Source: Thermococcus barophilus MP (lineage in GTDB: Archaea; Methanobacteriota_B; Thermococci; Thermococcales; Thermococcaceae). From it: a stretch of 64,000 nt of DNA. The position numbers and the translations under genes are program-made. The notes below the pieces were generated by a model. It did no database searches, had not been told where the DNA came from, and saw only the letters and a program-made list of their open reading frames with translations. The DNA lies in NCBI RefSeq assembly GCF_000151105.2, contig NC_014804.1:1786567-1850566 (forward strand). Direction: 5' to 3'. This document shows, one piece after another, positions 1-64,000 of the stretch. How positions within the stretch are numbered: the stretch's first letter is position 1; every line of letters begins with the position of its first letter.

Positions 1-63
1 AAGTTTGCGGTGTTGAAAAAGATTAATAACGCTGAACTCCCAAAAATTCAAAGGTGGTGGTAA
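1..63 (+). CDS. 3' end of an upstream gene (partial)
   Basis: The only open frame at the window edge reads 20 residues, ending in ...LPKIQRWW, to a TAA at 61-63. That stop shares its last A with the ATG of scpB (TAATG), the usual form of translational coupling in this genome. Too little is present to name the protein. By context it could be scpA or another member of the SMC-kleisin operon, but that is inference only. Confidence 0.4.
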   Translation, partial: KFAVLKKINNAELPKIQRWW

Positions 64-638
64 TGGGATTAATCGAAGACAAGGCACTTGTTGAGGCAGC
101 TCTTTTTGTTGCGGGAAGGCCTTTAAGTGTAAAAGAACTCTCAAAAGCCCTTGGAATAAAATCTCTTGATTACCTTGAAAAGCTGATTGAGCTGATTGCT
201 GCTGAGTATGCGGAAAGAAAAAGTGCAATAGAGGTTGTGAGGGTTCTTGGGGACAAGTATGTCATGCAGGTGAAGCAGGAATATTCTCAAAGGGTAATCC
301 ACCTTATGCCAAAGCCTGATTTAAGAACAGGTGAGCTCAAAACCCTCGCCCTCATAGCATATCTTCAGCCAATAGAGCAGAGCAAGATAATAAAACTCAG
401 GGGAAGTCAGGCATATGAGCACATCAAGCATCTCCTTCAAATGGGTCTGATTTATGCTGAACCTTATGAGAGAACTAAGCTTTTGGGAACAACTCAAAAA
501 TTCGCTGAGCTTTACGGATTTCCAGAGAACGACCCTCTGCTGATTAAAGAGGCATTTAAGAAAGTTGTCCATGCAGAATATGCTGATTTAATTGAAAAAC
601 TTGAGAAAACTGAAAAAGATAAAAATCGGACTGAGTAA
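63..638 (+). CDS. scpB: Segregation and condensation protein ScpB
   Basis: Kleisin-associated subunit of the SMC-ScpAB condensin that helps organise and segregate the chromosome. The 191-residue product has the tandem winged-helix layout of the family: an N-terminal module starting LVEAALFVAGRPLSVKEL, then a second module around TGELKTLALIAYLQPIEQSKI with the R-G-S-x-A-Y-E-H-I recognition segment and the LLGTT(Q)KFAELYGF strand typical of ScpB. The start is ATG 63, four to five bases after the AAGGTGGT ribosome-binding site at 51-58; in-frame GTGs at 54 and 57 lie inside that site. It overlaps the preceding stop as TAATG, so it is probably the distal gene of an operon. The C-terminus ends in a charged tail (about residues 175-191). 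Confidence 0.88.
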   Translation: MGLIEDKALVEAALFVAGRPLSVKELSKALGIKSLDYLEKLIELIAAEYAERKSAIEVVRVLGDKYVMQVKQEYSQRVIHLMPKPDLRTGELKTLALIAYLQPIEQSKIIKLRGSQAYEHIKHLLQMGLIYAEPYERTKLLGTTQKFAELYGFPENDPLLIKEAFKKVVHAEYADLIEKLEKTEKDKNRTE

Positions 639-717
639 TTTCTTGAAGTCTTAGTTTTCTTATTTCTGAATAAAAAAGAAAATTTATGGTCATTTTGCAA
701 AATCTGGAGCTTCAAAA

Positions 718-727
718 AGTTTAAATA
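718..727 (+). promoter_or_regulatory. Probable TATA box of the rpa operon
   Basis: AGTTTAAATAC lies about 35-40 bases before the ATG of rpa41, in the AT-rich gap between scpB and rpa41. Position and composition fit an archaeal BRE/TATA element. No second promoter is evident before rpa14 or rpa32, whose starts overlap the preceding genes. Confidence 0.5.
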
Positions 728-761
728 CTCAAATTTAGAATTACTATTTAGGTGAGTGTAT

Positions 762-1829
762 ATGACCGTGTTGACAAAAGAGCAGATTATTGAGCTTATC
801 CGAAGACAGAAAAAGCTCAGCTTAAATGAAATTGAAGAACAGATAAGAGAGATTGCTCAAAGGGATAAAATATCGGAACATGCTGCTGCTTTACTCTTAG
901 CGGAGCAGCTGGGTGTTAACCTGGAAGAAACGGCACCACTGATGTATATTGCTGATCTTGTGTCGGGAATGAGAGATGTGAACATAGTGGGAAGGATACT
1001 GCGGAAGTATGGAATTAGGGAGTACACAAAGCGAGATGGGACAAAAGGACAGGTGGCGAGCATCTTGATTTATGACAGCACTGGAAAAGCAAGGGTTGTT
1101 CTCTGGGATGGAAAGGTTGGTGAGTACTACAACAAGCTTCAGGTAGGCGATGTAATCAAGGTCATTGATGCAAATGTTAGAGAGAGCTTAGCTGGAATTC
1201 CAGAGCTTCATGTAAACTTCAGAAGCAGAATAATTGTTAATCCAGAGGATCCAAGAGTTGAGGAGATTCCCCCGCTTGAAGAAGTTAGAACGTACTCCTA
1301 TTCAAGAAGGAAAATTGCTGAGCTGATGGGTGGAGAAAAATTCGTTGAGCTTAGAGGGACAATCGCAAAGCTGTACAGGGTTATAGTTTATGATGCATGT
1401 CCGGAGTGCAGGAGAAAAGTTGACTATGATCCTGGAATGAATGTCTGGATTTGTCCCGAACATGGGGAGGTAAAACCGCTAAAAATGACAGTAATTGACT
1501 TTGGAATTGATGATTCTACAGGTTACATACGGGCCACGTTGTTTGGAGAAGACGCTGCCGAGCTCTTGGGAGCTGATCCAGAGGAGATAAGCGAAAAGTT
1601 GAAGGAGCTAACGGAGATGGGAATGACGGTTAAAGAGGCTGGAAGAAAATTAGCGGAGGAGGAGTTCTATCCACTGCTTGGGCGGGAGATAGTTATCAGG
1701 GGAAATGTGGTAGAGGACAGATTTCTTGGCATGCTCCTCAAGGCATCTTCTTGGGAGGATGTTGATTACAGGGGAGAGATTGAAAGGATTAAGAGAGAGC
1801 TTAAAGGCACATTGGGGGAGGTGTTCTGA
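762..1829 (+). CDS. rpa41: Replication protein A 41-kDa subunit (RPA41)
   Basis: Largest subunit of the heterotrimeric single-stranded-DNA-binding protein of Thermococcales, acting in replication, repair and recombination. The 355-residue product has an N-terminal helical region, a central OB fold (VNIVGRILRKYGIREYTKRDG ... ARVVLWDGK) and a second OB fold carrying a zinc finger, CPECRRKVDYDP...ICPEH (CxxC...CxxH), as in eukaryotic RPA70 and Pyrococcus RPA41. The start is ATG 762, six bases after GGTGA at 751-755; an in-frame GTG at 756 overlaps that site and is unlikely. Its stop overlaps the rpa14 start (TGATG), making a three-gene operon with rpa14 and rpa32. Confidence 0.95.
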   Translation: MTVLTKEQIIELIRRQKKLSLNEIEEQIREIAQRDKISEHAAALLLAEQLGVNLEETAPLMYIADLVSGMRDVNIVGRILRKYGIREYTKRDGTKGQVASILIYDSTGKARVVLWDGKVGEYYNKLQVGDVIKVIDANVRESLAGIPELHVNFRSRIIVNPEDPRVEEIPPLEEVRTYSYSRRKIAELMGGEKFVELRGTIAKLYRVIVYDACPECRRKVDYDPGMNVWICPEHGEVKPLKMTVIDFGIDDSTGYIRATLFGEDAAELLGADPEEISEKLKELTEMGMTVKEAGRKLAEEEFYPLLGREIVIRGNVVEDRFLGMLLKASSWEDVDYRGEIERIKRELKGTLGEVF

Positions 1830-2191
1830 TGGAGGTGCAGATCAGGCGTAGAAAGCCAGGTGTAGAAAGGAAAATTGGTGAGATAAGTGAAGATGATACA
1901 AGGGTTGCACTAATTGGAAAAGTTGTTAAAGTGGACAAGCTTGACTACTTATTCTGGCTCGATGACGGCACTGGTGTTGCTGTAATTGAGACGGAGGAGA
2001 ACGTTCTTCCAAAAGTTGGACAGATTGTCAGGGTGATAGGCAGAATAATCAGAAATGAGGAAATGCACATCTATGCAGAGGTTGTTCAGGACTTTAGCGA
2101 TGCTGATTTGGAAAGCCTGGAGGAAATTCAAGAGCTTGAGAAAAAAGTTTTACCAAAAATTGAAAATGCATTGGCGTGGTGGTCAGAATGA
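1829..2191 (+). CDS. rpa14: Replication protein A 14-kDa subunit (RPA14)
   Basis: Middle subunit of the archaeal RPA heterotrimer, 120 residues. It is essentially one OB fold: VALIGKVVKVDKLDYLFWLDDGTGVAVIE is followed by the strand VGQIVRVIGRIIR and a helical tail for trimer formation. The gene starts inside the stop codon of rpa41 and ends overlapping the rpa32 start, so the three subunits are translationally coupled. Assignment rests on the OB fold, size and gene order, which match the known Pyrococcus RPA operon subunits. Confidence 0.9.
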   Translation: MEVQIRRRKPGVERKIGEISEDDTRVALIGKVVKVDKLDYLFWLDDGTGVAVIETEENVLPKVGQIVRVIGRIIRNEEMHIYAEVVQDFSDADLESLEEIQELEKKVLPKIENALAWWSE

Positions 2192-2991
2192 AGAAGCGCT
2201 TGCCCGCTACAAGGGTTTATATTAGGGACATCCTTGAGGGGTTTTTTGTTAAAAGTGAAGGTGACTTTGAGCCAAATTATCTGATCACAAAAGATGCGAG
2301 AAAAGTTTACAGGGCTAAAATAGTTGCAACGGTTGTGAGAGATCCTGTAATAGCGGAAGATGAGACGTACGGAAAGTTCCAGGTTGATGACGGTACTGGT
2401 GTAATATGGGTTCTCGGCTTTAGAGATGATACAAAGTTTGCCAAGCTTGTTAAGAAAGGCGACTTAGTGCAGATTATCGGGAAGATTGCAGAGTGGAGGG
2501 GAGATAAGCAGATTCTGGTTGAGGGAGTTTCAAAAGTTCATCCAAACATGTGGATACTCCACCGGTATGAGACGCTGAAGGATAAGGTGGAGCACATAAA
2601 GAAGGCTAAAATTGCGTTTGAGATTTACAACACCTATGGCATAACAGCTAAGGCAAAGGTAATTGCGAAGAACAAAGGGATAAGCGAAGATCTGCTTGAG
2701 ACAATTGATGAGCTCTATGCAATAATGATTGAGCAAAGGGCAGAGGAAGCCTTAGAGGAGGAAATATTTGAGGAAGAAGAGAAGAAGGTTGACGAGACAC
2801 TTGAAGAAGCTAAAAAAGCTATACTCGAAATACTCAGGTCAAAAGGTGACAGACCAGTCTCAAGGAAGTACATAGAAAGAAAACTGCAGGAGAAGTTTAA
2901 GGCAGAGATCATTGACGACGCCCTTAGAGAGCTCCTTGCAGAAGGAGAGATCTATGAACCTGAAATTGGCTACTACAAGATTCTGGCCTGA
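2188..2991 (+). CDS. rpa32: Replication protein A 32-kDa subunit (RPA32)
   Basis: Third subunit of the RPA single-stranded-DNA-binding complex, 267 residues. It has an N-terminal OB fold (AKIVATVVRDPVIAEDE, GKFQVDDGTGVIWVLGF, GDLVQIIGKIAEWRGDKQI), an acidic, Glu-rich linker at about residues 185-215, and a C-terminal winged helix (AILEILRSKGDRPVSRKYI ... LLAEGEIYEPEIGYYKI), the same order as RPA32. The start is ATG 2188, which overlaps the rpa14 stop as ATGA and follows GGTGGT; the upstream in-frame GTG at 2176 lies within rpa14. Confidence 0.92.
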   Translation: MKKRLPATRVYIRDILEGFFVKSEGDFEPNYLITKDARKVYRAKIVATVVRDPVIAEDETYGKFQVDDGTGVIWVLGFRDDTKFAKLVKKGDLVQIIGKIAEWRGDKQILVEGVSKVHPNMWILHRYETLKDKVEHIKKAKIAFEIYNTYGITAKAKVIAKNKGISEDLLETIDELYAIMIEQRAEEALEEEIFEEEEKKVDETLEEAKKAILEILRSKGDRPVSRKYIERKLQEKFKAEIIDDALRELLAEGEIYEPEIGYYKILA

Positions 2992-3035
2992 CTTCTTATT
3001 CCTCTTTTTGTAAAAAAGAAATTGGAAAAGAAAGC

Positions 3036-3416
3036 TCAGTACTGCTCTCTCATGGTCCTTATGACAGGATCGTAGATTAGTGTTGATGTTATGCTGTCAA
3101 CCATCCGGAAAAACTCCTCCTTTCCTGCTTCGATTCCTGCATTATCTACTTTGATAACCCTGCACTTATCCCCGAGGATCCATTTTCCAAGGATTATCTT
3201 CTCCTTTCCGTTGTGTACTGCATCGATCCTTATGAGTCCATATGGGACATCTGCAGTCCACCAGTTGGCTTTGAATTTTATCTCCCAGCCAAGCTTTTCA
3301 AGCTCCTTTACCATGAGATCCATTGTTTCCCCAGGACCATAAGGAGTTTTAAAAGTAATTATGAGCCACAGCTCATTTCTCTCAAGATTCTCCTTAAAGA
3401 TATTTTCAAAAATCAC
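3036..3416 (-). CDS. Conserved hypothetical protein downstream of DGGGP synthase
   Basis: A 126-residue soluble protein that I do not recognise. It has a central segment WWTADVPYGLIRIDAVHNG followed by alternating strands (EKIILGKWILGDKCRVIKV), suggesting a small alpha/beta fold; no signal peptide, membrane segment or metal motif is visible. It starts at a GTG overlapping the stop of the DGGGP synthase gene (GTGA) and follows a GGGGTGAG ribosome-binding site inside that gene, so the two are co-translated. No function is proposed. Confidence 0.7.
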   Translation of the reverse strand: MIFENIFKENLERNELWLIITFKTPYGPGETMDLMVKELEKLGWEIKFKANWWTADVPYGLIRIDAVHNGKEKIILGKWILGDKCRVIKVDNAGIEAGKEEFFRMVDSITSTLIYDPVIRTMREQY

Positions 3417-4258
3417 AATCTCACCCCCGTTGTGATTGAACCTAACAAAAAGCTAAACACAGCAAGGTAAATTGCGGCTTTTAATTTTTTCTGTGCCTTT
3501 CCAGCTGTCTTAGGCATTGGATTCTTCAGAAGTTCAAAGACCGCAGCTAAAATCAGGCCATCGACAACTATCATTGGCAGATATCCTATTCCAATTCCCA
3601 CTTTTAGGGGCAGAAACGATGCCACTACAGTTGCGATTCCAAATAGTGAGGCTAAATATGCCGACTTTTTTATCCCCCACACAATTGGCAAAGTTTTTGC
3701 TCCCTTTGCCTTGTCTCCCTCGATATCTTCGATGTCCTTCATAATCTCCCTTGCCAGGTTCACCAGAAATGCACACAATGCTAAATATCCTGCAAGCCCA
3801 ATTTTGCCTACTGCAATCGCACCGTACAGAGGTGTTGCCCCGGTTAGGCTTGCGACCATTATATTCCCGATGATTGGCAATGGCTTAAGTTTCCATGCGT
3901 AGATAAGCAGAACAGAGTATGCAGCTACTGCCAGAATAAACGCATATATGTTGAGCCGATAAGCCAGAACAAGACCAACAACAAATAAGAGCATCGCATA
4001 CCAAAAAGCTGTTTTTCTTGACATTGCGCCCCTTGGCAGAGGTCTTGTGGGGCGGTTGATTTTATCAATCTCATAGTCAAAGTAATCGTTTATTGTATTC
4101 CCAGCACTGCATCCTAAAAAAACAACTGCAAAGATTAACACTGCTGTTTTTATTTTGGGAAAATGTCCTAATGCCACAATGGAGCCTAATATTCCAACTA
4201 ATCCTGCTACAAAACAGTTGTGAGGTCGTAATATTTCAATGAAGGCTTTGACTTCCAC
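3413..4258 (-). CDS. Digeranylgeranylglyceryl phosphate synthase (UbiA family)
   Basis: Membrane prenyltransferase that adds the second geranylgeranyl group to geranylgeranylglyceryl phosphate, making the core archaeal diether lipid. The 281-residue product is highly hydrophobic with about eight membrane segments. It carries the UbiA motif NDYFDYEIDKINRPTRPLPRG near residues 57-77 (NDxxDxxxD with the downstream RP residues) and a second acidic cluster, MKDIEDIEGDKAKGAKTLP. The start is chosen as GTG 4258, six bases after AGGTG; the in-frame GTG at 4267 is part of that ribosome-binding site. It overlaps the next minus-strand gene by four bases. A general UbiA role is certain; the precise substrate is inferred from archaeal homologues. 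Confidence 0.87.
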   Translation of the reverse strand: MEVKAFIEILRPHNCFVAGLVGILGSIVALGHFPKIKTAVLIFAVVFLGCSAGNTINDYFDYEIDKINRPTRPLPRGAMSRKTAFWYAMLLFVVGLVLAYRLNIYAFILAVAAYSVLLIYAWKLKPLPIIGNIMVASLTGATPLYGAIAVGKIGLAGYLALCAFLVNLAREIMKDIEDIEGDKAKGAKTLPIVWGIKKSAYLASLFGIATVVASFLPLKVGIGIGYLPMIVVDGLILAAVFELLKNPMPKTAGKAQKKLKAAIYLAVFSFLLGSITTGVRL

Positions 4259-4306
4259 TATGGGCACCTAATATAAAGACAAAGTGTGGGGTATTAAAAC
4301 CTTTTC

Positions 4307-5377
4307 CTAAAGGGCATTTCTGTCCAATAACCCCAGTTCCTCACCATCTTCTCTGACTCTAACCCTCCCAAATCTTATCTCCCTAATTTCTTTAATTGTT
4401 TCTTCGTCTAAAGGTGTTAAGATTTCAGCTTTCATATCTCTGAAGTTTACGAACTTCAGAATACCCAATCCAACACAGAAGCCATCTTTATCAATCATCC
4501 CAAGAAGTAAATTGCTCAATTTCTCAAAATCAATGTACTGCAGAACGTTCTTATCAACCTGTCTTGGGATATTAGAGGTATCAACCTTTACAATAAGGTA
4601 TTTCCCACCAATCTTTCTTCCATGAATGATTAACCATTTAAACAGCGCCTCCAAAAGGGACTTTTCATTCTCATTGATGTCTTCACCTTGGAAAAGCTGA
4701 GTTCCGCTTATAATAAAGTGATTCAGATTCACCGTGTATGACTTTGAGTCTCTGAAGTACTTCTTCCACTTCTCTTTTCGTATCTCCCTTCTCTCTTCCC
4801 TGCTGAATTTTCGAACTTTTTTACTGACTTCAAGGCGGAAAATCTGAGTTTTCTCTTCGAATGGTTTTAATATTGGTTCTAATTCATTTTCTTTCTGTAA
4901 TGCAACTATTACATCAGGCTTAACAGTTTCAATTTTCATCCTCTTAAGCTCAACACCCGCACCGCTGATCATGCCTGTAGTATCTATAATAATTATATCG
5001 GCTTTCTTCTCTGCTTCATCCGTGAGCAATTTAACCCCTGCAATCATCTCTCCAAAAAACTGATTTGGGGTGATGCTCCCTACGAAGTAGTGCTTGTATG
5101 CTTTTATCTCTCCAAAGGATTCAAACAGTCCCTCTGGAAAACCAAGACTTATTGTTGCCGGGGGGAGAATTCCTTTTTGTCCGATGTCACTGTCTATTAT
5201 TGCAATCCTGAACCCTGATGATAGAAGTTCATTTGCTAAAAATGTTGCCAATGTCGTTTTTCCGGTATCAACTCCACCCAGAATCATTATCTTAACTGGT
5301 TTTTTGTGTTCATTTAGAGCATTCAACAATTCCTTTCTATCCTCTGGAACTTCTTGAGTGTATCTTGCCTTGTTCAT
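4307..5377 (-). CDS. Polynucleotide 5'-hydroxyl kinase, Clp1/Grc3 family
   Basis: Phosphorylates 5'-hydroxyl ends of RNA or DNA; archaeal members of this Clp1-related family have this activity and may act in tRNA or rRNA end repair. The 356-residue protein has Walker A GGVDTGKT at residues 34-41, the D62-x-D64-x-G-Q67 motif (IIDSDIGQKG) that is diagnostic of the family, then IIIDTTGMISG as a Walker B-like strand and a C-terminal beta-rich region (from about residue 215) resembling the Clp1 C-domain. Its promoter lies in the gap before the tnpB remnant, where GTAAATATAAATC looks like a TATA element. It stands apart from the DGGGP synthase gene by about 48 bases. Confidence 0.85.
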   Translation of the reverse strand: MNKARYTQEVPEDRKELLNALNEHKKPVKIMILGGVDTGKTTLATFLANELLSSGFRIAIIDSDIGQKGILPPATISLGFPEGLFESFGEIKAYKHYFVGSITPNQFFGEMIAGVKLLTDEAEKKADIIIIDTTGMISGAGVELKRMKIETVKPDVIVALQKENELEPILKPFEEKTQIFRLEVSKKVRKFSREERREIRKEKWKKYFRDSKSYTVNLNHFIISGTQLFQGEDINENEKSLLEALFKWLIIHGRKIGGKYLIVKVDTSNIPRQVDKNVLQYIDFEKLSNLLLGMIDKDGFCVGLGILKFVNFRDMKAEILTPLDEETIKEIREIRFGRVRVREDGEELGLLDRNAL

Positions 5378-5466
5378 GCTTATAACTTCTTCAACTTCAA
5401 TAAAAAGTTAACTCCAGAAAAGATTTATATTTACAGTTCACTGACCTCCTCCCTGTTGTGAGGGTT

Positions 5467-6776
5467 TTAACGAGCTATTGATGGGGAGGTTTGAGGGGTC
5501 TCATTTAGACCCAAAACAAATTGGGTCTTCAACCCCTCGGGGAGGGTCTTCTCCCCATTACCCCTCACCTTGAAGGCTTTCAAACCCTCAAGGCTTGGGG
5601 TTATAGTTTTAACAACTTTCTTCAAGATATTGAAGGCACCAACTAAATCTGCGTTAAAGACAAGCCCCTCTGTGGGACACTTGAATAAACCCCTAACAAA
5701 ACGAGCCCCATCATGGGGCTTCCCACAGAGGGGGCAAAGCTGAGAAGTGAAGGCCTCATCCACAAGAACAACTTTAATACCATACTCCTCAGCAACTTCC
5801 TTAAGCCGTTGAATCACCGTATTGAAACGCCACACGTGAGAAAGAATGAAATTCTGCTTTTTGCCCTTGTTAGAATTCCTTGCAATTTCCTTTGGATAGC
5901 CAATGATAATCCTCTTAACGCCCAAGTGGTAAAGTTTTTCAACTGTTTGCCTAACTGCAGTGTTAATGTAATGCTTGGCTTGGAGTTTAGCCTTCTCATG
6001 CATTCTTCTGAGCTTTCTACTCTTTTTACAGCCTGATTTGTTGATTTTAGACTGGTAATTGGCAATCTTCTTTTGCCAATAAAAAGCAATGCTTTTTAGC
6101 GGTCTTCCATTCACGAGAAAACTCTTACCATTTTCCACGTAAACAGCCATTAAATTGTTTATTCCTAAATCAATTCCAGCCGTTAAACTCCCCTTTGGTT
6201 CTCTTGGGACTTTAATCCAGCCTTTTTTGGACAGCTTCTCTTCAACAGTGAAACTCAAGTGAGCATACCACTTTCGCTTTACATCATCGTAAATGATTTC
6301 TAATCTCCCTTGCTTGCCCTTTAGATGGATTCTTCCTTTAAACTGACTTTCAGCCTCTTGAATTTTCCAAGACCCTTCAAAATTAGTTTGTTGCCTTCAA
6401 TCCTGTATTGGTCATTCCTCAAAACTATTAGTGGTTTCCTCTTACCGTTTTCCTTCTGGTAGTTTGGTGGTTTTGGCTTCAACCATTTTGGCAGTTCTTT
6501 CCGCTTTTTGATTAGGGTGAAGAAGCTTTTCCAAGCTTCAGCATTCTTCCTGCAGATTTGCTGGACTGTTGCCGAGCCAATCTCACGCTTGTATTTCTCA
6601 TAAACGATTTTTTCAGTCTTGTTAAAATCCACTGGCTCGTGATTAAAGAAGAGTTGTCTTCTGAGGTAATTTACCTCATTCCAGACTTTTGCTCCAGTGT
6701 CAGCTAACTCGAAAAGAATTTTCTCAACTTCTTTTGGAGCTTGGAGTTTAATCGTTACTGTTCGTTTCGTTGTTAA
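5467..6776 (-). pseudogene. tnpB: Broken IS605/IS1341-type TnpB (RNA-guided nuclease family)
   Basis: Two reading frames together form one TnpB-like protein. The C-terminal part (5467 to about 6340) has the RuvC aspartate in GIDLGINN, the IIIGYPKEIARN strand, a zinc-ribbon CPLCGKPHDGARF and the last RuvC motif NADLVGAFNI. The N-terminal part (about 6321-6776) reads TKRTVTIKLQAPKEVEKIL and continues to KRLKVSLKEESI-stop. The frames join if one base is restored near 6340-6347, giving LKVQFKGRIHLKGKQGRLEI. In addition no ATG, GTG or TTG is found at the natural N-terminus; the frame runs open from a TAG through QNHNTEGLTTKR without a start codon. The second zinc-ribbon pair is degenerate (KCPTEG), which also occurs in some family members. 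No tnpA is nearby. It is best read as a dead copy; element ends were not identified. Confidence 0.85.
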
Positions 6777-6876
6777 CCCCTCAGTATTATGGTTTTGTTT
6801 GTGGTTTTTTAAAAAGAATTTGCTTTCCTACTCAAGAGCATGTTTTAGAATCCTTGCATCCCCTCCCTAAAGGGTG

Positions 6877-6963
6877 AGACTTTCAAAAGAAAAAAAAGTA
6901 AACGGATGAATACAAGAATTTCATTTTACAAAAACCAAAAACTTTATTAAACTCTGAAAGTCT
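6877..6963. repeat. Spaced inverted repeat AGACTTTCA / TGAAAGTCT upstream of the Lrp-like gene
   Basis: AGACTTTCA at 6877-6885 is repeated in inverted form as TGAAAGTCT at 6955-6963. The second copy lies directly after the probable TATA element (ACTTTATTAAAC, about 6941-6952) of the regulator at 7002, so it may be an autoregulatory site. The first copy is close to where the tnpB remnant's 5' flank ends. A chance match is possible. The rest of 6777-6990 is AT-rich with no coding evidence. Confidence 0.35.
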
Positions 6964-7001
6964 AACTTTATGATTGACAAGAAAAAATTAGGGAGGTTAA
7001 A

Positions 7002-7469
7002 ATGATGGAGGAAAAAGTTTCACTTACCACTCGACAAATCGAACTTTTAAGGAAGCTTTACAAAGAGGGCAAGACCATTGAGGTTCATACAGTTGAAAAA
7101 ACTCAGGACGAGCTTGCAGAGGAGCTTGGAATTACAAGACAAGCACTTAGCAATCACCTTAAGGTCTTGAAGGAACTTGGCTATATAAGAACTGGAAGGG
7201 GCTTTATAGATCTTACAGGAAAGGCTTTAGAATTGCTTGGTGAAAGAAAAGGGGACGTTTTTGTCTTTGTTAAGATCGAGCCGACAAAGAGAAAGCATGT
7301 CTATGATGCAATAAGAAAGCTCAAAGTCAGGCGTATTTACAGGGTTACAGGAGACATTGACCTGATTGTTGAGGCAGATAAAACAAAACTTGACGAAATC
7401 CTTGAGGAAATTGCCTCCTTGGACGGGGTAAAAGAGACAATTACTCACGTCGTTCTTGAAACTCTCTGA
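7002..7469 (+). CDS. Lrp/AsnC-type transcriptional regulator with N-terminal wHTH
   Basis: Probable sequence-specific DNA-binding regulator, 155 residues. The N-terminal winged helix contains TQDELAEELGITRQALSNHLKVLKELGYIRTGRGFIDLT (about residues 30-68), with the recognition helix at ITRQALSNHL. The C-terminal half (GDVFVFVKIEPTKRKHVYDAIRKL ... YRVTGDIDLIVEADKTKLDEILEEIASLDGVKETITHVVLETL) is the AsnC/RAM-like beta-alpha-beta ligand and oligomerisation domain, with the family's G-D-x-D signature. The start ATG 7002 is five bases after GGAGG at 6992-6996; a second ATG follows immediately. It converges on engB with a 29-base 3' overlap. The ligand is unknown. Confidence 0.85.
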   Translation: MMEEKVSLTTRQIELLRKLYKEGKTIEVHTVEKTQDELAEELGITRQALSNHLKVLKELGYIRTGRGFIDLTGKALELLGERKGDVFVFVKIEPTKRKHVYDAIRKLKVRRIYRVTGDIDLIVEADKTKLDEILEEIASLDGVKETITHVVLETL

Positions 7470-8013
7470 TTTTTTTATCTATAACTTTTCTCAGTTCTTC
7501 TATGTTTGTCCCAAATTTGGCAGATACTGGGACAAAAAGTTCTTTATAGTCTTCCCAAGTACCGCTTAGTCCAAATTTCTCTATCAGTTTGTTGATTGTC
7601 AGGCTTACATTTTTTATCTTATCAAGCTTGTTGACGGCAACTACTGTTGGAATATTAAGCTCCTGCAAGAACTGAAAGAACTCCACATCTATCGGTATTT
7701 CTCCCCTCCTTTCCCATCTTTCAATGATTTCTAAGGCACTTTTGCCATCAATGACCAACACTGCCACTTCGATTTCACCTGCATGTTCCTCAATAAACCG
7801 CACAATATCTGTTTTTATTCGCTCTTGGACATGTTTCGGAATCCCGCTCATGAAGCCAAAGCCTGGCATGTCGATTACCCTTTTATTTCTCCAAATAATT
7901 TCAATGGGCTTCCTTGTAACGCCGGGTTTCTTGCCCCTCTTCACCTTTTTTCCTGTGAGTCTGTAAATCAGCGTGCTTTTACCAACATTTGAACGTCCCA
8001 CAAAGATTATCAT
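7441..8013 (-). CDS. engB: GTP-binding protein EngB (YihA family)
   Basis: Small TRAFAC-class GTPase; bacterial homologues assist late large-subunit ribosome assembly, and the archaeal role is presumed similar. The 190-residue protein has G1 GRSNVGKS (residues 6-13), a conserved PGVTRKP switch I region, G3 DMPGFGF, G4 NKLDKI and a G5-like VSAKFG, in the correct order and spacing. The start ATG 8013 follows GGTGGGAT. Its last 29 bases overlap the 3' end of the Lrp-like gene on the other strand. Confidence 0.92.
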   Translation of the reverse strand: MIIFVGRSNVGKSTLIYRLTGKKVKRGKKPGVTRKPIEIIWRNKRVIDMPGFGFMSGIPKHVQERIKTDIVRFIEEHAGEIEVAVLVIDGKSALEIIERWERRGEIPIDVEFFQFLQELNIPTVVAVNKLDKIKNVSLTINKLIEKFGLSGTWEDYKELFVPVSAKFGTNIEELRKVIDKKIREFQERRE

Positions 8014-8109
8014 TTTATCCCACCATATGGACTCAAATTTTCCTTTTTAAAGCTTGAGAACCAAAAATACTTAAGTATAAAACACCTCAAAAATATTTGG
8101 GTGGTTGTT

Positions 8110-8772
8110 ATGGCTGAGCAACAGGGTCAGGCAAATCAGCTTGTTAATAAGTTCGTGGTCTCTCTTGTTGATGGAACGATACTTGGATACGTTACGGACA
8201 TCAACGTTGAAGTTGAAGGGGATCAGTTTTATTTCATACTTCGAATGAAAGTCTTGGAAAACCTTGGTAAGACCGGAGAGTTTCACTCAGGAATGTTCTC
8301 TACAGAAAAGAAAATCAGAATTAGACCAAGTGACATAGTTAATGTTGGCGGGGATGTCATAATCCTTGGGGATGGTAAGGTTCCACCTCTCAGGGAAATT
8401 GAGCGTCTCCACCAGATAGCGACAGAATACAATACCCTTGTGAGAGAGCTTGAGCAAAAAGACATGATGATAAAAGAGCTTAAAGAAGAAAATAAACAGC
8501 TAAACAAGCAAATTGACGAGCTTATGAAAGAACTTAGAAGGCTCCAAGTGATAAAAGAGGATTTTGAGCATTTGAAAGAGCAACTGATAAAGCAGGAGGG
8601 GCAATTGGAAATGGCAAAAGAGTACATTCGGCTTCTTGAGGGACTTAGGCACGACATCGATCAAATAAAAGCAGATGTTGAAAGATTGGTCAAAGGCTAT
8701 CTTGAAGATGCCGTGAGAAGGATAATCAATGAGGAGCTAAATGCAAGGGGTCTAAAGAAAACCCTGCTTTAG
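8110..8772 (+). CDS. PRC-barrel-like domain plus long coiled coil protein
   Basis: A 220-residue protein of unknown function. The N-terminal 85 residues (NKFVVSLVDGTILGYVTDINVEVEGDQFYFILRMKV ... IRIRPSDIVNVGGDVIILG) look like a PRC-barrel: short beta strands with a conserved D-G-x-x-L-G-x-V start and an IVxVGGDVIIL end. Residues about 95-215 form a charged heptad-repeat coiled coil. No membrane segment is present. PRC-barrel proteins in archaea include partners of the cell-division protein SepF (the CdpB group), but that link here is only a suggestion. The start is ATG 8110, after GGTGGT; the GTG at 8101 is in the ribosome-binding site. Its 3' end overlaps the Sec61-beta gene by four bases. 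Confidence 0.7.
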   Translation: MAEQQGQANQLVNKFVVSLVDGTILGYVTDINVEVEGDQFYFILRMKVLENLGKTGEFHSGMFSTEKKIRIRPSDIVNVGGDVIILGDGKVPPLREIERLHQIATEYNTLVRELEQKDMMIKELKEENKQLNKQIDELMKELRRLQVIKEDFEHLKEQLIKQEGQLEMAKEYIRLLEGLRHDIDQIKADVERLVKGYLEDAVRRIINEELNARGLKKTLL

Positions 8773-8939
8773 CCAAGGAGCTGAGTTCCAAACACGTGTA
8801 AAAGTATCTCAATCGCTATGAATATCAGCACAAGGGCAATTGCTCCTCTTGGGCTTATCTTTATTGCCTTTGTATCTTCATCAAAGAATCTCATTAAACC
8901 TGCACCGGTTGGCGGAAGAGTTGTTTTCTCTTTTGCCAT
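8769..8939 (-). CDS. secG: Preprotein translocase subunit Sec61-beta (SecG)
   Basis: Small subunit of the SecYE-beta protein-conducting channel. The 56-residue product starts MAKEKTTLPPTGAGLMRFFD, has the Sec61-beta signature F(F)DEDTKAIKISPRGAI and a single C-terminal membrane helix (ALVLIFIAIEILLHVFG). It starts at the ATG complementary to 8937-8939, seven bases after AGAGGTGAG. The stop overlaps the coiled-coil gene on the opposite strand by four bases. Its length matches archaeal homologues (about 53-58 residues). Confidence 0.93.
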   Translation of the reverse strand: MAKEKTTLPPTGAGLMRFFDEDTKAIKISPRGAIALVLIFIAIEILLHVFGTQLLG

Positions 8940-9084
8940 ATTCTCACCTCTTGTGTTTTGCTACTTGTGTGGATATATAAAAAAGTTTTGCTTAGAAACC
9001 TTTTTAAATGCACCAAATCAATGGCATTCGGATAAGGGGCAACCCAATGAATCCCGCTAATGAAGATTTGAGAGGTGGGAGGAA

Positions 9085-9462
9085 ATGGTTACGTTTAAGC
9101 TTGTGATCTCCGATCCAAAGAGCGGGATTGCAAAGCAAGTTGAGATTAGCGGTGCAGAAGCAGAAAAGCTGATCGGTAAAAGAATAGGTGACGAGATTTC
9201 AGCGAAAGAACTAAATCTTGACTTAAGTGCAATCTTCGGAAAAGAAATTCCAGCAGATGCAAAGCTCCTCATTAGAGGAGGAACTGATAAAGATGGCTTT
9301 CCAATGAGGCCAGATGTCCACGGACCGAGAAGAGTTAAGATTTTGCTTTCAAAGGGTCCAGGCTTTAGACCCAAGGAAAAAGGCGAGAGAAGGAAGAAGA
9401 CAGTGAGGGGCAATACTATTAGTCCTGAGATTGCTCAAATTAATGTTAAGTTAATCTACTGA
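9085..9462 (+). CDS. rps6e: 30S ribosomal protein S6e
   Basis: Small-subunit ribosomal protein, 125 residues, matching archaeal S6e, which is shorter than the eukaryotic form. It begins [14 protein letters not shown] and contains the hallmark block [35 protein letters not shown], then a basic segment [14 protein letters not shown] and the family end AQINVKLIY. The start ATG 9085 follows GAGGTGGGAGG. A TATA-like CTTTTTAAATGC near 9000-9012 gives a leader of about 50 bases. It precedes aIF2-gamma, the common Thermococcales order. Confidence 0.95.
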
Positions 9463-9553
9463 TTTTCTTTGCTTTTGCCTTTAATTTCCTTTGGCACTTT
9501 TTGTGGTAAGGTTAATAAAGGATTCTCCCATTTTATTTTTGGAGGCGAGAGCC

Positions 9554-10786
9554 ATGGCAAAGAAGAAGTTTAAACAATCTGAGGTTAATATAGGGATGGT
9601 TGGTCACGTTGATCATGGTAAAACGACACTAACTAAAGCTTTAACTGGAATCTGGACGGATACTCACAGTGAAGAGCTGAGAAGAGGCATCACGATTAAA
9701 ATAGGCTTTGCTGATGCTGAAATTAGAAGGTGTCCAAGCTGTGGGAGATATTCAACTTCTCCAATCTGCCCATACTGTGGAGCTGAAACAGAATTTGAGA
9801 GGAGAGTTTCGTTCATTGACTCCCCGGGTCACGAGGCTTTGATGACCACGATGCTCGCTGGGGCTTCTCTAATGGATGGTGCAATTTTAGTTATAGCGGC
9901 AAACGAACCCTGTCCAAGGCCGCAGACAAGGGAGCATTTAATGGCACTTCAAATTATTGGAAACAAGAACATAATAATTGCCCAGAACAAAATTGAGCTT
10001 GTTGATAAGGAGAAAGCCTTGGAGAACTACAGGCAGATTAAGGAGTTTATCAAAGGGACAGTTGCCGAAAATGCTCCAATAATCCCAATTTCAGCTCTGC
10101 ATGGGGCGAACGTTGATGTTCTTATAAAGGCAATTGAAGATTTCATACCAACCCCAAAGAGGGATCCCAATAAGCCTCCAAAGATGCTTGTTTTAAGGAG
10201 CTTTGACGTCAACAAGCCAGGAACTCCTCCAGAAAAGCTTATCGGTGGCGTTATTGGAGGATCAATAGTCCAAGGAAAGCTCAAAGTTGGGGATGAGATT
10301 GAAATAAGACCTGGTGTGCCTTATGAAGAGCATGGAAGGATAAAATATGAGCCAATAACGACTGAAATTGTTTCTCTTCAAGCTGGAGGAAGGTTTGTCG
10401 AGGAGGCTTATCCTGGCGGATTGGTGGGAGTAGGAACAAAGCTTGACCCGTTCCTAACCAAAGGAGACCTGATGGCAGGAAATGTCGTTGGGAAACCTGG
10501 GAAGTTGCCGCCAGTATGGGAGGAGCTCCGCCTTGAAGTTCACCTCTTAGAGAGAGTCGTTGGGACGGAGCAAGAGCTTAAAGTTGAGCCGATAAAGAAG
10601 AGAGAAGTTCTACTCTTAAACGTTGGAACAGCGAGAACTATGGGTCTCGTCACTGGACTTGGGAAAGATGAGATTGAACTCAAACTCCAGATTCCAGTGT
10701 GTGCAGAAGTAGGAGAAAGAGTTGCAATAAGCAGACAAGTCGGTTCAAGATGGCGTTTGATTGGCTATGGATTCATCAAAGGCTGA
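9554..10786 (+). CDS. eif2g: Translation initiation factor aIF2 gamma subunit
   Basis: GTPase core of the aIF2 heterotrimer that delivers initiator Met-tRNA to the small ribosomal subunit. The 410-residue product has G1 GHVDHGKT (about residues 17-24), the zinc knuckle [17 protein letters not shown] found in archaeal aIF2-gamma, G3 DSPGHE, G4 NKIE within [12 protein letters not shown], and EF-Tu-like domains II and III. The start is ATG 9554, seven to eight bases after GGAGGCGA; a longer GTG-initiated frame from 9491 would add 21 residues not found in the family. It follows rps6e. Confidence 0.96.
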
Positions 10787-10818
10787 TTTTTTCTTAATTT
10801 TACTTTGCGGTGAGCTTA

Positions 10819-11229
10819 ATGAGAAAGGCCTGGCTTGTTGTTCCCGACACAAACTTTCTTTTAATCCCCGGTCAGTTTGGTGTTGATATAATCGGCGAGC
10901 TTAATCGAATTCTCGATGTTAAGTTCGAGATTGTTGTCCCAAACATAGTTTTGGATGAACTCAACGTTATAGAGGGCAAAGCCAAAGGAAAAGACCTTAT
11001 GGCTGTTAGAATGGCTAAAAAGCTCGCTGAGAGGTTTAAGGTTGTTGAAATTGGAAAATTTGGGGAAAAACCGACTGATGAGCAGATATTTGAATTTGCT
11101 GTGAAAAACTCCAATATAGTTGTCTGTACGAACGATAAGCTCCTTAAAAAGAAGCTCAGGGAAAGAGGAATCCCCGTTGTTTATCTCAGACAAAAGAAGA
11201 TTCTTGAGCTTGAAGGTATGCTGGAATAG
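10819..11229 (+). CDS. PIN-domain protein of the archaeal Fcf1-like (UPF0129) family
   Basis: Predicted metal-dependent ribonuclease or ribosome-biogenesis factor, 136 residues. PIN-domain acidic residues are visible: D in VVPDTNFLL, E in VLDELNVIEG, and D in the IVVCTNDKLLKKKLRERGI block, followed by PVVYLRQKKILELEG. This is the COG1412-type PIN protein usually encoded as a single gene beside aIF2-gamma, not with an antitoxin, so a toxin role is unlikely. The start is ATG 10819, five bases after GGTGA at 10809-10813. Confidence 0.85.
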   Translation: MRKAWLVVPDTNFLLIPGQFGVDIIGELNRILDVKFEIVVPNIVLDELNVIEGKAKGKDLMAVRMAKKLAERFKVVEIGKFGEKPTDEQIFEFAVKNSNIVVCTNDKLLKKKLRERGIPVVYLRQKKILELEGMLE

Positions 11230-11312
11230 CGACAACTTTAAAAGCTAACTCTTAAAGCTAAATGCAGAAAAACTTTTAGGTTAGTTGGTAAAAGGTTTGA
11301 GAGGTGGTAAAG

Positions 11313-11849
11313 ATGAATCCGTTCCACGATTTGGAGCCAGGACCAGAGGTTCCAGAAGTTGTTTACGCATTGATTGAGATTCCAAAGGGAAGCAGAAACA
11401 AGTACGAGCTTGATAAAAAAACAGGTTTAATAAAGCTTGATAGAGTTCTTTACAGCCCATTCCACTACCCAGTTGATTACGGAATCATTCCACAGACATG
11501 GTATGATGACGATGACCCATTTGATATCATGGTTATCATGAGAGAACCCACTTATCCTGGAGTTCTAATAGAGGCAAGACCAATCGGACTGTTCAAGATG
11601 ATTGACAGCGGAGACAAGGACTACAAAGTCTTGGCAGTCCCAGTTGAGGATCCATACTTCAACGACTGGAAAGACATTGATGATGTTCCAAAGGCATTCT
11701 TAGATGAGATAGCTCACTTCTTCAGGAGATACAAGGAGCTGCAAGGAAAGGAGATCATCGTTGAGGGTTGGGAAAACGCCGAGAAAGCAAAGCAGGAAAT
11801 CTTGAGGGCTATTGAGATTTACAAAGAGAAATTCGGGAAGAAGGGGTGA
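11313..11849 (+). CDS. ppa: Inorganic pyrophosphatase (family I)
   Basis: Hydrolyses pyrophosphate released by biosynthetic reactions such as aminoacylation and polymerisation. The 178-residue protein has the family I metal-binding cluster [20 protein letters not shown] with the acidic DDDDPFD core, upstream KYELDKKTG and downstream [11 protein letters not shown] (the DxDxK signature), then [14 protein letters not shown]. The start is ATG 11313 after GAGGTGGT; the in-frame GTG at 11304 overlaps that site. It is about 50 bases upstream of rpo7. Confidence 0.96.
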
Positions 11850-11899
11850 TCTCTTTCTTTTTATCTTTCAAAATTAATTCAAAAGCAGGAGGTAGCGGG

Positions 11900-12460
11900 A
11901 TGTACAAGCTTTTGACAGTTAAAGATGTTGTGAGAATTCCCCCAAGGATGTTTACAATGGATCCAAAAGAAGCCGCAAAAATAGTTCTGAGAGAGACTTA
12001 TGAAGGAATTTATGATAAGGATGAGGGAGTTATTTTAGCAGTTCTTGATGTTCATGAGGTTAGTGAGGGGGTTATCGTCCCTGGGGACGGTGCAACTTAT
12101 CACGAAGTCGTTTTTGATGTTCTCGTGTGGAAGCCCGAGATGCATGAGGTTGTTGAGGGAGAAGTTGTTGATGTTGCCCCTTACGGTGCTTTCATAAGAA
12201 TTGGGCCAATGGATGGTCTTGTTCACATTTCACAGCTTATGGACGATTATGTGGTCTTTGATGAAAAGAATAAGCAGTTCCTTGGAAAGGAGAAGAAATA
12301 CCTTCTCAAGCTTGGCGATGAAGTCAGGGCAAGGATAATCGCCATCAGCGTTAAGAGCAGGATAATCAGAGAGAACAAGATTGGTCTAACAATGAGGCAA
12401 CCCGGTCTTGGAAAATTTGAGTGGATTGCAAAAGAAAAGCGTAAAGGTGAGGCTGGATGA
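11900..12460 (+). CDS. rpo7: DNA-directed RNA polymerase subunit Rpo7 (RpoE')
   Basis: Subunit of the Rpo4/7 stalk, which binds emerging RNA and aids open complex formation. The 186-residue protein has the N-terminal tip domain (MYKLLTVKDVVRIPPRMFTM) and a C-terminal S1 fold, VVEGEVVDVAPYGAFIRIGPMDGLVHISQL. The start ATG 11900 follows AGGAGGTAG; an upstream GTG-initiated extension has no family counterpart. Its stop overlaps the spt4 start (ATGA). The order rpo7, spt4, dephospho-CoA kinase, rps24e, rps27ae is a conserved archaeal transcription-translation block. Confidence 0.95.
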   Translation: MYKLLTVKDVVRIPPRMFTMDPKEAAKIVLRETYEGIYDKDEGVILAVLDVHEVSEGVIVPGDGATYHEVVFDVLVWKPEMHEVVEGEVVDVAPYGAFIRIGPMDGLVHISQLMDDYVVFDEKNKQFLGKEKKYLLKLGDEVRARIIAISVKSRIIRENKIGLTMRQPGLGKFEWIAKEKRKGEAG

Positions 12461-12642
12461 AGGAAAGAGCCTGCAGGCACTGCCACTACATCACAACCGA
12501 GGACAGATGTCCAGTCTGTGGGAGCAGGGATCTAAGCGATGAGTGGTTTGACTTAGTTATAATCATGGACGTTGAGAATTCAAAGATAGCACAAAAGTTA
12601 GGCGTGAAAGTTCCGGGGAAGTATGCTATAAGGGTCAGATAA
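12457..12642 (+). CDS. spt4: Transcription elongation factor Spt4 (RpoE'')
   Basis: A 61-residue zinc protein that pairs with Spt5 to increase RNA polymerase processivity. Two CxxC pairs, CRHC and CPVC, bind zinc, followed by GSRDLSDEWFDLVIIMD, the conserved Spt5-interface strand region, and KIAQKLGVKVPGKYAIRV. It is translated from an ATG overlapping the rpo7 stop. Length and motifs agree fully with archaeal Spt4. Confidence 0.95.
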   Translation: MKERACRHCHYITTEDRCPVCGSRDLSDEWFDLVIIMDVENSKIAQKLGVKVPGKYAIRVR

Positions 12643-12644
12643 AG

Positions 12645-13187
12645 ATGTGCAGAGAATTTTACTTTAAACTTCCTTTTTCCCTTAGAAGTGAACTTAAAAA
12701 GCCATTGGGTGAGTTAGTTAGGGGTGAACTTCCCCGCCCTTATATTTTGGTAAAAGAAAAGCTTGAAAAAGCTCCTTATCTCATTACCGTTGGAGATGTT
12801 GTCACGGAAAATGTTTTAAAGCTCGGCATAAAGCCCAGTGTGGCAATATACGACCATAAAACTGAGCGGAATGAATATAATCCGGAGATCGAGTTCGGTG
12901 CTGTAATCTTGACAGCCAACAATCCACCGGCAACCATAACGAAAGCTTTATTAAATGCTATCCGAAAATCCATCGAGCTTGCCAAGAGAGGTTTAAATGT
13001 TTACATTAAAGTTCATGGTGAGGAAGATTTAGCCGCGATTCCCGCGGTGCTTTATGCTCCTTTCAATGCGTTGGTTGTTTATGGTCAGCCCAAAGAGGGC
13101 ATAGTGCTTATAAAGGTAACACCGGAATGTAAGCGTAGATGCGCTGAGATATTGCGTAAGATGGAGGTGGTTTACGATGGAGATTAG
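12645..13187 (+). CDS. GTP-dependent dephospho-CoA kinase
   Basis: Catalyses the last step of archaeal CoA biosynthesis with GTP as phosphate donor; the family was formerly DUF359. The 180-residue protein shows the family signatures [25 protein letters not shown] with the conserved GDVV and D-x-K (YDHKTER) residues, then [17 protein letters not shown] and [18 protein letters not shown], including the essential GEEDL. The start ATG 12645 is two bases after the spt4 stop; no strong ribosome-binding site is seen, consistent with coupling. The 3' end overlaps rps24e by 11 bases. Confidence 0.93.
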
Positions 13188-13476
13188 AGTTACTGAAATT
13201 AAGGAGAACAAGCTCCTTGGGAGAAAGGAGATTTACTTCGAGATTATCCATGAAGGAGAACCAACACCCTCAAGGAAAGATGTAAAGGGGAAACTCGTTG
13301 CAATGCTTGATTTAAACCCAGAGACAACGGTTATCCAGTATATTAGGTCTTACTTTGGTAGCAGGGTTTCAAAGGGCTACGCAAAGGCTTATGAGAGCAA
13401 AGAGAGAATGTTCTACATTGAGCCTGAGTATATTCTAATTAGAGACGGTTTAATTGAGAAGAAGGAGGGAGAATGA
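13177..13476 (+). CDS. rps24e: 30S ribosomal protein S24e
   Basis: Small-subunit ribosomal protein, 99 residues. It has the S24e features [48 protein letters not shown] and [15 protein letters not shown]. Translation starts inside the preceding dephospho-CoA kinase gene, after GGAGGTGG, and the stop overlaps the first of two ATGs of rps27ae (ATGATG). The size is typical of archaea. Confidence 0.95.
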
Positions 13477-13628
13477 TGGGGCAGAAATGGAAGCTCTATG
13501 AAGTTAAGGATGGCAAAGTTGTAAGAAAAAACAAGTACTGCCCAAGATGCGGTCCTGGAGTTTTCATGGCAAACCACAAGGATAGATGGGCATGTGGAAG
13601 ATGTGGCTATACTGAGTGGAAGAAGTGA
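13476..13628 (+). CDS. rps27ae: 30S ribosomal protein S27ae
   Basis: Zinc-ribbon ribosomal protein of 50 residues. It begins [18 protein letters not shown] and has the C4 zinc site [11 protein letters not shown]...[13 protein letters not shown], the exact S27ae layout. Two adjacent ATGs (13473 and 13476) follow GGAGG at 13464-13468; the second gives the usual archaeal length and better spacing. It is coupled to rps24e. Confidence 0.94.
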
Positions 13629-13660
13629 TTTCTTTTCTCTAAATTTCTATTGTGATTAGA

Positions 13661-14263
13661 ATGGCATTTTTTTACTATAAAGGTATTAAACTAAAGCTCC
13701 ATTCCCAGGTTTATGAGCCTGCTGAAGATACTTTTCTGTTAGCTGAGAATTTGAAGATTAGAGAAGGCGACATCGCTTTGGACGTGGGTACTGGGACTGG
13801 AATAATAGCCTTGTTAATGGCAAAAAAAGCAAAATTTGTTCTTGGAGTTGACATTAACCCAATAGCTGTTGAATTGGCAAAAGAGAATGCAAGAATTAAT
13901 GAAATAAAAAATGTTGAGTTCCGTGTAAGCGATTTGTTTGAAAACGTTGAAGGGAAATTTGACATAATAACTTTTAATTCTCCCTATCTGCCAGGAGAAG
14001 CTGGGGAGTTAAAAGAACCAATTGACTTAGCCTTAATCGGTGGGAAAAGAGGAAGGGAAGTACTTGATAGGTTCATCAGCCAAGTTAAAGATTACCTAAA
14101 GCCAAATGGGATAGTTCAAGTAGTTCAATCATCAATAACGGGTGTTGAGGATACCATAGAAAAGTTCACAAAATTGGGTTTTAGCGTAGAGATTACCGCA
14201 AAAAAGAGGTACTTCTTTGAAGAAATCCTTGTTATTACAGCTAAGCTAAATGAATCCTCTTAA
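13661..14263 (+). CDS. HemK-like N5-glutamine (release factor) methyltransferase
   Basis: S-adenosylmethionine-dependent methyltransferase related to HemK/Mtq2, the expected target being the GGQ glutamine of aRF1. The 200-residue protein has motif I ALDVGTGTGIIALLMA, the acidic post-I VLGVDINPIAVELAKENA, and a catalytic motif written NSPYLP in place of the usual NPPY, then KEPIDLALIGGKRGREVLDRFI typical of the archaeal branch. The Pro-to-Ser change in NPPY is a departure worth noting, though Asn and Tyr are kept. The start is ATG 13661; the GTG at 13652 is an alternative. It probably follows rps27ae in the same transcript. Confidence 0.85.
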   Translation: MAFFYYKGIKLKLHSQVYEPAEDTFLLAENLKIREGDIALDVGTGTGIIALLMAKKAKFVLGVDINPIAVELAKENARINEIKNVEFRVSDLFENVEGKFDIITFNSPYLPGEAGELKEPIDLALIGGKRGREVLDRFISQVKDYLKPNGIVQVVQSSITGVEDTIEKFTKLGFSVEITAKKRYFFEEILVITAKLNESS

Positions 14264-14372
14264 CTTCTTGGATGAATTTTACTTTTGGCTTGCTTTCATG
14301 TTCATAGTCCTCTTCAAAGAGCTCAACTTCAAATTCTTTTTCACGTGTTTTGATGATTAAAGTCGGTTTCAT
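14241..14372 (-). CDS. Small charged hypothetical protein (43 aa)
   Basis: A short open frame on the minus strand beginning MKPTLIIKTREKEFEVELFE and ending VKRIHLA. It is highly charged with an N-terminal beta-strand pattern; no known family is recognised. Support comes from context: a TATA element AAAGCTTAAAAAC (about 14404-14416 complement), a perfect palindrome at 14391-14408 just downstream, and an ATG at the expected distance. An in-frame ATG at 14384 would give 47 residues on a leaderless transcript. Its 3' end overlaps the HemK-like gene by 23 bases. Possibly a small autoregulated protein; that is inference. Confidence 0.5.
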   Translation of the reverse strand: MKPTLIIKTREKEFEVELFEEDYEHESKPKVKFIQEVKRIHLA

Positions 14373-14390
14373 ATGACTCAACATGGATAC

Positions 14391-14408
14391 AACTAATCCC
14401 CATTAGTT
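14391..14408. promoter_or_regulatory. 18-bp palindrome AACTAAT-CCCC-ATTAGTT (candidate operator)
   Basis: AACTAATCCCCATTAGTT has two perfect 7-base arms around CCCC. It sits between the probable TATA box (AAAGCTTAAAAAC on the minus strand) and the start of the small minus-strand gene, the position of a repressor site. It lies about 140 bases before taw1 on the plus strand, so control of that gene is less likely. Confidence 0.6.
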
Positions 14409-14550
14409 TTTAAGCTTTTTTGTTAATCGCCGAATTATTTTTCGACGATAAAATACTCGGAGCTTATGAGGTTAAATGACCAGAGTTGTGTTGCAAAAAT
14501 TTTTAAACGCATCTTTTTACTCCCTCTTGGGTGAGCCTAAGGTGGAAAAT

Positions 14551-15522
14551 GTGAAACCCAACATGCCTGAGGAAATTGCGAGATTATTCAAGAAGCAGCA
14601 TTACGCTCTTGTTGGCAGACACAGCGGGGTCAAACTGTGTCATTGGCTAAAGGAGAGTATAAAGCACAATAGGGTTTGTTACAAGCAGAAGTTTTATGGT
14701 ATTCACTCTCACCGCTGCCTGCAGATGACGCCGGTTTTGGCATGGTGCACTCACAATTGTGTATTCTGTTGGCGTCCAATGGAAGGCTTTTTAGGAACAG
14801 AGTTACCAAAGCCTTGGGATGATCCAGCGTTCATTGTTGAGGAGAGCATAAAAGCGCAGAGAAAGCTGTTAAGTGGATTCGGTGGGATAAAGGACAGGAT
14901 AAATGTTAAGAAATACGAAGAGGCTCAAGAGCCTAAGCATGCCGCCATTAGCTTATCTGGAGAACCGACATTATATCCCTATATCGGAGATTTGGTTGAG
15001 GAATTTCATAAGAGAGGGTTTACAACGTTCATTGTGACAAATGGGACCGTCCCTGAAGCAATAGAGCAGATGAAAAAGGAAGGAAAGCTGCCAACACAGC
15101 TCTATGTTTCCTTAACAGCCCCAGATATTGAGACATACAACAGAGTAAATATCCCAATGATTCCAGATGGGTGGGAGAGAATAATCAAAACCCTTGAATT
15201 AATGCGAGATCTGCCTACAAGAACCGTAATAAGGCTGACCCTTGTCAAAGGTGAAAACATGCACAACCCAAAGGGTTATGCAGAGCTAATCATGAAAGCC
15301 AAACCAATGTTCGTTGAAGCCAAGGCGTACATGTTTGTGGGGTTTTCAAGAAACCGCTTAACGATAAACAACATGCCTAAACACGAAGAAATAAAAGCCT
15401 TTGCTGAAGAGCTTGTAAAATACCTGCCTGGCTATCACATTGAGGATGAATACCAGCCAAGCAGGGTAGTGCTAATAATGAGGGACGACATAAGCAAAGA
15501 AGAGCGCTTCATAAAACATTAG
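14551..15522 (+). CDS. taw1: 4-demethylwyosine synthase Taw1 (TYW1)
   Basis: Radical-SAM enzyme that builds the tricyclic 4-demethylwyosine base at G37 of tRNA-Phe from N1-methylguanosine and pyruvate. With the start proposed here the protein has 323 residues, with the radical-SAM cluster CTHNCVFC (C66, C70, C73) and three further cysteines (C30, C43, C56) that bind the second 4Fe-4S cluster, plus SLSGEPTLYPYIG. The start is taken as GTG 14551, five bases after AAGGTGG, giving MKPNMPEEIARLF; a longer frame from ATG 14476 adds 25 residues that overlap a TATA-like AATTTTTAAAC at about 14500. A later step of the pathway, taw3, is at 51.8 kb. Confidence 0.92.
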   Translation: MKPNMPEEIARLFKKQHYALVGRHSGVKLCHWLKESIKHNRVCYKQKFYGIHSHRCLQMTPVLAWCTHNCVFCWRPMEGFLGTELPKPWDDPAFIVEESIKAQRKLLSGFGGIKDRINVKKYEEAQEPKHAAISLSGEPTLYPYIGDLVEEFHKRGFTTFIVTNGTVPEAIEQMKKEGKLPTQLYVSLTAPDIETYNRVNIPMIPDGWERIIKTLELMRDLPTRTVIRLTLVKGENMHNPKGYAELIMKAKPMFVEAKAYMFVGFSRNRLTINNMPKHEEIKAFAEELVKYLPGYHIEDEYQPSRVVLIMRDDISKEERFIKH

Positions 15523-15615
15523 CCTTGCTGAGTAAACTTTATTTGTTCTTAACCTTATTTTTGGAAAAAGCTTATTTATTTTAGGGAGACATTACTATGT
15601 TAGGGGTGCTGGACG

Positions 15616-17871
15616 ATGAAGAAACGTGCATTATCACTTATGTTGGTCATTTTCATTATAACTTCCTACGGACTTGTGGGAGCAAAGCCAATCTTAGACG
15701 GTTCTGTTGAGTTTTTAACAAAAACAAAGAATCTGGCTAATACAACACAAGAGATAAGCTTGGTGTTACTCGCACTAACATCTGCTCAGGGGAAAGTGGA
15801 TTATAATCTCATTGAAAACATAACTTACATTGCCAATATACTGGTCTCATGGCAGAATCCCGATGGTGGGTGGGGGTATTTCAAAGGTAGTGTGAGTAAT
15901 GTTGTTGATACCTCCTATGCGGTTATCGCACTGAGTAAGGTGCTCCATCTTTATGAGAAAGGTACTCCCGAATATTCAAAAATCTTCCACGCACTGGATG
16001 ATGGCATTTCATTTCTGCTGAGTTCTTATTCAGGCAGCGGTTGGGGGTATGTTCCTAAGACAGAACCAGAGTTTTATCCAACAGTCATGGCAATTTGGGC
16101 TTTGGGAGAGAATGGCTTTAGGGTGGATCATCCCTACATCAAAAGGTCTCTCAGCTACATAGCTAATGTGGAGGAATATGGTATTGATAAATATAAAGCG
16201 TTGGCTTTGGAGTTGTTGGCTTTTAAGAGTGTGGGAAAAGACATTGATACAAACCTGGTAGGGGAGATAAAGAAGGCACTCGAATCGGAGAACCTAAGTG
16301 TAAGTGACAGGGCTCTGCTTACCTATGCTCTTGTGGATTATGAAGATGTTAACTTTGATGTCGCTAAAGCGCTCTTAATTTTGGAATCTTTAAAGAAAGG
16401 ACAGTCCACATTCTACTGGAGTGATGAGCCAAAACTGTTTTCTCAGGCACATCTGTTTGAAGCTTCCTCCTATGCAGCGCTGAGTTTTGCATTAATAAGT
16501 GACAAGCTGAGCCAGGGGCTGGAAAACCCCTTTAAAACTTCCTGTGAGGCTTTGAAAAGTGCTCAAAATCCTGATGGTGGCTGGAGCTATTATTATGGTT
16601 TTCCATCTAATGAGAAGGCAACATACTATACACTAAAAGCTCTTAAATTATGCTATTTCAGAGACCCAAGCATTGAAAAAGGATTGAAGTGGGTAAGGGC
16701 AAAATACGAAGAAGACAAGTTAATTGCAAGGAAGAACAAGGAAATATATTCGCCCTATGTTTATGCTCTTCTGACACTTCTTGAATTTAACATGCTGAAT
16801 GAAACAGAAAAAGATGAAAACATTAAACTTATAGAAAGTATTCAGCTTGATACAGGAAAGTGGGGGGACTTTTTGGGTCCTCAGCCTTATGATACTGCCT
16901 TGGCAATTAAGGCACTCCTTGCCCTTGGGGTTCCATCGAATAGTACCGAAATTCAAAGAGCAAAGAACTGGCTGCTTTCTATCTCAAAGACAGGATGGGG
17001 AACTTATGTGGATACCGGATTCTATTCCTACATGCTCCCCCCTGAGGTTTCTGTTACACTTGAAGTCCTTGAAGCTTTGGCACCAATTTCAACAAAAGAC
17101 GAGCTGGAGCCTCATCTCAAATGGCTCCTTGAACAAAGAACGGAAGATGGGGGATGGGCAAATATAAGGGAACACTACTTGATTGGAGTATTCCAGTATA
17201 AAGAAAAGCCAACAATTGAGCTCACAATAAGAGCTGCAGAACTATTAGCGGAATTTGGGTATGATTACCGGGAGGATGTTCTGAATTGGCTTATGGATAA
17301 AAAGCACGGAGGTCTATGGGGAGATACAGTTGTTGATTCTGCATTAGCTACACAATTCCTCTCACAGTTTAAGTTTATACCCAAGATCAACCTCTATGAT
17401 GTGATAAGACTAATCCCAGAGCAGAAGTTTTATGTGGTTTACACTGATGATAGGAACTTAACGGCCCAACAAATAAAAGCGTCTATCGACAAACTTTTCG
17501 AAACCAATACGACTGTTGAAAAGTTCCAAGGATTTGGAGATGCAAACTACATAGTGCTATCGGACTTCGGAGAGTTTAACATCAAGGATTATAACCCCTA
17601 TGTGAAGCTTGAAGTGGACAATGAAACAATTCACATCAATGGAGAAGAATACAGCATTAAGAATACAGTTGTATTGATTCCAGGAAAGACTGAAACGGGC
17701 TACATACTCTTTGTTTTCTATGAAAAAGGTCTTGATGATGTTGTAGCCAAGATATTTGATTCCGGTTTGGTGAAGTACCTCAAAGGCGATGCATTGGTTG
17801 TGACCTATAAGGACAAGAACCATGATGGGGTTGTTGATTTAGATGAGCTGACTGTGAAGTTCTTGAGGTGA
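15616..17871 (+). CDS. Secreted alpha-toroid protein with prenyltransferase/squalene-cyclase repeats and EF-hand tail
   Basis: A 751-residue exported protein. It has a signal peptide (MKKRALSLMLVIFIITSYGLVGA), then multiple prenyltransferase/squalene-oxidase repeats with the QNPDGGWG-type turn near residues 78-86 and 316-325 and a related EDGGWA near 508, alternating with helices ending in xxYAxxAL. The C-terminus carries a canonical 12-residue EF-hand loop, DKNHDGVVDLDE (about 732-743), suggesting calcium binding. No catalytic DCTAE or DxDD motif of true squalene-hopene cyclases was found, so an enzyme role is doubtful; the fold is also used for protein binding. It precedes the CetZ-like gene by seven bases and is likely co-transcribed with it. 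Confidence 0.75.
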   Translation: MKKRALSLMLVIFIITSYGLVGAKPILDGSVEFLTKTKNLANTTQEISLVLLALTSAQGKVDYNLIENITYIANILVSWQNPDGGWGYFKGSVSNVVDTSYAVIALSKVLHLYEKGTPEYSKIFHALDDGISFLLSSYSGSGWGYVPKTEPEFYPTVMAIWALGENGFRVDHPYIKRSLSYIANVEEYGIDKYKALALELLAFKSVGKDIDTNLVGEIKKALESENLSVSDRALLTYALVDYEDVNFDVAKALLILESLKKGQSTFYWSDEPKLFSQAHLFEASSYAALSFALISDKLSQGLENPFKTSCEALKSAQNPDGGWSYYYGFPSNEKATYYTLKALKLCYFRDPSIEKGLKWVRAKYEEDKLIARKNKEIYSPYVYALLTLLEFNMLNETEKDENIKLIESIQLDTGKWGDFLGPQPYDTALAIKALLALGVPSNSTEIQRAKNWLLSISKTGWGTYVDTGFYSYMLPPEVSVTLEVLEALAPISTKDELEPHLKWLLEQRTEDGGWANIREHYLIGVFQYKEKPTIELTIRAAELLAEFGYDYREDVLNWLMDKKHGGLWGDTVVDSALATQFLSQFKFIPKINLYDVIRLIPEQKFYVVYTDDRNLTAQQIKASIDKLFETNTTVEKFQGFGDANYIVLSDFGEFNIKDYNPYVKLEVDNETIHINGEEYSIKNTVVLIPGKTETGYILFVFYEKGLDDVVAKIFDSGLVKYLKGDALVVTYKDKNHDGVVDLDELTVKFLR

Positions 17872-17878
17872 TTAAATC

Positions 17879-18973
17879 GTGAGGGCTTTAATAATAGGGA
17901 TTGGGCAGTGTGGGACTAAGATAGCAGACTTGTTTGCATTAGTTGACTTTGAGGCTATAGCGATAAACACATCGAAAAGTGATCTGGAATACCTGAAACA
18001 TATTCCCCAAGAGCGCAGGATACTCATTGGGGAAAGCCTAACTGGAGGGAAAGGTGTAAATGCGAATCCAGTATTAGGCAGGGAAGCTATGAAGCGGGAC
18101 TTATCTTTGGTCATGAGAAAGATGAATTCAGTAATCGGATATGAGGATGTTGACATATTCTTCTTAACATTTGGCTTTGGAGGAGGCACCGGGGCAGGAG
18201 GGACGCCAGTTTTAGCTGAAGCCCTCAAGGAGGAATACCCGGACTCTCTTGTTGTGGCTATAGGTGCATTGCCTCTGAAAGAAGAGGGGATAAGACCAAC
18301 TATAAATGCAGCAATAACAATTGACAAGCTCTCAAAGTTTGCCGATTCAATAATTGCAATAGATAACAACAAGCTAAAAGAAACGGGGATGGACATAAGC
18401 GGGGCATATGAAAAGATAAACTATACAATAGTTGAGCGCATCGCCTCACTTTTGGCTTTAATTGATGTTCCTGGTGAGCAGACACTGGATGCCAGTGATT
18501 TGAAATTTGTACTTAAAGCCTTTGGTAGCTTTGCTACAGTTGGCTATGCAAAAGCAGAGGCGAATAAAGTCAAAAACCTCTCCCGTTTAATCCTCAAATC
18601 TTTTGAGAATGAGGGCCTTTACCTTGATGCAAACATAGAGTCCGCTCTATATGGATTGGTAGCAATTCATGGACCACCAGAACTTTTGAAAGCAAATGAG
18701 ATATTCGAGGCATTGGATTATCTCGCCCAGAAAATTAAAGGAAAGCAGATATTCAGAGGATTTTATCCTGATCCGAGAGAAAGGGAGGTCGAGGTAGTAA
18801 CCCTTCTTAGCGGGATATATGAAAGTAAAAGCATAGAGGACATTATTTTGACAGCTAAGCGTTATGCTCAGTCTTTTATTAAGGCAAAAGAAGAAGCAGA
18901 AGTGAGAAAAAGAGAGCTCTTATCTGGTTTACCAGATTTTGATGACCTTTATCCTGGTGAGATAAATGAGTGA
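17879..18973 (+). CDS. Tubulin/FtsZ superfamily GTPase, CetZ-like
   Basis: A 364-residue tubulin-superfamily protein. It has the N-terminal GIGQCGTKIAD, the tubulin signature FGFGGGTGAGGTPV (about residues 98-111) and a T7-loop equivalent TLDASDLKFVL (about 201-211) with both acidic residues kept, so GTP hydrolysis on polymerisation is plausible. It is not the canonical division FtsZ; the sequence resembles the divergent CetZ/FtsZ3-type proteins of Thermococcales. It starts at GTG 17879, just after the alpha-toroid gene, and overlaps the next gene by eight bases (ATGAGTGA). Its place at the head of a pilin-like gene block suggests a role in organising a surface structure, which is inference. 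Confidence 0.85.
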   Translation: MRALIIGIGQCGTKIADLFALVDFEAIAINTSKSDLEYLKHIPQERRILIGESLTGGKGVNANPVLGREAMKRDLSLVMRKMNSVIGYEDVDIFFLTFGFGGGTGAGGTPVLAEALKEEYPDSLVVAIGALPLKEEGIRPTINAAITIDKLSKFADSIIAIDNNKLKETGMDISGAYEKINYTIVERIASLLALIDVPGEQTLDASDLKFVLKAFGSFATVGYAKAEANKVKNLSRLILKSFENEGLYLDANIESALYGLVAIHGPPELLKANEIFEALDYLAQKIKGKQIFRGFYPDPREREVEVVTLLSGIYESKSIEDIILTAKRYAQSFIKAKEEAEVRKRELLSGLPDFDDLYPGEINE

Positions 18974-19598
18974 TGTAGTAAAAGATTCAGTTGAGGTTGC
19001 ACTTGAACTTAATGAAAAGGAAGTTTACTCCCACATAGCCCACGAAAGTGCCGAGGATATCATCAGGATAATATCATCTCTTGATGCAGAGAGGGCAAAA
19101 AACAGAGGTGAGGTCATCTACTATCAAGATGATTGGGATGACTTAATTAGGCAGAGAATACAAAAAGGAAAGCGCCACACAGCTTTTGATTTCTACAATC
19201 CGGCTTTGTTAAATATTTGGGAAGCTAAGGTAAAATATCTGAAAAAAGTCAGAAACTATGTAAAATTAGCAATGTTGGGCATATTGGCGTTTCTGGCAGT
19301 AACAATAATTTTGTCTTTCTTTTTTGATACTCCATGGTTTTTAGTTGGAGTTAGTGCTCTTCCACTGTTGATATTCTTCCATTCATATAGGAAAGAAAAA
19401 CTTGACTTTGCATATTATCAACTTACGCAGTTCTTCATAGATGAGCTTAGGGAGCTTGTTCTTAAACATCAGTTGGATAGCACAAGGTACAAGTTTAAAA
19501 TATTCAGCTATGATTATTTTGGAATTCTGACAAGGAAAATAGGTTCAAGTATCTTTGCAATAGTCAAAACTGGGGAGAATATGACCAATACTGAATGA
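18966..19598 (+). CDS. Membrane-anchored hypothetical protein next to the CetZ-like gene
   Basis: A 210-residue protein with a charged cytosolic N-terminal region, two adjacent membrane helices (about residues 98-118 and 122-140: LAMLGILAFLAVTIILSFFF, then WFLVGVSALPLLIFFHSY) and a charged C-terminal domain. No family is recognised. Its start overlaps the end of the CetZ-like gene, so the products are probably made together; a membrane anchor for the tubulin homologue is a reasonable but untested idea. Confidence 0.75.
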   Translation: MSDVVKDSVEVALELNEKEVYSHIAHESAEDIIRIISSLDAERAKNRGEVIYYQDDWDDLIRQRIQKGKRHTAFDFYNPALLNIWEAKVKYLKKVRNYVKLAMLGILAFLAVTIILSFFFDTPWFLVGVSALPLLIFFHSYRKEKLDFAYYQLTQFFIDELRELVLKHQLDSTRYKFKIFSYDYFGILTRKIGSSIFAIVKTGENMTNTE

Positions 19599-19648
19599 AA
19601 ATTGTTAAATACTGCTTTAGAACCTAAATAATAGTAGGAGTGGGAAAT

Positions 19649-20260
19649 ATGAAGAAGGCGCAGATTTCATTGGAGTTCATGTTGATATTTGGTATACTGC
19701 TTATCCTGCTGGCGTATTCCATTAATAATATAACTTTCAGTCAGAAGTCACAGTCAAATGAATTACTTCGTGTTCAGGTCAGCTTAGAAGCCAAAAGCCT
19801 CGCAAATTCAATTTCAAACACAATTTCTCAAGTTTATGCTCAGGGGCCAGGCTCCAAGGCAACCTCTTACATCACTCTGAGATACCTCAGGGATGAAAAT
19901 TACCTGAAAAAATCATTTAATCTAAGTGGAAGTCCAGAGATATTTATAACGTATCTCAATGGAACTTATGTTGGGATAGTTGATACTGCTAATAACAGCC
20001 TTGTAACGAGCGGGGCTGGAAAAAACACTTTCTGGAGCCAGTCATTATATAGAACTGATCTTACGGGAAGTGCAGGGTTTACTCCGAGTGGAACTGCTAT
20101 CTATAATGGAAACATAGTTAATGGCATTTTAATTGCAAATCCAGCCCAGCTTCCAACGACTCTTGTAATTATTGTTGAGTGGATTCCAGGAAATGGAAAC
20201 ACTTGGGTGCTTGATATGACAGCCGGTGAGCTTAGAATAACCATAGATCCTGGTGGGTGA
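19649..20260 (+). CDS. Type IV pilin-like protein with class III signal peptide
   Basis: A 203-residue secreted protein. The N-terminus MKKAQISLEFMLIFGILLIL matches the archaeal class III signal peptide: short basic stretch, cleavage before Q, S at +3, E at +5, then a hydrophobic helix. The remainder is Ser/Thr/Asn/Gly-rich with several N-glycosylation sequons (NNIT, NLSG, NGTY, NNSL) and beta-strand character. The start is ATG 19649 after AGGAGTGG. A promoter is likely in the 40-base gap upstream (TTGTTAAATACTGC). It is the first of several exported proteins, coupled by overlapping start and stop codons. Confidence 0.82.
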   Translation: MKKAQISLEFMLIFGILLILLAYSINNITFSQKSQSNELLRVQVSLEAKSLANSISNTISQVYAQGPGSKATSYITLRYLRDENYLKKSFNLSGSPEIFITYLNGTYVGIVDTANNSLVTSGAGKNTFWSQSLYRTDLTGSAGFTPSGTAIYNGNIVNGILIANPAQLPTTLVIIVEWIPGNGNTWVLDMTAGELRITIDPGG

Positions 20261-20262
20261 AA

Positions 20263-20694
20263 ATGAAAAGAGGGCAATTAAGCCTCGACCTCCTCTTTGC
20301 GGTCTTGCTGATAATAGTAACTTTGACAAACCTTACATATTTGGCTACCAGTGAAATCAGCCATGCTGAAAGCTTTGATACCTTCACAAAGGTTAGGCTA
20401 TTCTCCTCTACGTTGGTGGATCATAGTGCTAAGGTTTATGCAATCGGAGAGGGTTATAAGGTGAGGGAAGTTGCTCCAGACTTAAATGGTGGTACAATTA
20501 GGGTTGTTTTTGATGGTGCAACAAATAAAATAATAGTAAACGCAACTGTTAATGGAAGGAGTTTCTGGATTGTTAAAAATTCTACAGTGCCGTTGTCCAC
20601 TTCCAGTGTGAACTTAACCAGCGGTGAAGAATTCTGGATTACTGCTTATTACAACACAACTGAAGGGATGCTCTATGTTAAGGTCGAAAAATAA
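20263..20694 (+). CDS. Type IV pilin-like protein with class III signal peptide
   Basis: A 144-residue protein beginning MKRGQLSLDLLFAVLLIIVT, a class III-type leader with Q at +1, S at +3 and D at +5 replacing the usual glutamate. The mature part is short, beta-rich and carries sequons (NATV, NSTV, NLTS, NTTE). The start ATG 20263 lies after GGTGGGTG, two bases past the stop of the previous gene. Part of the same operon. Confidence 0.78.
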   Translation: MKRGQLSLDLLFAVLLIIVTLTNLTYLATSEISHAESFDTFTKVRLFSSTLVDHSAKVYAIGEGYKVREVAPDLNGGTIRVVFDGATNKIIVNATVNGRSFWIVKNSTVPLSTSSVNLTSGEEFWITAYYNTTEGMLYVKVEK

Positions 20695-21145
20695 AGCCCA
20701 AACTGCCCTTGAGATGATGTTTATTGCGAGTATAATATTGATTGGAATTGCATTAGTTGTTCCATCTTATTTTGAGGAGAATAAGGATATGACAATTGTC
20801 TCTTACGTTAGAGCTTCAGCTTCTCGTGCGTGTGATTATTTAAATATGGGCGTGTTAACAGATGATCCGAGATACTCCCCTTTGAATTCTGCTCTTGAAA
20901 CATTGAATGGGCTTAATCCAAATTTAAGAGTTCTTAAAATTGAAACTTCACAAATCAATGATACTATAACGATTACCGTTGTCTTAACGACCCCCTACTC
21001 TGCTATAAATAATGAGACCTTGGCATCCGCAGTTGAGAACTTTATAGTGAGAGACTTAAATATGACAACAAACTTAATTCTCTCAAATGGGACATTGTTT
21101 TATGGGGATACTGCAGTGAATATTGCTGTGAGGGTAGAGGGATGA
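20675..21145 (+). CDS. Type IV pilin-like protein with class III signal peptide
   Basis: A 156-residue protein whose leader MLRSKNKAQTALEMMFIASI has the KAQ-T-A-L-E pattern (Q +1, E +5) before a hydrophobic helix. The mature part contains ASRACDYLNMGV and sequons (NDTI, NETL, NMTT, NGTL). Translation most likely starts at ATG 20675 inside the previous gene, after GAAGGG; a longer frame from 20624 would put 17 extra residues before the leader. The 3' end overlaps the next gene by four bases. Confidence 0.76.
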   Translation: MLRSKNKAQTALEMMFIASIILIGIALVVPSYFEENKDMTIVSYVRASASRACDYLNMGVLTDDPRYSPLNSALETLNGLNPNLRVLKIETSQINDTITITVVLTTPYSAINNETLASAVENFIVRDLNMTTNLILSNGTLFYGDTAVNIAVRVEG

Positions 21146-22539
21146 GGAGAGGTCAGCTCCTATCCATAGATGCGCTGCTTTCACTTGTAATTGTCGTTAT
21201 GGTCGTTGGGGTAGTTATAAATACAAATGATATGATAAAAGCTGAAATCACGAATTTGGTTGAATGGTACGACAGAGCAAATGTTGCCAATAACATGCTG
21301 GATATCCTAACAAAAAGTCCGGGGTATCCTAAGGATTGGGATATCACTAATGCCCCAATTAGAGTTCTTGGTTTAGTTTCTTCCAATTATCCTCCGTCTC
21401 TGGCTTATAACAAAATATTGGGGCTTAAAGAAAGAATTCAAGATGGAGACCCATCAGTTATAGATAGCTTAAGAAATCTAAGCTCTGGAAATGATTTTAT
21501 GTTTGAGATATATCTCAGAAAATATTCAATTAGCACAAGTGGATTTCCAATCACTGGGATCTATATTATTGTTGGAGCACCGAATAACAATGTTAATTTT
21601 AGGCTTTCAGACAGTGGAAATTCGCCTTTTGATGTTGTTTGTGGTTCTGTAACACTTAATGGAGAACCTCTCTCATCATCTGCTGGAAACATCCTACTCG
21701 ACCTAACCCCTGGTGACGTTGTTGAATTTATACCTCTTGAAACAGTTTATGTATACTCCAGAGGGAGTCTTTTAGGAACAATTCCTCCCAACGCCGTTGT
21801 AACTGTTGAGGTTATTGATGTGGGATCAAACTTACAGTTAAGATACAATGCAGCAACATGTCAGCTTCAGTTCACTGGAATTGGAAGGGTTTATGTTCAA
21901 GTTAAGGCTTATGCTCCTCAAGATGTCAACTTAACATATGATTTTACACCTGTTTCCAATGTAACAGAACCAGTCCTTAGAATAATTATGATAAATGGTA
22001 CAATTTATGCTCCAAACGGCACTCTGTATACATATAATGACGCCCTGAGTTCGATGAATAATTCTCAATGGATTGAAGTCGCAGAAAGATCACTATCAAT
22101 GGTGAAGAAGGTTTATAAAAGCAACCTAACATTAACTTCAGCTTTCAGTGGAGTGGAACCCATAATAATAGGAAAATTGAAGCTTGAAATACCCAACTAT
22201 GCCTATTTGAACGTGACGTTGATAGGTACTGAGGCGAATGCATCATTTTTGGCTGTAAATGGAGATTCTATTGTTGGTGTATTTGCATATAAATCTGGAA
22301 ACATAACCGAAGCTGTGATCGTCGAGAACGGCACAATAGTGAAGAAATATTCTGGCTCAAAGGGAAATGTTATGATACCATTGAAGGATATCTTTCCGGA
22401 GGTTAACATAGCGGAACTTTACATAACATCTTTTGAAGGAACTGAACTTTTTATCAATACTACTTGGAACTTGGGAGTTATACTGGAGCCAAGGGTAGAG
22501 TCGTGTAGACTAAAGCTTTGGGTGTGGGATGAGAGATGA
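21142..22539 (+). CDS. Large pilin-like secreted protein
   Basis: A 465-residue protein with a leader MRRGQLLSIDALLSLVIVV, related to class III signals but with one residue inserted between Q and the acidic position. The rest is extracellular in character: beta-rich, with many sequons (for example NLSS, NLTY, NVTE, NGTI, NNSQ, NLTL, NVTL). No enzymatic motif is seen. It starts at an ATG overlapping the previous stop (ATGA) and is followed by another gene with the same arrangement, so it belongs to one polycistronic unit. Confidence 0.75.
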   Translation: MRRGQLLSIDALLSLVIVVMVVGVVINTNDMIKAEITNLVEWYDRANVANNMLDILTKSPGYPKDWDITNAPIRVLGLVSSNYPPSLAYNKILGLKERIQDGDPSVIDSLRNLSSGNDFMFEIYLRKYSISTSGFPITGIYIIVGAPNNNVNFRLSDSGNSPFDVVCGSVTLNGEPLSSSAGNILLDLTPGDVVEFIPLETVYVYSRGSLLGTIPPNAVVTVEVIDVGSNLQLRYNAATCQLQFTGIGRVYVQVKAYAPQDVNLTYDFTPVSNVTEPVLRIIMINGTIYAPNGTLYTYNDALSSMNNSQWIEVAERSLSMVKKVYKSNLTLTSAFSGVEPIIIGKLKLEIPNYAYLNVTLIGTEANASFLAVNGDSIVGVFAYKSGNITEAVIVENGTIVKKYSGSKGNVMIPLKDIFPEVNIAELYITSFEGTELFINTTWNLGVILEPRVESCRLKLWVWDER

Positions 22540-24632
22540 GAAGGCGGGGATTTGTATTAACATTGGATGCCTTACTGTCACTGCTTTTGATAATGATATT
22601 TGTGTCCACGATAGCTGTCATAGAGAACAATGTCGGTACATACACGACGTATATGAGAGAGCAAGAAAAGTACATAGCGGAGGATACACTAACCCTTTTA
22701 AGAAGTACCAGTTTAAAAGAACTCGTACCTCCACAAAAAATCCAAGAATGGCTTGCTGACGGGACTCTAAATACCACCCTTGTTTCTCCAGATATGTCAC
22801 CGTTGGATATTGTATCGACATATTGGGCCACCGAACTTATATATCCTTCCGCAAATCTAAGACATAAAGCTGAGATAATCCTTGGATACGTCCTTAATAG
22901 GACTTTGATGGGATATAACTACGAGCTTATGATAAACAACTATACGAGCCCATATTTGAGAAAAACCGGGAGCAACTCTTCAAGAGTTCCAAACATATCA
23001 CCTGCCACACTTATTTTAAGCGGCTATGCTTACAATCAGACCCCGAGAGGGTATATGGCAAGGGCGTACCTGACAAAGGCTACATACAGAAGACAGGAAA
23101 TAATCGGCATACAGAGGGTTTTGGCATACTGTGGAGTATCTAATACGTTTAGAGTGGAGGCTCCAATTCGTTTGCCTGATGATGCTTCGATTAATAGTGC
23201 AGACATTAGACTGGTTGCAAGGACTTCTGCTCAATATTCCTACTTCGAGCTAAATAATGTGACACTCCCATTGGGAACGTCTGACATAACCAATATCTTA
23301 CACGGGGGATTAAACGTTCTGGAAGCCACCTTTACACCGGCATCTTGGTACTGTTACGAAATGGGATTTGGAAGCGGTTCAACTCTCTTTGCAGACTATA
23401 CAACAAATAGTCTAAGTGTAGAAGATCCCGCCACGAGATATGGTGAGCTATATCAGCTTGAGAGTGACAGAACGGGAATCTACTATTTAAATGCTCTTTT
23501 CGTACCAGGCAACATAACGGAGATAAATATTCACTTGGAAACTGAGGGGGTAAGAGATATAAGAATTTATTATAGCTATGGGTCATATCACTATGAGCTT
23601 GTTCACAAAACTGTTCCCACCACAGGCAGGCAGATAGTTGATATAACAAACTCTGAAATCGTATCTGCCTTAGCATCCTATGGATTTACATATGAGAATC
23701 TGAGCCGAACCTATTTCAAGCTGATAATAGCGCTTGACTCTTGGTGGGATGAATCTCAAAGAAGATTTGTGTATGACACTACTCCAAGGAGGAGAATACT
23801 TTATGGATATGGAGCTTCCAGAATAGAGATTAAGTACATTCCACGGGTTCTGGTAACTCAATATTCGATACCTCTGTCAATTTTTATTGATTATAATGAC
23901 ATTACATACAACGGGCCATGTTATGGGGTTAGATGTGCCGAGATGACATTTGATTATACTCTTCCAGAAAATGCAAAACCATGGTACGTGGATATATGGA
24001 CTGCTATTCAATTTACAACATTTACTCCAGACGCTACCATGACGCTTTCTGAAAATGGTTATACGTTCTACGACTATTACCCAGACATATATTTGATAAG
24101 GGTAGCATACACCCGACTAACTGACACCATGATGGTTCCTGGGCGTACAAATACATTCAGGGCATACAGTACCGATGCTTATCAGTTTGGATTCAGAGAG
24201 GGAGAAAGTAGGGGGGTTGTTAACTATTTCATAGAAGGATATGCTGGTTATGGGGATGTATTTCCCCAGCTTCTCCAAGGATACCCCCGATATAAAGGAT
24301 ATAACCTCACGTATTGGTATTATGATGGTTCAAGTACTTATCAGCGACAAATATTGATCGGAGACCCTCCTTATAAGCTGATTACAGTTGATGATCTGGA
24401 TCCTCAAAGGTATGCTGTTGACGATGCGATACTAAGGCTTTTCAATAATCTCAACTATATCAACGATGTAAATCCAGATGACTGGAAAACATCTCCATAC
24501 GATGGATCTCAAAATAATCCGATAGATGTGGACTTACCTGAGGGTGTTAAGATAGCATTTGCCTCGATGGGAGAGATACCCGGGTTATTCAAACCTATCA
24601 CAATAACCTTAAGAGTATGGAGGGAGCAATAA
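22536..24632 (+). CDS. Large secreted protein with pilin-like N-terminus
   Basis: A 698-residue protein starting MRRRGFVLTLDALLSLLLIM, closely similar to the preceding gene's leader (xxxLDALLSL) but with Gln replaced by Phe, so class III peptidase processing is uncertain and the helix may stay as an anchor. The body is Tyr-, Thr- and Asn-rich, consistent with an extracellular beta-structured protein. No known catalytic domain was recognised. Start and stop overlap its neighbours (ATGA and TAATG). Confidence 0.74.
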   Translation: MRRRGFVLTLDALLSLLLIMIFVSTIAVIENNVGTYTTYMREQEKYIAEDTLTLLRSTSLKELVPPQKIQEWLADGTLNTTLVSPDMSPLDIVSTYWATELIYPSANLRHKAEIILGYVLNRTLMGYNYELMINNYTSPYLRKTGSNSSRVPNISPATLILSGYAYNQTPRGYMARAYLTKATYRRQEIIGIQRVLAYCGVSNTFRVEAPIRLPDDASINSADIRLVARTSAQYSYFELNNVTLPLGTSDITNILHGGLNVLEATFTPASWYCYEMGFGSGSTLFADYTTNSLSVEDPATRYGELYQLESDRTGIYYLNALFVPGNITEINIHLETEGVRDIRIYYSYGSYHYELVHKTVPTTGRQIVDITNSEIVSALASYGFTYENLSRTYFKLIIALDSWWDESQRRFVYDTTPRRRILYGYGASRIEIKYIPRVLVTQYSIPLSIFIDYNDITYNGPCYGVRCAEMTFDYTLPENAKPWYVDIWTAIQFTTFTPDATMTLSENGYTFYDYYPDIYLIRVAYTRLTDTMMVPGRTNTFRAYSTDAYQFGFREGESRGVVNYFIEGYAGYGDVFPQLLQGYPRYKGYNLTYWYYDGSSTYQRQILIGDPPYKLITVDDLDPQRYAVDDAILRLFNNLNYINDVNPDDWKTSPYDGSQNNPIDVDLPEGVKIAFASMGEIPGLFKPITITLRVWREQ

Positions 24633-27097
24633 TGAAGAGGAGGGGCTTTTTCTTAAATTCTGTAGTTCTCTTGCTCCTGATTCCTCTGCTTTTGCTTTTG
24701 GCTACTTATGAGGATGTTTCCTCTCAAGTTATTCAAGCTCAGAGTGTAAGAACCCAAGCCGAAAGAACGTATAGAGTTGCCTCTTTTTTGGAGTTGGATT
24801 TTCAAAAAGCTCTGGAAATTTCTGGAAAAAGGGCGATTATCACGATCATTGATTATGTATCTGTGACAGGAGACTTTATCTCTCCCACTTACATGGTAAA
24901 CAATACGATAAGGGATTTAATTCTTGAGGGCACATCTCCAAGTTTAATTGGCTATGATCCAAATAGAGTTATGAGGGGACAGAGTCTTAGAAGATGGCTC
25001 CTCAACATCAGTGCTGATTTAAGGGATCAGGGATTTAACATCAGCCCCTCCATTGATGAAATACTGAACTCTATGGAGATTACAGTTGCTCCTTTGGACT
25101 CCTTCAGGGTAGTTATAAAAGCCAGGATACCCAACATAACAATACGGGATGTCTCAGGCAGGATAGTTTATACCGGAGCGATCCCAAGTAATGGGGGTTA
25201 TATTTACTCAATAGTTGATGTTCAGAATCTTGAAGATCCTATATTTTCTGCAATGACTGGTGGTAGATATTACAGATCAATTAGGGCATGTCCATATTCT
25301 TTCCCAGAGCTTTTAGATAAGCCAATTAAAGTTTTAGAGGGGAATGGGAGTAGCACCGTTGATCATTTTGTGGAAGAGTTTTCAAGAACGGTTGATCCAG
25401 ATAGAATATACTTTGGAGATTATTATCCTGGAACGGGAGCAGCGGCGTATGTTTTGTTAAATAATCCAGAACAGAATGTCACCGAACCTATTGTTTTTAA
25501 CACAACATTAAATGGAAGAAGAACTTCTCCCTTAGAGGTTTTCAATGAAGGAGATATGGGCGTGTTGGTCTTTGGAAACGTAAGCGGAGCGGGTGGAACA
25601 GGAACAGCGACAAGTTGGTGTTCACTTTTGGAATACAGATTAAATGTGACAATACAAAACAGAATTAATCAAGAGTTAAAAAACTTTCAAGTTCCAATTA
25701 CTATTGACAGCACAACTCTCCCCGACCCTGCTTTGACAACGTTCTTCAGAACTGCAGACAGCGATGGAGACAACATTCCAATTATTGAGTTCTATGATGA
25801 AAACTGCAATCCGATGAACTTCTGGGTGGAGAAATGGGATACCAATACCAAACAAGCTGTGATCTGGGTCAATGTTACTATTCCTGCGAACTCTCAGATA
25901 ACTATTGCAATATACTTTGATTCAAATGGAGTAGAGACACTTGGAGATCCAGATAAAGTGTTTGATTTCTATGATGATTTTGAGGGAAGCTCTTTGGATA
26001 CAACAAAATGGACAACAAATACAAATCAATATTCACTTGAAAATGGGCTCATTAAGATGTGGGGAAACTGGAACAACCAGTACTACATAAATACTCTCAA
26101 GAGTTTTGCTCCAAATGTGATTATTGAAGGCGTTTGGAGGCTTGGAGGGTATACATATTGGAGAGGTCGAAGAATATTTAGTTATGATACTGACTTAACA
26201 ATAGGTCTTGTTCCTTCAGAAACCTCTACTTGGTTAGATGATTCTGCCATTTATGCATGGTATGATGGGTATGACTATAACTTGAATCCTTGGAACTACA
26301 AAACATTAAGAATATATGGGAGTTACATCCCCAATCTACAACAAATACAATCTACAGATTGGCAGAATTTTGAAATTATCTACACTAACACTCAAATACA
26401 ATTTTGGGATTCTTATACAAACACTTGGCTAATTGGAAGTGTATATCCCCCTCTATCAAGCTTCCATTTGCAGATTGCGGCAGATACTGACTCAGATACA
26501 AGATATGGATATATCGACTGGATACGTGTTCGCAAATATGCACCAACTCCTCCTACTGTCATGATATCCCAAAATATAGAAACAAAACCCTCATCCACAA
26601 CAACGGCTACAACAACATCAAGTGCAAGAGCCTATGATATCCAACCTTTTATAGACTGTATTATGGATCAGCGATATTTTGGCATTTACAATGCCCCATC
26701 TTTCTTTGAAAGACTCGAGGGAAGCACAATTAATCATGCTGCATATGAAGCCTTAGCTCACCAGTTACAGGATGAGCTCGGGGTTAAGTATGGAAGTCAG
26801 TATTACCCAATTGGACTGGTCAGTTTCATGATACCAGATCCCACATATGATCAGAAACTCTTTGATCTCTTCAATACCCTGGGACTCTCTATAGAGGAAG
26901 GACAAACGAGCTTTGACTATTATTTCCTCCAATATTACTTCAAAGGAGGAGCAAAAGTAACTGGTTATAGAATGTGGGGAGTTTCCCAAGGAGTTACTTC
27001 TCAGGGAGATTTGAGCAGTGTGCCATTTTTCATAGATAATCAAACAGCTGTAGCCATATTTGGAGTCCAGGGGGCTCAGGATTTACTTCAGAGGTGA
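24632..27097 (+). CDS. Large secreted protein with inserted DUF2341 and jelly-roll-like module
   Basis: An 821-residue protein with an N-terminal membrane helix (MKRRGFFLNSVVLLLLIPLL) like its neighbours. Residues about 330-430 match a DUF2341-type domain (LEYRLNVTIQNRINQELKNF, IYFDSNG), followed by a concanavalin-like module (about 440-645: FYDDFEGSSLDTTKW, GYIDWIRVRKYAPTPP). These are flanked by low-complexity linkers, SGAGGTGTATS before and a Ser/Thr tract (SSTTTATTTSSA) after, so the pair looks like an insertion into an older protein whose C-terminal part resumes at YDIQPFIDCIMDQRYFG. The start ATG 24632 overlaps the previous stop and follows GGAGGG. Confidence 0.75.
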   Translation: MKRRGFFLNSVVLLLLIPLLLLLATYEDVSSQVIQAQSVRTQAERTYRVASFLELDFQKALEISGKRAIITIIDYVSVTGDFISPTYMVNNTIRDLILEGTSPSLIGYDPNRVMRGQSLRRWLLNISADLRDQGFNISPSIDEILNSMEITVAPLDSFRVVIKARIPNITIRDVSGRIVYTGAIPSNGGYIYSIVDVQNLEDPIFSAMTGGRYYRSIRACPYSFPELLDKPIKVLEGNGSSTVDHFVEEFSRTVDPDRIYFGDYYPGTGAAAYVLLNNPEQNVTEPIVFNTTLNGRRTSPLEVFNEGDMGVLVFGNVSGAGGTGTATSWCSLLEYRLNVTIQNRINQELKNFQVPITIDSTTLPDPALTTFFRTADSDGDNIPIIEFYDENCNPMNFWVEKWDTNTKQAVIWVNVTIPANSQITIAIYFDSNGVETLGDPDKVFDFYDDFEGSSLDTTKWTTNTNQYSLENGLIKMWGNWNNQYYINTLKSFAPNVIIEGVWRLGGYTYWRGRRIFSYDTDLTIGLVPSETSTWLDDSAIYAWYDGYDYNLNPWNYKTLRIYGSYIPNLQQIQSTDWQNFEIIYTNTQIQFWDSYTNTWLIGSVYPPLSSFHLQIAADTDSDTRYGYIDWIRVRKYAPTPPTVMISQNIETKPSSTTTATTTSSARAYDIQPFIDCIMDQRYFGIYNAPSFFERLEGSTINHAAYEALAHQLQDELGVKYGSQYYPIGLVSFMIPDPTYDQKLFDLFNTLGLSIEEGQTSFDYYFLQYYFKGGAKVTGYRMWGVSQGVTSQGDLSSVPFFIDNQTAVAIFGVQGAQDLLQR

Positions 27098-27103
27098 AAT
27101 CAA

Positions 27104-27871
27104 ATGAATCCTGAGGAACTGTTCTACAAAGTAGGTGAGTTCGTGGAGGCAACATGGGAAAGGGTAAAAGATTTCACAAACCCAAAACCTCAGGAAAAGC
27201 CACCATCCTTTAAGCTTCTGAGAAAGCTCGTAAAAAAGAAGGTTACAGTTCACGAATTATTAGTTCTAAAACTTCAGTTAACTTTTCTTTTCTATATGTT
27301 CTTAGCTCTGCTACTTGTGGTTTTCCTGCCAAATGAGTTATATTTAGTTATTTTGACGGCGGTATATTTTATATATCTGAGAGTGATATTCCGCAAATAT
27401 AGAGAGTTTTTTATTGAACATGAGCCGTATCAGGTATTTTATTATTCCATTAGCATCATAGGATTCCTTGCATTTTTTGGATATGTGCTTTTGAAAAGAT
27501 TTTCTTTAGACATTCGTTATTCGTTAGGCTATCTTGTCTTTGTTTTTGTTGCCGTTCTAATGTTTAGATTTTATTTTAAATCAAAATACGGCAGAGATTG
27601 GACTTATGGTGTTATAGAGGATATTAAAGAAAATGTTGTGAAAATTAGTGTGCATGATGACATCAGAGCAAACGTTAAGCCCGGAGAATACTGGGTTGAT
27701 AAAGTGCCTGATGTTGAAATCGGAAGAATCGTGAAAGTTTTAGTTGAGGAAAGGGCATTTAGGGGAGCAGTGCCAACAAAGATAATTGAAGTTTATTTAA
27801 GCGACCAACCTTCATCGTCAAAAGCCTCAACAGAAGCAAAAGAGGACAAGGAAAGCAACAAAAGCTTGTAA
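27104..27871 (+). CDS. DUF2101-like membrane protein
   Basis: A 255-residue integral membrane protein with about four hydrophobic segments between residues 60 and 160 (LTFLFYMFLALLLVVFLP, YLVILTAVYFIYLRV, FYYSISIIGFLAFFGYVLL, LGYLVFVFVAVLMFRFY), followed by a soluble beta-rich C-terminal domain (YGVIEDIKENVVKISVHDDI ... VGRIVKVLVEE) and a Ser/Lys/Glu tail. It resembles the DUF2101 family of archaeal membrane proteins. It follows the secreted proteins by six bases after GGTGAAATC and may be an accessory component. Its 3' end overlaps the next minus-strand gene by 79 bases. Confidence 0.7.
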   Translation: MNPEELFYKVGEFVEATWERVKDFTNPKPQEKPPSFKLLRKLVKKKVTVHELLVLKLQLTFLFYMFLALLLVVFLPNELYLVILTAVYFIYLRVIFRKYREFFIEHEPYQVFYYSISIIGFLAFFGYVLLKRFSLDIRYSLGYLVFVFVAVLMFRFYFKSKYGRDWTYGVIEDIKENVVKISVHDDIRANVKPGEYWVDKVPDVEIGRIVKVLVEERAFRGAVPTKIIEVYLSDQPSSSKASTEAKEDKESNKSL

Positions 27872-28086
27872 ATCCCGGTCCAAGGTTGCTTCTTATAAGT
27901 TTTCACAGAGAGCCATTCATTTTCTTTAATCCTCATTAATTCTACGGAATCAGTTGGAGGGGCTATTAGTACTTCTTCATTTTTTTCGTACAATGTAAAG
28001 CCGAGTTCTTCTAAAATCTGCCTTATCACTTTTATGGCTTTTCTTCTGTCTCTAAATGTTATTTTGTAGTAGATGGTATAACCCAT
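27793..28086 (-). CDS. Conserved hypothetical protein (97 aa)
   Basis: A 97-residue soluble protein starting MGYTIYYKITFRDRRKAIKV, with the pattern of a small alpha/beta fold (ILEELGFTLYEKNEEVLIAPP). I do not recognise a family. Support: ATG after GAGGGTTT and a TATA-like CTTTTTAAAG at about 28127-28140 on the minus strand. The long 79-base convergent overlap with the DUF2101 gene is unusual, but both frames look protein-like. Confidence 0.6.
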   Translation of the reverse strand: MGYTIYYKITFRDRRKAIKVIRQILEELGFTLYEKNEEVLIAPPTDSVELMRIKENEWLSVKTYKKQPWTGIYKLLLLSLSSFASVEAFDDEGWSLK

Positions 28087-28174
28087 TTTAAACCCTCATT
28101 AGTACTCTTAAAAAAAGTAAGAATAGGAACTTTAAAAAGTTTTCCATTTTACTATTGTAGATTAAAAGAGAAAA

Positions 28175-28741
28175 TCAAAGTTCGCCACAAAGCTCAGCAA
28201 AGTTTCTATATATTTCACTTCCCTTTTCTGTGTGTGCAACTTCAGGATGGAACTGGACTCCATAAACAGGCAATTTTTTGTGCTTCATTGCCTCAACTTC
28301 ACAGAACTCGCTCCTTGCTAAAAGCTCAAAATCCTTTGGCAGTTCTTTCACCTCATCCATATGACTTTCCCAGACCTTTAAACGTCTCGGTAAACCTTTA
28401 AAGATGTCATTTTCCTCTAAGATCTCGACCTCAACTAAGCTGTATTCTGCTTTTTCCCCTCTCCCGACTTTTCCGCCAAAATATTTTGCTATTAGCTGGT
28501 GGCCGAGGCAAATCCCCAAAATGGGAACATTGAAGTCTTCATAATTTTTGAGTATAGCTTCACAATTACCTGTTCTTTCCAAGCTTGGTCCTCCTGAAAA
28601 AATTATCCCCTTTGGCTTCATTGCCCTGATTTCCTCAAGAGGAGTTGTATTTGGTATTATCTTTGCCTCAACGTCTAAGTACCGTAGAGTCCTCCAAATT
28701 CTGTGAACGTATTGTCCGTGGTTGTCCATTATGATTATCAT
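28175..28741 (-). CDS. guaAA: GMP synthase, glutamine amidotransferase subunit
   Basis: Releases ammonia from glutamine for XMP amination; in archaea it is a separate subunit. The 188-residue class I amidotransferase has the nucleophile in [10 protein letters not shown], the oxyanion-strand FSGGP and the catalytic HPE in [10 protein letters not shown]. The start is ATG 28741 after GAGGGAGTG; a longer frame extends upstream into the ATPase subunit gene. It overlaps or abuts the synthetase subunit gene upstream, making a two-gene unit. Confidence 0.94.
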
Positions 28742-28751
28742 CTTCACTCCC

Positions 28752-29675
28752 TCACTCAAACTCTATCGTTGCAGGAGGCTTGTTTGTTATATCGTAAAGA
28801 ACTCTACCTACTTGAGGAATTTCGCTTGTAATCCTAAAAGCCATTCTCTGCAGAACTTCCCAGGGAACGTTCATTGCGTTTGCGGTCATCCCATCTAAGC
28901 TCTCAACGATTCTAACAGCTATTGTCTCTTTGTAAGCCCTTATATCGCCTTGAACTCCGACAGTCTTTACATTTAAGAGCACGGCAAAAGCCTGCCAAGG
29001 TCTTAATTTAGCTTTTTCAACTTCTTCCTCTACTATGGCATTTGCCTCTCTAACAATAGCGACTTTTTCGGGGGTTACTTCACCTAAAACCCTAACAGCC
29101 AGTCCTGGCCCTGGAAAAGGCATCCTATTATAGATTTTCTCTGGCAATCCAAGTTCTTTTGCGACTTCTCTCACTTCATCTTTGTACAAATCACGAAGAG
29201 GTTCAATCAGCTTTAGATTTAGCCTTTCTGGAAGACCTCCAACGTTGTGGTGGCTCTTTATCTTACCTTTGCTCTCAATCCAGTCTGGAGCAATTGTCCC
29301 TTGAATCAAAAACTCTGCATCTATTTCTTTAGCAACTTCTTCAAATACGTCGATGAAAACTTTTCCGATTATCTTTCTCTTCTGCTCTGGATCCACAATT
29401 CCCTTCAACGCATTGAAAAAGCGTTCTTGAGCATCAACGTAGATCAAGTTTAACCCAAACTCATCCCTGAATGTTTTTATCACGAATTCTGGTTCTCCTT
29501 TCCTTAAAAATCCAGTGTTCACAAAAACAGCGTAAAGTTTATCTCCAATTGCTTTGTGAGCCAAGATAGCTGCTGTTGAGCTATCAACTCCCCCGGACAA
29601 AGCTATAATTGCCTTTCCATCTCCAACTTTCTCTCTAATTTCTTTAACTTTCTCTTCGATGAAGCTCTCCCACAT
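28752..29675 (-). CDS. guaAB: GMP synthase, ATP pyrophosphatase subunit
   Basis: Adenylates XMP and transfers ammonia to yield GMP. The 307-residue protein has the PP-loop [15 protein letters not shown], the [11 protein letters not shown] and SHHNVGGLP motifs, and the GMP synthetase C-terminal dimerisation domain ([17 protein letters not shown] ... [10 protein letters not shown]). The start is ATG 29675 after GGTGATG; two earlier in-frame Met codons lie in the ribosome-binding region. A TATA box (TTTATAAATTT, about 29711-29721) and a purine box (29737-29756) are upstream. Confidence 0.95.
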
Positions 29676-29736
29676 GAGCATCACCTTTTTCTTTCAACAT
29701 TAAAGAGCAAATTTATAAATTTATGCCATGGATTTA

Positions 29737-30747
<1,011 letters not shown>

Positions 30748-30791
30748 TCACTCACCAAGAAGATGTTAAAATTTTGTATTTTTAAGCTTTA

Positions 30792-30814
30792 TTTTAACAA
30801 AAATATGTCTAAAA
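30792..30814 (-). promoter_or_regulatory. Purine box upstream of purP
   Basis: On the minus strand it reads TTAGACATATTTTTGTTAAA, followed by AATAAAGCTTAAAAA. The same AATAAAGCTTAAAAA string follows the box of purD, so box and TATA region are conserved as one promoter module. Confidence 0.6.
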
Positions 30815-30829
30815 ACAAAGCTTTCAGGC

Positions 30830-32158
30830 TTAAAATTCAAAAGCCCATTCCGGATAAATGCCATTTAAACAGGCTAAGCATAAATCATCCAGTTCAACGG
30901 CATTTATCAAGCCTTCAATGCTCAAATATCTTAAGGAATCTGCCCCAATCTCTTTTCCTATTTCCTTAACGCTTTTCCATGAGGCTATGAGCTCATGTCG
31001 TGTTGGTATGTCAATTCCCATATAGCAGGGATATCTTATCGGCGGCGATGCTATTCTGACGTGAACCTCTTTTGCTCCAGCTTTTTTCAGCATTGCAACA
31101 ATTCTCTTCATTGTGGTGCCTCTTACAATAGAATCATCAATCAAAATTATCCTCTTATCCTTGATGACTTCCTTAACTGGAGAAAGCTTGAGCCTAACTT
31201 TAAACTCCCTTTCAAACTGAGTTGGCATTATGAATGTCCTACCGATGTATCTGTTCTTTATTAAGCCTTCTTCATATGGGATTCCGCTTTCCATGGAATA
31301 TCCTATTGCTGCGGCTCTTCCTGAATCTGGGACGGCTATGACAATATCAGCATTGATATTATCCTCCCTTGCCAGTTGCTTTCCCATTTCAACCCTTGCT
31401 TTGTAAACGGTTCTTCCTTCGATAACGCTGTCTGGACGAGCAAAATAAATAAACTCAAAAACACAGTGGGCATGCTTCTTCTTAGTTAAAACCCTATTTT
31501 CAACATCATCTGAGACAACAAAAACTTCCCCTGGCTTTACATCTCTTGTTTCAACATCAAACATTCTTAGTGCTGAATCTTCAGAGGCAAAATAATATCC
31601 ATCCCCAATTCCAAAAGCTAAAGGCCTAAAGCCTAAGGGGTCTCTGGCAACTAAGATTTTCCCATCAAACAGAAAAGCCAAAGAATACGCTCCTTTGACT
31701 TCATTAAAAAGCATTCTCATGGCTTCGAATTCATCCTTTGTCTCTGAATAATTTTTGAGAAAAATTAATCCCAAAAGCTCGCTATCGATACTTGTTTTAA
31801 ATTCGAATTCACCTTCATACTTTCTTCTTAGCGGCAGATAATTAGTTAAAGTTCCATTATGAACCAAGGCAAGTCTTTTCCCACAGCATTCAACTTCAAG
31901 GGGATGAGCTTCATTTAATCCACCAAAAGTCGAGTATCTTACATGTCCAATAGAGATATTTGATCTCAGCTTATTCAAAATGTGCCCCCTAAAAACTTCA
32001 GCTACAAGACCCAGCCCCTTGTATGTTCTTATTTTATTCCTCCAAACGCTGATTCCTGCACTTTCCTGACCCCTGTGTTGCAAAGCGAGAAGTGCATAGT
32101 ATGCTTTTCTACTTGCATTCTCTGTTTTTGCTGCAAATATCCCGCACTTCTCTTTCAT
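30830..32158 (-). CDS. purF: Amidophosphoribosyltransferase PurF
   Basis: First committed step of purine synthesis: PRPP plus glutamine to phosphoribosylamine. The 442-residue protein starts [10 protein letters not shown], with Cys5 expected to become the N-terminal nucleophile after processing, then [13 protein letters not shown], and the PRPP-binding loop [19 protein letters not shown] near residue 320. The start follows GGTGGT. It is transcribed away from purC, and the 154-base gap between them holds two purine boxes, one oriented to each gene's promoter region. Confidence 0.95.
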
Positions 32159-32212
32159 GCGACCACCATCTTACCAAGTAATAGTTAAGAGGAGCTTTAT
32201 TTCCACTGGAAC

Positions 32213-32234
32213 TTTACATTCTTATGCTTAAAAA
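32213..32234. promoter_or_regulatory. Purine box in the purF-purC intergenic region (copy 1)
   Basis: TTTACATTCTTATGCTTAAA is a near match to the purine box and lies closer to purF, about 60 bases before its start. It is the weakest copy on the second half-site (ATGC for ATGT). Confidence 0.45.
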
Positions 32235-32247
32235 CTTTCCCCTATAT

Positions 32248-32268
32248 TTGACATAAATTTGTCTAAAA
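32248..32268 (+). promoter_or_regulatory. Purine box in the purF-purC intergenic region (copy 2, purC side)
   Basis: TTGACATAAATTTGTCTAAA has the palindromic core GACA-TAAATT-TGTC and precedes the TATA-like GACTTTTAAATT of purC. Further down, ATTTTAACAAATTTTTGGTG before the purC start is identical to the sequence before purD. Confidence 0.6.
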
Positions 32269-32312
32269 AAGACTTTTAAATTATAAATTTTAACAAATTT
32301 TTGGTGAAGATT

Positions 32313-33002
32313 ATGGAGGTTTATGAAGGAAAAGCCAAGAAAATGATCCCTTTGGATGATGGGAAGTATTTGATGGAGTTTAAAGACGATGCAACAGCTT
32401 TTGATGGTAAGAAAAAAGCACAGTTCAAAGGAAAAGGTTGGCTAAATGCCCAGATTTCAGCAAAAATATTCAAGCTTTTAGAGGAGCACGGTATTAAGAC
32501 ACACTTCATTGGCATTGCTGGAGACAACAAACTGATTGTGGAAAAATTGGAAATGTACCCAATTGAAGTTGTTGTTAGAAATATTGTTGCTGGTAGCTTA
32601 AAGAGGAAGCTTCCATTAAAAGAGGGAACAGAGTTAAAAGAACCAATTGTTGAGCTCTATTATAAAAGTGATGAGCTTGGAGATCCGATGATAAACTATT
32701 ATCACGCTAAAATTCTTGGAGTTAGCGAGGAAGAAATTAAAGAAATGGAGAAAATTGCACTTAAAGTAAACGAAGTCCTCAGAGAATACTTCAAAGAAAA
32801 GGGAATTCTGCTCGTTGACTTTAAGCTTGAATTCGGCAAAAATGCTAAAGGGGAGATAGTTTTAGCCGATGAAATTAGCCCGGATACATGCAGATTTTGG
32901 GATGCAGAGACAAAGAAAAGCTTAGATAAAGATGTTTTTCGCTTTGATAAGGGAGACTTGATTTCGGCATATGAGGAGATTTATAGAAGGATAATGGATT
33001 AA
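32313..33002 (+). CDS. purC: SAICAR synthetase PurC
   Basis: Condenses CAIR with aspartate to give SAICAR. The 229-residue protein begins MEVYEGKAKKMIPLDD and has the family motifs KGWLNAQISAKIFKLLEEHGI, IEVVVRNIVAGSL and LVDFKLEFGKNAKGEIVLADEISPDT-C-R-F-W-D. The start is ATG 32313, five bases after GGTGA; earlier in-frame TTG and GTG codons are in the ribosome-binding site. It is transcribed divergently from purF and converges on purM. Confidence 0.96.
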   Translation: MEVYEGKAKKMIPLDDGKYLMEFKDDATAFDGKKKAQFKGKGWLNAQISAKIFKLLEEHGIKTHFIGIAGDNKLIVEKLEMYPIEVVVRNIVAGSLKRKLPLKEGTELKEPIVELYYKSDELGDPMINYYHAKILGVSEEEIKEMEKIALKVNEVLREYFKEKGILLVDFKLEFGKNAKGEIVLADEISPDTCRFWDAETKKSLDKDVFRFDKGDLISAYEEIYRRIMD

Positions 33003-33011
33003 TTTAGCTTT

Positions 33012-34016
33012 TTAGAACATGATTTTGTAGTTTTCAATTTTTATTTTGGGTTTTTTAATGACTTTTCCAATCTCATAGCTCAAATAATAGTTGTTGAGAA
33101 TTTGCAATGTCTCCTCCTTTTCTCCTTGTGAAACTATCACAACAAAACCAATCCCCATATTAAAAACCTTAAACATTTCCTCTAAAGGAACACCATTTTC
33201 GTAGATTAATTTAAAAATTCCTCTAATTGGTGGCATTTCAAGGGAAAACCCATATTTTGTGAGCCTCTTTAGGTTTAAAAGCCCTCCACCGGTTATGTGG
33301 GCTAACCCCTTAACTTCTACTTTTTCTAAAAGCTCTAAAATTGGCTTTACATAAATCCTTGTCGGCTCAAGCAAATGCTCCCACAGCGTTTTGCCTTCAA
33401 ATTCATATTCAAGCCCATACTTTGGAATTAAAAGCTTTCTCGCTAAGGTTAGTCCATTAGAGTGAATTCCGGAACTTTCAATGCCGATGACAACATCTCC
33501 AGGTTTGATTTTATTCCCTGTGATGACTTTCTCTTTTCCAACGATCCCAATAGCAGTACCCGCCAGGTCAAATCCATTGATTAAGTCGGGCATCACGGCA
33601 GTTTCTCCGCCTACAATTGCAATTCCGCTCTGTTTCGCCCCTTCATATAACCCTTTAGCTATTTCTCTGAAAATTTTATCATTGGGATCCCTCACAGCTA
33701 AGTAATCAACCAAGGCTATGGGCTCAGCACCAACACAGATTAAATCATTCACATTCATCGCAACCATATCAATTCCGATTGTATCAAACTTCCCAACAGC
33801 TTCAGCCACAAGAATTTTTGTCCCCACTCCATCAGTGGTCATAGCTAAGTAGAAATCTCCAAAATCCATTAACGCGGCATAATGACCGATATCCTCAACG
33901 GGTTCTCCAATCTTTCCCCTTCTGAACCTGAAGGTTTTTCTTGCGAGTGAAATGATGCTCCTTAATGCCTTTTGTGCTTTTCTCTCATCCACTCCAGCTT
34001 GGGCATATGTGAGCAT
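33012..34016 (-). CDS. purM: Phosphoribosylformylglycinamidine cyclo-ligase PurM (AIR synthetase)
   Basis: Closes the imidazole ring of AIR using ATP. The 334-residue protein starts [18 protein letters not shown] and has the PurM motifs [60 protein letters not shown] and [18 protein letters not shown]. The start is ATG 34016 after GGTGATTC. A purine box lies at 34057-34077. Confidence 0.96.
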
Positions 34017-34056
34017 CTGAATCACCAAAGTAAATGGGAAAAATCAGTTTAAAAAT

Positions 34057-34077
34057 TTTGTCATTTTTATGTAAATC
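34057..34077 (-). promoter_or_regulatory. Purine box upstream of purM
   Basis: TTTGTCATTTTTATGTAAAT (plus-strand reading), nearly identical to the purT copy. It lies 40-60 bases before the purM start. The divergent ATPase gene has its own palindromes closer to its start. Confidence 0.55.
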
Positions 34078-34130
34078 CATGTACTATGTGATTTAATATA
34101 TAATCAATATTTTGTCTAAAAAGAGCTATA

Positions 34131-34167
34131 AGTATCGGTGGCGATACTAAGTATTGGGGGCGATATC
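34131..34167 (+). promoter_or_regulatory. Two tandem palindromes before the ATPase gene (candidate operators)
   Basis: AGTATCGGTGGCGATACT at 34131-34148 is a palindrome with 7-base arms around GTGG. It is followed at 34150-34167 by a second, less perfect copy, AGTATTGGGGGCGATATC. The centres are 19 bases apart, about two helical turns, and the second copy covers the ribosome-binding region of the ATPase gene. This fits autoregulation by a dimeric repressor, or tight repression at both transcription and translation level. Confidence 0.65.
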
Positions 34168-34168
34168 T

Positions 34169-35266
34169 ATGCTCTTTGACCCAAAACCCAAAGTAAAAAG
34201 AGAGGACATTTTTGATAGAGAAGAAGAGCTGAAAAAGGTGATGGACTCCATTAAAAATTACCCAATAACACTAATTCTTGGAATCAGGAGAGTTGGTAAG
34301 TCATCTGTTCTAAGGGTTGCTCTTAACGAGAGCGATGCAATCGGGATTTATATTGACGCAAGAAAACTGTATATGAATGTTAGTGGATGGATAACAAAGG
34401 ATGAACTTAAACGCGAGCTTGAAAGTGCCTTGTTAAACCTTAAACCAAAAATATTGAAGTCCCTTCAGTCATATTTCAACTTAGCAAAGTTTTCAATAAA
34501 AGGTTTTGAGCTTTCTTTCAGAGAAAAGAGCTTAGCTGACATATTGGAAAATCTTAACGAGTTTGGCGAAGACAGAAATAAGCTCATTGTACTTGCTTTT
34601 GATGAGGCCCAGTATCTGAGATTCTACGGAACAAAAGGAGGACGGGAATTCTTAGCCTTGGTTGCCCATGCTTATGATAATCTACCAAACATACACTTTG
34701 TTCTCACAGGTTCAGAGATTGGTCTCTTACATGATTTTTTGGGTTTTGAAAACTATGAGGCACTCCTTTTTGGTAGGATATACAATGAAATCACGATAGA
34801 GCCATTTACAAGAGAAAAATCCATAGAATTCTTAAAAAAGGGTTTTGATGAAGCTAATTTAAAAGTTAGTGAATGGGAATTAAAAAAAGCCGTTGATGTT
34901 TTAGATGGAATTCCCGGCTGGTTGGTTGAATATGGATTTCATTATCTTCACTCGAATGATCCTCAAAAGGCATTAGAGTACACTATGAAGAAAGCACGAC
35001 AAAGCATATTGGAAGAACTTAAAGAACTTGAAAGAAGAAGTAAGAGGTATACACTGATTTTAAAGGCAGTAGCTTTAGGATTCAATCGCTGGGAAAAAAT
35101 AAAAGAGTATCTTGAGACGCACAGTGGTAGAATAACAAATGCACGCTTTTCTTCATTGCTTAAAAATCTCGAAAGAATGAGCTGGATAAAGAGTGAACTC
35201 AAAGACGGAAAAAAGGTTTATTCAATGACTGATCCTGTGATAGAGCGAGTTTTAAGAGAACTCTGA
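34169..35266 (+). CDS. Archaeal AAA-type ATPase with C-terminal winged helix
   Basis: A 365-residue STAND/AAA-like protein of the archaeal ATPase family common in Thermococcales. Walker A is GIRRVGKSS (about residues 37-46), Walker B is LIVLAFDEAQYL (about 142-153), then sensor-1 FVLTGSEIGLL; the C-terminal 80 residues form a winged helix (LILKAVALGFNRWEKIKEYL ... MSWIKSELKDGKKVYSMTDP). Function is unknown; family members are often mobile or linked to defence and toxin-antitoxin loci. The start ATG 34169 follows GGGGGCGAT. It sits between purM and purT as a foreign insert in the purine region. Confidence 0.8.
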   Translation: MLFDPKPKVKREDIFDREEELKKVMDSIKNYPITLILGIRRVGKSSVLRVALNESDAIGIYIDARKLYMNVSGWITKDELKRELESALLNLKPKILKSLQSYFNLAKFSIKGFELSFREKSLADILENLNEFGEDRNKLIVLAFDEAQYLRFYGTKGGREFLALVAHAYDNLPNIHFVLTGSEIGLLHDFLGFENYEALLFGRIYNEITIEPFTREKSIEFLKKGFDEANLKVSEWELKKAVDVLDGIPGWLVEYGFHYLHSNDPQKALEYTMKKARQSILEELKELERRSKRYTLILKAVALGFNRWEKIKEYLETHSGRITNARFSSLLKNLERMSWIKSELKDGKKVYSMTDPVIERVLREL

Positions 35267-35314
35267 CAGTTTCTAATTTACGCTGAGAAAGTAGATGCTC
35301 CCTCCTCAATATGT

Positions 35315-35336
35315 TTTGTCATTTTTATGTTTAAAA
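35315..35336 (+). promoter_or_regulatory. Purine box upstream of purT
   Basis: TTTGTCATTTTTATGTTTAA precedes the TATA-like ATGCTTAAATATATG of purT, with the ATG at 35395. It differs from the purM box at only a few positions. Confidence 0.6.
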
Positions 35337-35394
35337 ATGCTTAAATATATGCTTAATTTTAACATAACAACGTCAATATTTTTGGGTGGTGGAA

Positions 35395-36684
35395 ATGGCT
35401 GAGATTAGAGACGAATTGGGAACTCCTCTAACGGACTCTGCTGTTAAAATTCTCCTCCTCGGAAGCGGTGAGCTTGGAAAGGAAATAGCCATTGAGGCTC
35501 AAAGGCTTGGAGTTGAAGTTATTGCCGTTGATAGATATCCCAATGCTCCAGCCATGCAAGTGGCACACAAAAGCTACGTTGGGAATATGAAGGATAAAGA
35601 CTTCCTGTGGAGCATCGTTGAGAGAGAAAAGCCTGATGCAATAATTCCAGAGATTGAGGCGATAAACTTAGATGCTCTCTTTGAGTTTGAAAAAGAAGGC
35701 TATTTTGTCGTTCCAAATGCAAGAGCGACTTGGATCGCTATGCATAGAGAAAGAACAAGGGAAACACTCGCTAAAGAAGCAAAAGTTCCGACATCAAGAT
35801 ACAGGTATGCTACAACCTTAGATGAACTTTATGATGCATGTGAAAAGATTGGCTATCCCTGCCACACAAAGGCAATAATGAGCTCAAGCGGGAAGGGTTC
35901 ATATTTTGTCAAAGGGCCGGAAGATGTCCCGAAGGCTTGGGAGGAGGCAAAAAAGAAAGCTCGCGGCAGTGCTGACAAAATTATCGTTGAAGAGCACATA
36001 GATTTTGAGGTTGAGATAACAGAATTGGCTGTGAGGCACTTAGATGAAAATGGTAAAGTTGTTACCACTTTTCCAAAGCCCGTGGGGCATTATCAGATTA
36101 AAGGGGACTACCACTCAAGCTGGCAGCCTGCCGAAATAAGTGAGAAAGCCGAGAGAAAAGTCTACGAAATTGCAAAGAAAATAACAGACGTTCTTGGAGG
36201 CTTAGGTTTATTTGGGGTTGAGATGTTCGTTAAAGGGGACAAGGTATGGGCGAATGAAGTTTCACCAAGGCCTCACGATACTGGAATGGCTACTTTGGCC
36301 TCTCATCCGACTGGATTCTCAGAGTTCGGTCTTCATGTTAGAGCGGTTTTAGGCCTGCCAATTCCGGCTGTTGAAGAGAATGGCATTAGAAAGTTTCCAA
36401 TTTTAACCCCAGCGGCAACTCATGTAATTTTAGCAAATCAAGAGGGTTATGCACCAAAGTTTAGAGGGCTGTTCAAAGCCTTAAGGATTCCGAATACAAC
36501 TGTGAGATTATTCGGAAAGCCTTCAGCTTACAAAGGAAGGAGATTAGGAGTGGCTTTAGCCTGGGACAGAGATGTGCAGGCTGCAAAGAGAAAGGCAGAG
36601 CAAGTTGCTCACATGATTGAGCTGAAAACAAGAAGTGGGGAATGGCAAAGCCAAGAATTCATAAAAGAGAAGCACTTGCTTTAG
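35395..36684 (+). CDS. purT: Formate-dependent GAR transformylase PurT
   Basis: ATP-grasp enzyme that formylates GAR with formate and ATP, avoiding folate. The 429-residue protein has [56 protein letters not shown] and the ATP-grasp metal site [27 protein letters not shown]. The start is ATG 35395 after GGTGGTGG. Its 3' end overlaps purE by four bases on the other strand. Confidence 0.96.
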
Positions 36685-37112
36685 CTTCTCATTCTTTCCC
36701 TGTACTCCTCAAGTTTTTTCCTTAAGCTTTCATCTTTTAGCGCCAAAATCTGAATTGCGAGCAAAGCTGCATTTTTTCCATTGTCTATTCCCACCGCAGC
36801 AACCGGAACTCCGGGAGGCATCTGAGCTATGCTCAAAAGAGCATCCAATCCTCCAAGCTTGGCCGAAACAGGAACGCCTATGACAGTTTTTGTGGTGTAA
36901 GAGGCGATAACTCCGGGCAAGGCTGCGCTTAAACCAGCTATTGCTATGAAAACATCGTAGTCTTTTTTTGCCAGCTCTTCAACCTTCTTTGGGTTTCTGT
37001 GAGCTGAGGCAACTTCAACGTCGTATTCAATGCCAAATTCATCCAGCACTTTTGTGACTTTTTCAGCTATGTGAGAGTCACTTTTGCTGCCCATAACAAC
37101 GAGCACTTTCAT
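36681..37112 (-). CDS. purE: N5-CAIR mutase / AIR carboxylase PurE
   Basis: Carboxylation step to CAIR. The 143-residue protein begins [20 protein letters not shown] and has [31 protein letters not shown] and the [24 protein letters not shown] active-site block. No purK is in the window, so it may act directly on AIR and CO2 as in class II enzymes, or purK may lie elsewhere. The start ATG follows GGTGGTGG. It is divergent from purD. Confidence 0.94.
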
Positions 37113-37154
37113 GCCACCACCAGCTCGCTTTTCTGTGGTTAAGCTTATAAAGTT

Positions 37155-37176
37155 TTCGACATATTTATGTTAAAAT
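37155..37176 (+). promoter_or_regulatory. Purine box in the purE-purD intergenic region
   Basis: TTCGACATATTTATGTTAAA with core GACAT-ATTT-ATGTT, followed by ATAAAGCTTAAAAAGTG, the TATA region of purD. It is 45-65 bases before the purD start and could also serve purE, which begins at 37112 on the other strand. Confidence 0.62.
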
Positions 37177-37220
37177 AAAGCTTAAAAAGTGAAAATTTTA
37201 ACAAATTTTTGGTGAAGACC

Positions 37221-38519
37221 ATGAAAGTTCTTTTAGTTGGTGCTGGTGGTAGAGAAAGTGCAATTGCCGAAGCCCTCGTAAAAAGCGGTACTAAGCTTTA
37301 TGTAGTTGCAAAGCATGTTAATCCAGGCATTAAAAGATTAGCTGAATGGTACGGTTTGGCAAAAGAAACAGATGTCAAGAAAATCTTAGATTTTGCTCTA
37401 AAGTGGAATGTTGATTTAGCTTTTATCGGTCCGGAGGCTCCGTTAGAGAAAGGTATTGTCAACCTTTTGGAGGAGAACGGCATTCCAACAGTTGGGCCAT
37501 CAAAAGAGGCTGCCCGGCTTGAGACGAACAAAGCCTTTGCAAGGGCTTTGATGGAAAAGCATAAAATCCCAGGAAGAAAGCTCTTCAAAGTTTTTGATGA
37601 TGCTAAAGAGATGAGAGCGTGGGTTGATGATTTTGGAAAACCAGTTGTAGTTAAACCCCTCGGATTAACAGGTGGGAAGGGAGTTAAAGTGGTTGGCTAC
37701 CAGCTTAAGGACAATGAAGAGGCAAAAGAATATGCCGAGCATTTGATTAAAAAAGATGGAAAGGTTTTGATTGAAGAGAGAACGGATGGAGTGGAGTTCA
37801 CATTTCAGGTGTTTACGGATGGGAAGAGAGTTATTCCAATGCCTTTGGTTCAAGATTATCCACATGCTTATGAGGGTGATGTTGGACCAATAACAGGAGG
37901 GATGGGCTCTTATTCGTGTAAAGATCATTTATTGCCGTTTATTACAAAAGAAGATTATGAAAAAGCTCTAAACACTTTGGAAAAAACTATCAGAGCAATG
38001 AGAAAAGAGGGAATTCCCTACAAAGGAATTCTCTATGGGCAGTTTATGCTTGCCAAGGATGAGCCTAAAATTATTGAATACAATGCTCGCTTTGGTGATC
38101 CAGAAGCAATGAACGTTCTGCCTGTTCTGGAGACTCCGCTTCTTGAAATAGCTGAGGGAATAGTCGATGGAAATCTCAAGAAAGCAGAGTTTGAAAAGAA
38201 AGCTGCTGTTGTAAAGTACATTGCACCAAAAGGTTATCCGGAGAATCCAGTAAGAGGGGTTCAAATACAAGTCGATGAAGCTAAAATTTTGGAAAGCGGA
38301 GCAAAGATTTACTATGCTTCAATTGATGAGAACTTAACTCTTCTTGGTTCAAGAGCTTTAGCAGTTGTTGGAATTGCTGATTCATTGGAGGAGGCAGAAA
38401 AGATTGCTTCGGCTGGAATAAAGCACGTCAAGGGTGAAATCTTCTACCGCAGAGATGTTGGCACCAGAGAGAGTGTTGAGAAGAGGATTAAGATTATGAG
38501 AGAGCTTAGGGGTGAGTGA
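37221..38519 (+). CDS. purD: Phosphoribosylamine-glycine ligase PurD
   Basis: Second step of purine synthesis, giving GAR. The 432-residue ATP-grasp protein starts MKVLLVGAGGRESAIAEALV and has IGPEAPLEKGIVNLL, VVVKPLGLTGGKGVKVV, GGMGSYSCKDHLLPF and the metal site YNARFGDPEAMNVLP. The start is ATG 37221 after GGTGA. The C-terminal end overlaps the ribosome-binding region of a second purP gene, so the two are co-transcribed. Confidence 0.96.
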   Translation: MKVLLVGAGGRESAIAEALVKSGTKLYVVAKHVNPGIKRLAEWYGLAKETDVKKILDFALKWNVDLAFIGPEAPLEKGIVNLLEENGIPTVGPSKEAARLETNKAFARALMEKHKIPGRKLFKVFDDAKEMRAWVDDFGKPVVVKPLGLTGGKGVKVVGYQLKDNEEAKEYAEHLIKKDGKVLIEERTDGVEFTFQVFTDGKRVIPMPLVQDYPHAYEGDVGPITGGMGSYSCKDHLLPFITKEDYEKALNTLEKTIRAMRKEGIPYKGILYGQFMLAKDEPKIIEYNARFGDPEAMNVLPVLETPLLEIAEGIVDGNLKKAEFEKKAAVVKYIAPKGYPENPVRGVQIQVDEAKILESGAKIYYASIDENLTLLGSRALAVVGIADSLEEAEKIASAGIKHVKGEIFYRRDVGTRESVEKRIKIMRELRGE

Positions 38520-38526
38520 GTTGATT

Positions 38527-39660
38527 ATGAGAGAACAGATTCTGGAAGTTTTGGAAAGATACGATAAGGAGAACATCAGAATTGGTGCCATTGGAAGCCA
38601 TTCCGCTTTAGATATTGCAGATGGTGCTAAGGAAGAAGGATTTAAAACACTCATAGTTTCCCAAAAAGGGAGACACAGAACTTATGCTCACTACTTCAAG
38701 GAAAAGAGGACAAAAGATGGCTTAACTAAGGGTTTCATTGATGAGGTAATAATTTTAGAAAAATTTGCCAAGATAATTGAGATTCAGGAAGAGCTCAGAA
38801 GGAAGAACGTCATCTTTGTTCCAAACCGCTCCTTTGTAGTCTACACGGGCATAGATAAGGTTGAGAATGAGTTTTTGATTCCACTCTTTGGAAGCCGTAA
38901 TTTGCTCAGAAGTGAAGAGAGGAGTGAAGAGAAGAGCTACTACTGGCTCCTTGAAAAAGCTGGCTTGCCCTATCCAGAGAAAATTGAAAATCCAAAGGAT
39001 ATAAACGAGCTCGTTATTGTTAAGCTCCCGCACGCTAAAAAACGCTTGGAGAGAGGATTTTTTACAGCGGCATCCTATAAGGAGTTTAGGGAGAAAGCAG
39101 AGCGCTTAATAAAGCTTGGCATAATAACGAAAGAAGACTTGGCCAAAGCGAGGATTGAAAAGTACATTATCGGCCCAGTTTTCAACTTCGACTTCTTCTA
39201 TTCGCCCATTGATGAAGAGATTGAGCTTTTAGGTATTGACTGGCGCTTTGAGACGAGCTTAGATGGGCATGTCCGCTTACCAGCCCATCAGCAATTGACC
39301 CTGCCCGAGCATCAATTTGAGCCCGAATACACTGTCTGCGGTCATGCAAGCTCGACTTTGAGGGAGTCCTTGCTTGAGAAGGTCTTTGATATGGCAGAAA
39401 AGTATGTTGAGGCGACGCAAAAATACTATCCGCCTGGAATAATTGGACCCTTCACTTTGCAAACGGCTCTCGACAAGGATTTGAACTTCTACATCTACGA
39501 TGTAGCCCCAAGAACTGGCGGCGGGACAAACATTCACATGGCTATGGGTCATCCCTATGGAAATGCACTGTGGAGAAAGTCAATGAGCACTGGAAGGAGA
39601 ATCGCGCTTGAGATTAAGAGGGCTGTTGAACTGGATGAGCTTGAGAAGGTTGTTACATAA
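38527..39660 (+). CDS. PurP paralogue (FAICAR synthetase-like ATP-grasp protein)
   Basis: A 377-residue homologue of the PurP at 29.7 kb. It shares IGAIGSHSALDIADGAKEEGF, the ...IIGPFTLQTALDKDLNFYIYD ATP-grasp motif, ISxR replaced by VAPRTGGGTNIHM, and the same C-terminal [16 protein letters not shown]. It is longer, with an extra charged segment near residues 55-80. Thermococcales often carry two purP genes; which one does the FAICAR step is not shown by sequence. The start could be TTG 38521 or ATG 38527; GGTGA at 38511 suits the former spacing better. It is coupled to purD. Confidence 0.85.
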   Translation: MREQILEVLERYDKENIRIGAIGSHSALDIADGAKEEGFKTLIVSQKGRHRTYAHYFKEKRTKDGLTKGFIDEVIILEKFAKIIEIQEELRRKNVIFVPNRSFVVYTGIDKVENEFLIPLFGSRNLLRSEERSEEKSYYWLLEKAGLPYPEKIENPKDINELVIVKLPHAKKRLERGFFTAASYKEFREKAERLIKLGIITKEDLAKARIEKYIIGPVFNFDFFYSPIDEEIELLGIDWRFETSLDGHVRLPAHQQLTLPEHQFEPEYTVCGHASSTLRESLLEKVFDMAEKYVEATQKYYPPGIIGPFTLQTALDKDLNFYIYDVAPRTGGGTNIHMAMGHPYGNALWRKSMSTGRRIALEIKRAVELDELEKVVT

Positions 39661-39838
39661 TTTCTAACTGTTTGGTTACTTTTCAAAATTTTATTTATTT
39701 AAAAATTCTAAACTTTGTGAAAAGGGGCCTTTTTAACATTTACTCTTAAGAAATCTATTAACTTCGTCGATATAATAATCATAAGTTTACGAAAATTTTA
39801 AGTGTAAATATATTCTTGAATAATATGCCGAGGTAACG

Positions 39839-41539
39839 ATGGGGCAAATAAAAGGTGCTGAACATATGTCAGCAAATATAAGAGACGTCCTTGAGGAATC
39901 TATAAAAGTTTCGAAAAATCTAAAAGGAGATATAGCTCTGACAATAATTCTTTTCTTTGTTCTTTCTATTTTTGGATATGTCCAAGCAATGCTCATGAAA
40001 AATTTTATAGATTCTCTCGTATCATTACGGGAATTTTCAACAATATTAAAAATTGGCTTGGCTTTGCTGGTTCTTGCATTTTTAAGCTACATAGGAAGTT
40101 TTTATGGGGAGTTTATGCTACAGAGGTTGGGGATCAAAGTTTTAAAAATATTTTCTCAAGATTTGGTTTTCTCCATTCATAGAGCAAAACTAGGAAAAAT
40201 AAGCGGTGGAGACGTGATAGCGAGATTTGTCTCAGACTTGCCAGAGCTCAGTTTGGGATTAGCGGGTCTAATCCCCGGATTAAGTGTTCAGTTGATTAAC
40301 ATTGCAGTAGCAACGTTTACCCTATACTCACTATCTCCCACAATGCTTCTTGTGGCTATTTTGATAATCCCAGTAAATTATACCATCTACAAGAAGGCAT
40401 CAAAGAAATCCGTTGAATACTCGAAAAGGGAAAGAGAATCGTTGTCAAAAGTAGTTACCGTTACTAAAACAAGCATTGATAATCTTTTCTTCATTAAACG
40501 TTTGGATAAGTATGAATATTTTGAAGAGAGATTCTCTATGAGTCTTTCAGAATGGTTAAAGAATATGACAAGATTCCTGCGGGTAAGGATATTCTTTCAG
40601 AAATCATATTATTACACAAGCAATATAGCTCGATTGGTAATATTACTTGTTGGTGGATGGCTGGCAACAAAAGGACTCATCTCAGTGGGAGCAATCGTAG
40701 CTTTTACGAACTATTTACCACAATTCTATGAACCTCTCACTAATTTGGCCAATTCTTTTACCTATCTCAATGCACTCATCCCTTATGTAGAGCGCTATAA
40801 GGAGATAGTAAACATTGAGAAGGAAGACCTTGATAAGGGGCATGAGTTGAAATCAATCAAAAGCATTGAATGTAAAAATGTAAGTGTTGGCATTTTAAGT
40901 AACGTGACCCTAGAACTCAAAAAGAACGAAACCATTGGAATCGTTGGACCCATAGGTTCGGGAAAAACGACCTTAGCTTTAACACTTGTTAGATTGTATG
41001 AACCAGAGAGTGGCTACATTTTAATAAATGGGAAAGATTACCGGGTTTACAGTCTCAGGTCTCTAAGAAGGAGGATATATTACCTACCATCTAAAGACTT
41101 GATTTTTGATGGAACTTTAAAGGAGAATTTGATTCTTGGAGAAGAGTATCAAGAGGATGAGGTTATTCATGTTCTTAAGATTGTAGGAATAGATTTTGCT
41201 GAACTTGATGACTATATAAATAGTAAAGCTCTTTCTGAAGGACAAAGACAAAAAATAGCATTAGCTAGGGCCCTTTTAAGAAAACCGGACATTTTAATAC
41301 TTGACGAGGCGACAAACAGTCTTGATGTTCAAAATGAGGCTCAAGTCCTCAAAAAAATTCGAGAGTTTTTAAAGGACTCGACTTTAATTATAATATCTCA
41401 TCGTTTAACCGCTCTAAAAAATGCCGATAAAATATTTGTTTTAGATAGGGGAAAGATTATTGATTCTGGCAAACACGATGAACTCTATGAAAGATGCTCC
41501 TTGTACAGAGGACTTGTTGAAAAATCAAGAGTCTCTTAG
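39839..41539 (+). CDS. ABC exporter (fused membrane and ATPase domains)
   Basis: A 566-residue half-transporter of the MdlB/MsbA type. The first 300 residues hold about six membrane helices (e.g. IALTIILFFVLSIFGYVQAM, IARLVILLVGGWLATKGL). The nucleotide-binding domain has Walker A GPIGSGKTT (about 370-378), signature LSEGQRQKIALARALL (about 464-479, Glu in place of Gly in LSGGQ), Walker B ILILDEATNSLD and the H-loop ISHRLT. A dimer is expected to export a peptide, lipid or drug. It stands alone between purP2 and purS, with no partner gene. The start ATG 39839 follows GAGGT. Confidence 0.85.
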   Translation: MGQIKGAEHMSANIRDVLEESIKVSKNLKGDIALTIILFFVLSIFGYVQAMLMKNFIDSLVSLREFSTILKIGLALLVLAFLSYIGSFYGEFMLQRLGIKVLKIFSQDLVFSIHRAKLGKISGGDVIARFVSDLPELSLGLAGLIPGLSVQLINIAVATFTLYSLSPTMLLVAILIIPVNYTIYKKASKKSVEYSKRERESLSKVVTVTKTSIDNLFFIKRLDKYEYFEERFSMSLSEWLKNMTRFLRVRIFFQKSYYYTSNIARLVILLVGGWLATKGLISVGAIVAFTNYLPQFYEPLTNLANSFTYLNALIPYVERYKEIVNIEKEDLDKGHELKSIKSIECKNVSVGILSNVTLELKKNETIGIVGPIGSGKTTLALTLVRLYEPESGYILINGKDYRVYSLRSLRRRIYYLPSKDLIFDGTLKENLILGEEYQEDEVIHVLKIVGIDFAELDDYINSKALSEGQRQKIALARALLRKPDILILDEATNSLDVQNEAQVLKKIREFLKDSTLIIISHRLTALKNADKIFVLDRGKIIDSGKHDELYERCSLYRGLVEKSRVS

Positions 41540-41679
41540 GGACTATAACTCAAAGTATGTCTTGGACGAGTTGTTTTAAAATTAAGGGAGTCTAGGCATT
41601 TTAGTGGAGATGGTTATTGTTGTCATTCCATACTTTACTTATGTTATTTATTGAGATATGTGAGTGAAGAAAGTTTTGG

Positions 41680-41700
41680 TTAACATTTTTATGTCAAAAT
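41680..41700 (+). promoter_or_regulatory. Purine box upstream of purSQL
   Basis: TTAACATTTTTATGTCAAAA, identical over 20 bases to the box before the guaA operon, followed by TAAACCTTAAAAACTG as the TATA region. It lies about 50-70 bases before purS. Confidence 0.65.
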
Positions 41701-41750
41701 AAACCTTAAAAACTGTTAATTTTTTACATATTTTTGATAAGGTGATGCTC

Positions 41751-41996
41751 ATGAAATACAGGGCAAAAATTATCGTTCGCTTAAAGGAAGGGCTTAACGA
41801 CCCGGAAGGGAGGGTAATTGGAAAGACTTTGAAGAATTTAGGTTACAAAATTGAAGACTTAAAAGTGCCGAAATACTTTGAGCTCGTTTTTGAGAGCGAA
41901 AATCCAGAGAAGGATGTTAAGGAGATGTGCAAACGCCTGCTTGCAAATCCAGTTATCCACACCTACGAGTATCAAATCGAGCCCTTAGGTGAGTGA
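41751..41996 (+). CDS. purS: Phosphoribosylformylglycinamidine synthase subunit PurS
   Basis: Small structural subunit of the PurSQL complex that converts FGAR to FGAM. The 81-residue protein has the PurS features [20 protein letters not shown], then [20 protein letters not shown] and the end [14 protein letters not shown]. The start is ATG 41751 after GGTGATG. It is followed by purQ two bases beyond its stop. Confidence 0.95.
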
Positions 41997-41997
41997 A

Positions 41998-42669
41998 ATG
42001 CCAAAGTTCGCTGTCATAGTGTTTCCAGGGACAAACTGCGACTTTGAAACAGCTGAAGCAATTAAAAAAGCTGGTGGAAAAGCGGAGAGAGTCTGGTATA
42101 AGGAAAGCTTGAAAGACTTTGATGGTGTTGTTTTGCCCGGCGGCTTTAGCTATGCTGATTACCTAAGGGCTGGAGCGATAAGTGCGAGAGCTGAGATAAT
42201 GGAGGAAGTCAAAGAGCTTGCTAAAGATGGAAAGCCAGTGCTCGGGATATGCAATGGCTTTCAAATTCTAACTGAAGCTAAGCTTTTGTCCGGTGCTTTG
42301 AGACCAAACAAAATTCCAAGGTTCCTTTGCAGGTGGGTCTATCTTAGGGTTGCAGACACTGAAACCGCTTTTACGGGATTTTACAAAGAAGGGGAGGTCA
42401 TTAGGATGCCAATAGCTCATGCTGAGGGTAATTATTACACCAATGATCTGAGCAAAGTTAGGATAGTCTTTCAATACAGCGATGAGAATGGGAATATTAA
42501 CGAAGAAGCAAACCCCAATGGTTCTATTCTCAACATAGCAGGAATAAGCAATGAAAAGGGCAACGTCTTGGGAATGATGCCGCATCCGGAGAGAGCGAGC
42601 GACAGATGGTTAGGAAGTGAGGATGGGTTGAGAGTCTTCAAATCTATGGTGGAGTACGCCAAAAGGTGA
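41998..42669 (+). CDS. purQ: Phosphoribosylformylglycinamidine synthase subunit PurQ
   Basis: Glutaminase subunit of PurSQL, 223 residues. It has [35 protein letters not shown], the nucleophile in [11 protein letters not shown] and the catalytic His/Glu in [10 protein letters not shown]. The start is ATG 41998 after GGTGAGTG. It is coupled to purL. Confidence 0.96.
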
Positions 42670-42674
42670 TCGTG

Positions 42675-44816
42675 ATGTTTCCTCACAAGGAAAAATTTGT
42701 CCGCGAAAAGCTCGGAAGAGAGCCTAATGAATTAGAATGGGCAATGATTGAAGTAATGTGGAGCGAGCATGCCTCATATAAATCAAGCCGCAAGTGGCTC
42801 AAACTTTTACCAACTAAAAATGAGCATGTCATTTTAGGGCCGGGAGAAGATGCTGGGGTTGTAAAGTTTGACGAAAATACTGCAATAGTCGTTGGAATCG
42901 AAAGTCACAATCATCCAAGTGCAGTGGAGCCCTATGGTGGAGCAGCAACAGGTGTCGGCGGAATTGTGAGGGATATACTGTGTATGGGCGCTCGTCCTAT
43001 AGCTCTGCTCGACCCAATACGCTTTGGCCCATTGGAGAAGGAACGCAATAGGTATCTCTTCGAGTACGTCGTTAAGGGGATAGCTGACTACGGCAACAGG
43101 ATAGGGGTTCCTACTGTTGGCGGCGAAACGGAGTTTGATGAGAGCTTGGACGGCTATACATTGGTGAATGTTGCATGCATTGGCATAATGCATCCAAATG
43201 AGTTAGTCCACAGCTATGTAACCGAGAGTGGTTTGCTTTTGGTTTTAGTTGGGAACAAAACCGGAAGGGATGGAATTTATGGAGTGACTTTTGCGAGTGA
43301 GGAGCTGAGCAAAAACGCTGAGGAGGAAGATCGCTCCGCTGTGCAGATTCCGGATCCGTTCACTGAAAAGCTTTTAATTGAAGCGACCCTTGAAGCAGTA
43401 AAGACGGGTAAAGTTAAAGCCCTCAAAGATTTAGGTGGGGGAGGCTTAACCTGTGCATCTTCAGAAATGGCTGGAAAGAAAGGATTTGGTGCAGTCATTT
43501 ATGCAGATAAGGTGCTACAAAGAGAACCTAATATGACTGCAATGGAGGTAATGATTTCAGAGAGTCAGGAGAGGATGCTTTTTGCTATTAAAAAGGAAGA
43601 TTTGGAAGATATGTCAAAGATTTTTGAGAAGTATGAACTTGAGTGGACAGTTGTTGGAGAGATAATAGACAAGCCAAGATACCTTGTTTACTGGGGTAAA
43701 GAAAAAGTTGCTGATTTGCCAATTGATCTGCTCACAGAAGTTCCAATAATAGAGTGGGAAGCCAAGCCGTACAGTGTTGAAAGAGACGTCCAAACTCCTG
43801 AAATCTCTCCGCAGGATGCTTTTCTTAAAGTTCTCTCAAGCCCAAACATATTAAGCAAAGAATGGGTTTACAGGCAGTATGACCATGAAGTTCAAGGAAG
43901 GACAGTTCTAAAGCCCGGTCTGGATGCGGCTGTGCTGAAAATAAACGATGAATACGGCTTAGCTTTTGTGAGCGATGGGAATCCCTCCTATTCCTATCTG
44001 AACCCCTACCACGGTGCAATGGCTTGTGTAGTTGAAGCTGTTAGGAATCTTACTTCTGTTGGTGCTAAACCTCTGTCTTTAGTTGATAACTTAAACTTTG
44101 CCTCCCCAGAGAGACCTGAGGTGTATTGGAGCTTCATCGAGACGGTTAAAGGACTCAGAGATGCGGCAAATACCTTTGGATTAGCCTATGTCAGCGGTAA
44201 CGTGAGCTTTTACAACGAGGTTGGCAACAAACCGATAAAGCCAACTCCGGTAGTTGCGGCTTTAGGAAAGGTCAAGCTTGAGCACATTACAACCATGGAC
44301 TTTAAGGATGAAGGAGAGCTCATTGCTATCGTTGGGGTTACAAAGAAGGAATTGGGGGGAAGTGAGCTCTATAGAGTTTTGGGCATTGAAGGTGGAATCG
44401 CTCCGAGAGTTGACTTAAAAGCGGAGAAAGAAAACGTTGAAGGCATTTTAAAGGCAATTGAGCATGGATCAGTAAAAACTGTCCATGACGTAAGCAGGGG
44501 AGGTTTGGCGATAGCTTTAGCTGAGATGGCAATAGCGAGCGGATTGGGCTTTGAGGTTGACATAAGTAAAGTTCCAGTGGAAGCAAAGCTCTCTCCCTTA
44601 GAAGTGCTGTTTTCAGAAAGTCAAGCAAGATTTATAGTCAGCTTTGAAGAAGAAAACCTTGAAAAGCTCAGGAAAATTTTCAAAGACTTTGCAGTTATAG
44701 GAGAAGTTAAAGGCAGAGAAATGGTGTTTAAGAGCAATGAGGACAAAGTAATTGGGGTAAGTGTAAAAGAAGGGAGAAAAATTTACGGTTCACTTCCAAG
44801 GCTTCTTGGAGAGTAA
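42675..44816 (+). CDS. purL: Phosphoribosylformylglycinamidine synthase subunit PurL
   Basis: Synthetase subunit of the complex, 713 residues (small-type PurL). It has EVMWSEHASYKSSRKWLK, GIESHNHPSAVEPYGGAATGVGG, GGETEFDESLDGYTLVN, DLGGGGLTCASSEMA and the second half repeat AVLKINDEYGLAFVSDGNPS ... VHDVSRGGLAIALAEMA. The start is ATG 42675 after AGGTGAT. It converges on guaB with nine bases between stops. Confidence 0.97.
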   Translation: MFPHKEKFVREKLGREPNELEWAMIEVMWSEHASYKSSRKWLKLLPTKNEHVILGPGEDAGVVKFDENTAIVVGIESHNHPSAVEPYGGAATGVGGIVRDILCMGARPIALLDPIRFGPLEKERNRYLFEYVVKGIADYGNRIGVPTVGGETEFDESLDGYTLVNVACIGIMHPNELVHSYVTESGLLLVLVGNKTGRDGIYGVTFASEELSKNAEEEDRSAVQIPDPFTEKLLIEATLEAVKTGKVKALKDLGGGGLTCASSEMAGKKGFGAVIYADKVLQREPNMTAMEVMISESQERMLFAIKKEDLEDMSKIFEKYELEWTVVGEIIDKPRYLVYWGKEKVADLPIDLLTEVPIIEWEAKPYSVERDVQTPEISPQDAFLKVLSSPNILSKEWVYRQYDHEVQGRTVLKPGLDAAVLKINDEYGLAFVSDGNPSYSYLNPYHGAMACVVEAVRNLTSVGAKPLSLVDNLNFASPERPEVYWSFIETVKGLRDAANTFGLAYVSGNVSFYNEVGNKPIKPTPVVAALGKVKLEHITTMDFKDEGELIAIVGVTKKELGGSELYRVLGIEGGIAPRVDLKAEKENVEGILKAIEHGSVKTVHDVSRGGLAIALAEMAIASGLGFEVDISKVPVEAKLSPLEVLFSESQARFIVSFEEENLEKLRKIFKDFAVIGEVKGREMVFKSNEDKVIGVSVKEGRKIYGSLPRLLGE

Positions 44817-44825
44817 CTTTTCTTT

Positions 44826-46326
<1,501 letters not shown>

Positions 46327-46493
46327 GGGTTTTTAAGGTTTTTGTATATGAATTTATGACGTCATGAAATCCTCAGAAAATGGCATATTCATGAAAAATA
46401 AATCAACTGTCCGAGTTTCAATGCAAAGCAATTTTTAACAACATTTTTTTGGCATGTTTGAAATTTCTCGAATGTTTTTGCACAGTTTGACAA

Positions 46494-46509
46494 CTTTACA
46501 AAGGTAAAG
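46494..46509. promoter_or_regulatory. 16-bp palindrome CTTTAC-AAAG-GTAAAG before the microprotein gene
   Basis: Perfect 6-base arms around AAAG. It directly precedes the TATA-like GCTTATAAACTC (46509-46520) of the small gene at 46562, where a regulator would control promoter access. About 260 bases of 46305-46561 hold no larger gene. Confidence 0.55.
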
Positions 46510-46561
46510 CTTATAAACTCAAGGCGATGCCTAAGAACGAACATTCCCCGAGGTGAGGACA

Positions 46562-46636
46562 ATGAACAAGACAAAGAAGATACTTGCCCACATAGCACCA
46601 ATCGCAATCGTTTTAGCATTATTAGCACTTGCATGA
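46562..46636 (+). CDS. 24-residue hydrophobic microprotein
   Basis: A short gene starting MNKTKKILAHIAPIAIV and ending in LLALA-stop: a basic N-terminus (four Lys/His in the first ten residues) then one hydrophobic helix, so a single-pass membrane peptide. It is too short for usual gene calling, but it has a strong ribosome-binding site (GAGGTGAGG, 46550-46558), a TATA element at the right distance and a palindrome just upstream. No family is recognised; a membrane regulator or type I-like toxin peptide are both possible. Confidence 0.6.
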   Translation: MNKTKKILAHIAPIAIVLALLALA

Positions 46637-46775
46637 AAATCTGACAATCATGCTCATCATTCATTCCAATTTTTTGTCTTTTCTCTTTTCTATTCCTATG
46701 ATTCATGAAATATTTGACAACAAATTTGCCAAAAAGTATAATAAACAGTCAGCTTATCCTTTAGCGGTGATTTCC

Positions 46776-47106
46776 ATGGTAAGGGGGGAGTACGAAACCA
46801 ATTAAAAAAGAAATTAGAAAAGCCTATTCTGAAGCAGAGATTTTGGGAGAAATTTTAAGAGAAGGAATTTATTGGGCTTTTATGGGCCGCCCGTTTGAGG
46901 TGCTGCCGTTTTTGAGGGGCAAACTTTTGAGTGAAGCAGCAAAGCTCAACGGTGCAAGTGAAAATGCAAGGCTTGAAATTGAAAGGCTTTTGAAAGAGCT
47001 TGAAGGACTTTATAAAGAAATCAGCATGTCAGAAAAGGTCAGTGAAGAGCAGATAGAGGCTGTTTTGTCCTATAGGGAGAAACTCTTTAAGATTGTGTAT
47101 GGTTGA
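46776..47106 (+). pseudogene. Conserved hypothetical gene with a frameshift in a G6 run
   Basis: From ATG 46776, eight bases after GGTGAT, the frame reads MVRGEYETN-stop. If one G is removed from the GGGGGG run at 46783-46788, it becomes MVRGSTKPIKKEIRKAYSEA and continues without interruption to the stop at 47106, giving a protein of about 109 residues. The downstream part (residues GRPFEVLPFLRGKLLSEAAKL ... VLSYREKLFKIVYG) is helical and soluble. As the sequence stands, only a TTG at 46843 could start the downstream frame, without a ribosome-binding site. Either a sequencing error in the homopolymer or a real frameshift. Confidence 0.65.
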
Positions 47107-47142
47107 GGTAGGTTTATAACCTTCCTCCCTTCTATTATTCTT

Positions 47143-47197
47143 GGGATGATGACGGAGATTTCGCCCGATGGATGAGGACACTCGCATGGGCTGACCT
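47143..47197 (+). ncRNA. Box C/D guide sRNA
   Basis: The four box elements occur in order and spacing: C box ATGATGA (47146-47152), D' box CCGA (47165-47168), C' box TGGATGA (47169-47175) and D box CTGA (47191-47194), with guide regions of 12 bases (CGGAGATTTCGC) and 15 bases (GGACACTCGCATGGG). A TATA element GGTTTATAAC (47111-47120) lies about 30 bases upstream. Such RNAs direct 2'-O-methylation of rRNA or tRNA; the modified base would pair with the fifth guide base from each D box. The targets were not identified. Confidence 0.78.
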
Positions 47198-47530
47198 ATC
47201 TCCATATAAGCTTTTCTTTCTTGAGATTTGGCTAAGTTTGTGCATCTTTTAAGAAGGGTCTCTTTAGCAATATTTTCTTATCTCAAGCTTGTAGTTTAAG
47301 CTTCGTTTTCTTATTTTTGCACGTTAGCGCGGTTGTAGTGAGCTTTCAAAAATACGCCAATTACAGAGAAAACACTTTACAAACAGCTTTTTTAGAAGGA
47401 TACACGAACCTTGATCAAACTTCGCTTTTTCGAAGTTTGTTAGAGAAAGGTTTATAAATACTCTCCATGAACAGCCTAAGGAACTTCACGATAATGGGAT
47501 TAAAAACCCCGCTTCTTGGAGGTGTTGGAA
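47198..47530 (+). other. Non-coding stretch with two inverted repeats and a promoter
   Basis: No convincing reading frame is seen. It has a spaced inverted repeat CTTGAGAT (47220-47227) / ATCTCAAG (47280-47287) and a strong 9-bp hairpin, CAAACTTCG-CTTTTT-CGAAGTTTG (47416-47439). The TATA element AAAGGTTTATAAATACTC (about 47446-47463) leads to the zinc-ribbon gene at 47531. The hairpin could end the upstream transcript or control the downstream one. Confidence 0.45.
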
Positions 47531-47707
47531 ATGGAAGCTGTCAAGATACCAGTCTGTACGTCATGTGGAAAGGAGATAACTCCAAGGGAGCACGCGACAC
47601 ACTTCATCTGCCCCAACTGTGGGGAGGAGATAATCTGGAGATGTGAAAGCTGCCGCGTATTGGGGGCAACGTACAAATGCCCCAAGTGCGGATGGGAAGG
47701 ACCATAA
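47531..47707 (+). CDS. Small zinc-ribbon protein (HVO_2753-like)
   Basis: A 58-residue protein with four CxxC knuckles: CTSC, CPNC, CESC and CPKC, forming two zinc ribbons. It starts [16 protein letters not shown], and ends [11 protein letters not shown]. Archaeal proteins of this type are predicted RNA-binding and sit beside aEF1-beta, as here (13 bases upstream). The start ATG 47531 follows GGAGGTG. Confidence 0.85.
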
Positions 47708-47720
47708 AGAGGTGATTTAA

Positions 47721-47996
47721 ATGAGCGATTTCAACATTGTTGGTGTTATTAAGGTTATGCCCACAAGCCCAGAGGTTGATCTGGACAAGCTTGAGGAAAA
47801 CATAAAGAAGGCAATACCAGAGAAGTACGGTTTCGTTAAGATTGAAAGGGAGCCAATAGCATTCGGTTTGGTTGCTCTTAAAGTTTACGTCCTTGCCAAG
47901 GACGAGGAAGGCTACTCCCTTGACGAAGTTGCCGATGCATTCAGAAAGGTTGAAGACGTTGAGAGCGCCGAGGTAGAAAGCGTCTCAAGAATTTGA
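47721..47996 (+). CDS. ef1b: Elongation factor 1-beta (aEF1B)
   Basis: GDP/GTP exchange factor for aEF1-alpha, 91 residues. It has the family layout FNIVGVIKVMPTSPEVDLDK, EPIAFGLVALKVYVLAKDEEG and the end VEDVESAEVESVSRI. Archaeal EF1B consists of this single exchange domain. The start ATG follows GAGGTGATT. It is cotranscribed with the zinc-ribbon gene. Confidence 0.95.
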   Translation: MSDFNIVGVIKVMPTSPEVDLDKLEENIKKAIPEKYGFVKIEREPIAFGLVALKVYVLAKDEEGYSLDEVADAFRKVEDVESAEVESVSRI

Positions 47997-48030
47997 TAAA
48001 TGGGGCAAATGCCCCACAGGATATTCTTTT

Positions 48031-49038
48031 TTAAATCCCAATGTTTAGAAATGTGGGGCTTTTTAGGTCTTCTAAGATCTCACTTAATGATTCGTTGCTA
48101 ATTTTGCTGTAAACTTCCTCAAACTTATTCTCTCTACCTTCTTTCATCTTTGCGAGTTCTCTGATTGCCGTGAAGAAGTTCTTGAGCTCTTTGTCTTCTT
48201 CGAAGGCATTCACTAAAACGTCAATGTTTTCATAAACTTCTCTGTAGAGCTTCTCGTTGAATAGATCTTTTACAAACTCAGTTAATGTGTCAAATGCAAA
48301 TTCAAAAAGCTCTTCATTTTCCTCAGCTTTTGCAAGTGCAAGGCTTAGCGATTTGAATGCGCCTTTATAATCCTCCCTGCCCGCATATACTTCAGCCTCG
48401 ATCAACCTTGCATTTATTTCAATGTCTGTATCTCTTGGGGTCTTCAAGACCTCTTTAATCAGTTCCTCAGCTTTTTTATCTTCCCCTTTTTCATAGTAGA
48501 AGTGGGCAAGATCAATTAGGCTTATTAGGTAGTTTTTTTCATCCCCTAATTCCTCAAATAGTGTTCTTGCTTTCTCCATAAGCTCAATTGCCTTATCCAA
48601 ATCACCAAGCTCTTCGTAGTTTACTGCCATGTGTGCTAAGGTTAACGCCTCTTCTTTTTTGTCGCCTCTTTTTCTTTCCAGCTCTAATAACTTTTCATAG
48701 ACATCTATCGCTTTATCTGGCATGCCAAAATGCTCATAGGCATCTGCCAAGTAATACAATGCTTCGCTGTACTTCTCTTCATCACCTTTATGCTTCTCTG
48801 CAATTTTCTTGTAAACTTCAATGCCTTTTTCAATCTCATCAAGGTGTGCATAAATGTGTGCAATTTCATGAGCGAGCTCATAGGCTAACTCACCTTCACA
48901 CTCCAAAGCTAAATCCTCAAGTTTTTTGAGCAGTTCTCTAAGCTCATCCTCTTTTTCGATCTCTTCAAGGTAATCGTCAAGATGCTCAAGAACTGCTTCA
49001 CAGTCTTTCCTTTTTAGGGCTTTTTCAAACTCCTTCAT
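48031..49038 (-). CDS. Tetratricopeptide-repeat protein
   Basis: A 335-residue helical protein with at least four TPR motifs, such as ALYYLADAYEHFGMPDKAIDVYEKLLELE, ALTLAHMAVNYEELGDLDKAIELMEKARTLFEELGD and LISLIDLAHFYYEKGEDKKAEELIKEV. It is very acidic, as is usual for Thermococcales proteins of this kind, and has no export signal. TPR proteins act as interaction scaffolds; the partner is unknown. The start is ATG 49038, five bases after GGTGA. Confidence 0.85.
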   Translation of the reverse strand: MKEFEKALKRKDCEAVLEHLDDYLEEIEKEDELRELLKKLEDLALECEGELAYELAHEIAHIYAHLDEIEKGIEVYKKIAEKHKGDEEKYSEALYYLADAYEHFGMPDKAIDVYEKLLELERKRGDKKEEALTLAHMAVNYEELGDLDKAIELMEKARTLFEELGDEKNYLISLIDLAHFYYEKGEDKKAEELIKEVLKTPRDTDIEINARLIEAEVYAGREDYKGAFKSLSLALAKAEENEELFEFAFDTLTEFVKDLFNEKLYREVYENIDVLVNAFEEDKELKNFFTAIRELAKMKEGRENKFEEVYSKISNESLSEILEDLKSPTFLNIGI

Positions 49039-49320
49039 GACTCTCACCATCAATGGTTTGTTATGTTGAGGTTAAAAATCTATGGCAAAGTGTCTATAAG
49101 GGAATCTCGTTAGTGTTTTAGATTAGAAATCATGTTTCCTGATGCGTAAAATGATAGTAGGTTCCTATTTCATCAAAAAGACTTGATATTGTGTCTGGAC
49201 ATTCTACATTTGTAATCGAAAAATTTATAAATAATCCAAAGGAACCTATGAGTGGAAACAACAAATTGTGAATAAAAGCTGTTATGGTATAATTTAAAAA
49301 ATTAAAGGAGGTGGGCGGAG

Positions 49321-50964
49321 ATGGCCCAGCTCGCAGGACAACCAATCTTAATTCTGCCTGAGGGAACTCAGAGATATGTTGGTAAGGACGCCCAGAGGTT
49401 GAACATCTTGGCTGCAAGGATTGTTGCTGAGACCGTTAGAACAACTTTAGGACCAAAAGGAATGGACAAAATGCTCGTTGACAGCCTTGGCGACATCGTT
49501 ATCACAAACGACGGTGCAACTATTCTCGATGAGATGGACATCCAGCACCCAGCTGCAAAGATGATGGTTGAAGTCGCAAAGACCCAGGACAAGGAGGCTG
49601 GTGACGGTACAACCACAGCAGTTGTTATTGCCGGTGAGCTCCTCAGGAAAGCTGAAGAGCTGCTCGACCAGAACATTCACCCAAGCATCATCGTCAAGGG
49701 TTACACAATGGCTGCCGAGAAAGCACAGGAGATACTTGACAGCATCGCAAAGGATGTCGATGTCAACGATGAAGAGACACTCCTCAAGGCAGCAATCACC
49801 GCAATCACTGGAAAGGCAGCTGAGGAGGAGAGGGAGTACTTGGCAAAGCTTGCCGTCGAGGCTGTCAAGCAGGTTGCAGAGAAGGTTGGCGACAAATACC
49901 ATGTGGACATTGACAACATCAAGCTTGAGAAGAAGGAGGGTGGAAGCGTTAAAGATACAAAGCTCATCAAGGGTGTTGTAATCGACAAAGAGAGGGTCCA
50001 CCCAGGAATGCCAAAGAGGGTTGAGGGAGCTAAGATTGCACTCATCAACGATGCAATTGAGGTCAAGGAGACAGAGACAGATGCTGAGATCAGAATCACA
50101 AGCCCAGAGCAACTCCAGGCATTCCTCGAGCAGGAGGAGAGAATGCTCAAGGAGATGGTTGACAAGATCGTTGCAACAGGAGCAAACGTTGTCTTCTGCC
50201 AGAAAGGTATTGATGATTTAGCACAGCACTATTTGGCTAAGGCTGGAATCCTGGCAGTGAGGAGAGTTAAGAAGAGTGACATGGAGAAGTTAGCAAAAGC
50301 AACAGGAGCCAAGATAGTCACAAACATCAGAGACCTCACACCAGATGACCTCGGTTACGCAGAGGTCGTTGAGGAGAGAAAGGTCGCTGGCGAGAACATG
50401 ATCTTCGTCGAGGGTTGCAAGAATCCAAAGGCAGTGACAATCCTCATCAGGGGTGGAACAGAGCACGTCGTTGATGAAGTCGAGAGAGCAATGGAGGATG
50501 CAATCAAGGTTGTCAAGGACATCGTCGAGGATGGAAAGATCGTCGCAGGTGGTGGAGCAAGCGAGATCGAGCTCAGCGTCAAGCTCGACGAGTATGCTAA
50601 AGAAGTCGGTGGAAAGGAGCAGCTCGCCATCGAGGCATTCGCCGAGGCACTCAAGGTAATTCCAAGAACATTAGCAGAGAACGCTGGACTTGACCCAATC
50701 GAGACACTCGTTAAGGTCATCGCAGCCCACAAGGAGAAGGGACCAACAGTCGGTGTTGACGTCTTCGCAGGAGAGCCAGCGGACATGATGGAGAGAGGCG
50801 TTATCGAGCCAGTTAGGGTTAAGAAGCAGGCAATCAAGAGCGCAAGCGAAGCAGCAATCATGATCCTCAGAATCGACGACGTCATAGCAGCACAGAAGCT
50901 TGAGAAGGAGAAGGAAGGAGAGAAGGGAGGAGGAAGTGAAGACTTCAGCAGCGACCTTGACTGA
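49321..50964 (+). CDS. ths: Thermosome subunit (group II chaperonin)
   Basis: ATP-driven double-ring folding chaperonin, 547 residues. It has [20 protein letters not shown], the ATP-site [39 protein letters not shown] and [17 protein letters not shown]. The C-terminus is acidic ([12 protein letters not shown]) and lacks the Gly-Met repeats seen in some subunits. Codon use is more GC-rich than that of neighbours, as expected for a highly expressed gene. A TATA element (AAATTTATAAATAA, about 49222-49235) lies about 90 bases before the start. Confidence 0.97.
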
Positions 50965-51173
50965 TTCCTCTAACTTTTCTTCTTAAGTTTTCTTTTGAAA
51001 ATCCTTGGTGAATTTTAAAATACCCTTTTGGTCGTTTTGAAATGCCGTATATTCAAAGAAGATCTCTTTTGGCTTTTGGAGCATTTCTTTTAAAAGCAGC
51101 TAAAAAGTTTTAAGGCATGAACTTAACACTTTTATATTTCGTCTGAAATAACCCAATTGGGGGTGAGCAAACT

Positions 51174-51374
51174 ATGGAAGTTATTGAAGCTATTTATGAG
51201 GACGGTATTTTGAAACCACTGAAGAAACTCAATCTTAAGGAGAAGGAAAAGGTAATCCTTGTAATTAGGGAGAAGGTCATTGATGATGATTTCATTACCC
51301 TCATTGAAGAGCTCAGCAAGAAGGTTCCAAAAGTTGAAAATGCATCTAAACTTCTGGAGGAAGAAAGGAAATGA
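51174..51374 (+). CDS. DUF104-type antitoxin
   Basis: A 66-residue protein starting MEVIEAIYEDGILKPLKKL, the classic DUF104 (AF2212/PG0164) beta-hairpin motif, followed by EKEKVILVIREKV and a charged tail that would cover the toxin. It overlaps the PIN toxin gene by four bases (ATGA). Upstream CCCAATTGGG (51152-51161) is a perfect palindrome beside the ribosome-binding site GGGGGTGAG and may be the autoregulation site. Confidence 0.85.
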   Translation: MEVIEAIYEDGILKPLKKLNLKEKEKVILVIREKVIDDDFITLIEELSKKVPKVENASKLLEEERK

Positions 51375-51811
51375 TTGTGCTCGATGCTAATATTTTAATT
51401 GATGCTCTCTTTGAAAAGAACGAGGAAAGACGAAATCTCGCTCTAGATCTCTTTCAAGCTATCAAGGGAAAAACAGTATATGTCCCAAGAATCTTTATTG
51501 TTGAAGTGGTTTCGATTGCAAAAAGACTTGGAATAGGACTGAGCTTAGAAGAGCTGTTCACATTGGTGGAAAGATTTAACATCAAGGAGGAGAATGAAAT
51601 TTTTAATTTGGCAGTTTATATAGCAGAAAATGTTCATCCCAGAGCTGTTGATTCGTATTATATTGCAACTGCCATCTTGACTGGTAGTATTGTTATTTCA
51701 AATGATAAAACATTAGTAAAGAACTGCAAAAAGGCAGGTATAAAAGCATTCTACTTGGTTGAAGAGCACAAAGAGGCTTTAAATTACCTCAACAAATATA
51801 TTCGATCATAA
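51371..51811 (+). CDS. PIN-domain toxin (VapC-like)
   Basis: Predicted Mg-dependent ribonuclease, 146 residues. The PIN acidic residues are seen in IVLDANILIDALFEK, RIFIVEVVSIAKR, AVDSYYIATAIL and IVISNDKTLVKNCKKAGI. Its overlap with the DUF104 gene marks a toxin-antitoxin pair. VapC proteins usually cleave tRNA or rRNA; the target is not known here. Its last bases overlap the taw3 stop on the other strand. Confidence 0.88.
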   Translation: MIVLDANILIDALFEKNEERRNLALDLFQAIKGKTVYVPRIFIVEVVSIAKRLGIGLSLEELFTLVERFNIKEENEIFNLAVYIAENVHPRAVDSYYIATAILTGSIVISNDKTLVKNCKKAGIKAFYLVEEHKEALNYLNKYIRS

Positions 51812-52396
51812 TCTTATTTCAATCTCTCCCTCAAGCTTCCTCAGCTTTTCCTTGGCTCTTCTCAGCTGGGCGTTGGCTAAGTTAACTATCTTCGCAATGT
51901 ATTCTTCACTCACCCAAAGGGCACCATTTTCTCCTAAGGGAACGTCCATTCTTTCTGTCGAGCGTATTTCAACTACAAGCTTCTTGTGGCTGATGCTCTT
52001 GATGTTTGAATGCTTGAACCCGCAATTCACAGCTAAATTTAAAAGCTCAACAGCATCTTCCAGTGTTTTGGCAGAAACGTGAATTATCGGGCTGTGAAGC
52101 ATGAACCAGAGCATCCCAGAGTTGTGCTTCTTGACCGCTGTTAAGACTTCTTCAGGAGAAACCTCTCTGTGCCACTTGCCAAGCCATTCAGCGTTAACCT
52201 TATCTCCAAACTCTGGCATCTGCATTACCGCTATTCTTCCAGAGCATGAAGATGTTGTGAAGTAGTTTGGAAGGGAGTTTATTTTTTCTAAAAGAGGAAT
52301 TATGTCCTCATCGACTAACCCCTTATCTAAGGCTTCGCTCAGACTTTCCATTGCTTTTCGCTTTTGGAGTTCAAAGTTCTTCTCGTAGAGGAACAT
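51806..52396 (-). CDS. taw3: tRNA wybutosine methyltransferase Taw3 (TYW3)
   Basis: S-adenosylmethionine-dependent N-methylation of the wyosine base at tRNA-Phe G37. The 196-residue protein has the TYW3 hallmark NYFTTSSCSGRIAVM, LGKWHREVSPEEV and SGMLWFMLHSPIIHV, plus the RSTERMDVPLGENG segment. The start is ATG 52396: a TATA element CTTTTTAAACACC lies about 20-30 bases upstream (52415-52427), so the transcript is probably leaderless; a longer frame would begin inside the promoter. It follows the helicase gene on the same strand. With taw1 at 14.6 kb two steps of the pathway are in the window. Confidence 0.93.
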   Translation of the reverse strand: MFLYEKNFELQKRKAMESLSEALDKGLVDEDIIPLLEKINSLPNYFTTSSCSGRIAVMQMPEFGDKVNAEWLGKWHREVSPEEVLTAVKKHNSGMLWFMLHSPIIHVSAKTLEDAVELLNLAVNCGFKHSNIKSISHKKLVVEIRSTERMDVPLGENGALWVSEEYIAKIVNLANAQLRRAKEKLRKLEGEIEIRL

Positions 52397-52439
52397 GAAG
52401 GTAAATTTGTGAAGGTGTTTAAAAAGATTGACATAACCT

Positions 52440-54398
52440 TTAAGCAAAGGGTATGAATGCTCCCTTTTTCTTTACAAACTCCACAAACCTCTTGTAAGTT
52501 GGATGTGCACCCAAAGTTTCGCTGTCTCCAATAGCTATCAACTTGCGCTTTGCCCTTGTTAGAGAAACGTTTAGCCTTCTCAAATCAGTTAAAAATCCAA
52601 GCTCGCCCTTTTTATTGGAGCGAACGAATGAAAGAATAATAACTTCTTTCTCCCTCCCCTGATACCCGTCAACGGTTTTTACTTCAATTTCATCGTTTTC
52701 TATGAGTGAGCTTATTAAATCTCTCTGGTCATCATAAGGCGTTATAACTCCAATTGACTCTGGCCTAATACCCATTCTTAACAATCTTTTTACTATCTCC
52801 TTAACGAGCTTTGCTTCCAGCGGATTCTCCCTTGAAAGCGAACCTTTCCTCTGCCTTTCCCACTTTTCCGGATGTTTGGATGTGTCAACAAAGACTAAGG
52901 GTTCTTTTGGATTTAAGATGGAATCCCAGGGCTCTCCAAAATGGAAAACCCTAATGCCCAAATCGAGCAGAGTTATGTTTTTAACGCCATCATAAGCCTT
53001 AATTCTTCCATTGTAAAATTCTCTGCTTGGGAACTCCATGAGTCTTTCATTCATTCTGTACTGGATTTCAAGCATCTTTGCCTTTGATGGGTAAAGTTTA
53101 ATAAGCTTTTCAAAGAGCGTTTCGCTGAGTTCCTTTGCTTCCTCACTCAAAATCGTTGGGGGTAATTGCTTATGATCCCCAGCTAAGATGAATTTTTTGG
53201 CTTTTGCTATTGGGATTAAAACGCTTGGAATTGTTGCCTGCGAAGCTTCATCCACAACAGCGACATCAAAGTTAATATCCTTTATGAAATCAAGAGCCGC
53301 TGAAGAGTTTGTGCTTAAAACAACATCTGCTTTTGATATTACCTCCCTTATTATTTCTTCCTCAAGCTTTTTGGCTTCATCATACAGCTTTTGAACTTTC
53401 TCGTTAAATGCTATCCATTGGGCCATTGATTTCACAACTCTTGCTGGAATTCCTCTTGCTCCTATTCCTCTCTCTGCGAGCCTTAGAATTTGCCTATCTG
53501 TAAGACCTCTCCGCCATTGAGGTGTTGGTTTTGTACACTGATCTCTGAGCATTGCCAACCTTTCAGCCTTGCTCCTAAGCTCTTTCACCCTCCTAAACTT
53601 CTCGTGGGTTTCAACCTGATAAGCCAGTGTTGATTCCTTTAGGTGCTTTGATACCCTGGAAGGATGTCCCAAGCGAACGAGCTTAACTTTTCCCCATAAG
53701 CGCTCGACTAAGTTATCAACGGCTACGTTGCTCTCTGCAGTCGCCAGAACTTTCTTCCCTCTTTTTACTTCTTGAAGAATAACTTCAGCAAGTGTTCTTG
53801 TCTTTCCAGTGCCGAAGGGGCCGTGTATCAGGAAGAAGTCTTCGCCCCCCAAAGCGAAGCTTACAGCCTTCCTTTGGCTTTCGTTTAGCTGCTTATCAAA
53901 TGGTTTAAATTCAACCTCAACACTTTCTTTGGGCTTTTCTAATCCAAGAGCGAATCTTAATGCCTGCTTTCCGCTTTTGCTGAGCCTTTCAAGGTTTTCC
54001 ATCTGCCTCTTGAAGGTTACATCATTGGCATAGAGGTCGATTCTAACGTTTCTTAACGCCCAAGAAGGAACAGTCTCAAGGGCAACGACAAGAAAGCGCT
54101 TTCCCTTTTCAGTAACAGTCCCAATTAAATCACTTGCCAAAGGATTTCCCCTGCTTATCACAACCAAATCTCCAACGCTGATTTCAGTCTTTATCTCCTG
54201 CTTTCTGCCGTATTTAACGAGTTTGTATCCAAACTCTTCGCCGATGATTTTTCCATTTAAGCCAAGAACAGCTCTTCCCACTTTTTCTCTCTCATAGCCA
54301 GTTAGCTTTCTCATCTCCTCTCGCATAGCCTCTATCTCTGCCTCTCGCTCAAGCTCAACAAGCTCTTTGAGATGGTTAATGTATCGAACTATGTTCAT
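52440..54398 (-). CDS. Superfamily 1 DNA/RNA helicase, Upf1/IGHMBP2-like
   Basis: A 652-residue helicase. Motif I is IHGPFGTGKTRT (about residues 192-203), motif Ia includes ATAESNVAVDNLVERL, motif II is VAVVDEASQAT, motif III LAGDHKQLPPT, motif V VKTVDGYQGREKEVIILS and motif VI LRRLNVSLTRAKRKLIAIGD. An N-terminal beta-barrel (VGDLVVISRGNPLASDLIGTV) matches the 1B domain of the Upf1/Dna2-like family. Functions in RNA quality control or DNA repair are possible. It is followed closely by taw3. Confidence 0.9.
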   Translation of the reverse strand: MNIVRYINHLKELVELEREAEIEAMREEMRKLTGYEREKVGRAVLGLNGKIIGEEFGYKLVKYGRKQEIKTEISVGDLVVISRGNPLASDLIGTVTEKGKRFLVVALETVPSWALRNVRIDLYANDVTFKRQMENLERLSKSGKQALRFALGLEKPKESVEVEFKPFDKQLNESQRKAVSFALGGEDFFLIHGPFGTGKTRTLAEVILQEVKRGKKVLATAESNVAVDNLVERLWGKVKLVRLGHPSRVSKHLKESTLAYQVETHEKFRRVKELRSKAERLAMLRDQCTKPTPQWRRGLTDRQILRLAERGIGARGIPARVVKSMAQWIAFNEKVQKLYDEAKKLEEEIIREVISKADVVLSTNSSAALDFIKDINFDVAVVDEASQATIPSVLIPIAKAKKFILAGDHKQLPPTILSEEAKELSETLFEKLIKLYPSKAKMLEIQYRMNERLMEFPSREFYNGRIKAYDGVKNITLLDLGIRVFHFGEPWDSILNPKEPLVFVDTSKHPEKWERQRKGSLSRENPLEAKLVKEIVKRLLRMGIRPESIGVITPYDDQRDLISSLIENDEIEVKTVDGYQGREKEVIILSFVRSNKKGELGFLTDLRRLNVSLTRAKRKLIAIGDSETLGAHPTYKRFVEFVKKKGAFIPFA

Positions 54399-54448
54399 TT
54401 ATTCCACGCTCCCTCATATCTAACTCTCGATCTTCATTAAAAGCGTTG

Positions 54449-54493
54449 GGTTATCTAACCATAAATTATTTAAAGTTGAATTATTTAAAGTTG
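54449..54493 (+). repeat. Palindrome and 15-bp tandem repeat before the second ATPase gene
   Basis: GGTTATCTAACC (54449-54460) is a palindrome with 5-base arms. It is followed by two exact tandem copies of AATTATTTAAAGTTG (54464-54478 and 54479-54493). Each copy includes a TATA-like TTATTTAAAG, so the promoter itself is duplicated. The gene starts at 54513. Confidence 0.55.
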
Positions 54494-54512
54494 AATAATG
54501 CGGTGATGCATA

Positions 54513-55619
54513 ATGGAGAATCCATTTATATTTGGAGAACCCGCTAAAGGTGAGAAATTCATAGATCGAAAAAGAGAGCTTGAGAGGCTTAGGAATTACA
54601 TCATAAATGCAAGAAATGTGATCATATATTCGCCAAGAAGATTTGGCAAAACATCTCTCATATTGAAGGTGCTTGAAGAACTGAAAGGGGATATAATTCC
54701 CATTTTTATTGATTGTTATTCAGTAACCTCTGAAAAAGACCTTGCAAGCAGGCTTACAAAAAAAGTTCTCCAGCATTACAAGGGAAAGGAGATATGGTAT
54801 GCTGTAAAGAAGCTATTCCAAAATATAACCCCAAAAATTACAATTGAAACGACACCCAGCGTACAAATTGAAATCAGTTATGAAGGTGTTGAAAATTGGG
54901 AGGAAGCGTTAGATTTACCCCAGAAGTTGGCGTTAGACAAAGGTAAGAGGGTTGTTGTAGTTTTTGATGAATTTCAGGAACTTGCAAAATTTGATAATTT
55001 GCTTAAACTCCTGCGGTCAAGATTTCAGCATCACGATAAAGTCAGCTACATCTTTATTGGAAGCAAAAGGCACTTAATGGAATGGATATTTAAGTCAAAG
55101 GAAAGTCCGTTTTATAATTTCGGTGCGCACATTACTCTCAAGGAGATACCTAAGAAGGAATTTGAGATATACATCCAGGATGCATTTAAAAGAGGGAATA
55201 TTAAAATTAAAGAGCATGTTGTGGATTTGATACTCTCTTTGACACGATGCCACCCATATTACACACAAAGACTTTGCTTTGAGCTTTGGTATGTTGGAAC
55301 GCTTAAAAAGGTGGTGGACGAAAAAGATGTGGAAAAAACCTTAAGTGAGCTTATATCAGATTTAGAAGATTCTTATCTACTAATTTGGGAGTCTTTGACT
55401 CCGAACCAAAGAAAAGCTCTACTCGCAGTAGCCAAAGGAGAAGAAGACCTATTTTCAGGAGAATTCTTACGTAAATATGACTTTAAAAGCCCAGCAAGTG
55501 TACAATCTGCCTTGAGAAAGCTTGTGGAAAAGGAGTTAGTTACCAAAATTGGAGAGGCATACAAGGTATCAGACGTTTTCATGGAGTACTGGTTGAAAAA
55601 ACGGTTCCTTGAAGAATAG
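54513..55619 (+). CDS. Archaeal AAA-type ATPase (second copy type)
   Basis: A 368-residue ATPase of the archaeal ATPase family, distantly related to that at 34.2 kb. It begins MENPFIFGEPAKGEKFIDRK, with Walker A SPRRFGKTSL (about residues 40-49), Walker B RVVVVFDEFQEL, sensor SYIFIGSKRHLME and a C-terminal winged helix (LTPNQRKALLAVAKGEEDLF ... LVTKIGEAYKVSDVFMEYWL). Function unknown; such proteins are patchily distributed and often near tRNA genes, as here. The start ATG 54513 follows GGTGATG. Confidence 0.82.
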   Translation: MENPFIFGEPAKGEKFIDRKRELERLRNYIINARNVIIYSPRRFGKTSLILKVLEELKGDIIPIFIDCYSVTSEKDLASRLTKKVLQHYKGKEIWYAVKKLFQNITPKITIETTPSVQIEISYEGVENWEEALDLPQKLALDKGKRVVVVFDEFQELAKFDNLLKLLRSRFQHHDKVSYIFIGSKRHLMEWIFKSKESPFYNFGAHITLKEIPKKEFEIYIQDAFKRGNIKIKEHVVDLILSLTRCHPYYTQRLCFELWYVGTLKKVVDEKDVEKTLSELISDLEDSYLLIWESLTPNQRKALLAVAKGEEDLFSGEFLRKYDFKSPASVQSALRKLVEKELVTKIGEAYKVSDVFMEYWLKKRFLEE

Positions 55620-55629
55620 TATTTTGTTT

Positions 55630-55707
55630 TGGTGGGCCCGCGGGGCTTCGAACCCCGGACCTCCCGCTTATCAGGCGGGCGCTCTGACCAGGCTGAGCCA
55701 CGGGCCC
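55630..55707 (-). tRNA. tRNA-Ile (anticodon GAT)
   Basis: On the minus strand the gene reads GGGCCCGTGGCTCAGCCTGG..., with a perfect acceptor stem GGGCCCG/CGGGCCC, an anticodon arm CCCGC-CTGATAA-GCGGG (anticodon GAT), T-loop GTTCGAA and encoded discriminator A plus CCA (55630-55633). No intron. It lies eight bases downstream of tRNA-Glu and is likely processed from the same transcript. Confidence 0.96.
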
Positions 55708-55715
55708 TCTTCAAC

Positions 55716-55793
55716 TGGTGCCCCGGCCGGGATTTGAACCCGGGTCGCGGGATCGAGAGTCCCGCATGATTGACCGGGCTACACCACCGGGGC
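55716..55793 (-). tRNA. tRNA-Glu (anticodon CTC)
   Basis: On the minus strand the gene reads GCCCCGGTGGTGTAGCCCGG..., with acceptor stem GCCCCGG/CCGGGGC, anticodon arm CGGGA-CTCTCGA-TCCCG (anticodon CTC) and T-loop GTTCAAA, with discriminator A and CCA encoded (55716-55719). A TATA box AAATTTATAAATTT (about 55815-55830) upstream should drive both tRNAs. Confidence 0.95.
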
Positions 55794-55919
55794 GCCGATA
55801 ATCCTAAGCTCTGTCAAATTTATAAATTTTTCGGTAATTTGGGCATTGCTTACTCTTGGCTTCCGTAATCCTTATATCCTCTTCTTTCAACATTAATGTA
55901 CTGGCGTGGGGTGAGTGTT

Positions 55920-56915
55920 ATGAAAGTTTTGATAATGGCTGGCGGTTATGCTACTCGTCTGTGGCCCATTACAAAGGATAATCCAAAAGCACTGCTTCCT
56001 CTGGGAGACAGGTACATCATAGACTACATCCTTGAAAAAACAAAGGAGCTGGGCTTAGAGGTTTATGTATCAACCAACAGATTCTTTGCGAAGTACTTTG
56101 AGGAGTGGAGCAGGGATAAGGATGTCGAGCTCTTGGTTGAAGATACATTTCACGAAGAGGAGAAGCTCGGCACCATTGGAGCCCTACAAGAAGCGATAAG
56201 CAAGCTCGGTTTGGATGATTATCTCATCATCGCTGGAGATAATCTATTCTCCTTCAGCTTGAAGGACTTCTTGGACAAATACAATGGAAAAACGCTGATA
56301 GCTGTCTATGATGTTGGTGACTTCGAGCTTGCGAAGAGGTATGGTGTTGTTCTTCTTGAGGGAGATAAGGTGATTGATTTTGAAGAAAAACCAGTAAAGC
56401 CCAAATCAACCCTCATAAGCACTGGAGTCTATGTATTTCCAAGAGAGATAATGGGAGTGATACCCCAGTACTTGGAAGAGGGCAACAAAGACTCTCCAGG
56501 CTACTTTATTCAGTGGCTCCTATCTAAAGGGACTGAGATTTATGCATACAAATTCGATGAGTACTGGTATGACATCGGAAGTGCGGACAGCTATCTTGAG
56601 GCTTTGAAGACCCTTTTGAGGGAGAGCTACATTGAGGAGATACAGATAAGCCCTTATGCGAAAATTATTTCCCCTGTTGTTATAAAGAGGGGAGCAAAGA
56701 TCCTTGGAAGGTCAATAATTGGGCCATATGCCTACATTGGTGAGGGATGTGTTGTTGAGAATTCTGACATAAGCGACTCAATAATTTTTAAAAACACCAT
56801 AATAAGGAATTCAACAATCTGGCGTTCGATCATTGATGAGAAGTGTGAGATAAGGAATTTAGAGCTTAAGAAGAGCTTAGTCGGTGGGCATGCGAAGATA
56901 CAAAGGGGAGACTAA
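55920..56915 (+). CDS. NDP-sugar pyrophosphorylase (nucleotidyltransferase with left-handed beta-helix)
   Basis: Transfers a nucleotidyl group to a sugar 1-phosphate. The 331-residue protein has the signature MAGGYATRLWPITKDNPKALLP at residues 6-27, a Rossmann-like domain with IIAGDNLF and FEEKP, EYWYDIGSADSYLEAL, and a C-terminal hexapeptide-repeat helix (IIGPYAYIGEGCVVENSDIS ... IIDEKCEIRNLE). The substrate (glucose-1-P, mannose-1-P or other) cannot be decided from sequence. The start is ATG 55920 after GGGTGAGTG. Confidence 0.85.
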   Translation: MKVLIMAGGYATRLWPITKDNPKALLPLGDRYIIDYILEKTKELGLEVYVSTNRFFAKYFEEWSRDKDVELLVEDTFHEEEKLGTIGALQEAISKLGLDDYLIIAGDNLFSFSLKDFLDKYNGKTLIAVYDVGDFELAKRYGVVLLEGDKVIDFEEKPVKPKSTLISTGVYVFPREIMGVIPQYLEEGNKDSPGYFIQWLLSKGTEIYAYKFDEYWYDIGSADSYLEALKTLLRESYIEEIQISPYAKIISPVVIKRGAKILGRSIIGPYAYIGEGCVVENSDISDSIIFKNTIIRNSTIWRSIIDEKCEIRNLELKKSLVGGHAKIQRGD

Positions 56916-56920
56916 TTAAT

Positions 56921-57098
56921 AAAAATGAGGGGCACCGCATAGAATTCGACCTTTAAACGGAGTTTCACCCTGAAGCAAAGCTTACATCCCATCCAAACCC
57001 TGCAGCTCTGGGCAAACTGCAGAATTTGTTCAGGCTATAAACCTTGGATCGAGATGAAGCTTCGTTTTTGGTCTCTTTTCTATACAGTGCCCCTCACT
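56921..57098 (-). ncRNA. Structured non-coding RNA, about 170 nt
   Basis: A non-coding gap of about 415 bases. On the minus strand, bases 57095-57080 (GAGGGGCACTGTATAG) pair with 56942-56927 (CTATGCGGTGCCCCTC) as an uninterrupted 16-bp helix with two G-U pairs; on the plus strand those two pairs would be C-A mismatches, which indicates the minus strand. Inside, GACC...AAACG pairs with CGTTT...GGTC, GAAGCTTCATC with GATGTAAGCTTT, ATCCAA with TTGGAT, and CTGCAG with CTGCAG at the apex. A TATA box TTTATATATG lies 22-30 bases upstream and the helix ends in TTTTT. Not tRNA, RNase P or SRP-like; the HgcC group of archaeal RNAs could be compared. Confidence 0.7.
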
Positions 57099-57290
57099 AT
57101 ACAGCTCTCGCTTAACATATATAAAGCTTTCTTGTTTTTAATGCTTGTTTTAATTAAAGTTTTAATTTAGAATAATAAAACAAAACTCTCCAAGATAGTG
57201 GATGAACTTTTCGCTCATTTTACGATTGTCATATAATTGAATCTTTACTCCTCAGGTGGGCAAAAAGCTTATATATCATCGGCAGTGCTT

Positions 57291-57310
57291 AATTAAATGT
57301 AATTAAATGT
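57291..57310 (+). repeat. Tandem AATTAAATGT repeats before the ribbon-helix-helix gene
   Basis: AATTAAATGT occurs twice in direct tandem (57291-57300, 57301-57310) followed by a third degenerate unit CATTAAAGCT. The 10-base period places each unit on the same face of DNA, as ribbon-helix-helix regulators require. It lies between the TATA element AAGCTTATATATC (about 57265-57278) and the GGAGGTGATT ribosome-binding site. Confidence 0.55.
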
Positions 57311-57333
57311 CATTAAAGCTGGAGGTGATTTGA

Positions 57334-57564
57334 ATGGGAGAGGATGAAAGAAAATACACAACAGTCTCAATTCCGAAGCCCCTCTATGAGAAGATAAAGA
57401 AGAGAATTGAGGGAACAGGCTTTACATCAGTCTCTGACTACGTTACATATGTTCTGAGGGAAGTGCTGGCAAGCTTGGAGGAAGAGGAGAAGGAAGAGGT
57501 CTTCAGTGAAGAGGAGGAGGAAAAGGTTAAGGAAAGACTTAGGGCTCTCGGCTATCTCGACTGA
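57334..57564 (+). CDS. Ribbon-helix-helix (CopG-like) DNA-binding protein
   Basis: A 76-residue protein. Residues about 7-45 form the RHH motif: strand KYTTVSIPKPLYEKIKKRI then SVSDYVTYVLREVLASL. The tail is strongly acidic (EEEEKEEVFSEEEEE) with a short end RLRALGYLD. It probably binds the tandem repeats upstream of its own start and may control the sulfate-activation genes that follow, since sat starts 31 bases on. The start ATG follows GGAGGTGATT. Confidence 0.82.
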   Translation: MGEDERKYTTVSIPKPLYEKIKKRIEGTGFTSVSDYVTYVLREVLASLEEEEKEEVFSEEEEEKVKERLRALGYLD

Positions 57565-57594
57565 CTTCTGTTAATTTTTATTTGGGTGATTGGA

Positions 57595-58734
57595 ATGGTT
57601 TCTAAGCCACATGGTGGGAAATTAGTTAGGAGAATAGCTGCTCCAAAAACGAGGGAAAGAATCATAGGCGAGCAGAGGGAATATCCGAAGGCTGAAGTTG
57701 ACCACGGAAGAGCAATTGACCTTGAAAATATAGCCCATGGTATTTATTCCCCACTTAAGGGCTTTTTAACGAGCGATGATTTTCAATCTGTTTTGGATCA
57801 TATGAGGCTTAGCGATGACACCCCATGGACAATCCCGATTGTTCTTGACGTGGAAAAGCCTGAATTTGAAGAGGGTGATGCAATTCTGCTTTACTATGAT
57901 GATCTGCCTATAGCGAGGATGCATGTTGAGGAGATTTATACCTACGATAAGAAAGAATTCGCCCAGAAGGTTTTCAAAACAACTGACCCCAATCATCCTG
58001 GGGTTGCTAAGGTCTATGGGATGGGCAAATATTTAGTTGGCGGCGAGATTGAGCTTTTGAACGAGCTGCCAAATCCTTTTGCGAAGTACACCCTCAGGCC
58101 AGTTGAGACAAGGGTTCTGTTTAAGGAGAGGGGATGGAAGACAATAGTTGCCTTCCAGACAAGGAACGTTCCCCACATGGGGCATGAGTACGTTCAAAAA
58201 GCTGCGCTGACTTTCGTCGATGGTCTATTCATAAACCCTGTCTTAGGAAAGAAGAAGAGAGGAGATTATAGGGATGAGGTAATCATCAAAGCCTATGAGG
58301 TTCTGTTCAAGCACTACTACCCAAGGGATGCAGCAACACTCGCAACCGTCAGGTATGAAATGAGATATGCTGGACCGAGAGAGGCAATACACCATGCAAT
58401 CATGAGGAAGAACTTTGGGGCGACGCACTTCATAGTTGGAAGGGATCATGCTGGGGTAGGTGACTACTATGGGCCATATGAAGCATGGGATCTGTTCGAT
58501 GAGTTTCCGGATTTGGGCATAACCCCGATGTTCATACGAGAGGCTTTTTACTGCAAAAGATGCGGCGGAATGGTCAACGCTAAAATCTGCCCGCACAGCG
58601 AGGAGTTCCACGTGAGGATAAGCGGAACAAAGCTCAGGAAGATGATAATGAGCGGTGAAAAGCCTCCTGAATATATGATGAGGCCAGAAGTTTACGAGGT
58701 CATAAGGAGCTTTGAAAATCCATTCGTGGAGTGA
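57595..58734 (+). CDS. sat: ATP sulfurylase (sulfate adenylyltransferase)
   Basis: Makes APS from ATP and sulfate. The 379-residue protein has the N-terminal PUA-like domain (DLENIAHGIYSPLKGFL), the active-site QTRNVPHMGHEYVQK (QxRN and HxxH motifs), GRDHAGVGDYYGPYEA and a zinc-like cluster CKRCGGMVNAKICPH, followed by ISGTKLRKMIMSGEKPPEY. The start is ATG 57595 after GGTGAT. It leads an operon with a DHH phosphoesterase, an alkaline-phosphatase-fold protein, a DUF2283 protein and cysC. Confidence 0.95.
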   Translation: MVSKPHGGKLVRRIAAPKTRERIIGEQREYPKAEVDHGRAIDLENIAHGIYSPLKGFLTSDDFQSVLDHMRLSDDTPWTIPIVLDVEKPEFEEGDAILLYYDDLPIARMHVEEIYTYDKKEFAQKVFKTTDPNHPGVAKVYGMGKYLVGGEIELLNELPNPFAKYTLRPVETRVLFKERGWKTIVAFQTRNVPHMGHEYVQKAALTFVDGLFINPVLGKKKRGDYRDEVIIKAYEVLFKHYYPRDAATLATVRYEMRYAGPREAIHHAIMRKNFGATHFIVGRDHAGVGDYYGPYEAWDLFDEFPDLGITPMFIREAFYCKRCGGMVNAKICPHSEEFHVRISGTKLRKMIMSGEKPPEYMMRPEVYEVIRSFENPFVE

Positions 58735-58739
58735 TGTGA

Positions 58740-59666
58740 ATGCTTATAATCCACCACTGGGACACCGACGGCATAACATCGGCAGCTTTAGTTGCTAAAG
58801 CTCTTGACTTAGAGGAGTTTGAAAATTTAAGTCCCCCTATTGGGGAGTTCAGACTTGATGAGAGAATCAGAAAAGCAGTTGAAAAAGCTGACACGGTTTA
58901 CGTGCTCGACTTGAATCTGCCAAACGAAGTTGAAGACATTGATAAGGAGACGGTCTTCATCGATCACCACATACAGCCCAAAATCGGGAATCCAAAAGTT
59001 AAGCAGATAAACCCGGCTTTGAATGGAGAATATGCTCCCTCAGCCTCTTTCGTTGTTTCCCAATATTTTGGCATTTGGAATGAATGGTCTGCTTTGGGTG
59101 CTTTGGGTGACATGGGCAAGAAAGCACTTGAACTCCCTAAAGTTAGAGAGCTTTTAAGGGGATTAACTGAAAACGAAGCCCTTAGATTGGTCCAGCTCCT
59201 TGATTCAAACTATGTGGTAATGGATAGGGAAGGTGTGGAAGAAGCTGTGGAGGTTCTCCTAACGCATAGCCTGAAAGAGCTTTTGGAGTATGAGCCCTGG
59301 GTTAAGAAAGCTGAGGCAATTGAAAAGACAATTAATGATGCAATTGGTAATTTGAAGCTTAGAGATGGATTTGCCTTTATAACCTTTGAGAGTCCCTTTA
59401 ATGTGATCTCCAAAGTCGCAAGGAAAGCTGTCTGGGAGCTTGGATACAACGGAGCGGTGGTTGTGAACAGGGATTTTCACGGAAAAGCCCAGATATACTT
59501 TAGAATTTCCCCCAAGCTTGCTGAAAAAATAGATATGGGTGGAATAATTTTTGCTTTAAAGGAGAGAGGATTTAACGCCGGTGGAAAGAGGGAAGTTTTA
59601 GGGTGTATATGTGAAAAATCTAAAGCTGATGAAGTTTTGGATATAATTAACGCTCATCTGAGGTGA
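58740..59666 (+). CDS. DHH-family phosphoesterase
   Basis: A 308-residue protein with motif I HWDTDG (residues 6-11), the DHH motif in VFIDHHIQP, and the C-terminal DHHA1-like domain ending GFNAGGKREVLGCIC. Family members cleave oligonucleotides, cyclic dinucleotides or 3'-phosphoadenosine 5'-phosphate. Next to sat and cysC a role in removing PAP left after sulfate transfer is likely. The start is ATG 58740, three bases after the sat stop. Confidence 0.85.
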   Translation: MLIIHHWDTDGITSAALVAKALDLEEFENLSPPIGEFRLDERIRKAVEKADTVYVLDLNLPNEVEDIDKETVFIDHHIQPKIGNPKVKQINPALNGEYAPSASFVVSQYFGIWNEWSALGALGDMGKKALELPKVRELLRGLTENEALRLVQLLDSNYVVMDREGVEEAVEVLLTHSLKELLEYEPWVKKAEAIEKTINDAIGNLKLRDGFAFITFESPFNVISKVARKAVWELGYNGAVVVNRDFHGKAQIYFRISPKLAEKIDMGGIIFALKERGFNAGGKREVLGCICEKSKADEVLDIINAHLR

Positions 59667-59671
59667 TTGGA

Positions 59672-61075
59672 ATGAATGAGATGTTAGAGAATGTTAAAAA
59701 AGTCTTTGTGATTGGTCTTGACTCTGCTCCACCCGAGCTTTTATTTAACAGATTTTTGGATGAGTTGCCTAACATAAAGTGGCTTGTAGAGAGGTCAATT
59801 TACGGTCCAATGAAGAGCACAATTCCCGCCATAACAATTCCAGCCTGGATGGTGATGGCAACGGGGAAAACCCCTGGTGAGCTTGGCTTGTACGGTTTTA
59901 GGCACAGGAAAAAGGGAACTTACAATGACATCTGGATTGCCCACAGCTTGATGGTCAAGGAGAAAGCAGTTTGGCACTACATAACCGAAAAGGGCAAAAA
60001 ATCGGTTTTGGTTGGAATTCCACCGAGTTATCCTCCAAAGCCAGTTAATGGCTGGCTTATCTCCTGCTTCATCACACCAGATGCTTCCGTTGATTATACG
60101 TATCCAAAAGAGCTTAAGGGAGAAATTGAACGCTTAGTTGGTGAATATATCTTTGATGTGGTCTTTAGGAAAGAGAACAGGGATGAGGTTAAAGAGCAAC
60201 TCTGGGAGATGACAGAAAAGCGGTTTGAAGTGATTAGATACCTCATTCAAGAGAAGGATTGGGACTACTTTGAGTTCGTTGAGATTGGTCTTGACAGAGT
60301 TCACCATGCATTCTGGAAGTACTTCGATGAGAACCATCACCTCTATCCTGGCAATGACAATCCATACAAGAACGTCATCCCCGATTATTATAAGCTCCTT
60401 GACAAAGAAATTGGAAAGACTTTGAAGCTTCTGGACTTGGATGAGACGGCTGTAATCATTGTTTCAGACCACGGAATAAAGGCAATGAAAGGTGCATTTG
60501 CAATCAACCAGTGGCTAATTGAGGAAGGTCTCTTGAAGATTAAGAATCCAGAGATTTTGAAGGAAGGAAGGCAGGTCAGATTCAACGAGCTCAAAGTTGA
60601 CTGGAGCAAAACTATTGCATGGGCATGGGGCGGCTATTACTCCAGAGTTTTCCTCAACGTGAAGGGAAGGGAACCAATGGGAATAATTGAGCCCGAAAGG
60701 TATTACCAGGTTAGAGATGAGGTTGCCGAGCTGATAAAGAGCATAAGAGGACCAAACGGAGAAAAGTGGAACACTAAGGTGTTCTATCCTGAGGAGATTT
60801 ATCCAGTTGCCAAAGGTGACAAGCCGGACATGATGGTTTATTTGGATGATTTGAACTGGAGAGCTGCAGGAACCCTCGGCTATGAAAGTCCCTATCTGTT
60901 AGAGAACGATTTAGGGCCGGATGATGCAGTTCATGCTGAGTATGGAGTTTTCTCCCTCTACCTGCCCGGCATGAGCGAAGCAAAGAGAACACAGCTAACA
61001 ATCTACGACTTTGCTCCAACAGTACTCAAACTCTTTGGAATGAAAAAGCCTCTCATAGGGAGGAGTGTTGTGTGA
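59672..61075 (+). CDS. Alkaline-phosphatase-superfamily phosphodiesterase / nucleotide pyrophosphatase
   Basis: A 467-residue enzyme with metal site VIGLDSAPPELLF, a nucleophilic Thr or Ser in STIPAITIPAWMVMATGKTP, the SDHG motif (IIVSDHGIKAM) and a C-terminal His region HAEYGVFSLYLPG. It resembles archaeal type I phosphodiesterases. In this cluster it could hydrolyse APS, PAPS or sulfated products; substrate is not shown by sequence. The start is ATG 59672 after AGGTGATTG; it overlaps the DHH gene's end through its leader. Confidence 0.82.
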   Translation: MNEMLENVKKVFVIGLDSAPPELLFNRFLDELPNIKWLVERSIYGPMKSTIPAITIPAWMVMATGKTPGELGLYGFRHRKKGTYNDIWIAHSLMVKEKAVWHYITEKGKKSVLVGIPPSYPPKPVNGWLISCFITPDASVDYTYPKELKGEIERLVGEYIFDVVFRKENRDEVKEQLWEMTEKRFEVIRYLIQEKDWDYFEFVEIGLDRVHHAFWKYFDENHHLYPGNDNPYKNVIPDYYKLLDKEIGKTLKLLDLDETAVIIVSDHGIKAMKGAFAINQWLIEEGLLKIKNPEILKEGRQVRFNELKVDWSKTIAWAWGGYYSRVFLNVKGREPMGIIEPERYYQVRDEVAELIKSIRGPNGEKWNTKVFYPEEIYPVAKGDKPDMMVYLDDLNWRAAGTLGYESPYLLENDLGPDDAVHAEYGVFSLYLPGMSEAKRTQLTIYDFAPTVLKLFGMKKPLIGRSVV

Positions 61076-61128
61076 GCGAAGATATAATCTATAACTTCGA
61101 AAGTTGATAAATACCCGAGGTGATGCAA

Positions 61129-61344
61129 ATGAAAATTTCATATGATCCAAAGTATGATGTTATGTACATCAAGTTTTCAGATGCAAAAATAGTGGATACC
61201 GTTGAAGTCGATGAGGGGATTATCATAGACTACGGGGAGCATGGAGAAATCGTAGGTATAGAGATAATTAACGCATCAGTGAAGATCAAGCCGAAACCTC
61301 TGAGCGAGATAACCATAAAAATAGAAGAACAAGCTGCTCCTTAG
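61129..61344 (+). CDS. DUF2283 protein
   Basis: A 71-residue protein starting MKISYDPKYDVMYIKFSDA, followed by VDEGIIIDYGEHGEIVGIEIINAS: the DUF2283 pattern of short beta strands. Function unknown. It has its own TATA-like GTTGATAAATACCC (about 61104-61117) and a ribosome-binding site GAGGTGATG, and ends just before cysC, to which it is coupled. Confidence 0.82.
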   Translation: MKISYDPKYDVMYIKFSDAKIVDTVEVDEGIIIDYGEHGEIVGIEIINASVKIKPKPLSEITIKIEEQAAP

Positions 61345-61353
61345 GTGAATGCT

Positions 61354-61883
61354 ATGGAGGGATTTACAATCTGGCTCACCGGTCCAAGCGGTGCTGGGAA
61401 GACAGTTTTAGCACATGCTTTAAAGAAGAAGCTAAAAGAAATGGGGTACAAGGTTGAAATCCTTGATGGAGATGTCATAAGGAAAACACTCTATCCAAAC
61501 TTGGGCTTTTCCAAGGAAGCGAGGGAAATGCACAACAGGATAGTGATCTACATGGCAAAGCTCTTATCAAGGAATGGTGTCATAGCTATAGTTTCTCTGA
61601 TTTCGCCGTATAGGGCTGTTAGGGAGTACGCAAGAAAGGAGATAGGTAGATTTATTGAGGTTTATGTATATGCGCCGTTGGAGGTCAGGATTCAGAGGGA
61701 TCCAAAGGGATTATACAAGAAAGCCATGCGCGGTGAAATAAAGGGGTTAACTGGCTACGATGGAGTTTATGACGGCCAGTGAATTGTAATACGACTCACT
61801 ATAGGGCGAATTGAATTTAGCGGCCGCGAATTCGCCCTTAGGCAGTGCTGAGGAAGGCTAGGGAGCTCGGTTACTTGAAATAA
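61354..61883 (+). pseudogene. cysC: APS kinase gene disrupted by cloning-vector sequence
   Basis: APS kinase phosphorylates APS to PAPS. The N-terminal 139 codons (61354-61770) are normal: Walker A GPSGAGKT, ILDGDVIRKTL, LGFSKEAREMHN, SLISPYRAVREYAR and KGLTGYDGVY. After that, 69 bases of vector follow and give a false stop after DGQ. Native sequence resumes at about 61840 with AVLRKARELGYLK-stop (61842-61883), the proper CysC C-terminus. About 20-25 codons are missing. The start is ATG 61354 after GGTGA. The chromosomal gene is probably intact. Confidence 0.93.
61771..61839 (+). other. Cloning-vector contamination (TOPO-type polylinker with T7 promoter)
   Basis: The stretch begins GACGGCCAGTGAATTG (the M13 forward primer region), then the complete phage T7 promoter TAATACGACTCACTATAGGG (61787-61806), a NotI site GCGGCCGC (61820-61827), an EcoRI site GAATTC (61828-61833) and GCCCTT at the TA-cloning junction. 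This is standard TOPO vector sequence and has no place in an archaeal genome. It reads as an untrimmed clone end from gap closure. Confidence 0.98.
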
Positions 61884-61976
61884 TGTATAGGAGTATACAG
61901 AAATCGGGTGTGTTAGCAATGTTGTATAATAGTATACAAAATATTTAAATCTGATTAATTAGGTATAGTACTATAC
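61884..61976 (+). promoter_or_regulatory. Three TGTATA-N4-TATACA operators of the HEPN/MNT locus
   Basis: TGTATAGGAGTATACA (61884-61899), TTGTATAATAGTATACAA (61922-61939) and GTATAGTACTATAC (61963-61976) share one consensus, TGTATA-N4-TATACA. The second directly precedes the TATA element ATATTTAAATC (about 61941-61951) and the third lies between TATA and the start codon, so the promoter is boxed in by repressor sites. Their spacing is about 38-40 bases. Confidence 0.8.
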
Positions 61977-61986
61977 AGGTGATGTT

Positions 61987-62330
61987 ATGTACCGCAGATT
62001 TGATCTTAATGAACTAAAGGAAATAATTGAAGAAGACTTAAAAGCCGGAGAAGAAGAATACCACAAAGAACGATACAACATAAGCTCAATTGCATTCTTA
62101 AGGCAATAGTGGGATATGTGACTATATAATTTATAAAGAACTCGGCATGCTGCTCAAACCATAATAAACGGTTTGAAATTCTAAGAAATTATTATCCTGA
62201 GCTTTATGAGATTGTTGACACTGACTTTGAAATTTACAGAGCTGCTTATATTTTCAAAATCCATAAAGAAGATGTCGAGAAGGTGAGAAAAGATGCTTGG
62301 CACCTCTATCAAAAAATTCAACGAAATTAA
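61987..62330 (+). pseudogene. HEPN-domain toxin gene with two frameshifts
   Basis: The gene starts MYRRFDLNELKEIIEEDLKA after GGTGATG and runs to ...SSIAFLRQ-stop at 62109. The HEPN sequence continues in other frames: GICDYIIYKELGMLLKP, then after another shift HNKRFEILRNYYPELYEIVD and on to KDAWHLYQKIQRN-stop at 62330. One shift is near 62100-62115 and the next near 62155-62165. The expected catalytic R-x4-6-H region falls in the broken part. The locus is likely non-toxic now unless the shifts are sequencing errors. Confidence 0.8.
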
Positions 62331-62907
62331 GAGAATTGCAAAAGAAATTGCAAACATTTACCCTCACATATTTGATGTGGTTCTTTATGGCTCTACAGTT
62401 AGAGGAAAAGAGAATCCTAGAGATTTAGACATCATTATCCTGTACAGGGATATCAAGAAACAGGATAGAGAATACTATAAAATCCCATTTGAATTCAGAA
62501 AAAAGCTTATTGAGCTTGGATACTCCAGAGAGGAGCTTGATGTAAAGGGTATTGCCATATGGGAACTTTTTGACCCCAACTTTTTTGCATCGTTGGGCAT
62601 TTTAGCTGAGGGGTACTCCCTACTTCATGAAAAATTCCTTCATGAGTTACTTAATGGGGAAGCTTATGCAATGTTTCTTTATAAGTTGCCAAAAGATTGG
62701 ACGCACAATGAGCTGAATAAGTTCCTGCATGCTTTAAAGGGAAGAGATGGGAAGTCAGGAGTTCTTGGGGAGTTGGGGGGCTTATATTTGTCGAGGGGAG
62801 TAGTTTTAATGCCTATTTGGAATACTGAAAGGTTTAAAAGGTTCTTAGAGCGCTGGAACGTCAAGTATGAGTACTCCCTAATAATAAAGACTACAACAAT
62901 GGTATAA
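62293..62907 (+). CDS. MNT-type nucleotidyltransferase (antitoxin partner of HEPN)
   Basis: A 204-residue protein with the minimal nucleotidyltransferase signature LYGSTVRGKENPRDLDIIIL (GSxxRG...DxD), followed by a helical C-terminal region. In HEPN/MNT toxin-antitoxin modules the MNT protein adenylylates the HEPN toxin to neutralise it. It overlaps the end of the HEPN gene by 38 bases in another frame. The start ATG 62293 follows AAGGTGAG. It is intact while its partner is broken. Confidence 0.85.
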   Translation: MLGTSIKKFNEIKRIAKEIANIYPHIFDVVLYGSTVRGKENPRDLDIIILYRDIKKQDREYYKIPFEFRKKLIELGYSREELDVKGIAIWELFDPNFFASLGILAEGYSLLHEKFLHELLNGEAYAMFLYKLPKDWTHNELNKFLHALKGRDGKSGVLGELGGLYLSRGVVLMPIWNTERFKRFLERWNVKYEYSLIIKTTTMV

Positions 62908-62917
62908 GGTGAGTTTT

Positions 62918-63658
62918 ATGTTCTCCTTTATTTTTCTCGGCTTTCTCGTTGGCTTTTTAGTTGGGCTGACTGGCATTGGTGGGGGAGCTTTGATGACCCC
63001 CTCGCTTATTTTCTTGGGAATTGAACCTTTAATGGCTGTTGGCACCGATTTACTGTATGCAACTGTTACGAGGATTTTTGGTGTGTTCTTCCATCATAGG
63101 AAGGGGAGTATTAGGTTTGATCTGGCTTTGAGGCTCTTTGCTGGTAGCTTGCCTGCAATTCTGCTTGGCTCTGTTCTGCTTAGGGTCATTGACAAGAGCA
63201 CGCTTAATAATTACCTGACTTTGTTGCTTGGCGTGATTCTTGTCGTCAGCTCATTCTTCAGCTTAGTTAAGGGAGAATTCCACGTTCCAATAAGACCGAG
63301 GAGGGAATATCTGTATCTTTTGGGATTCATTGTTGGTTTAACCGTTCAGTTCACTTCGGTTGGCGCTGGAGTCATAGTGAGCTTTGCATTGATGAATTTA
63401 GCCAAGCTGAGTCCGAGGGAAGTTGTTGGTGTCACGATATTTTATGGTTTGCCCCTGTCGTTTCTCAGTGCTTTGAACTATGCTTTTTTGGGCAGTACGA
63501 ATTATCATTTGGCTTTGCTCCTGATTGCTGGAACCTTACCGGGTGTGTATCTTGGAACCCATGTGAACAGAAAGGTGGATAGAGATAAGCTGAAGAGGGT
63601 TATTAACGTGATAATTTTGGTTATTGGCCTCTTGACACTCTTTCAGAGGGTGATTTGA
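62918..63658 (+). CDS. TauE/SafE-family membrane permease
   Basis: A 246-residue integral membrane protein with about eight helices. It begins MFSFIFLGFLVGFLVGLTGI and carries the TauE/SafE features GLTGIGGGALMTPSLIFLGI and the repeat-half GLTVQFTSVGAGVIVSF. Members move sulfite, sulfoacetate or other organic anions. Being near the sulfate-activation genes suggests sulfur-anion transport, though the HEPN/MNT locus stands between. The start is ATG 62918 after GGTGAG. Confidence 0.88.
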   Translation: MFSFIFLGFLVGFLVGLTGIGGGALMTPSLIFLGIEPLMAVGTDLLYATVTRIFGVFFHHRKGSIRFDLALRLFAGSLPAILLGSVLLRVIDKSTLNNYLTLLLGVILVVSSFFSLVKGEFHVPIRPRREYLYLLGFIVGLTVQFTSVGAGVIVSFALMNLAKLSPREVVGVTIFYGLPLSFLSALNYAFLGSTNYHLALLLIAGTLPGVYLGTHVNRKVDRDKLKRVINVIILVIGLLTLFQRVI

Positions 63659-63692
63659 GCTGTTTTTGATTACGAGTCAGGGGCTTTCGTCC

Positions 63693-63763
63693 GTTTAGAC
63701 CCCCCGTTTTATTTTGCTTCTATCTCGTGCTTATGTGTCGTGCAATAAAACGGTCCTCTAAAC
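63693..63763. repeat. Long inverted repeat (two-part hairpin) downstream of the permease
   Basis: GTTTAGA (63693-63699) pairs with TCTAAAC (63757-63763) and CCGTTTTATT (63704-63713) with AATAAAACGG (63744-63753), with a small internal loop of C residues and a 30-base loop. The 17 paired bases are exact. It lies between the permease stop and the UPF0175 gene. It may be a terminator, a small RNA or the end of a mobile element. Confidence 0.6.
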
Positions 63764-63813
63764 AATAATCTTTTTATGTTTCCTTATAGTTACTATTCTC
63801 ATGGTGAGATATT

Positions 63814-64000
63814 ATGAGTGAGGTTTTTGTCTCTGTTCCTCAAGATTTGGCGAGGATTTTAAGGGTTAGTGAAAAAGATCTTCCAAAAGTCGTGAGGCTT
63901 TATCTGGCAATTGAGCTCTATCGTGAGGGAAAAATCAGCTTAGGTAAGGCGGCGGAGATTGCCAGAGTGACGAAGTGGGAGATGATGGAGATTCTAGCGT
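63814..64000 (+). CDS. UPF0175-family protein (partial, runs off the window)
   Basis: The 62 residues present start MSEVFVSVPQDLARILRVSE and continue VVRLYLAIELYREGKISLGKAAEIARVTKWEMMEILA, the UPF0175 helix-turn-helix-like pattern found in small antitoxin-type proteins beside PIN toxins. The ATG 63814 follows ATGGTGAGA. The 3' end and any toxin partner lie outside the window. Confidence 0.8.
   Translation, partial: MSEVFVSVPQDLARILRVSEKDLPKVVRLYLAIELYREGKISLGKAAEIARVTKWEMMEILA

Follow-up and report, generated by a model that had tools for sequence, protein, structure and literature searches.

A cetZ gene within a conserved pilin operon of Thermococcus barophilus MP, with signs of a swappable pilus tip

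The locus and its conservation

The window, i.e., the whole stretch of 64,000 nucleotides that was analysed, corresponds to positions 1786567–1850566 of NC_014804.1, in a genome of 2.06 Mb distributed in two contigs. Between positions 15616 and 27871 of the window there are ten open reading frames on the + strand, encoding an alpha-toroid (TOR), the tubulin homologue CetZ, a protein with two membrane helices (TM2), six pilin-like proteins (P1 to P6) and a DUF2101 protein. A previous reading of this DNA from its letters alone (the sequence-only reading) had located the open frames correctly on this strand, and its description of tightly packed genes with overlaps also holds, as neighbouring genes either overlap or are at most 41 bp apart; on the basis of this spacing a single transcription unit is plausible. 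That reading counted nine genes, but the number is ten, because the DUF2101 gene, which it left unnamed, lies within the same coordinates and is conserved with the block. The features of the locus are as follows.

15616..17871, + strand: TOR, exported alpha-toroid of 751 residues; Pfam SQHop_cyclase_N/C, Sec-type signal peptide read from the sequence
17879..18973, + strand: CetZ, 364 residues, GTG start; Pfam Tubulin and CetZ_C
18926..18952, + strand: C-terminal motif of CetZ, GLPDFDDLY, candidate docking peptide; conserved in 41/41 orthologues
18966..19598, + strand: TM2, 210 residues, with a cytoplasmic N-domain, two membrane helices and a C-domain
19164..19202, + strand: invariant motif of the TM2 N-domain, KGKRHTAFDFYNP; KGKRHT[AV]FDFYNP in 41/41
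19640..20260, + strand: P1, class III leader A|QISLEF with Glu at +5; PF04021 above cut-off, motif in 41/41, probable start at the ATG at 19649
20257..20694, + strand: P2, leader G|QLSLD with Asp at +5; motif in 40/40
20624..21145, + strand: P3, leader A|QTALE with Glu at +5; motif in 41/41, probable start at the ATG at 20675
21142..22539, + strand: P4, leader G|QLLSIDA with Asp at +6, mosaic middle; motif in 41/41
22536..24632, + strand: P5, leader G|FVLTLDA with Asp at +6, mosaic middle; leader in 40/40 of the loci listed
24617..27097, + strand: P6, leader G|FFLNS lacking an acidic residue, carries DUF2341; motif in 41/41, probable start at the ATG at 24632
25500..26700, + strand: replaced cassette of P6 (approximate limits), with DUF2341 at 25784-26017; drop in DNA identity against locus L045
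27104..27871, + strand: DUF2101 multi-helix membrane protein of 255 residues, last gene; PF09874, 242 bits, kept in 40/40 loci

The Pfam search gave no accepted family for TM2 and P2–P5, with no relatives for P4 and P5, and a profile search of the PDB returned no relative of P5.

A close cetZ orthologue (81–100% identity) is present in 89 of the 94 Thermococcales genomes searched; the remaining five (G053, G057, G062, G064 and G088), all drafts with at least 210 contigs, gave only FtsZ-level matches. The gene-neighbourhood comparison that had been proposed was carried out on 40 loci from six genera, and the order TOR-CetZ-TM2-P1-P2-P3-P4-P5-P6-DUF2101 is kept in all 40, except that the toroid is absent from two (in seven loci, TM2 or P2 was identified by tblastn). 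The scattering of these genes in other genomes, which would have spoken against a common system, was thus looked for and not found among the 40, and a ten-gene order maintained to this extent is far beyond chance. The two loci in which the toroid is missing, L062 and L077 (genomes G020 and G073), keep the other nine genes; in one of these genomes only a weak partial toroid match was found elsewhere. In the loci with an exchanged upstream flank, which we take to be those of Pyrococcus, the upstream neighbour differs, yet the block is still whole and starts at the toroid. In 21 genomes that belong to the same class but not to Thermococcales, only FtsZ-level matches to CetZ and no full TM2 were found.

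CetZ and its membrane neighbour TM2

The CetZ protein scores above the Pfam cut-offs for both PF00091 (109.7 bits) and PF21011 (58.2 bits), and its closest solved structures are 4b46 (E 4.9e-42), 4b45 (2.5e-34) and 3zid (4.6e-30), ahead of all other FtsZ entries. These best matches are two Haloferax CetZ entries and a Methanosaeta CetZ entry, and PMC9856176 gives all three as CetZ structures. With the NCBIfam model of the division protein FtsZ, TIGR00065, the score was 130 bits, far below the cut-off of 295.2. The sequences GGGTGAG and TLDASD, present in 40 and 37 of the 41 orthologues, respectively, are both intact in this protein; together with the Tubulin and CetZ_C domains, they agree with the initial suggestion of a cytoskeletal GTPase with an intact catalytic loop. 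Two other proteins of the tubulin family are encoded elsewhere in the genome. The mean pairwise identity of CetZ among 41 Thermococcales is 86%, versus 34–49% for the pilins; being far more conserved than its neighbours, CetZ may have duties beyond pili.

In TM2 the conservation is unevenly distributed, with mean pairwise identities of 80% in residues 1–90, only 31% across the membrane part and 53% in the C-domain. The AlphaFold2 model of this protein is of moderate confidence (mean pLDDT 78.8) and has no Foldseek match in the PDB at E < 0.2; a profile of TM2 likewise found nothing in the PDB. Outside Thermococcales three weak matches were obtained, limited to the second half of the protein and adjoining an amino-acid permease gene, not pilins. 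In class relatives that lack CetZ, a family of two-helix proteins with a TM2-like C-terminal stretch (L103:6135-6836, L104:9139-9879 and L105:9178-10080) is encoded next to an amino-acid permease.

It is well known that the tails of FtsZ proteins dock on membrane adaptors. Near the C-terminus of CetZ, the motif [GN]LPDF[DE]D[ILVF]Y is found in all 41 orthologues, within a tail that is otherwise variable. The acidic character of this motif, the basic conserved patch of TM2 and the overlap of the two genes suggest that the LPDF[DE]DxY tail and the TM2 N-domain form a candidate docking pair.

Leader classes and mosaic proteins

The leaders of the six pilin-like proteins, compared in 40–41 genomes and numbered from the G/A expected before the cleavage site, show an acidic residue at +5 in P1 (Q[IVM]SLE), P2 (Q..[LIF]D) and P3 (Q..[IVL]E), and at +6 in P4 (QLLSLDA) and P5 (F.FTLDA), while that of P6 (F..N) has no acidic residue. 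The claim of six pilin-like proteins is sustained by leader motifs that are conserved in every genome examined, but the Pfam class III model is passed by P1 alone, so that P2–P6 rest on these motifs. The leaders had also been described as a graded series from true to divergent signals; they are better read as six fixed, position-specific classes, and the idea of decaying pilin signals was discarded, given that each class is kept in all genomes. In type II secretion systems, GspK lacks Glu5 and caps the pseudopilus. By analogy, the lack of an acidic residue would make P6 the best candidate for the pilus tip.

P4, P5 and P6 were compared in 16 genome pairs, not all of them independent, in which CetZ is at least 95% identical. 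The median identities of the N-terminal, middle and C-terminal parts are 77, 39 and 59% for P4, 82, 33 and 87% for P5, and 88, 43 and 61% for P6; for reference, in the same pairs CetZ reaches 96%, TM2 91% and the gene flanking the operon upstream 95%. Hence, in the three proteins the first ~100 residues are kept, the ends are mostly kept, and the middle is replaced. The DNA comparison between the window and its closest relative, L045, illustrates this replacement: the operons are 94–99% identical up to ~25.5 kb, identity falls to 47–64% over ~1 kb inside P6 (500-base blocks ending at 26000 and 26500), and past the cassette it returns to about 90% or more. Certain pairs show an exchange that covers the entire 3' half of the operon, from P2 on in L069/L071 and from P4 on in L063/L083. 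Judging from the sequences, recombination would be the natural reading of the exchange in P4–P6. The swapped middles of these candidate tip proteins point to adhesion, partner recognition or escape from viruses.

The DUF2341 domain of P6 (86.4 bits in the Pfam search of this protein) occupies one fixed site; 34 of 41 genomes have it there, usually as one or two copies, and none is found in the other seven. The two loci without toroid, L062 and L077, also lack DUF2341 in P6 (468–485 residues), possibly reflecting one linked loss in one lineage. Four loci (L057, L071, L072 and L083) have a short P6 of 359–377 residues without DUF2341 and a long P5 of 850–866 residues, which looks like a shift of the tip load from P6 to P5. 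Among close relatives, the switch points of the 3' exchanges lie near P1/P2 or P3/P4. In L083, a locus otherwise distant from that of the window, the DUF2101 protein is 84% identical to the one described here.

The pilus machinery and the possible role of CetZ

The sequence-only reading remarked that no pilus ATPase or prepilin peptidase is present, and this is true for both the locus and the 64-kb window. These components are encoded elsewhere in the genome: approximately 110 kb upstream (L043) there is a PilB protein (T2SSE ATPase) together with two T2SSF (PilC) proteins and a DUF515 protein, and an EppA-type peptidase (L094:13793-14920; Arc_PepC 106.6 bits, and Peptidase_A24), the sole A24 peptidase found, is encoded immediately downstream of a pair of small class III pilins and near the archaellum genes. 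An incomplete or non-pilus machine for want of an ATPase was therefore ruled out. All 74 near-complete Thermococcales genomes encode PilB, and in the 36 genomes in which the distance could be measured it lies 31 to 971 kb away from cetZ in every case, from which it follows that the separation of the motor from the minor pilins is normal for Thermococcales. Since practically every genome of the order has both cetZ and pilB, their co-occurrence says nothing about a functional tie.

Around half of the PilB frames of Thermococcales are 800–1230 residues long, and their match breaks at query residue 468, which looks like the insertion of an intein; we take it to be the KlbA intein. The copy in this genome (L043:8388-10283) is uninterrupted. 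On contig C29 of genome G093, two more PilB-like ATPase matches occur in tandem, 60% identical to PilB.

Taking the assignment of the PilB ATPase to Clade 1 from PMC4858521, the following marks of a Clade 1 pilus were found in this genome: a single locus encoding multiple proteins with class III-type leaders, an ATPase with two TadC/PilC proteins, an EppA-type peptidase and a DUF2341 protein. Makarova et al. 2016 assigned this locus to the Clade 1 type IV pilus of Thermococci and class I methanogens, noted that in most Thermococci it includes an FtsZ-family GTPase and a squalene cyclase, and proposed by analogy with PilY that DUF2341 proteins are tip adhesins (PMC4858521); an earlier description by Szabo et al. 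2007 is cited there. The gene order, the minor pilins, the DUF2341 adhesin, the GTPase (arCOG02202) and the squalene-cyclase homologue (arCOG03396) are the same as in the Clade 1 pili of PMC4858521, as is the presence in the genome of the ATPase, two TadC and EppA; the difference is that the motor is here encoded away from the minor pilins. PMC4858521 mentions the GTPase and the cyclase for Thermococci, and not for methanogens. According to Brown and Duggin 2023, where the protein is named CetZ, pilins adjoin cetZ in all the Thermococcales examined and CetZ may scaffold pilus assembly (PMC9856176); protein group, pilin linkage and scaffold proposal coincide with those considered here. The sequence-only reading was borne out in part: a surface filament operon that contains a tubulin homologue is correct, and the further step, a surface or secretion machine placed by this homologue, may be considered plausible. 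The locus and the scaffold idea were already in print (PMC4858521, PMC9856176).

Other systems resemble this locus in part. The corresponding pilus locus of Methanococcus maripaludis (epd/DUF2341), with minor pilins, a DUF2341 protein and EppA, is required for natural transformation, i.e., for DNA uptake, but no CetZ or toroid is reported there (PMC10133366). VARTIG, another surface module of Thermococcales described by Makarova et al., shares the recombination-driven variability of exported proteins, whereas it consists of immunoglobulin-domain proteins with variable gene content and has no pilin operon (PMC8416519). No mention of the LPDF[DE]DxY tail, the TM2 N-domain or the mosaic tip proteins was found in the passages of PMC9856176 that were consulted, and in the main text of the open-access papers we did not find the fixed leader classes, the mosaic P4–P6, the fixed-site DUF2341 cassette, the TM2 N-domain or the CetZ tail. 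What is added here, from sequence comparison, are indications that the pilus tip may be swappable and that CetZ may have a conserved partner in the membrane, encoded next to it.

The block very probably belongs to a type IV pilus. The account that we favour, as a reasonably probable one, is that this operon supplies the Clade 1 type IV pilus of Thermococcales with its minor pilins, tip adhesins and accessory proteins, and that CetZ would place the PilB/PilC platform via TM2. The leaders of P1–P6 would be processed by EppA; P1–P3 would form the body of an initiating complex, and P4–P6 would cap it, with P6, devoid of the acidic residue, at the very tip as GspK is, and carrying a putative swappable DUF2341 adhesin domain. 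The exported toroid could be a non-enzymatic surface accessory. In the cytoplasm, CetZ would polymerise, its LPDFDDxY tail may dock at the membrane by binding the TM2 N-domain, and the docked protein would then gather or place the PilB/PilC platform at the site of pilus assembly. That CetZ physically takes part in the placement of the pilus is, taken separately, given slightly less than an even chance, and the related methanogen pilus, with no CetZ reported at its locus (PMC4858521), counts against it. An extended version, in which TM2 is a dedicated tubulin receptor that binds the CetZ tail through the KGKRHT-FDFYNP domain and ties the filament to the pilus base, with P4–P6 as a constant chassis bearing interchangeable recognition cassettes, seems rather doubtful.

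A different explanation is that CetZ and the pilus are merely co-regulated: CetZ would set the cell shape or surface-associated biosynthesis and be expressed with the pilins at the switch between free and attached cells, making no contact with the pilus machinery. The disparity in conservation between CetZ and the pilins and the distance between cetZ and pilB agree with this possibility, as does the fact that Haloferax CetZ proteins are tied to cell shape and motility (PMC9856176). Against it, TM2, whose gene overlaps cetZ, has a cytoplasmic domain conserved nearly to the level of CetZ, as a partner-binding surface would be. In addition, Halobacteria also have a CetZ gene in type IV pilus loci, cetZ2 with pilB2/C2 (PMC9856176), although in the Haloferax regulon the ATPase is of another clade and within the locus, and the CetZ is of another subfamily. 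With these arguments on both sides, mere co-regulation appears unlikely, if well worth considering. No test of pilus placement by CetZ was found in the open-access literature. To our knowledge, no clearer case exists of a tubulin homologue that could organise type IV pili. The question is now testable, with a named membrane partner, TM2, and a short invariant CetZ tail to mutate, in an order that includes the genetically tractable Thermococcus kodakarensis and Pyrococcus furiosus.

It could also be considered that the operon encodes a secretion system, i.e., a short pseudopilus through which the toroid and the large P4–P6 proteins would be exported. The toroid has a Sec-type signal and, as read from its sequence, no C-terminal membrane anchor, and the large minor pilins, with a P6 leader that lacks the acidic residue, recall GspK; nevertheless, as far as we know these archaea have no outer membrane to cross, two genomes keep everything else without the toroid, and the genome encodes separate small class III pilins of a kind fit for long filaments, which makes a pseudopilus very improbable. 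Even less credit can be given to the toroid being an enzyme, such as a terpene cyclase or a prenyltransferase-like protein modifying surface lipids or pilins: although profile searches relate it to squalene-hopene and similar cyclases of known structure, the site aligned with the DxDD motif of class II cyclases reads S-N-V-V-D-T, DxDD is found nowhere in 37 of 39 orthologues, including the toroid of the window, and its export takes it away from isoprenoid substrates.

Returning to the toroid as a surface accessory of the pilus, the sequence-only reading had proposed a calcium-binding exported protein; the Pfam toroid repeats and the Sec-type signal uphold an exported toroid, but the C-terminal EF-hand-like loop (at about 17812–17847) occurs in only 22 of 39 orthologues, and a conserved calcium binder was discarded for this reason. 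The two genomes that retain the other nine genes also rule out the toroid as an obligatory partner. Between close relatives the toroid may also be replaced, as seen for L048 versus L049/L050 and for L070 versus L073, where the toroids are 46% and 35% identical, respectively, and CetZ is 96–99% identical.

Follow-up and report, generated by a model that had tools for sequence, protein, structure and literature searches.

We find that the APS kinase gene (cysC) in the published chromosome of Thermococcus barophilus MP is interrupted by a piece of a laboratory cloning vector. Positions 61771-61839 of the window, by which we mean the whole 64,000-nucleotide stretch analysed here, are 69 bases of a TOPO-type cloning vector of the pCR4 family, from its T7 side. 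We regard these bases as almost certainly a sequence artefact, left in the published chromosome by a finishing error and of no biological meaning. The features of the locus are collected in Table 1.

Results

The scrap begins with the end of an M13-forward site, which is followed by a T7 promoter, a NotI site, an EcoRI site and a CCCTT topoisomerase junction, so that 61771-61839 reads GACGGCCAGTGAATTG, T7 promoter, GGCGAATTGAATTTA, NotI, EcoRI and GCCCTT. The initial annotation had placed a complete T7 promoter, NotI and EcoRI sites and a TA-cloning junction inside the APS kinase gene. The promoter and both restriction sites are all present, with the sole NotI site of the window at 61820 and the EcoRI site at 61828, and the CCCTT at 61835-61839 is a TOPO junction as claimed. 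Its assignment to the TA type did not stand, since a blunt junction looks the same. The TA and blunt TOPO versions of the pCR4-type vector have the same T7-side arm, and the two kinds of junction cannot be told apart from the sequence of the scrap.

The identity of the vector was put together from overlapping pieces, a 43-base match and published primers, rather than from one full-length vector record. Unrelated database records, from plasmids, from E. coli and labelled as phage, contain lab-vector-like DNA that agrees with 42-43 bases of 61771-61813 at 100% identity. This piece of backbone runs from the M13-forward site through the T7 promoter to GGGCGAATTG, and the match begins at 61771 even though the query started six bases upstream; the GA at 61771-61772 is common to vector and native sequence and can be assigned to neither. 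For the distal part of the scrap, a literature search found the pCR4-specific AATTTAGCGGCCGCGAATTCGCCCTT in primers of two studies (PMC7157774 and PMC10128949): the primer in the first carries the distal vector arm and served for amplification from the template pCR4-24xMS2SL-stable, and a construct primer in the second contains ATTTAGCGGCCGCGAATTCGCCCTT, its partner primer carrying TGCAGGTTTAAACGAATTCGCCCTT. The whole 69-mer had no exact match in genome_contigs, and its distal 32 bases had none in viral_contigs. We take the partner-primer sequence to be the opposite pCR4 arm. Together, the 43-base match and the pCR4-arm primers bear out the initial annotation in calling this segment a cloning vector. 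In the 2,064,237-base genome there is one copy each of the T7 promoter, GAATTCGCCCTT junction and GACGGCCAGTGAATTG stretch, all at the scrap, and the 20-base T7 promoter is missing from all 93 further genomes of the family that were searched.

Three short (1.5-3 kb), unannotated phage records (OR844963, OR845556 and OR848931) also contain the 43 lab-vector-like bases, T7 promoter included, and may represent cloning vector instead of phage DNA. A 43-base vector-like stretch of the same sequence lies under a lacZ annotation in the E. coli CT30 chromosome (NZ_CP032078.1, 3666087-3666129), where it is possibly another vector remnant or the mark of an engineered strain.

Table 1. Features at and downstream of the interrupted cysC gene (coordinates are those of the window).
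Feature	Position	Strand	Basis
cysC (APS kinase), native 5' part, 139 codons	61354..61770	+	96-99% protein identity to five same-genus genomes; PF01583, TIGR00455
Cloning-vector scrap, pCR4-type TOPO vector, T7 side	61771..61839	+	matches by pieces; unique in genome
T7 promoter, exact	61787..61804	+	0 expected in shuffles of the window
NotI site, EcoRI site and CCCTT topoisomerase junction	61820..61839	+	read in the sequence
cysC native 3' end: AG, then AVLRKARELGYLK and stop	61840..61881	+	alignment with seven relatives
Small ORF (interrupted) and nucleotidyltransferase gene, between cysC and TauE	61987..62904	+	order same in L018 and L019
Nucleotidyltransferase	62293-62904	+	PF01909
TauE/SafE-type transporter gene	62909..63658	+	PF01925; blastn with L006

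Knowing what the scrap is, we can read the gene around it. In the record, the cysC ORF starts with the ATG at 61354 and after 142 codons meets a TGA (61780-61782) that belongs to the vector; its product still matches TIGR00455 (205.6 bits; cut-off 138.7) and PF01583. Its C-terminal part is incomplete, the ORF ending at the vector stop. The missing end is found to the right of the scrap, where AVLRKARELGYLK and the stop codon restart at 61842, in frame immediately after the CCCTT junction, and match the CysC C-terminus of the relatives. Native coding sequence thus stands on both sides in the right order, as had been proposed. All seven relatives that have cysC carry uninterrupted native sequence at this site, namely five genomes of the same genus, in which the gene has 174-175 codons, in agreement with the roughly 175 predicted for an intact copy, and two genomes of another genus. 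The 142-residue CysC is consequently a false truncation, as the initial annotation held, and by comparison with the relatives the correct protein should be 174 residues long.

The same alignments indicate how much native sequence is gone. Between the two cysC anchors, each of the seven relatives has 64 bases and the window has 69, the AG at 61840-61841, which lies within these 69, being native. About 62 native bases have therefore been lost; counting the ambiguous GA as vector raises this to 64. Both values fall within the 60-75 estimated beforehand. Judged by the two lengths (69 versus 64 bases between anchors), the scrap is more aptly seen as replacing native sequence, nearly length for length, than as inserted into it. 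The overwritten segment is a normal component of APS kinase, because the intact CysC of L006 matches the archaeal APS kinase structure 8a8h over residues 2-173, that is, over nearly its full length.

A vector artefact could in principle have come with a chimeric clone, its right flank taken from elsewhere in the genome and wrongly joined to cysC, and the gene order downstream gives some reason to consider this. In relatives of the same genus a TauE-type transporter gene follows cysC directly, whereas the window has an extra stretch of ~1 kb (61882-62907) between them, for which we found no match in other genomes of the genus. Against such a join, however, the right side starts with the 3' end of cysC itself, and the extra stretch occurs only once in the genome and is directly followed by TauE. 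Moreover, the same order of cysC, small ORF, nucleotidyltransferase and TauE is seen in L018 and L019, two genomes from a different genus of the family, with ~72% DNA identity and an intact cysC. We dropped the chimeric flank on account of this shared order and consider it very improbable; because L018 and L019 have the same downstream order, the two flanks of the scrap are natural neighbours.

The extra stretch itself looks like a two-gene toxin-antitoxin-type module that occurs in more than one genus, made up of the small ORF and the nucleotidyltransferase gene. The small ORF has no Pfam match and resembles a HEPN-like partner by position only. Its frame is broken: at 61987-62290, four bases are missing at three spots within ~55 bases when compared with L018 and L019, in which the frame is open there. 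These gaps, near 62099, 62115 and 62153, lie 260-315 bases into the supposed cloned fragment, and they may reflect true degeneration of the ORF or further low-quality sequence produced in the same finishing step.

We also considered whether the culture that was sequenced could have carried these vector bases in its chromosome, acquired by laboratory recombination, so that cysC would truly be broken. The bases do stand in a finished chromosome record, and, if true, this would amount to a laboratory-derived vector fragment in a hyperthermophilic archaeon, inactivating its APS kinase. Yet the scrap comprises only 69 bases of one arm and ends exactly at the TOPO cloning junction. Neither a replicon nor a marker nor the second arm lies nearby, and the other vector marks searched for are absent, with no M13-reverse site and no TOPO junction beyond the one in the scrap anywhere in the genome. 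Real integration also sits poorly with the nearly length-for-length loss of native bases. To our knowledge, genetic tools for T. barophilus became available only after the 2011 genome, which we count as a further point against it. On balance, integration in the culture appears as improbable as the chimeric clone. That natural sequence resembles the vector by chance or through a common phage origin can practically be dismissed: T7 promoters do occur naturally in T7-like phages, but none is expected in the window by chance, the scrap reproduces the man-made order of sites and is identical over 43 bases to vector-like DNA in unrelated records, and the match to the pCR4-arm primers refutes it.

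Discussion

From the identity of the vector and the intact gene in the relatives we infer strongly that the published sequence contains an assembly error, in support of the initial annotation. Starting from these two observations, together with the uniqueness of the scrap and the near length-for-length replacement, we reconstruct the cloning and finishing step, the direction of the read and the mechanism of the merge as follows. A fragment beginning AGGCAGTGCTG in cysC would have been cloned into a pCR4-type TOPO vector, and the clone would have been read from the T7 side and the read left untrimmed. The untrimmed read may then have been overlaid on the left contig end, where the vector GACGGCCAGTGAAT happens to resemble the native GAAGAGCCGGAGAAT; in the alignments with relatives the two are alike enough for such an overlay. 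The consensus would have retained the vector over ~62 native bases, which put a stop codon into cysC. The near-equal length of the vector and the lost native stretch fits a merged overlap that was won by the vector bases. Literature searches for earlier reports of the error, or for pCR4 being used in this genome, turned up nothing relevant.

The biological interest of a finishing error is small, and its practical consequence is a published record in need of correction. To users of the genome, APS kinase would falsely appear truncated, and sulfate activation in T. barophilus, a piezophilic model, could be misread. Vector scrap in a reference assembly can also draw stray reads in metagenome work.

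The case is akin to the vector contamination known from public assemblies, in that untrimmed cloning-vector sequence was likewise left in a deposited record. The scrap described here, however, lies inside a finished chromosome and replaces native bases, instead of sitting at a contig end or in a stray contig. Compared with the pCR4-type TOPO vector, the record has the same order as the T7-side arm (M13-forward end, T7 promoter, NotI, EcoRI and CCCTT), but of the full vector it holds only the 69 bases of this one arm. The gene concerned is the same as that of the archaeal APS kinase of Methanothermococcus thermolithotrophicus (PDB 8a8h) and is intact in the seven relatives, whereas in the record vector takes the place of 21-22 codons near the C-terminus.
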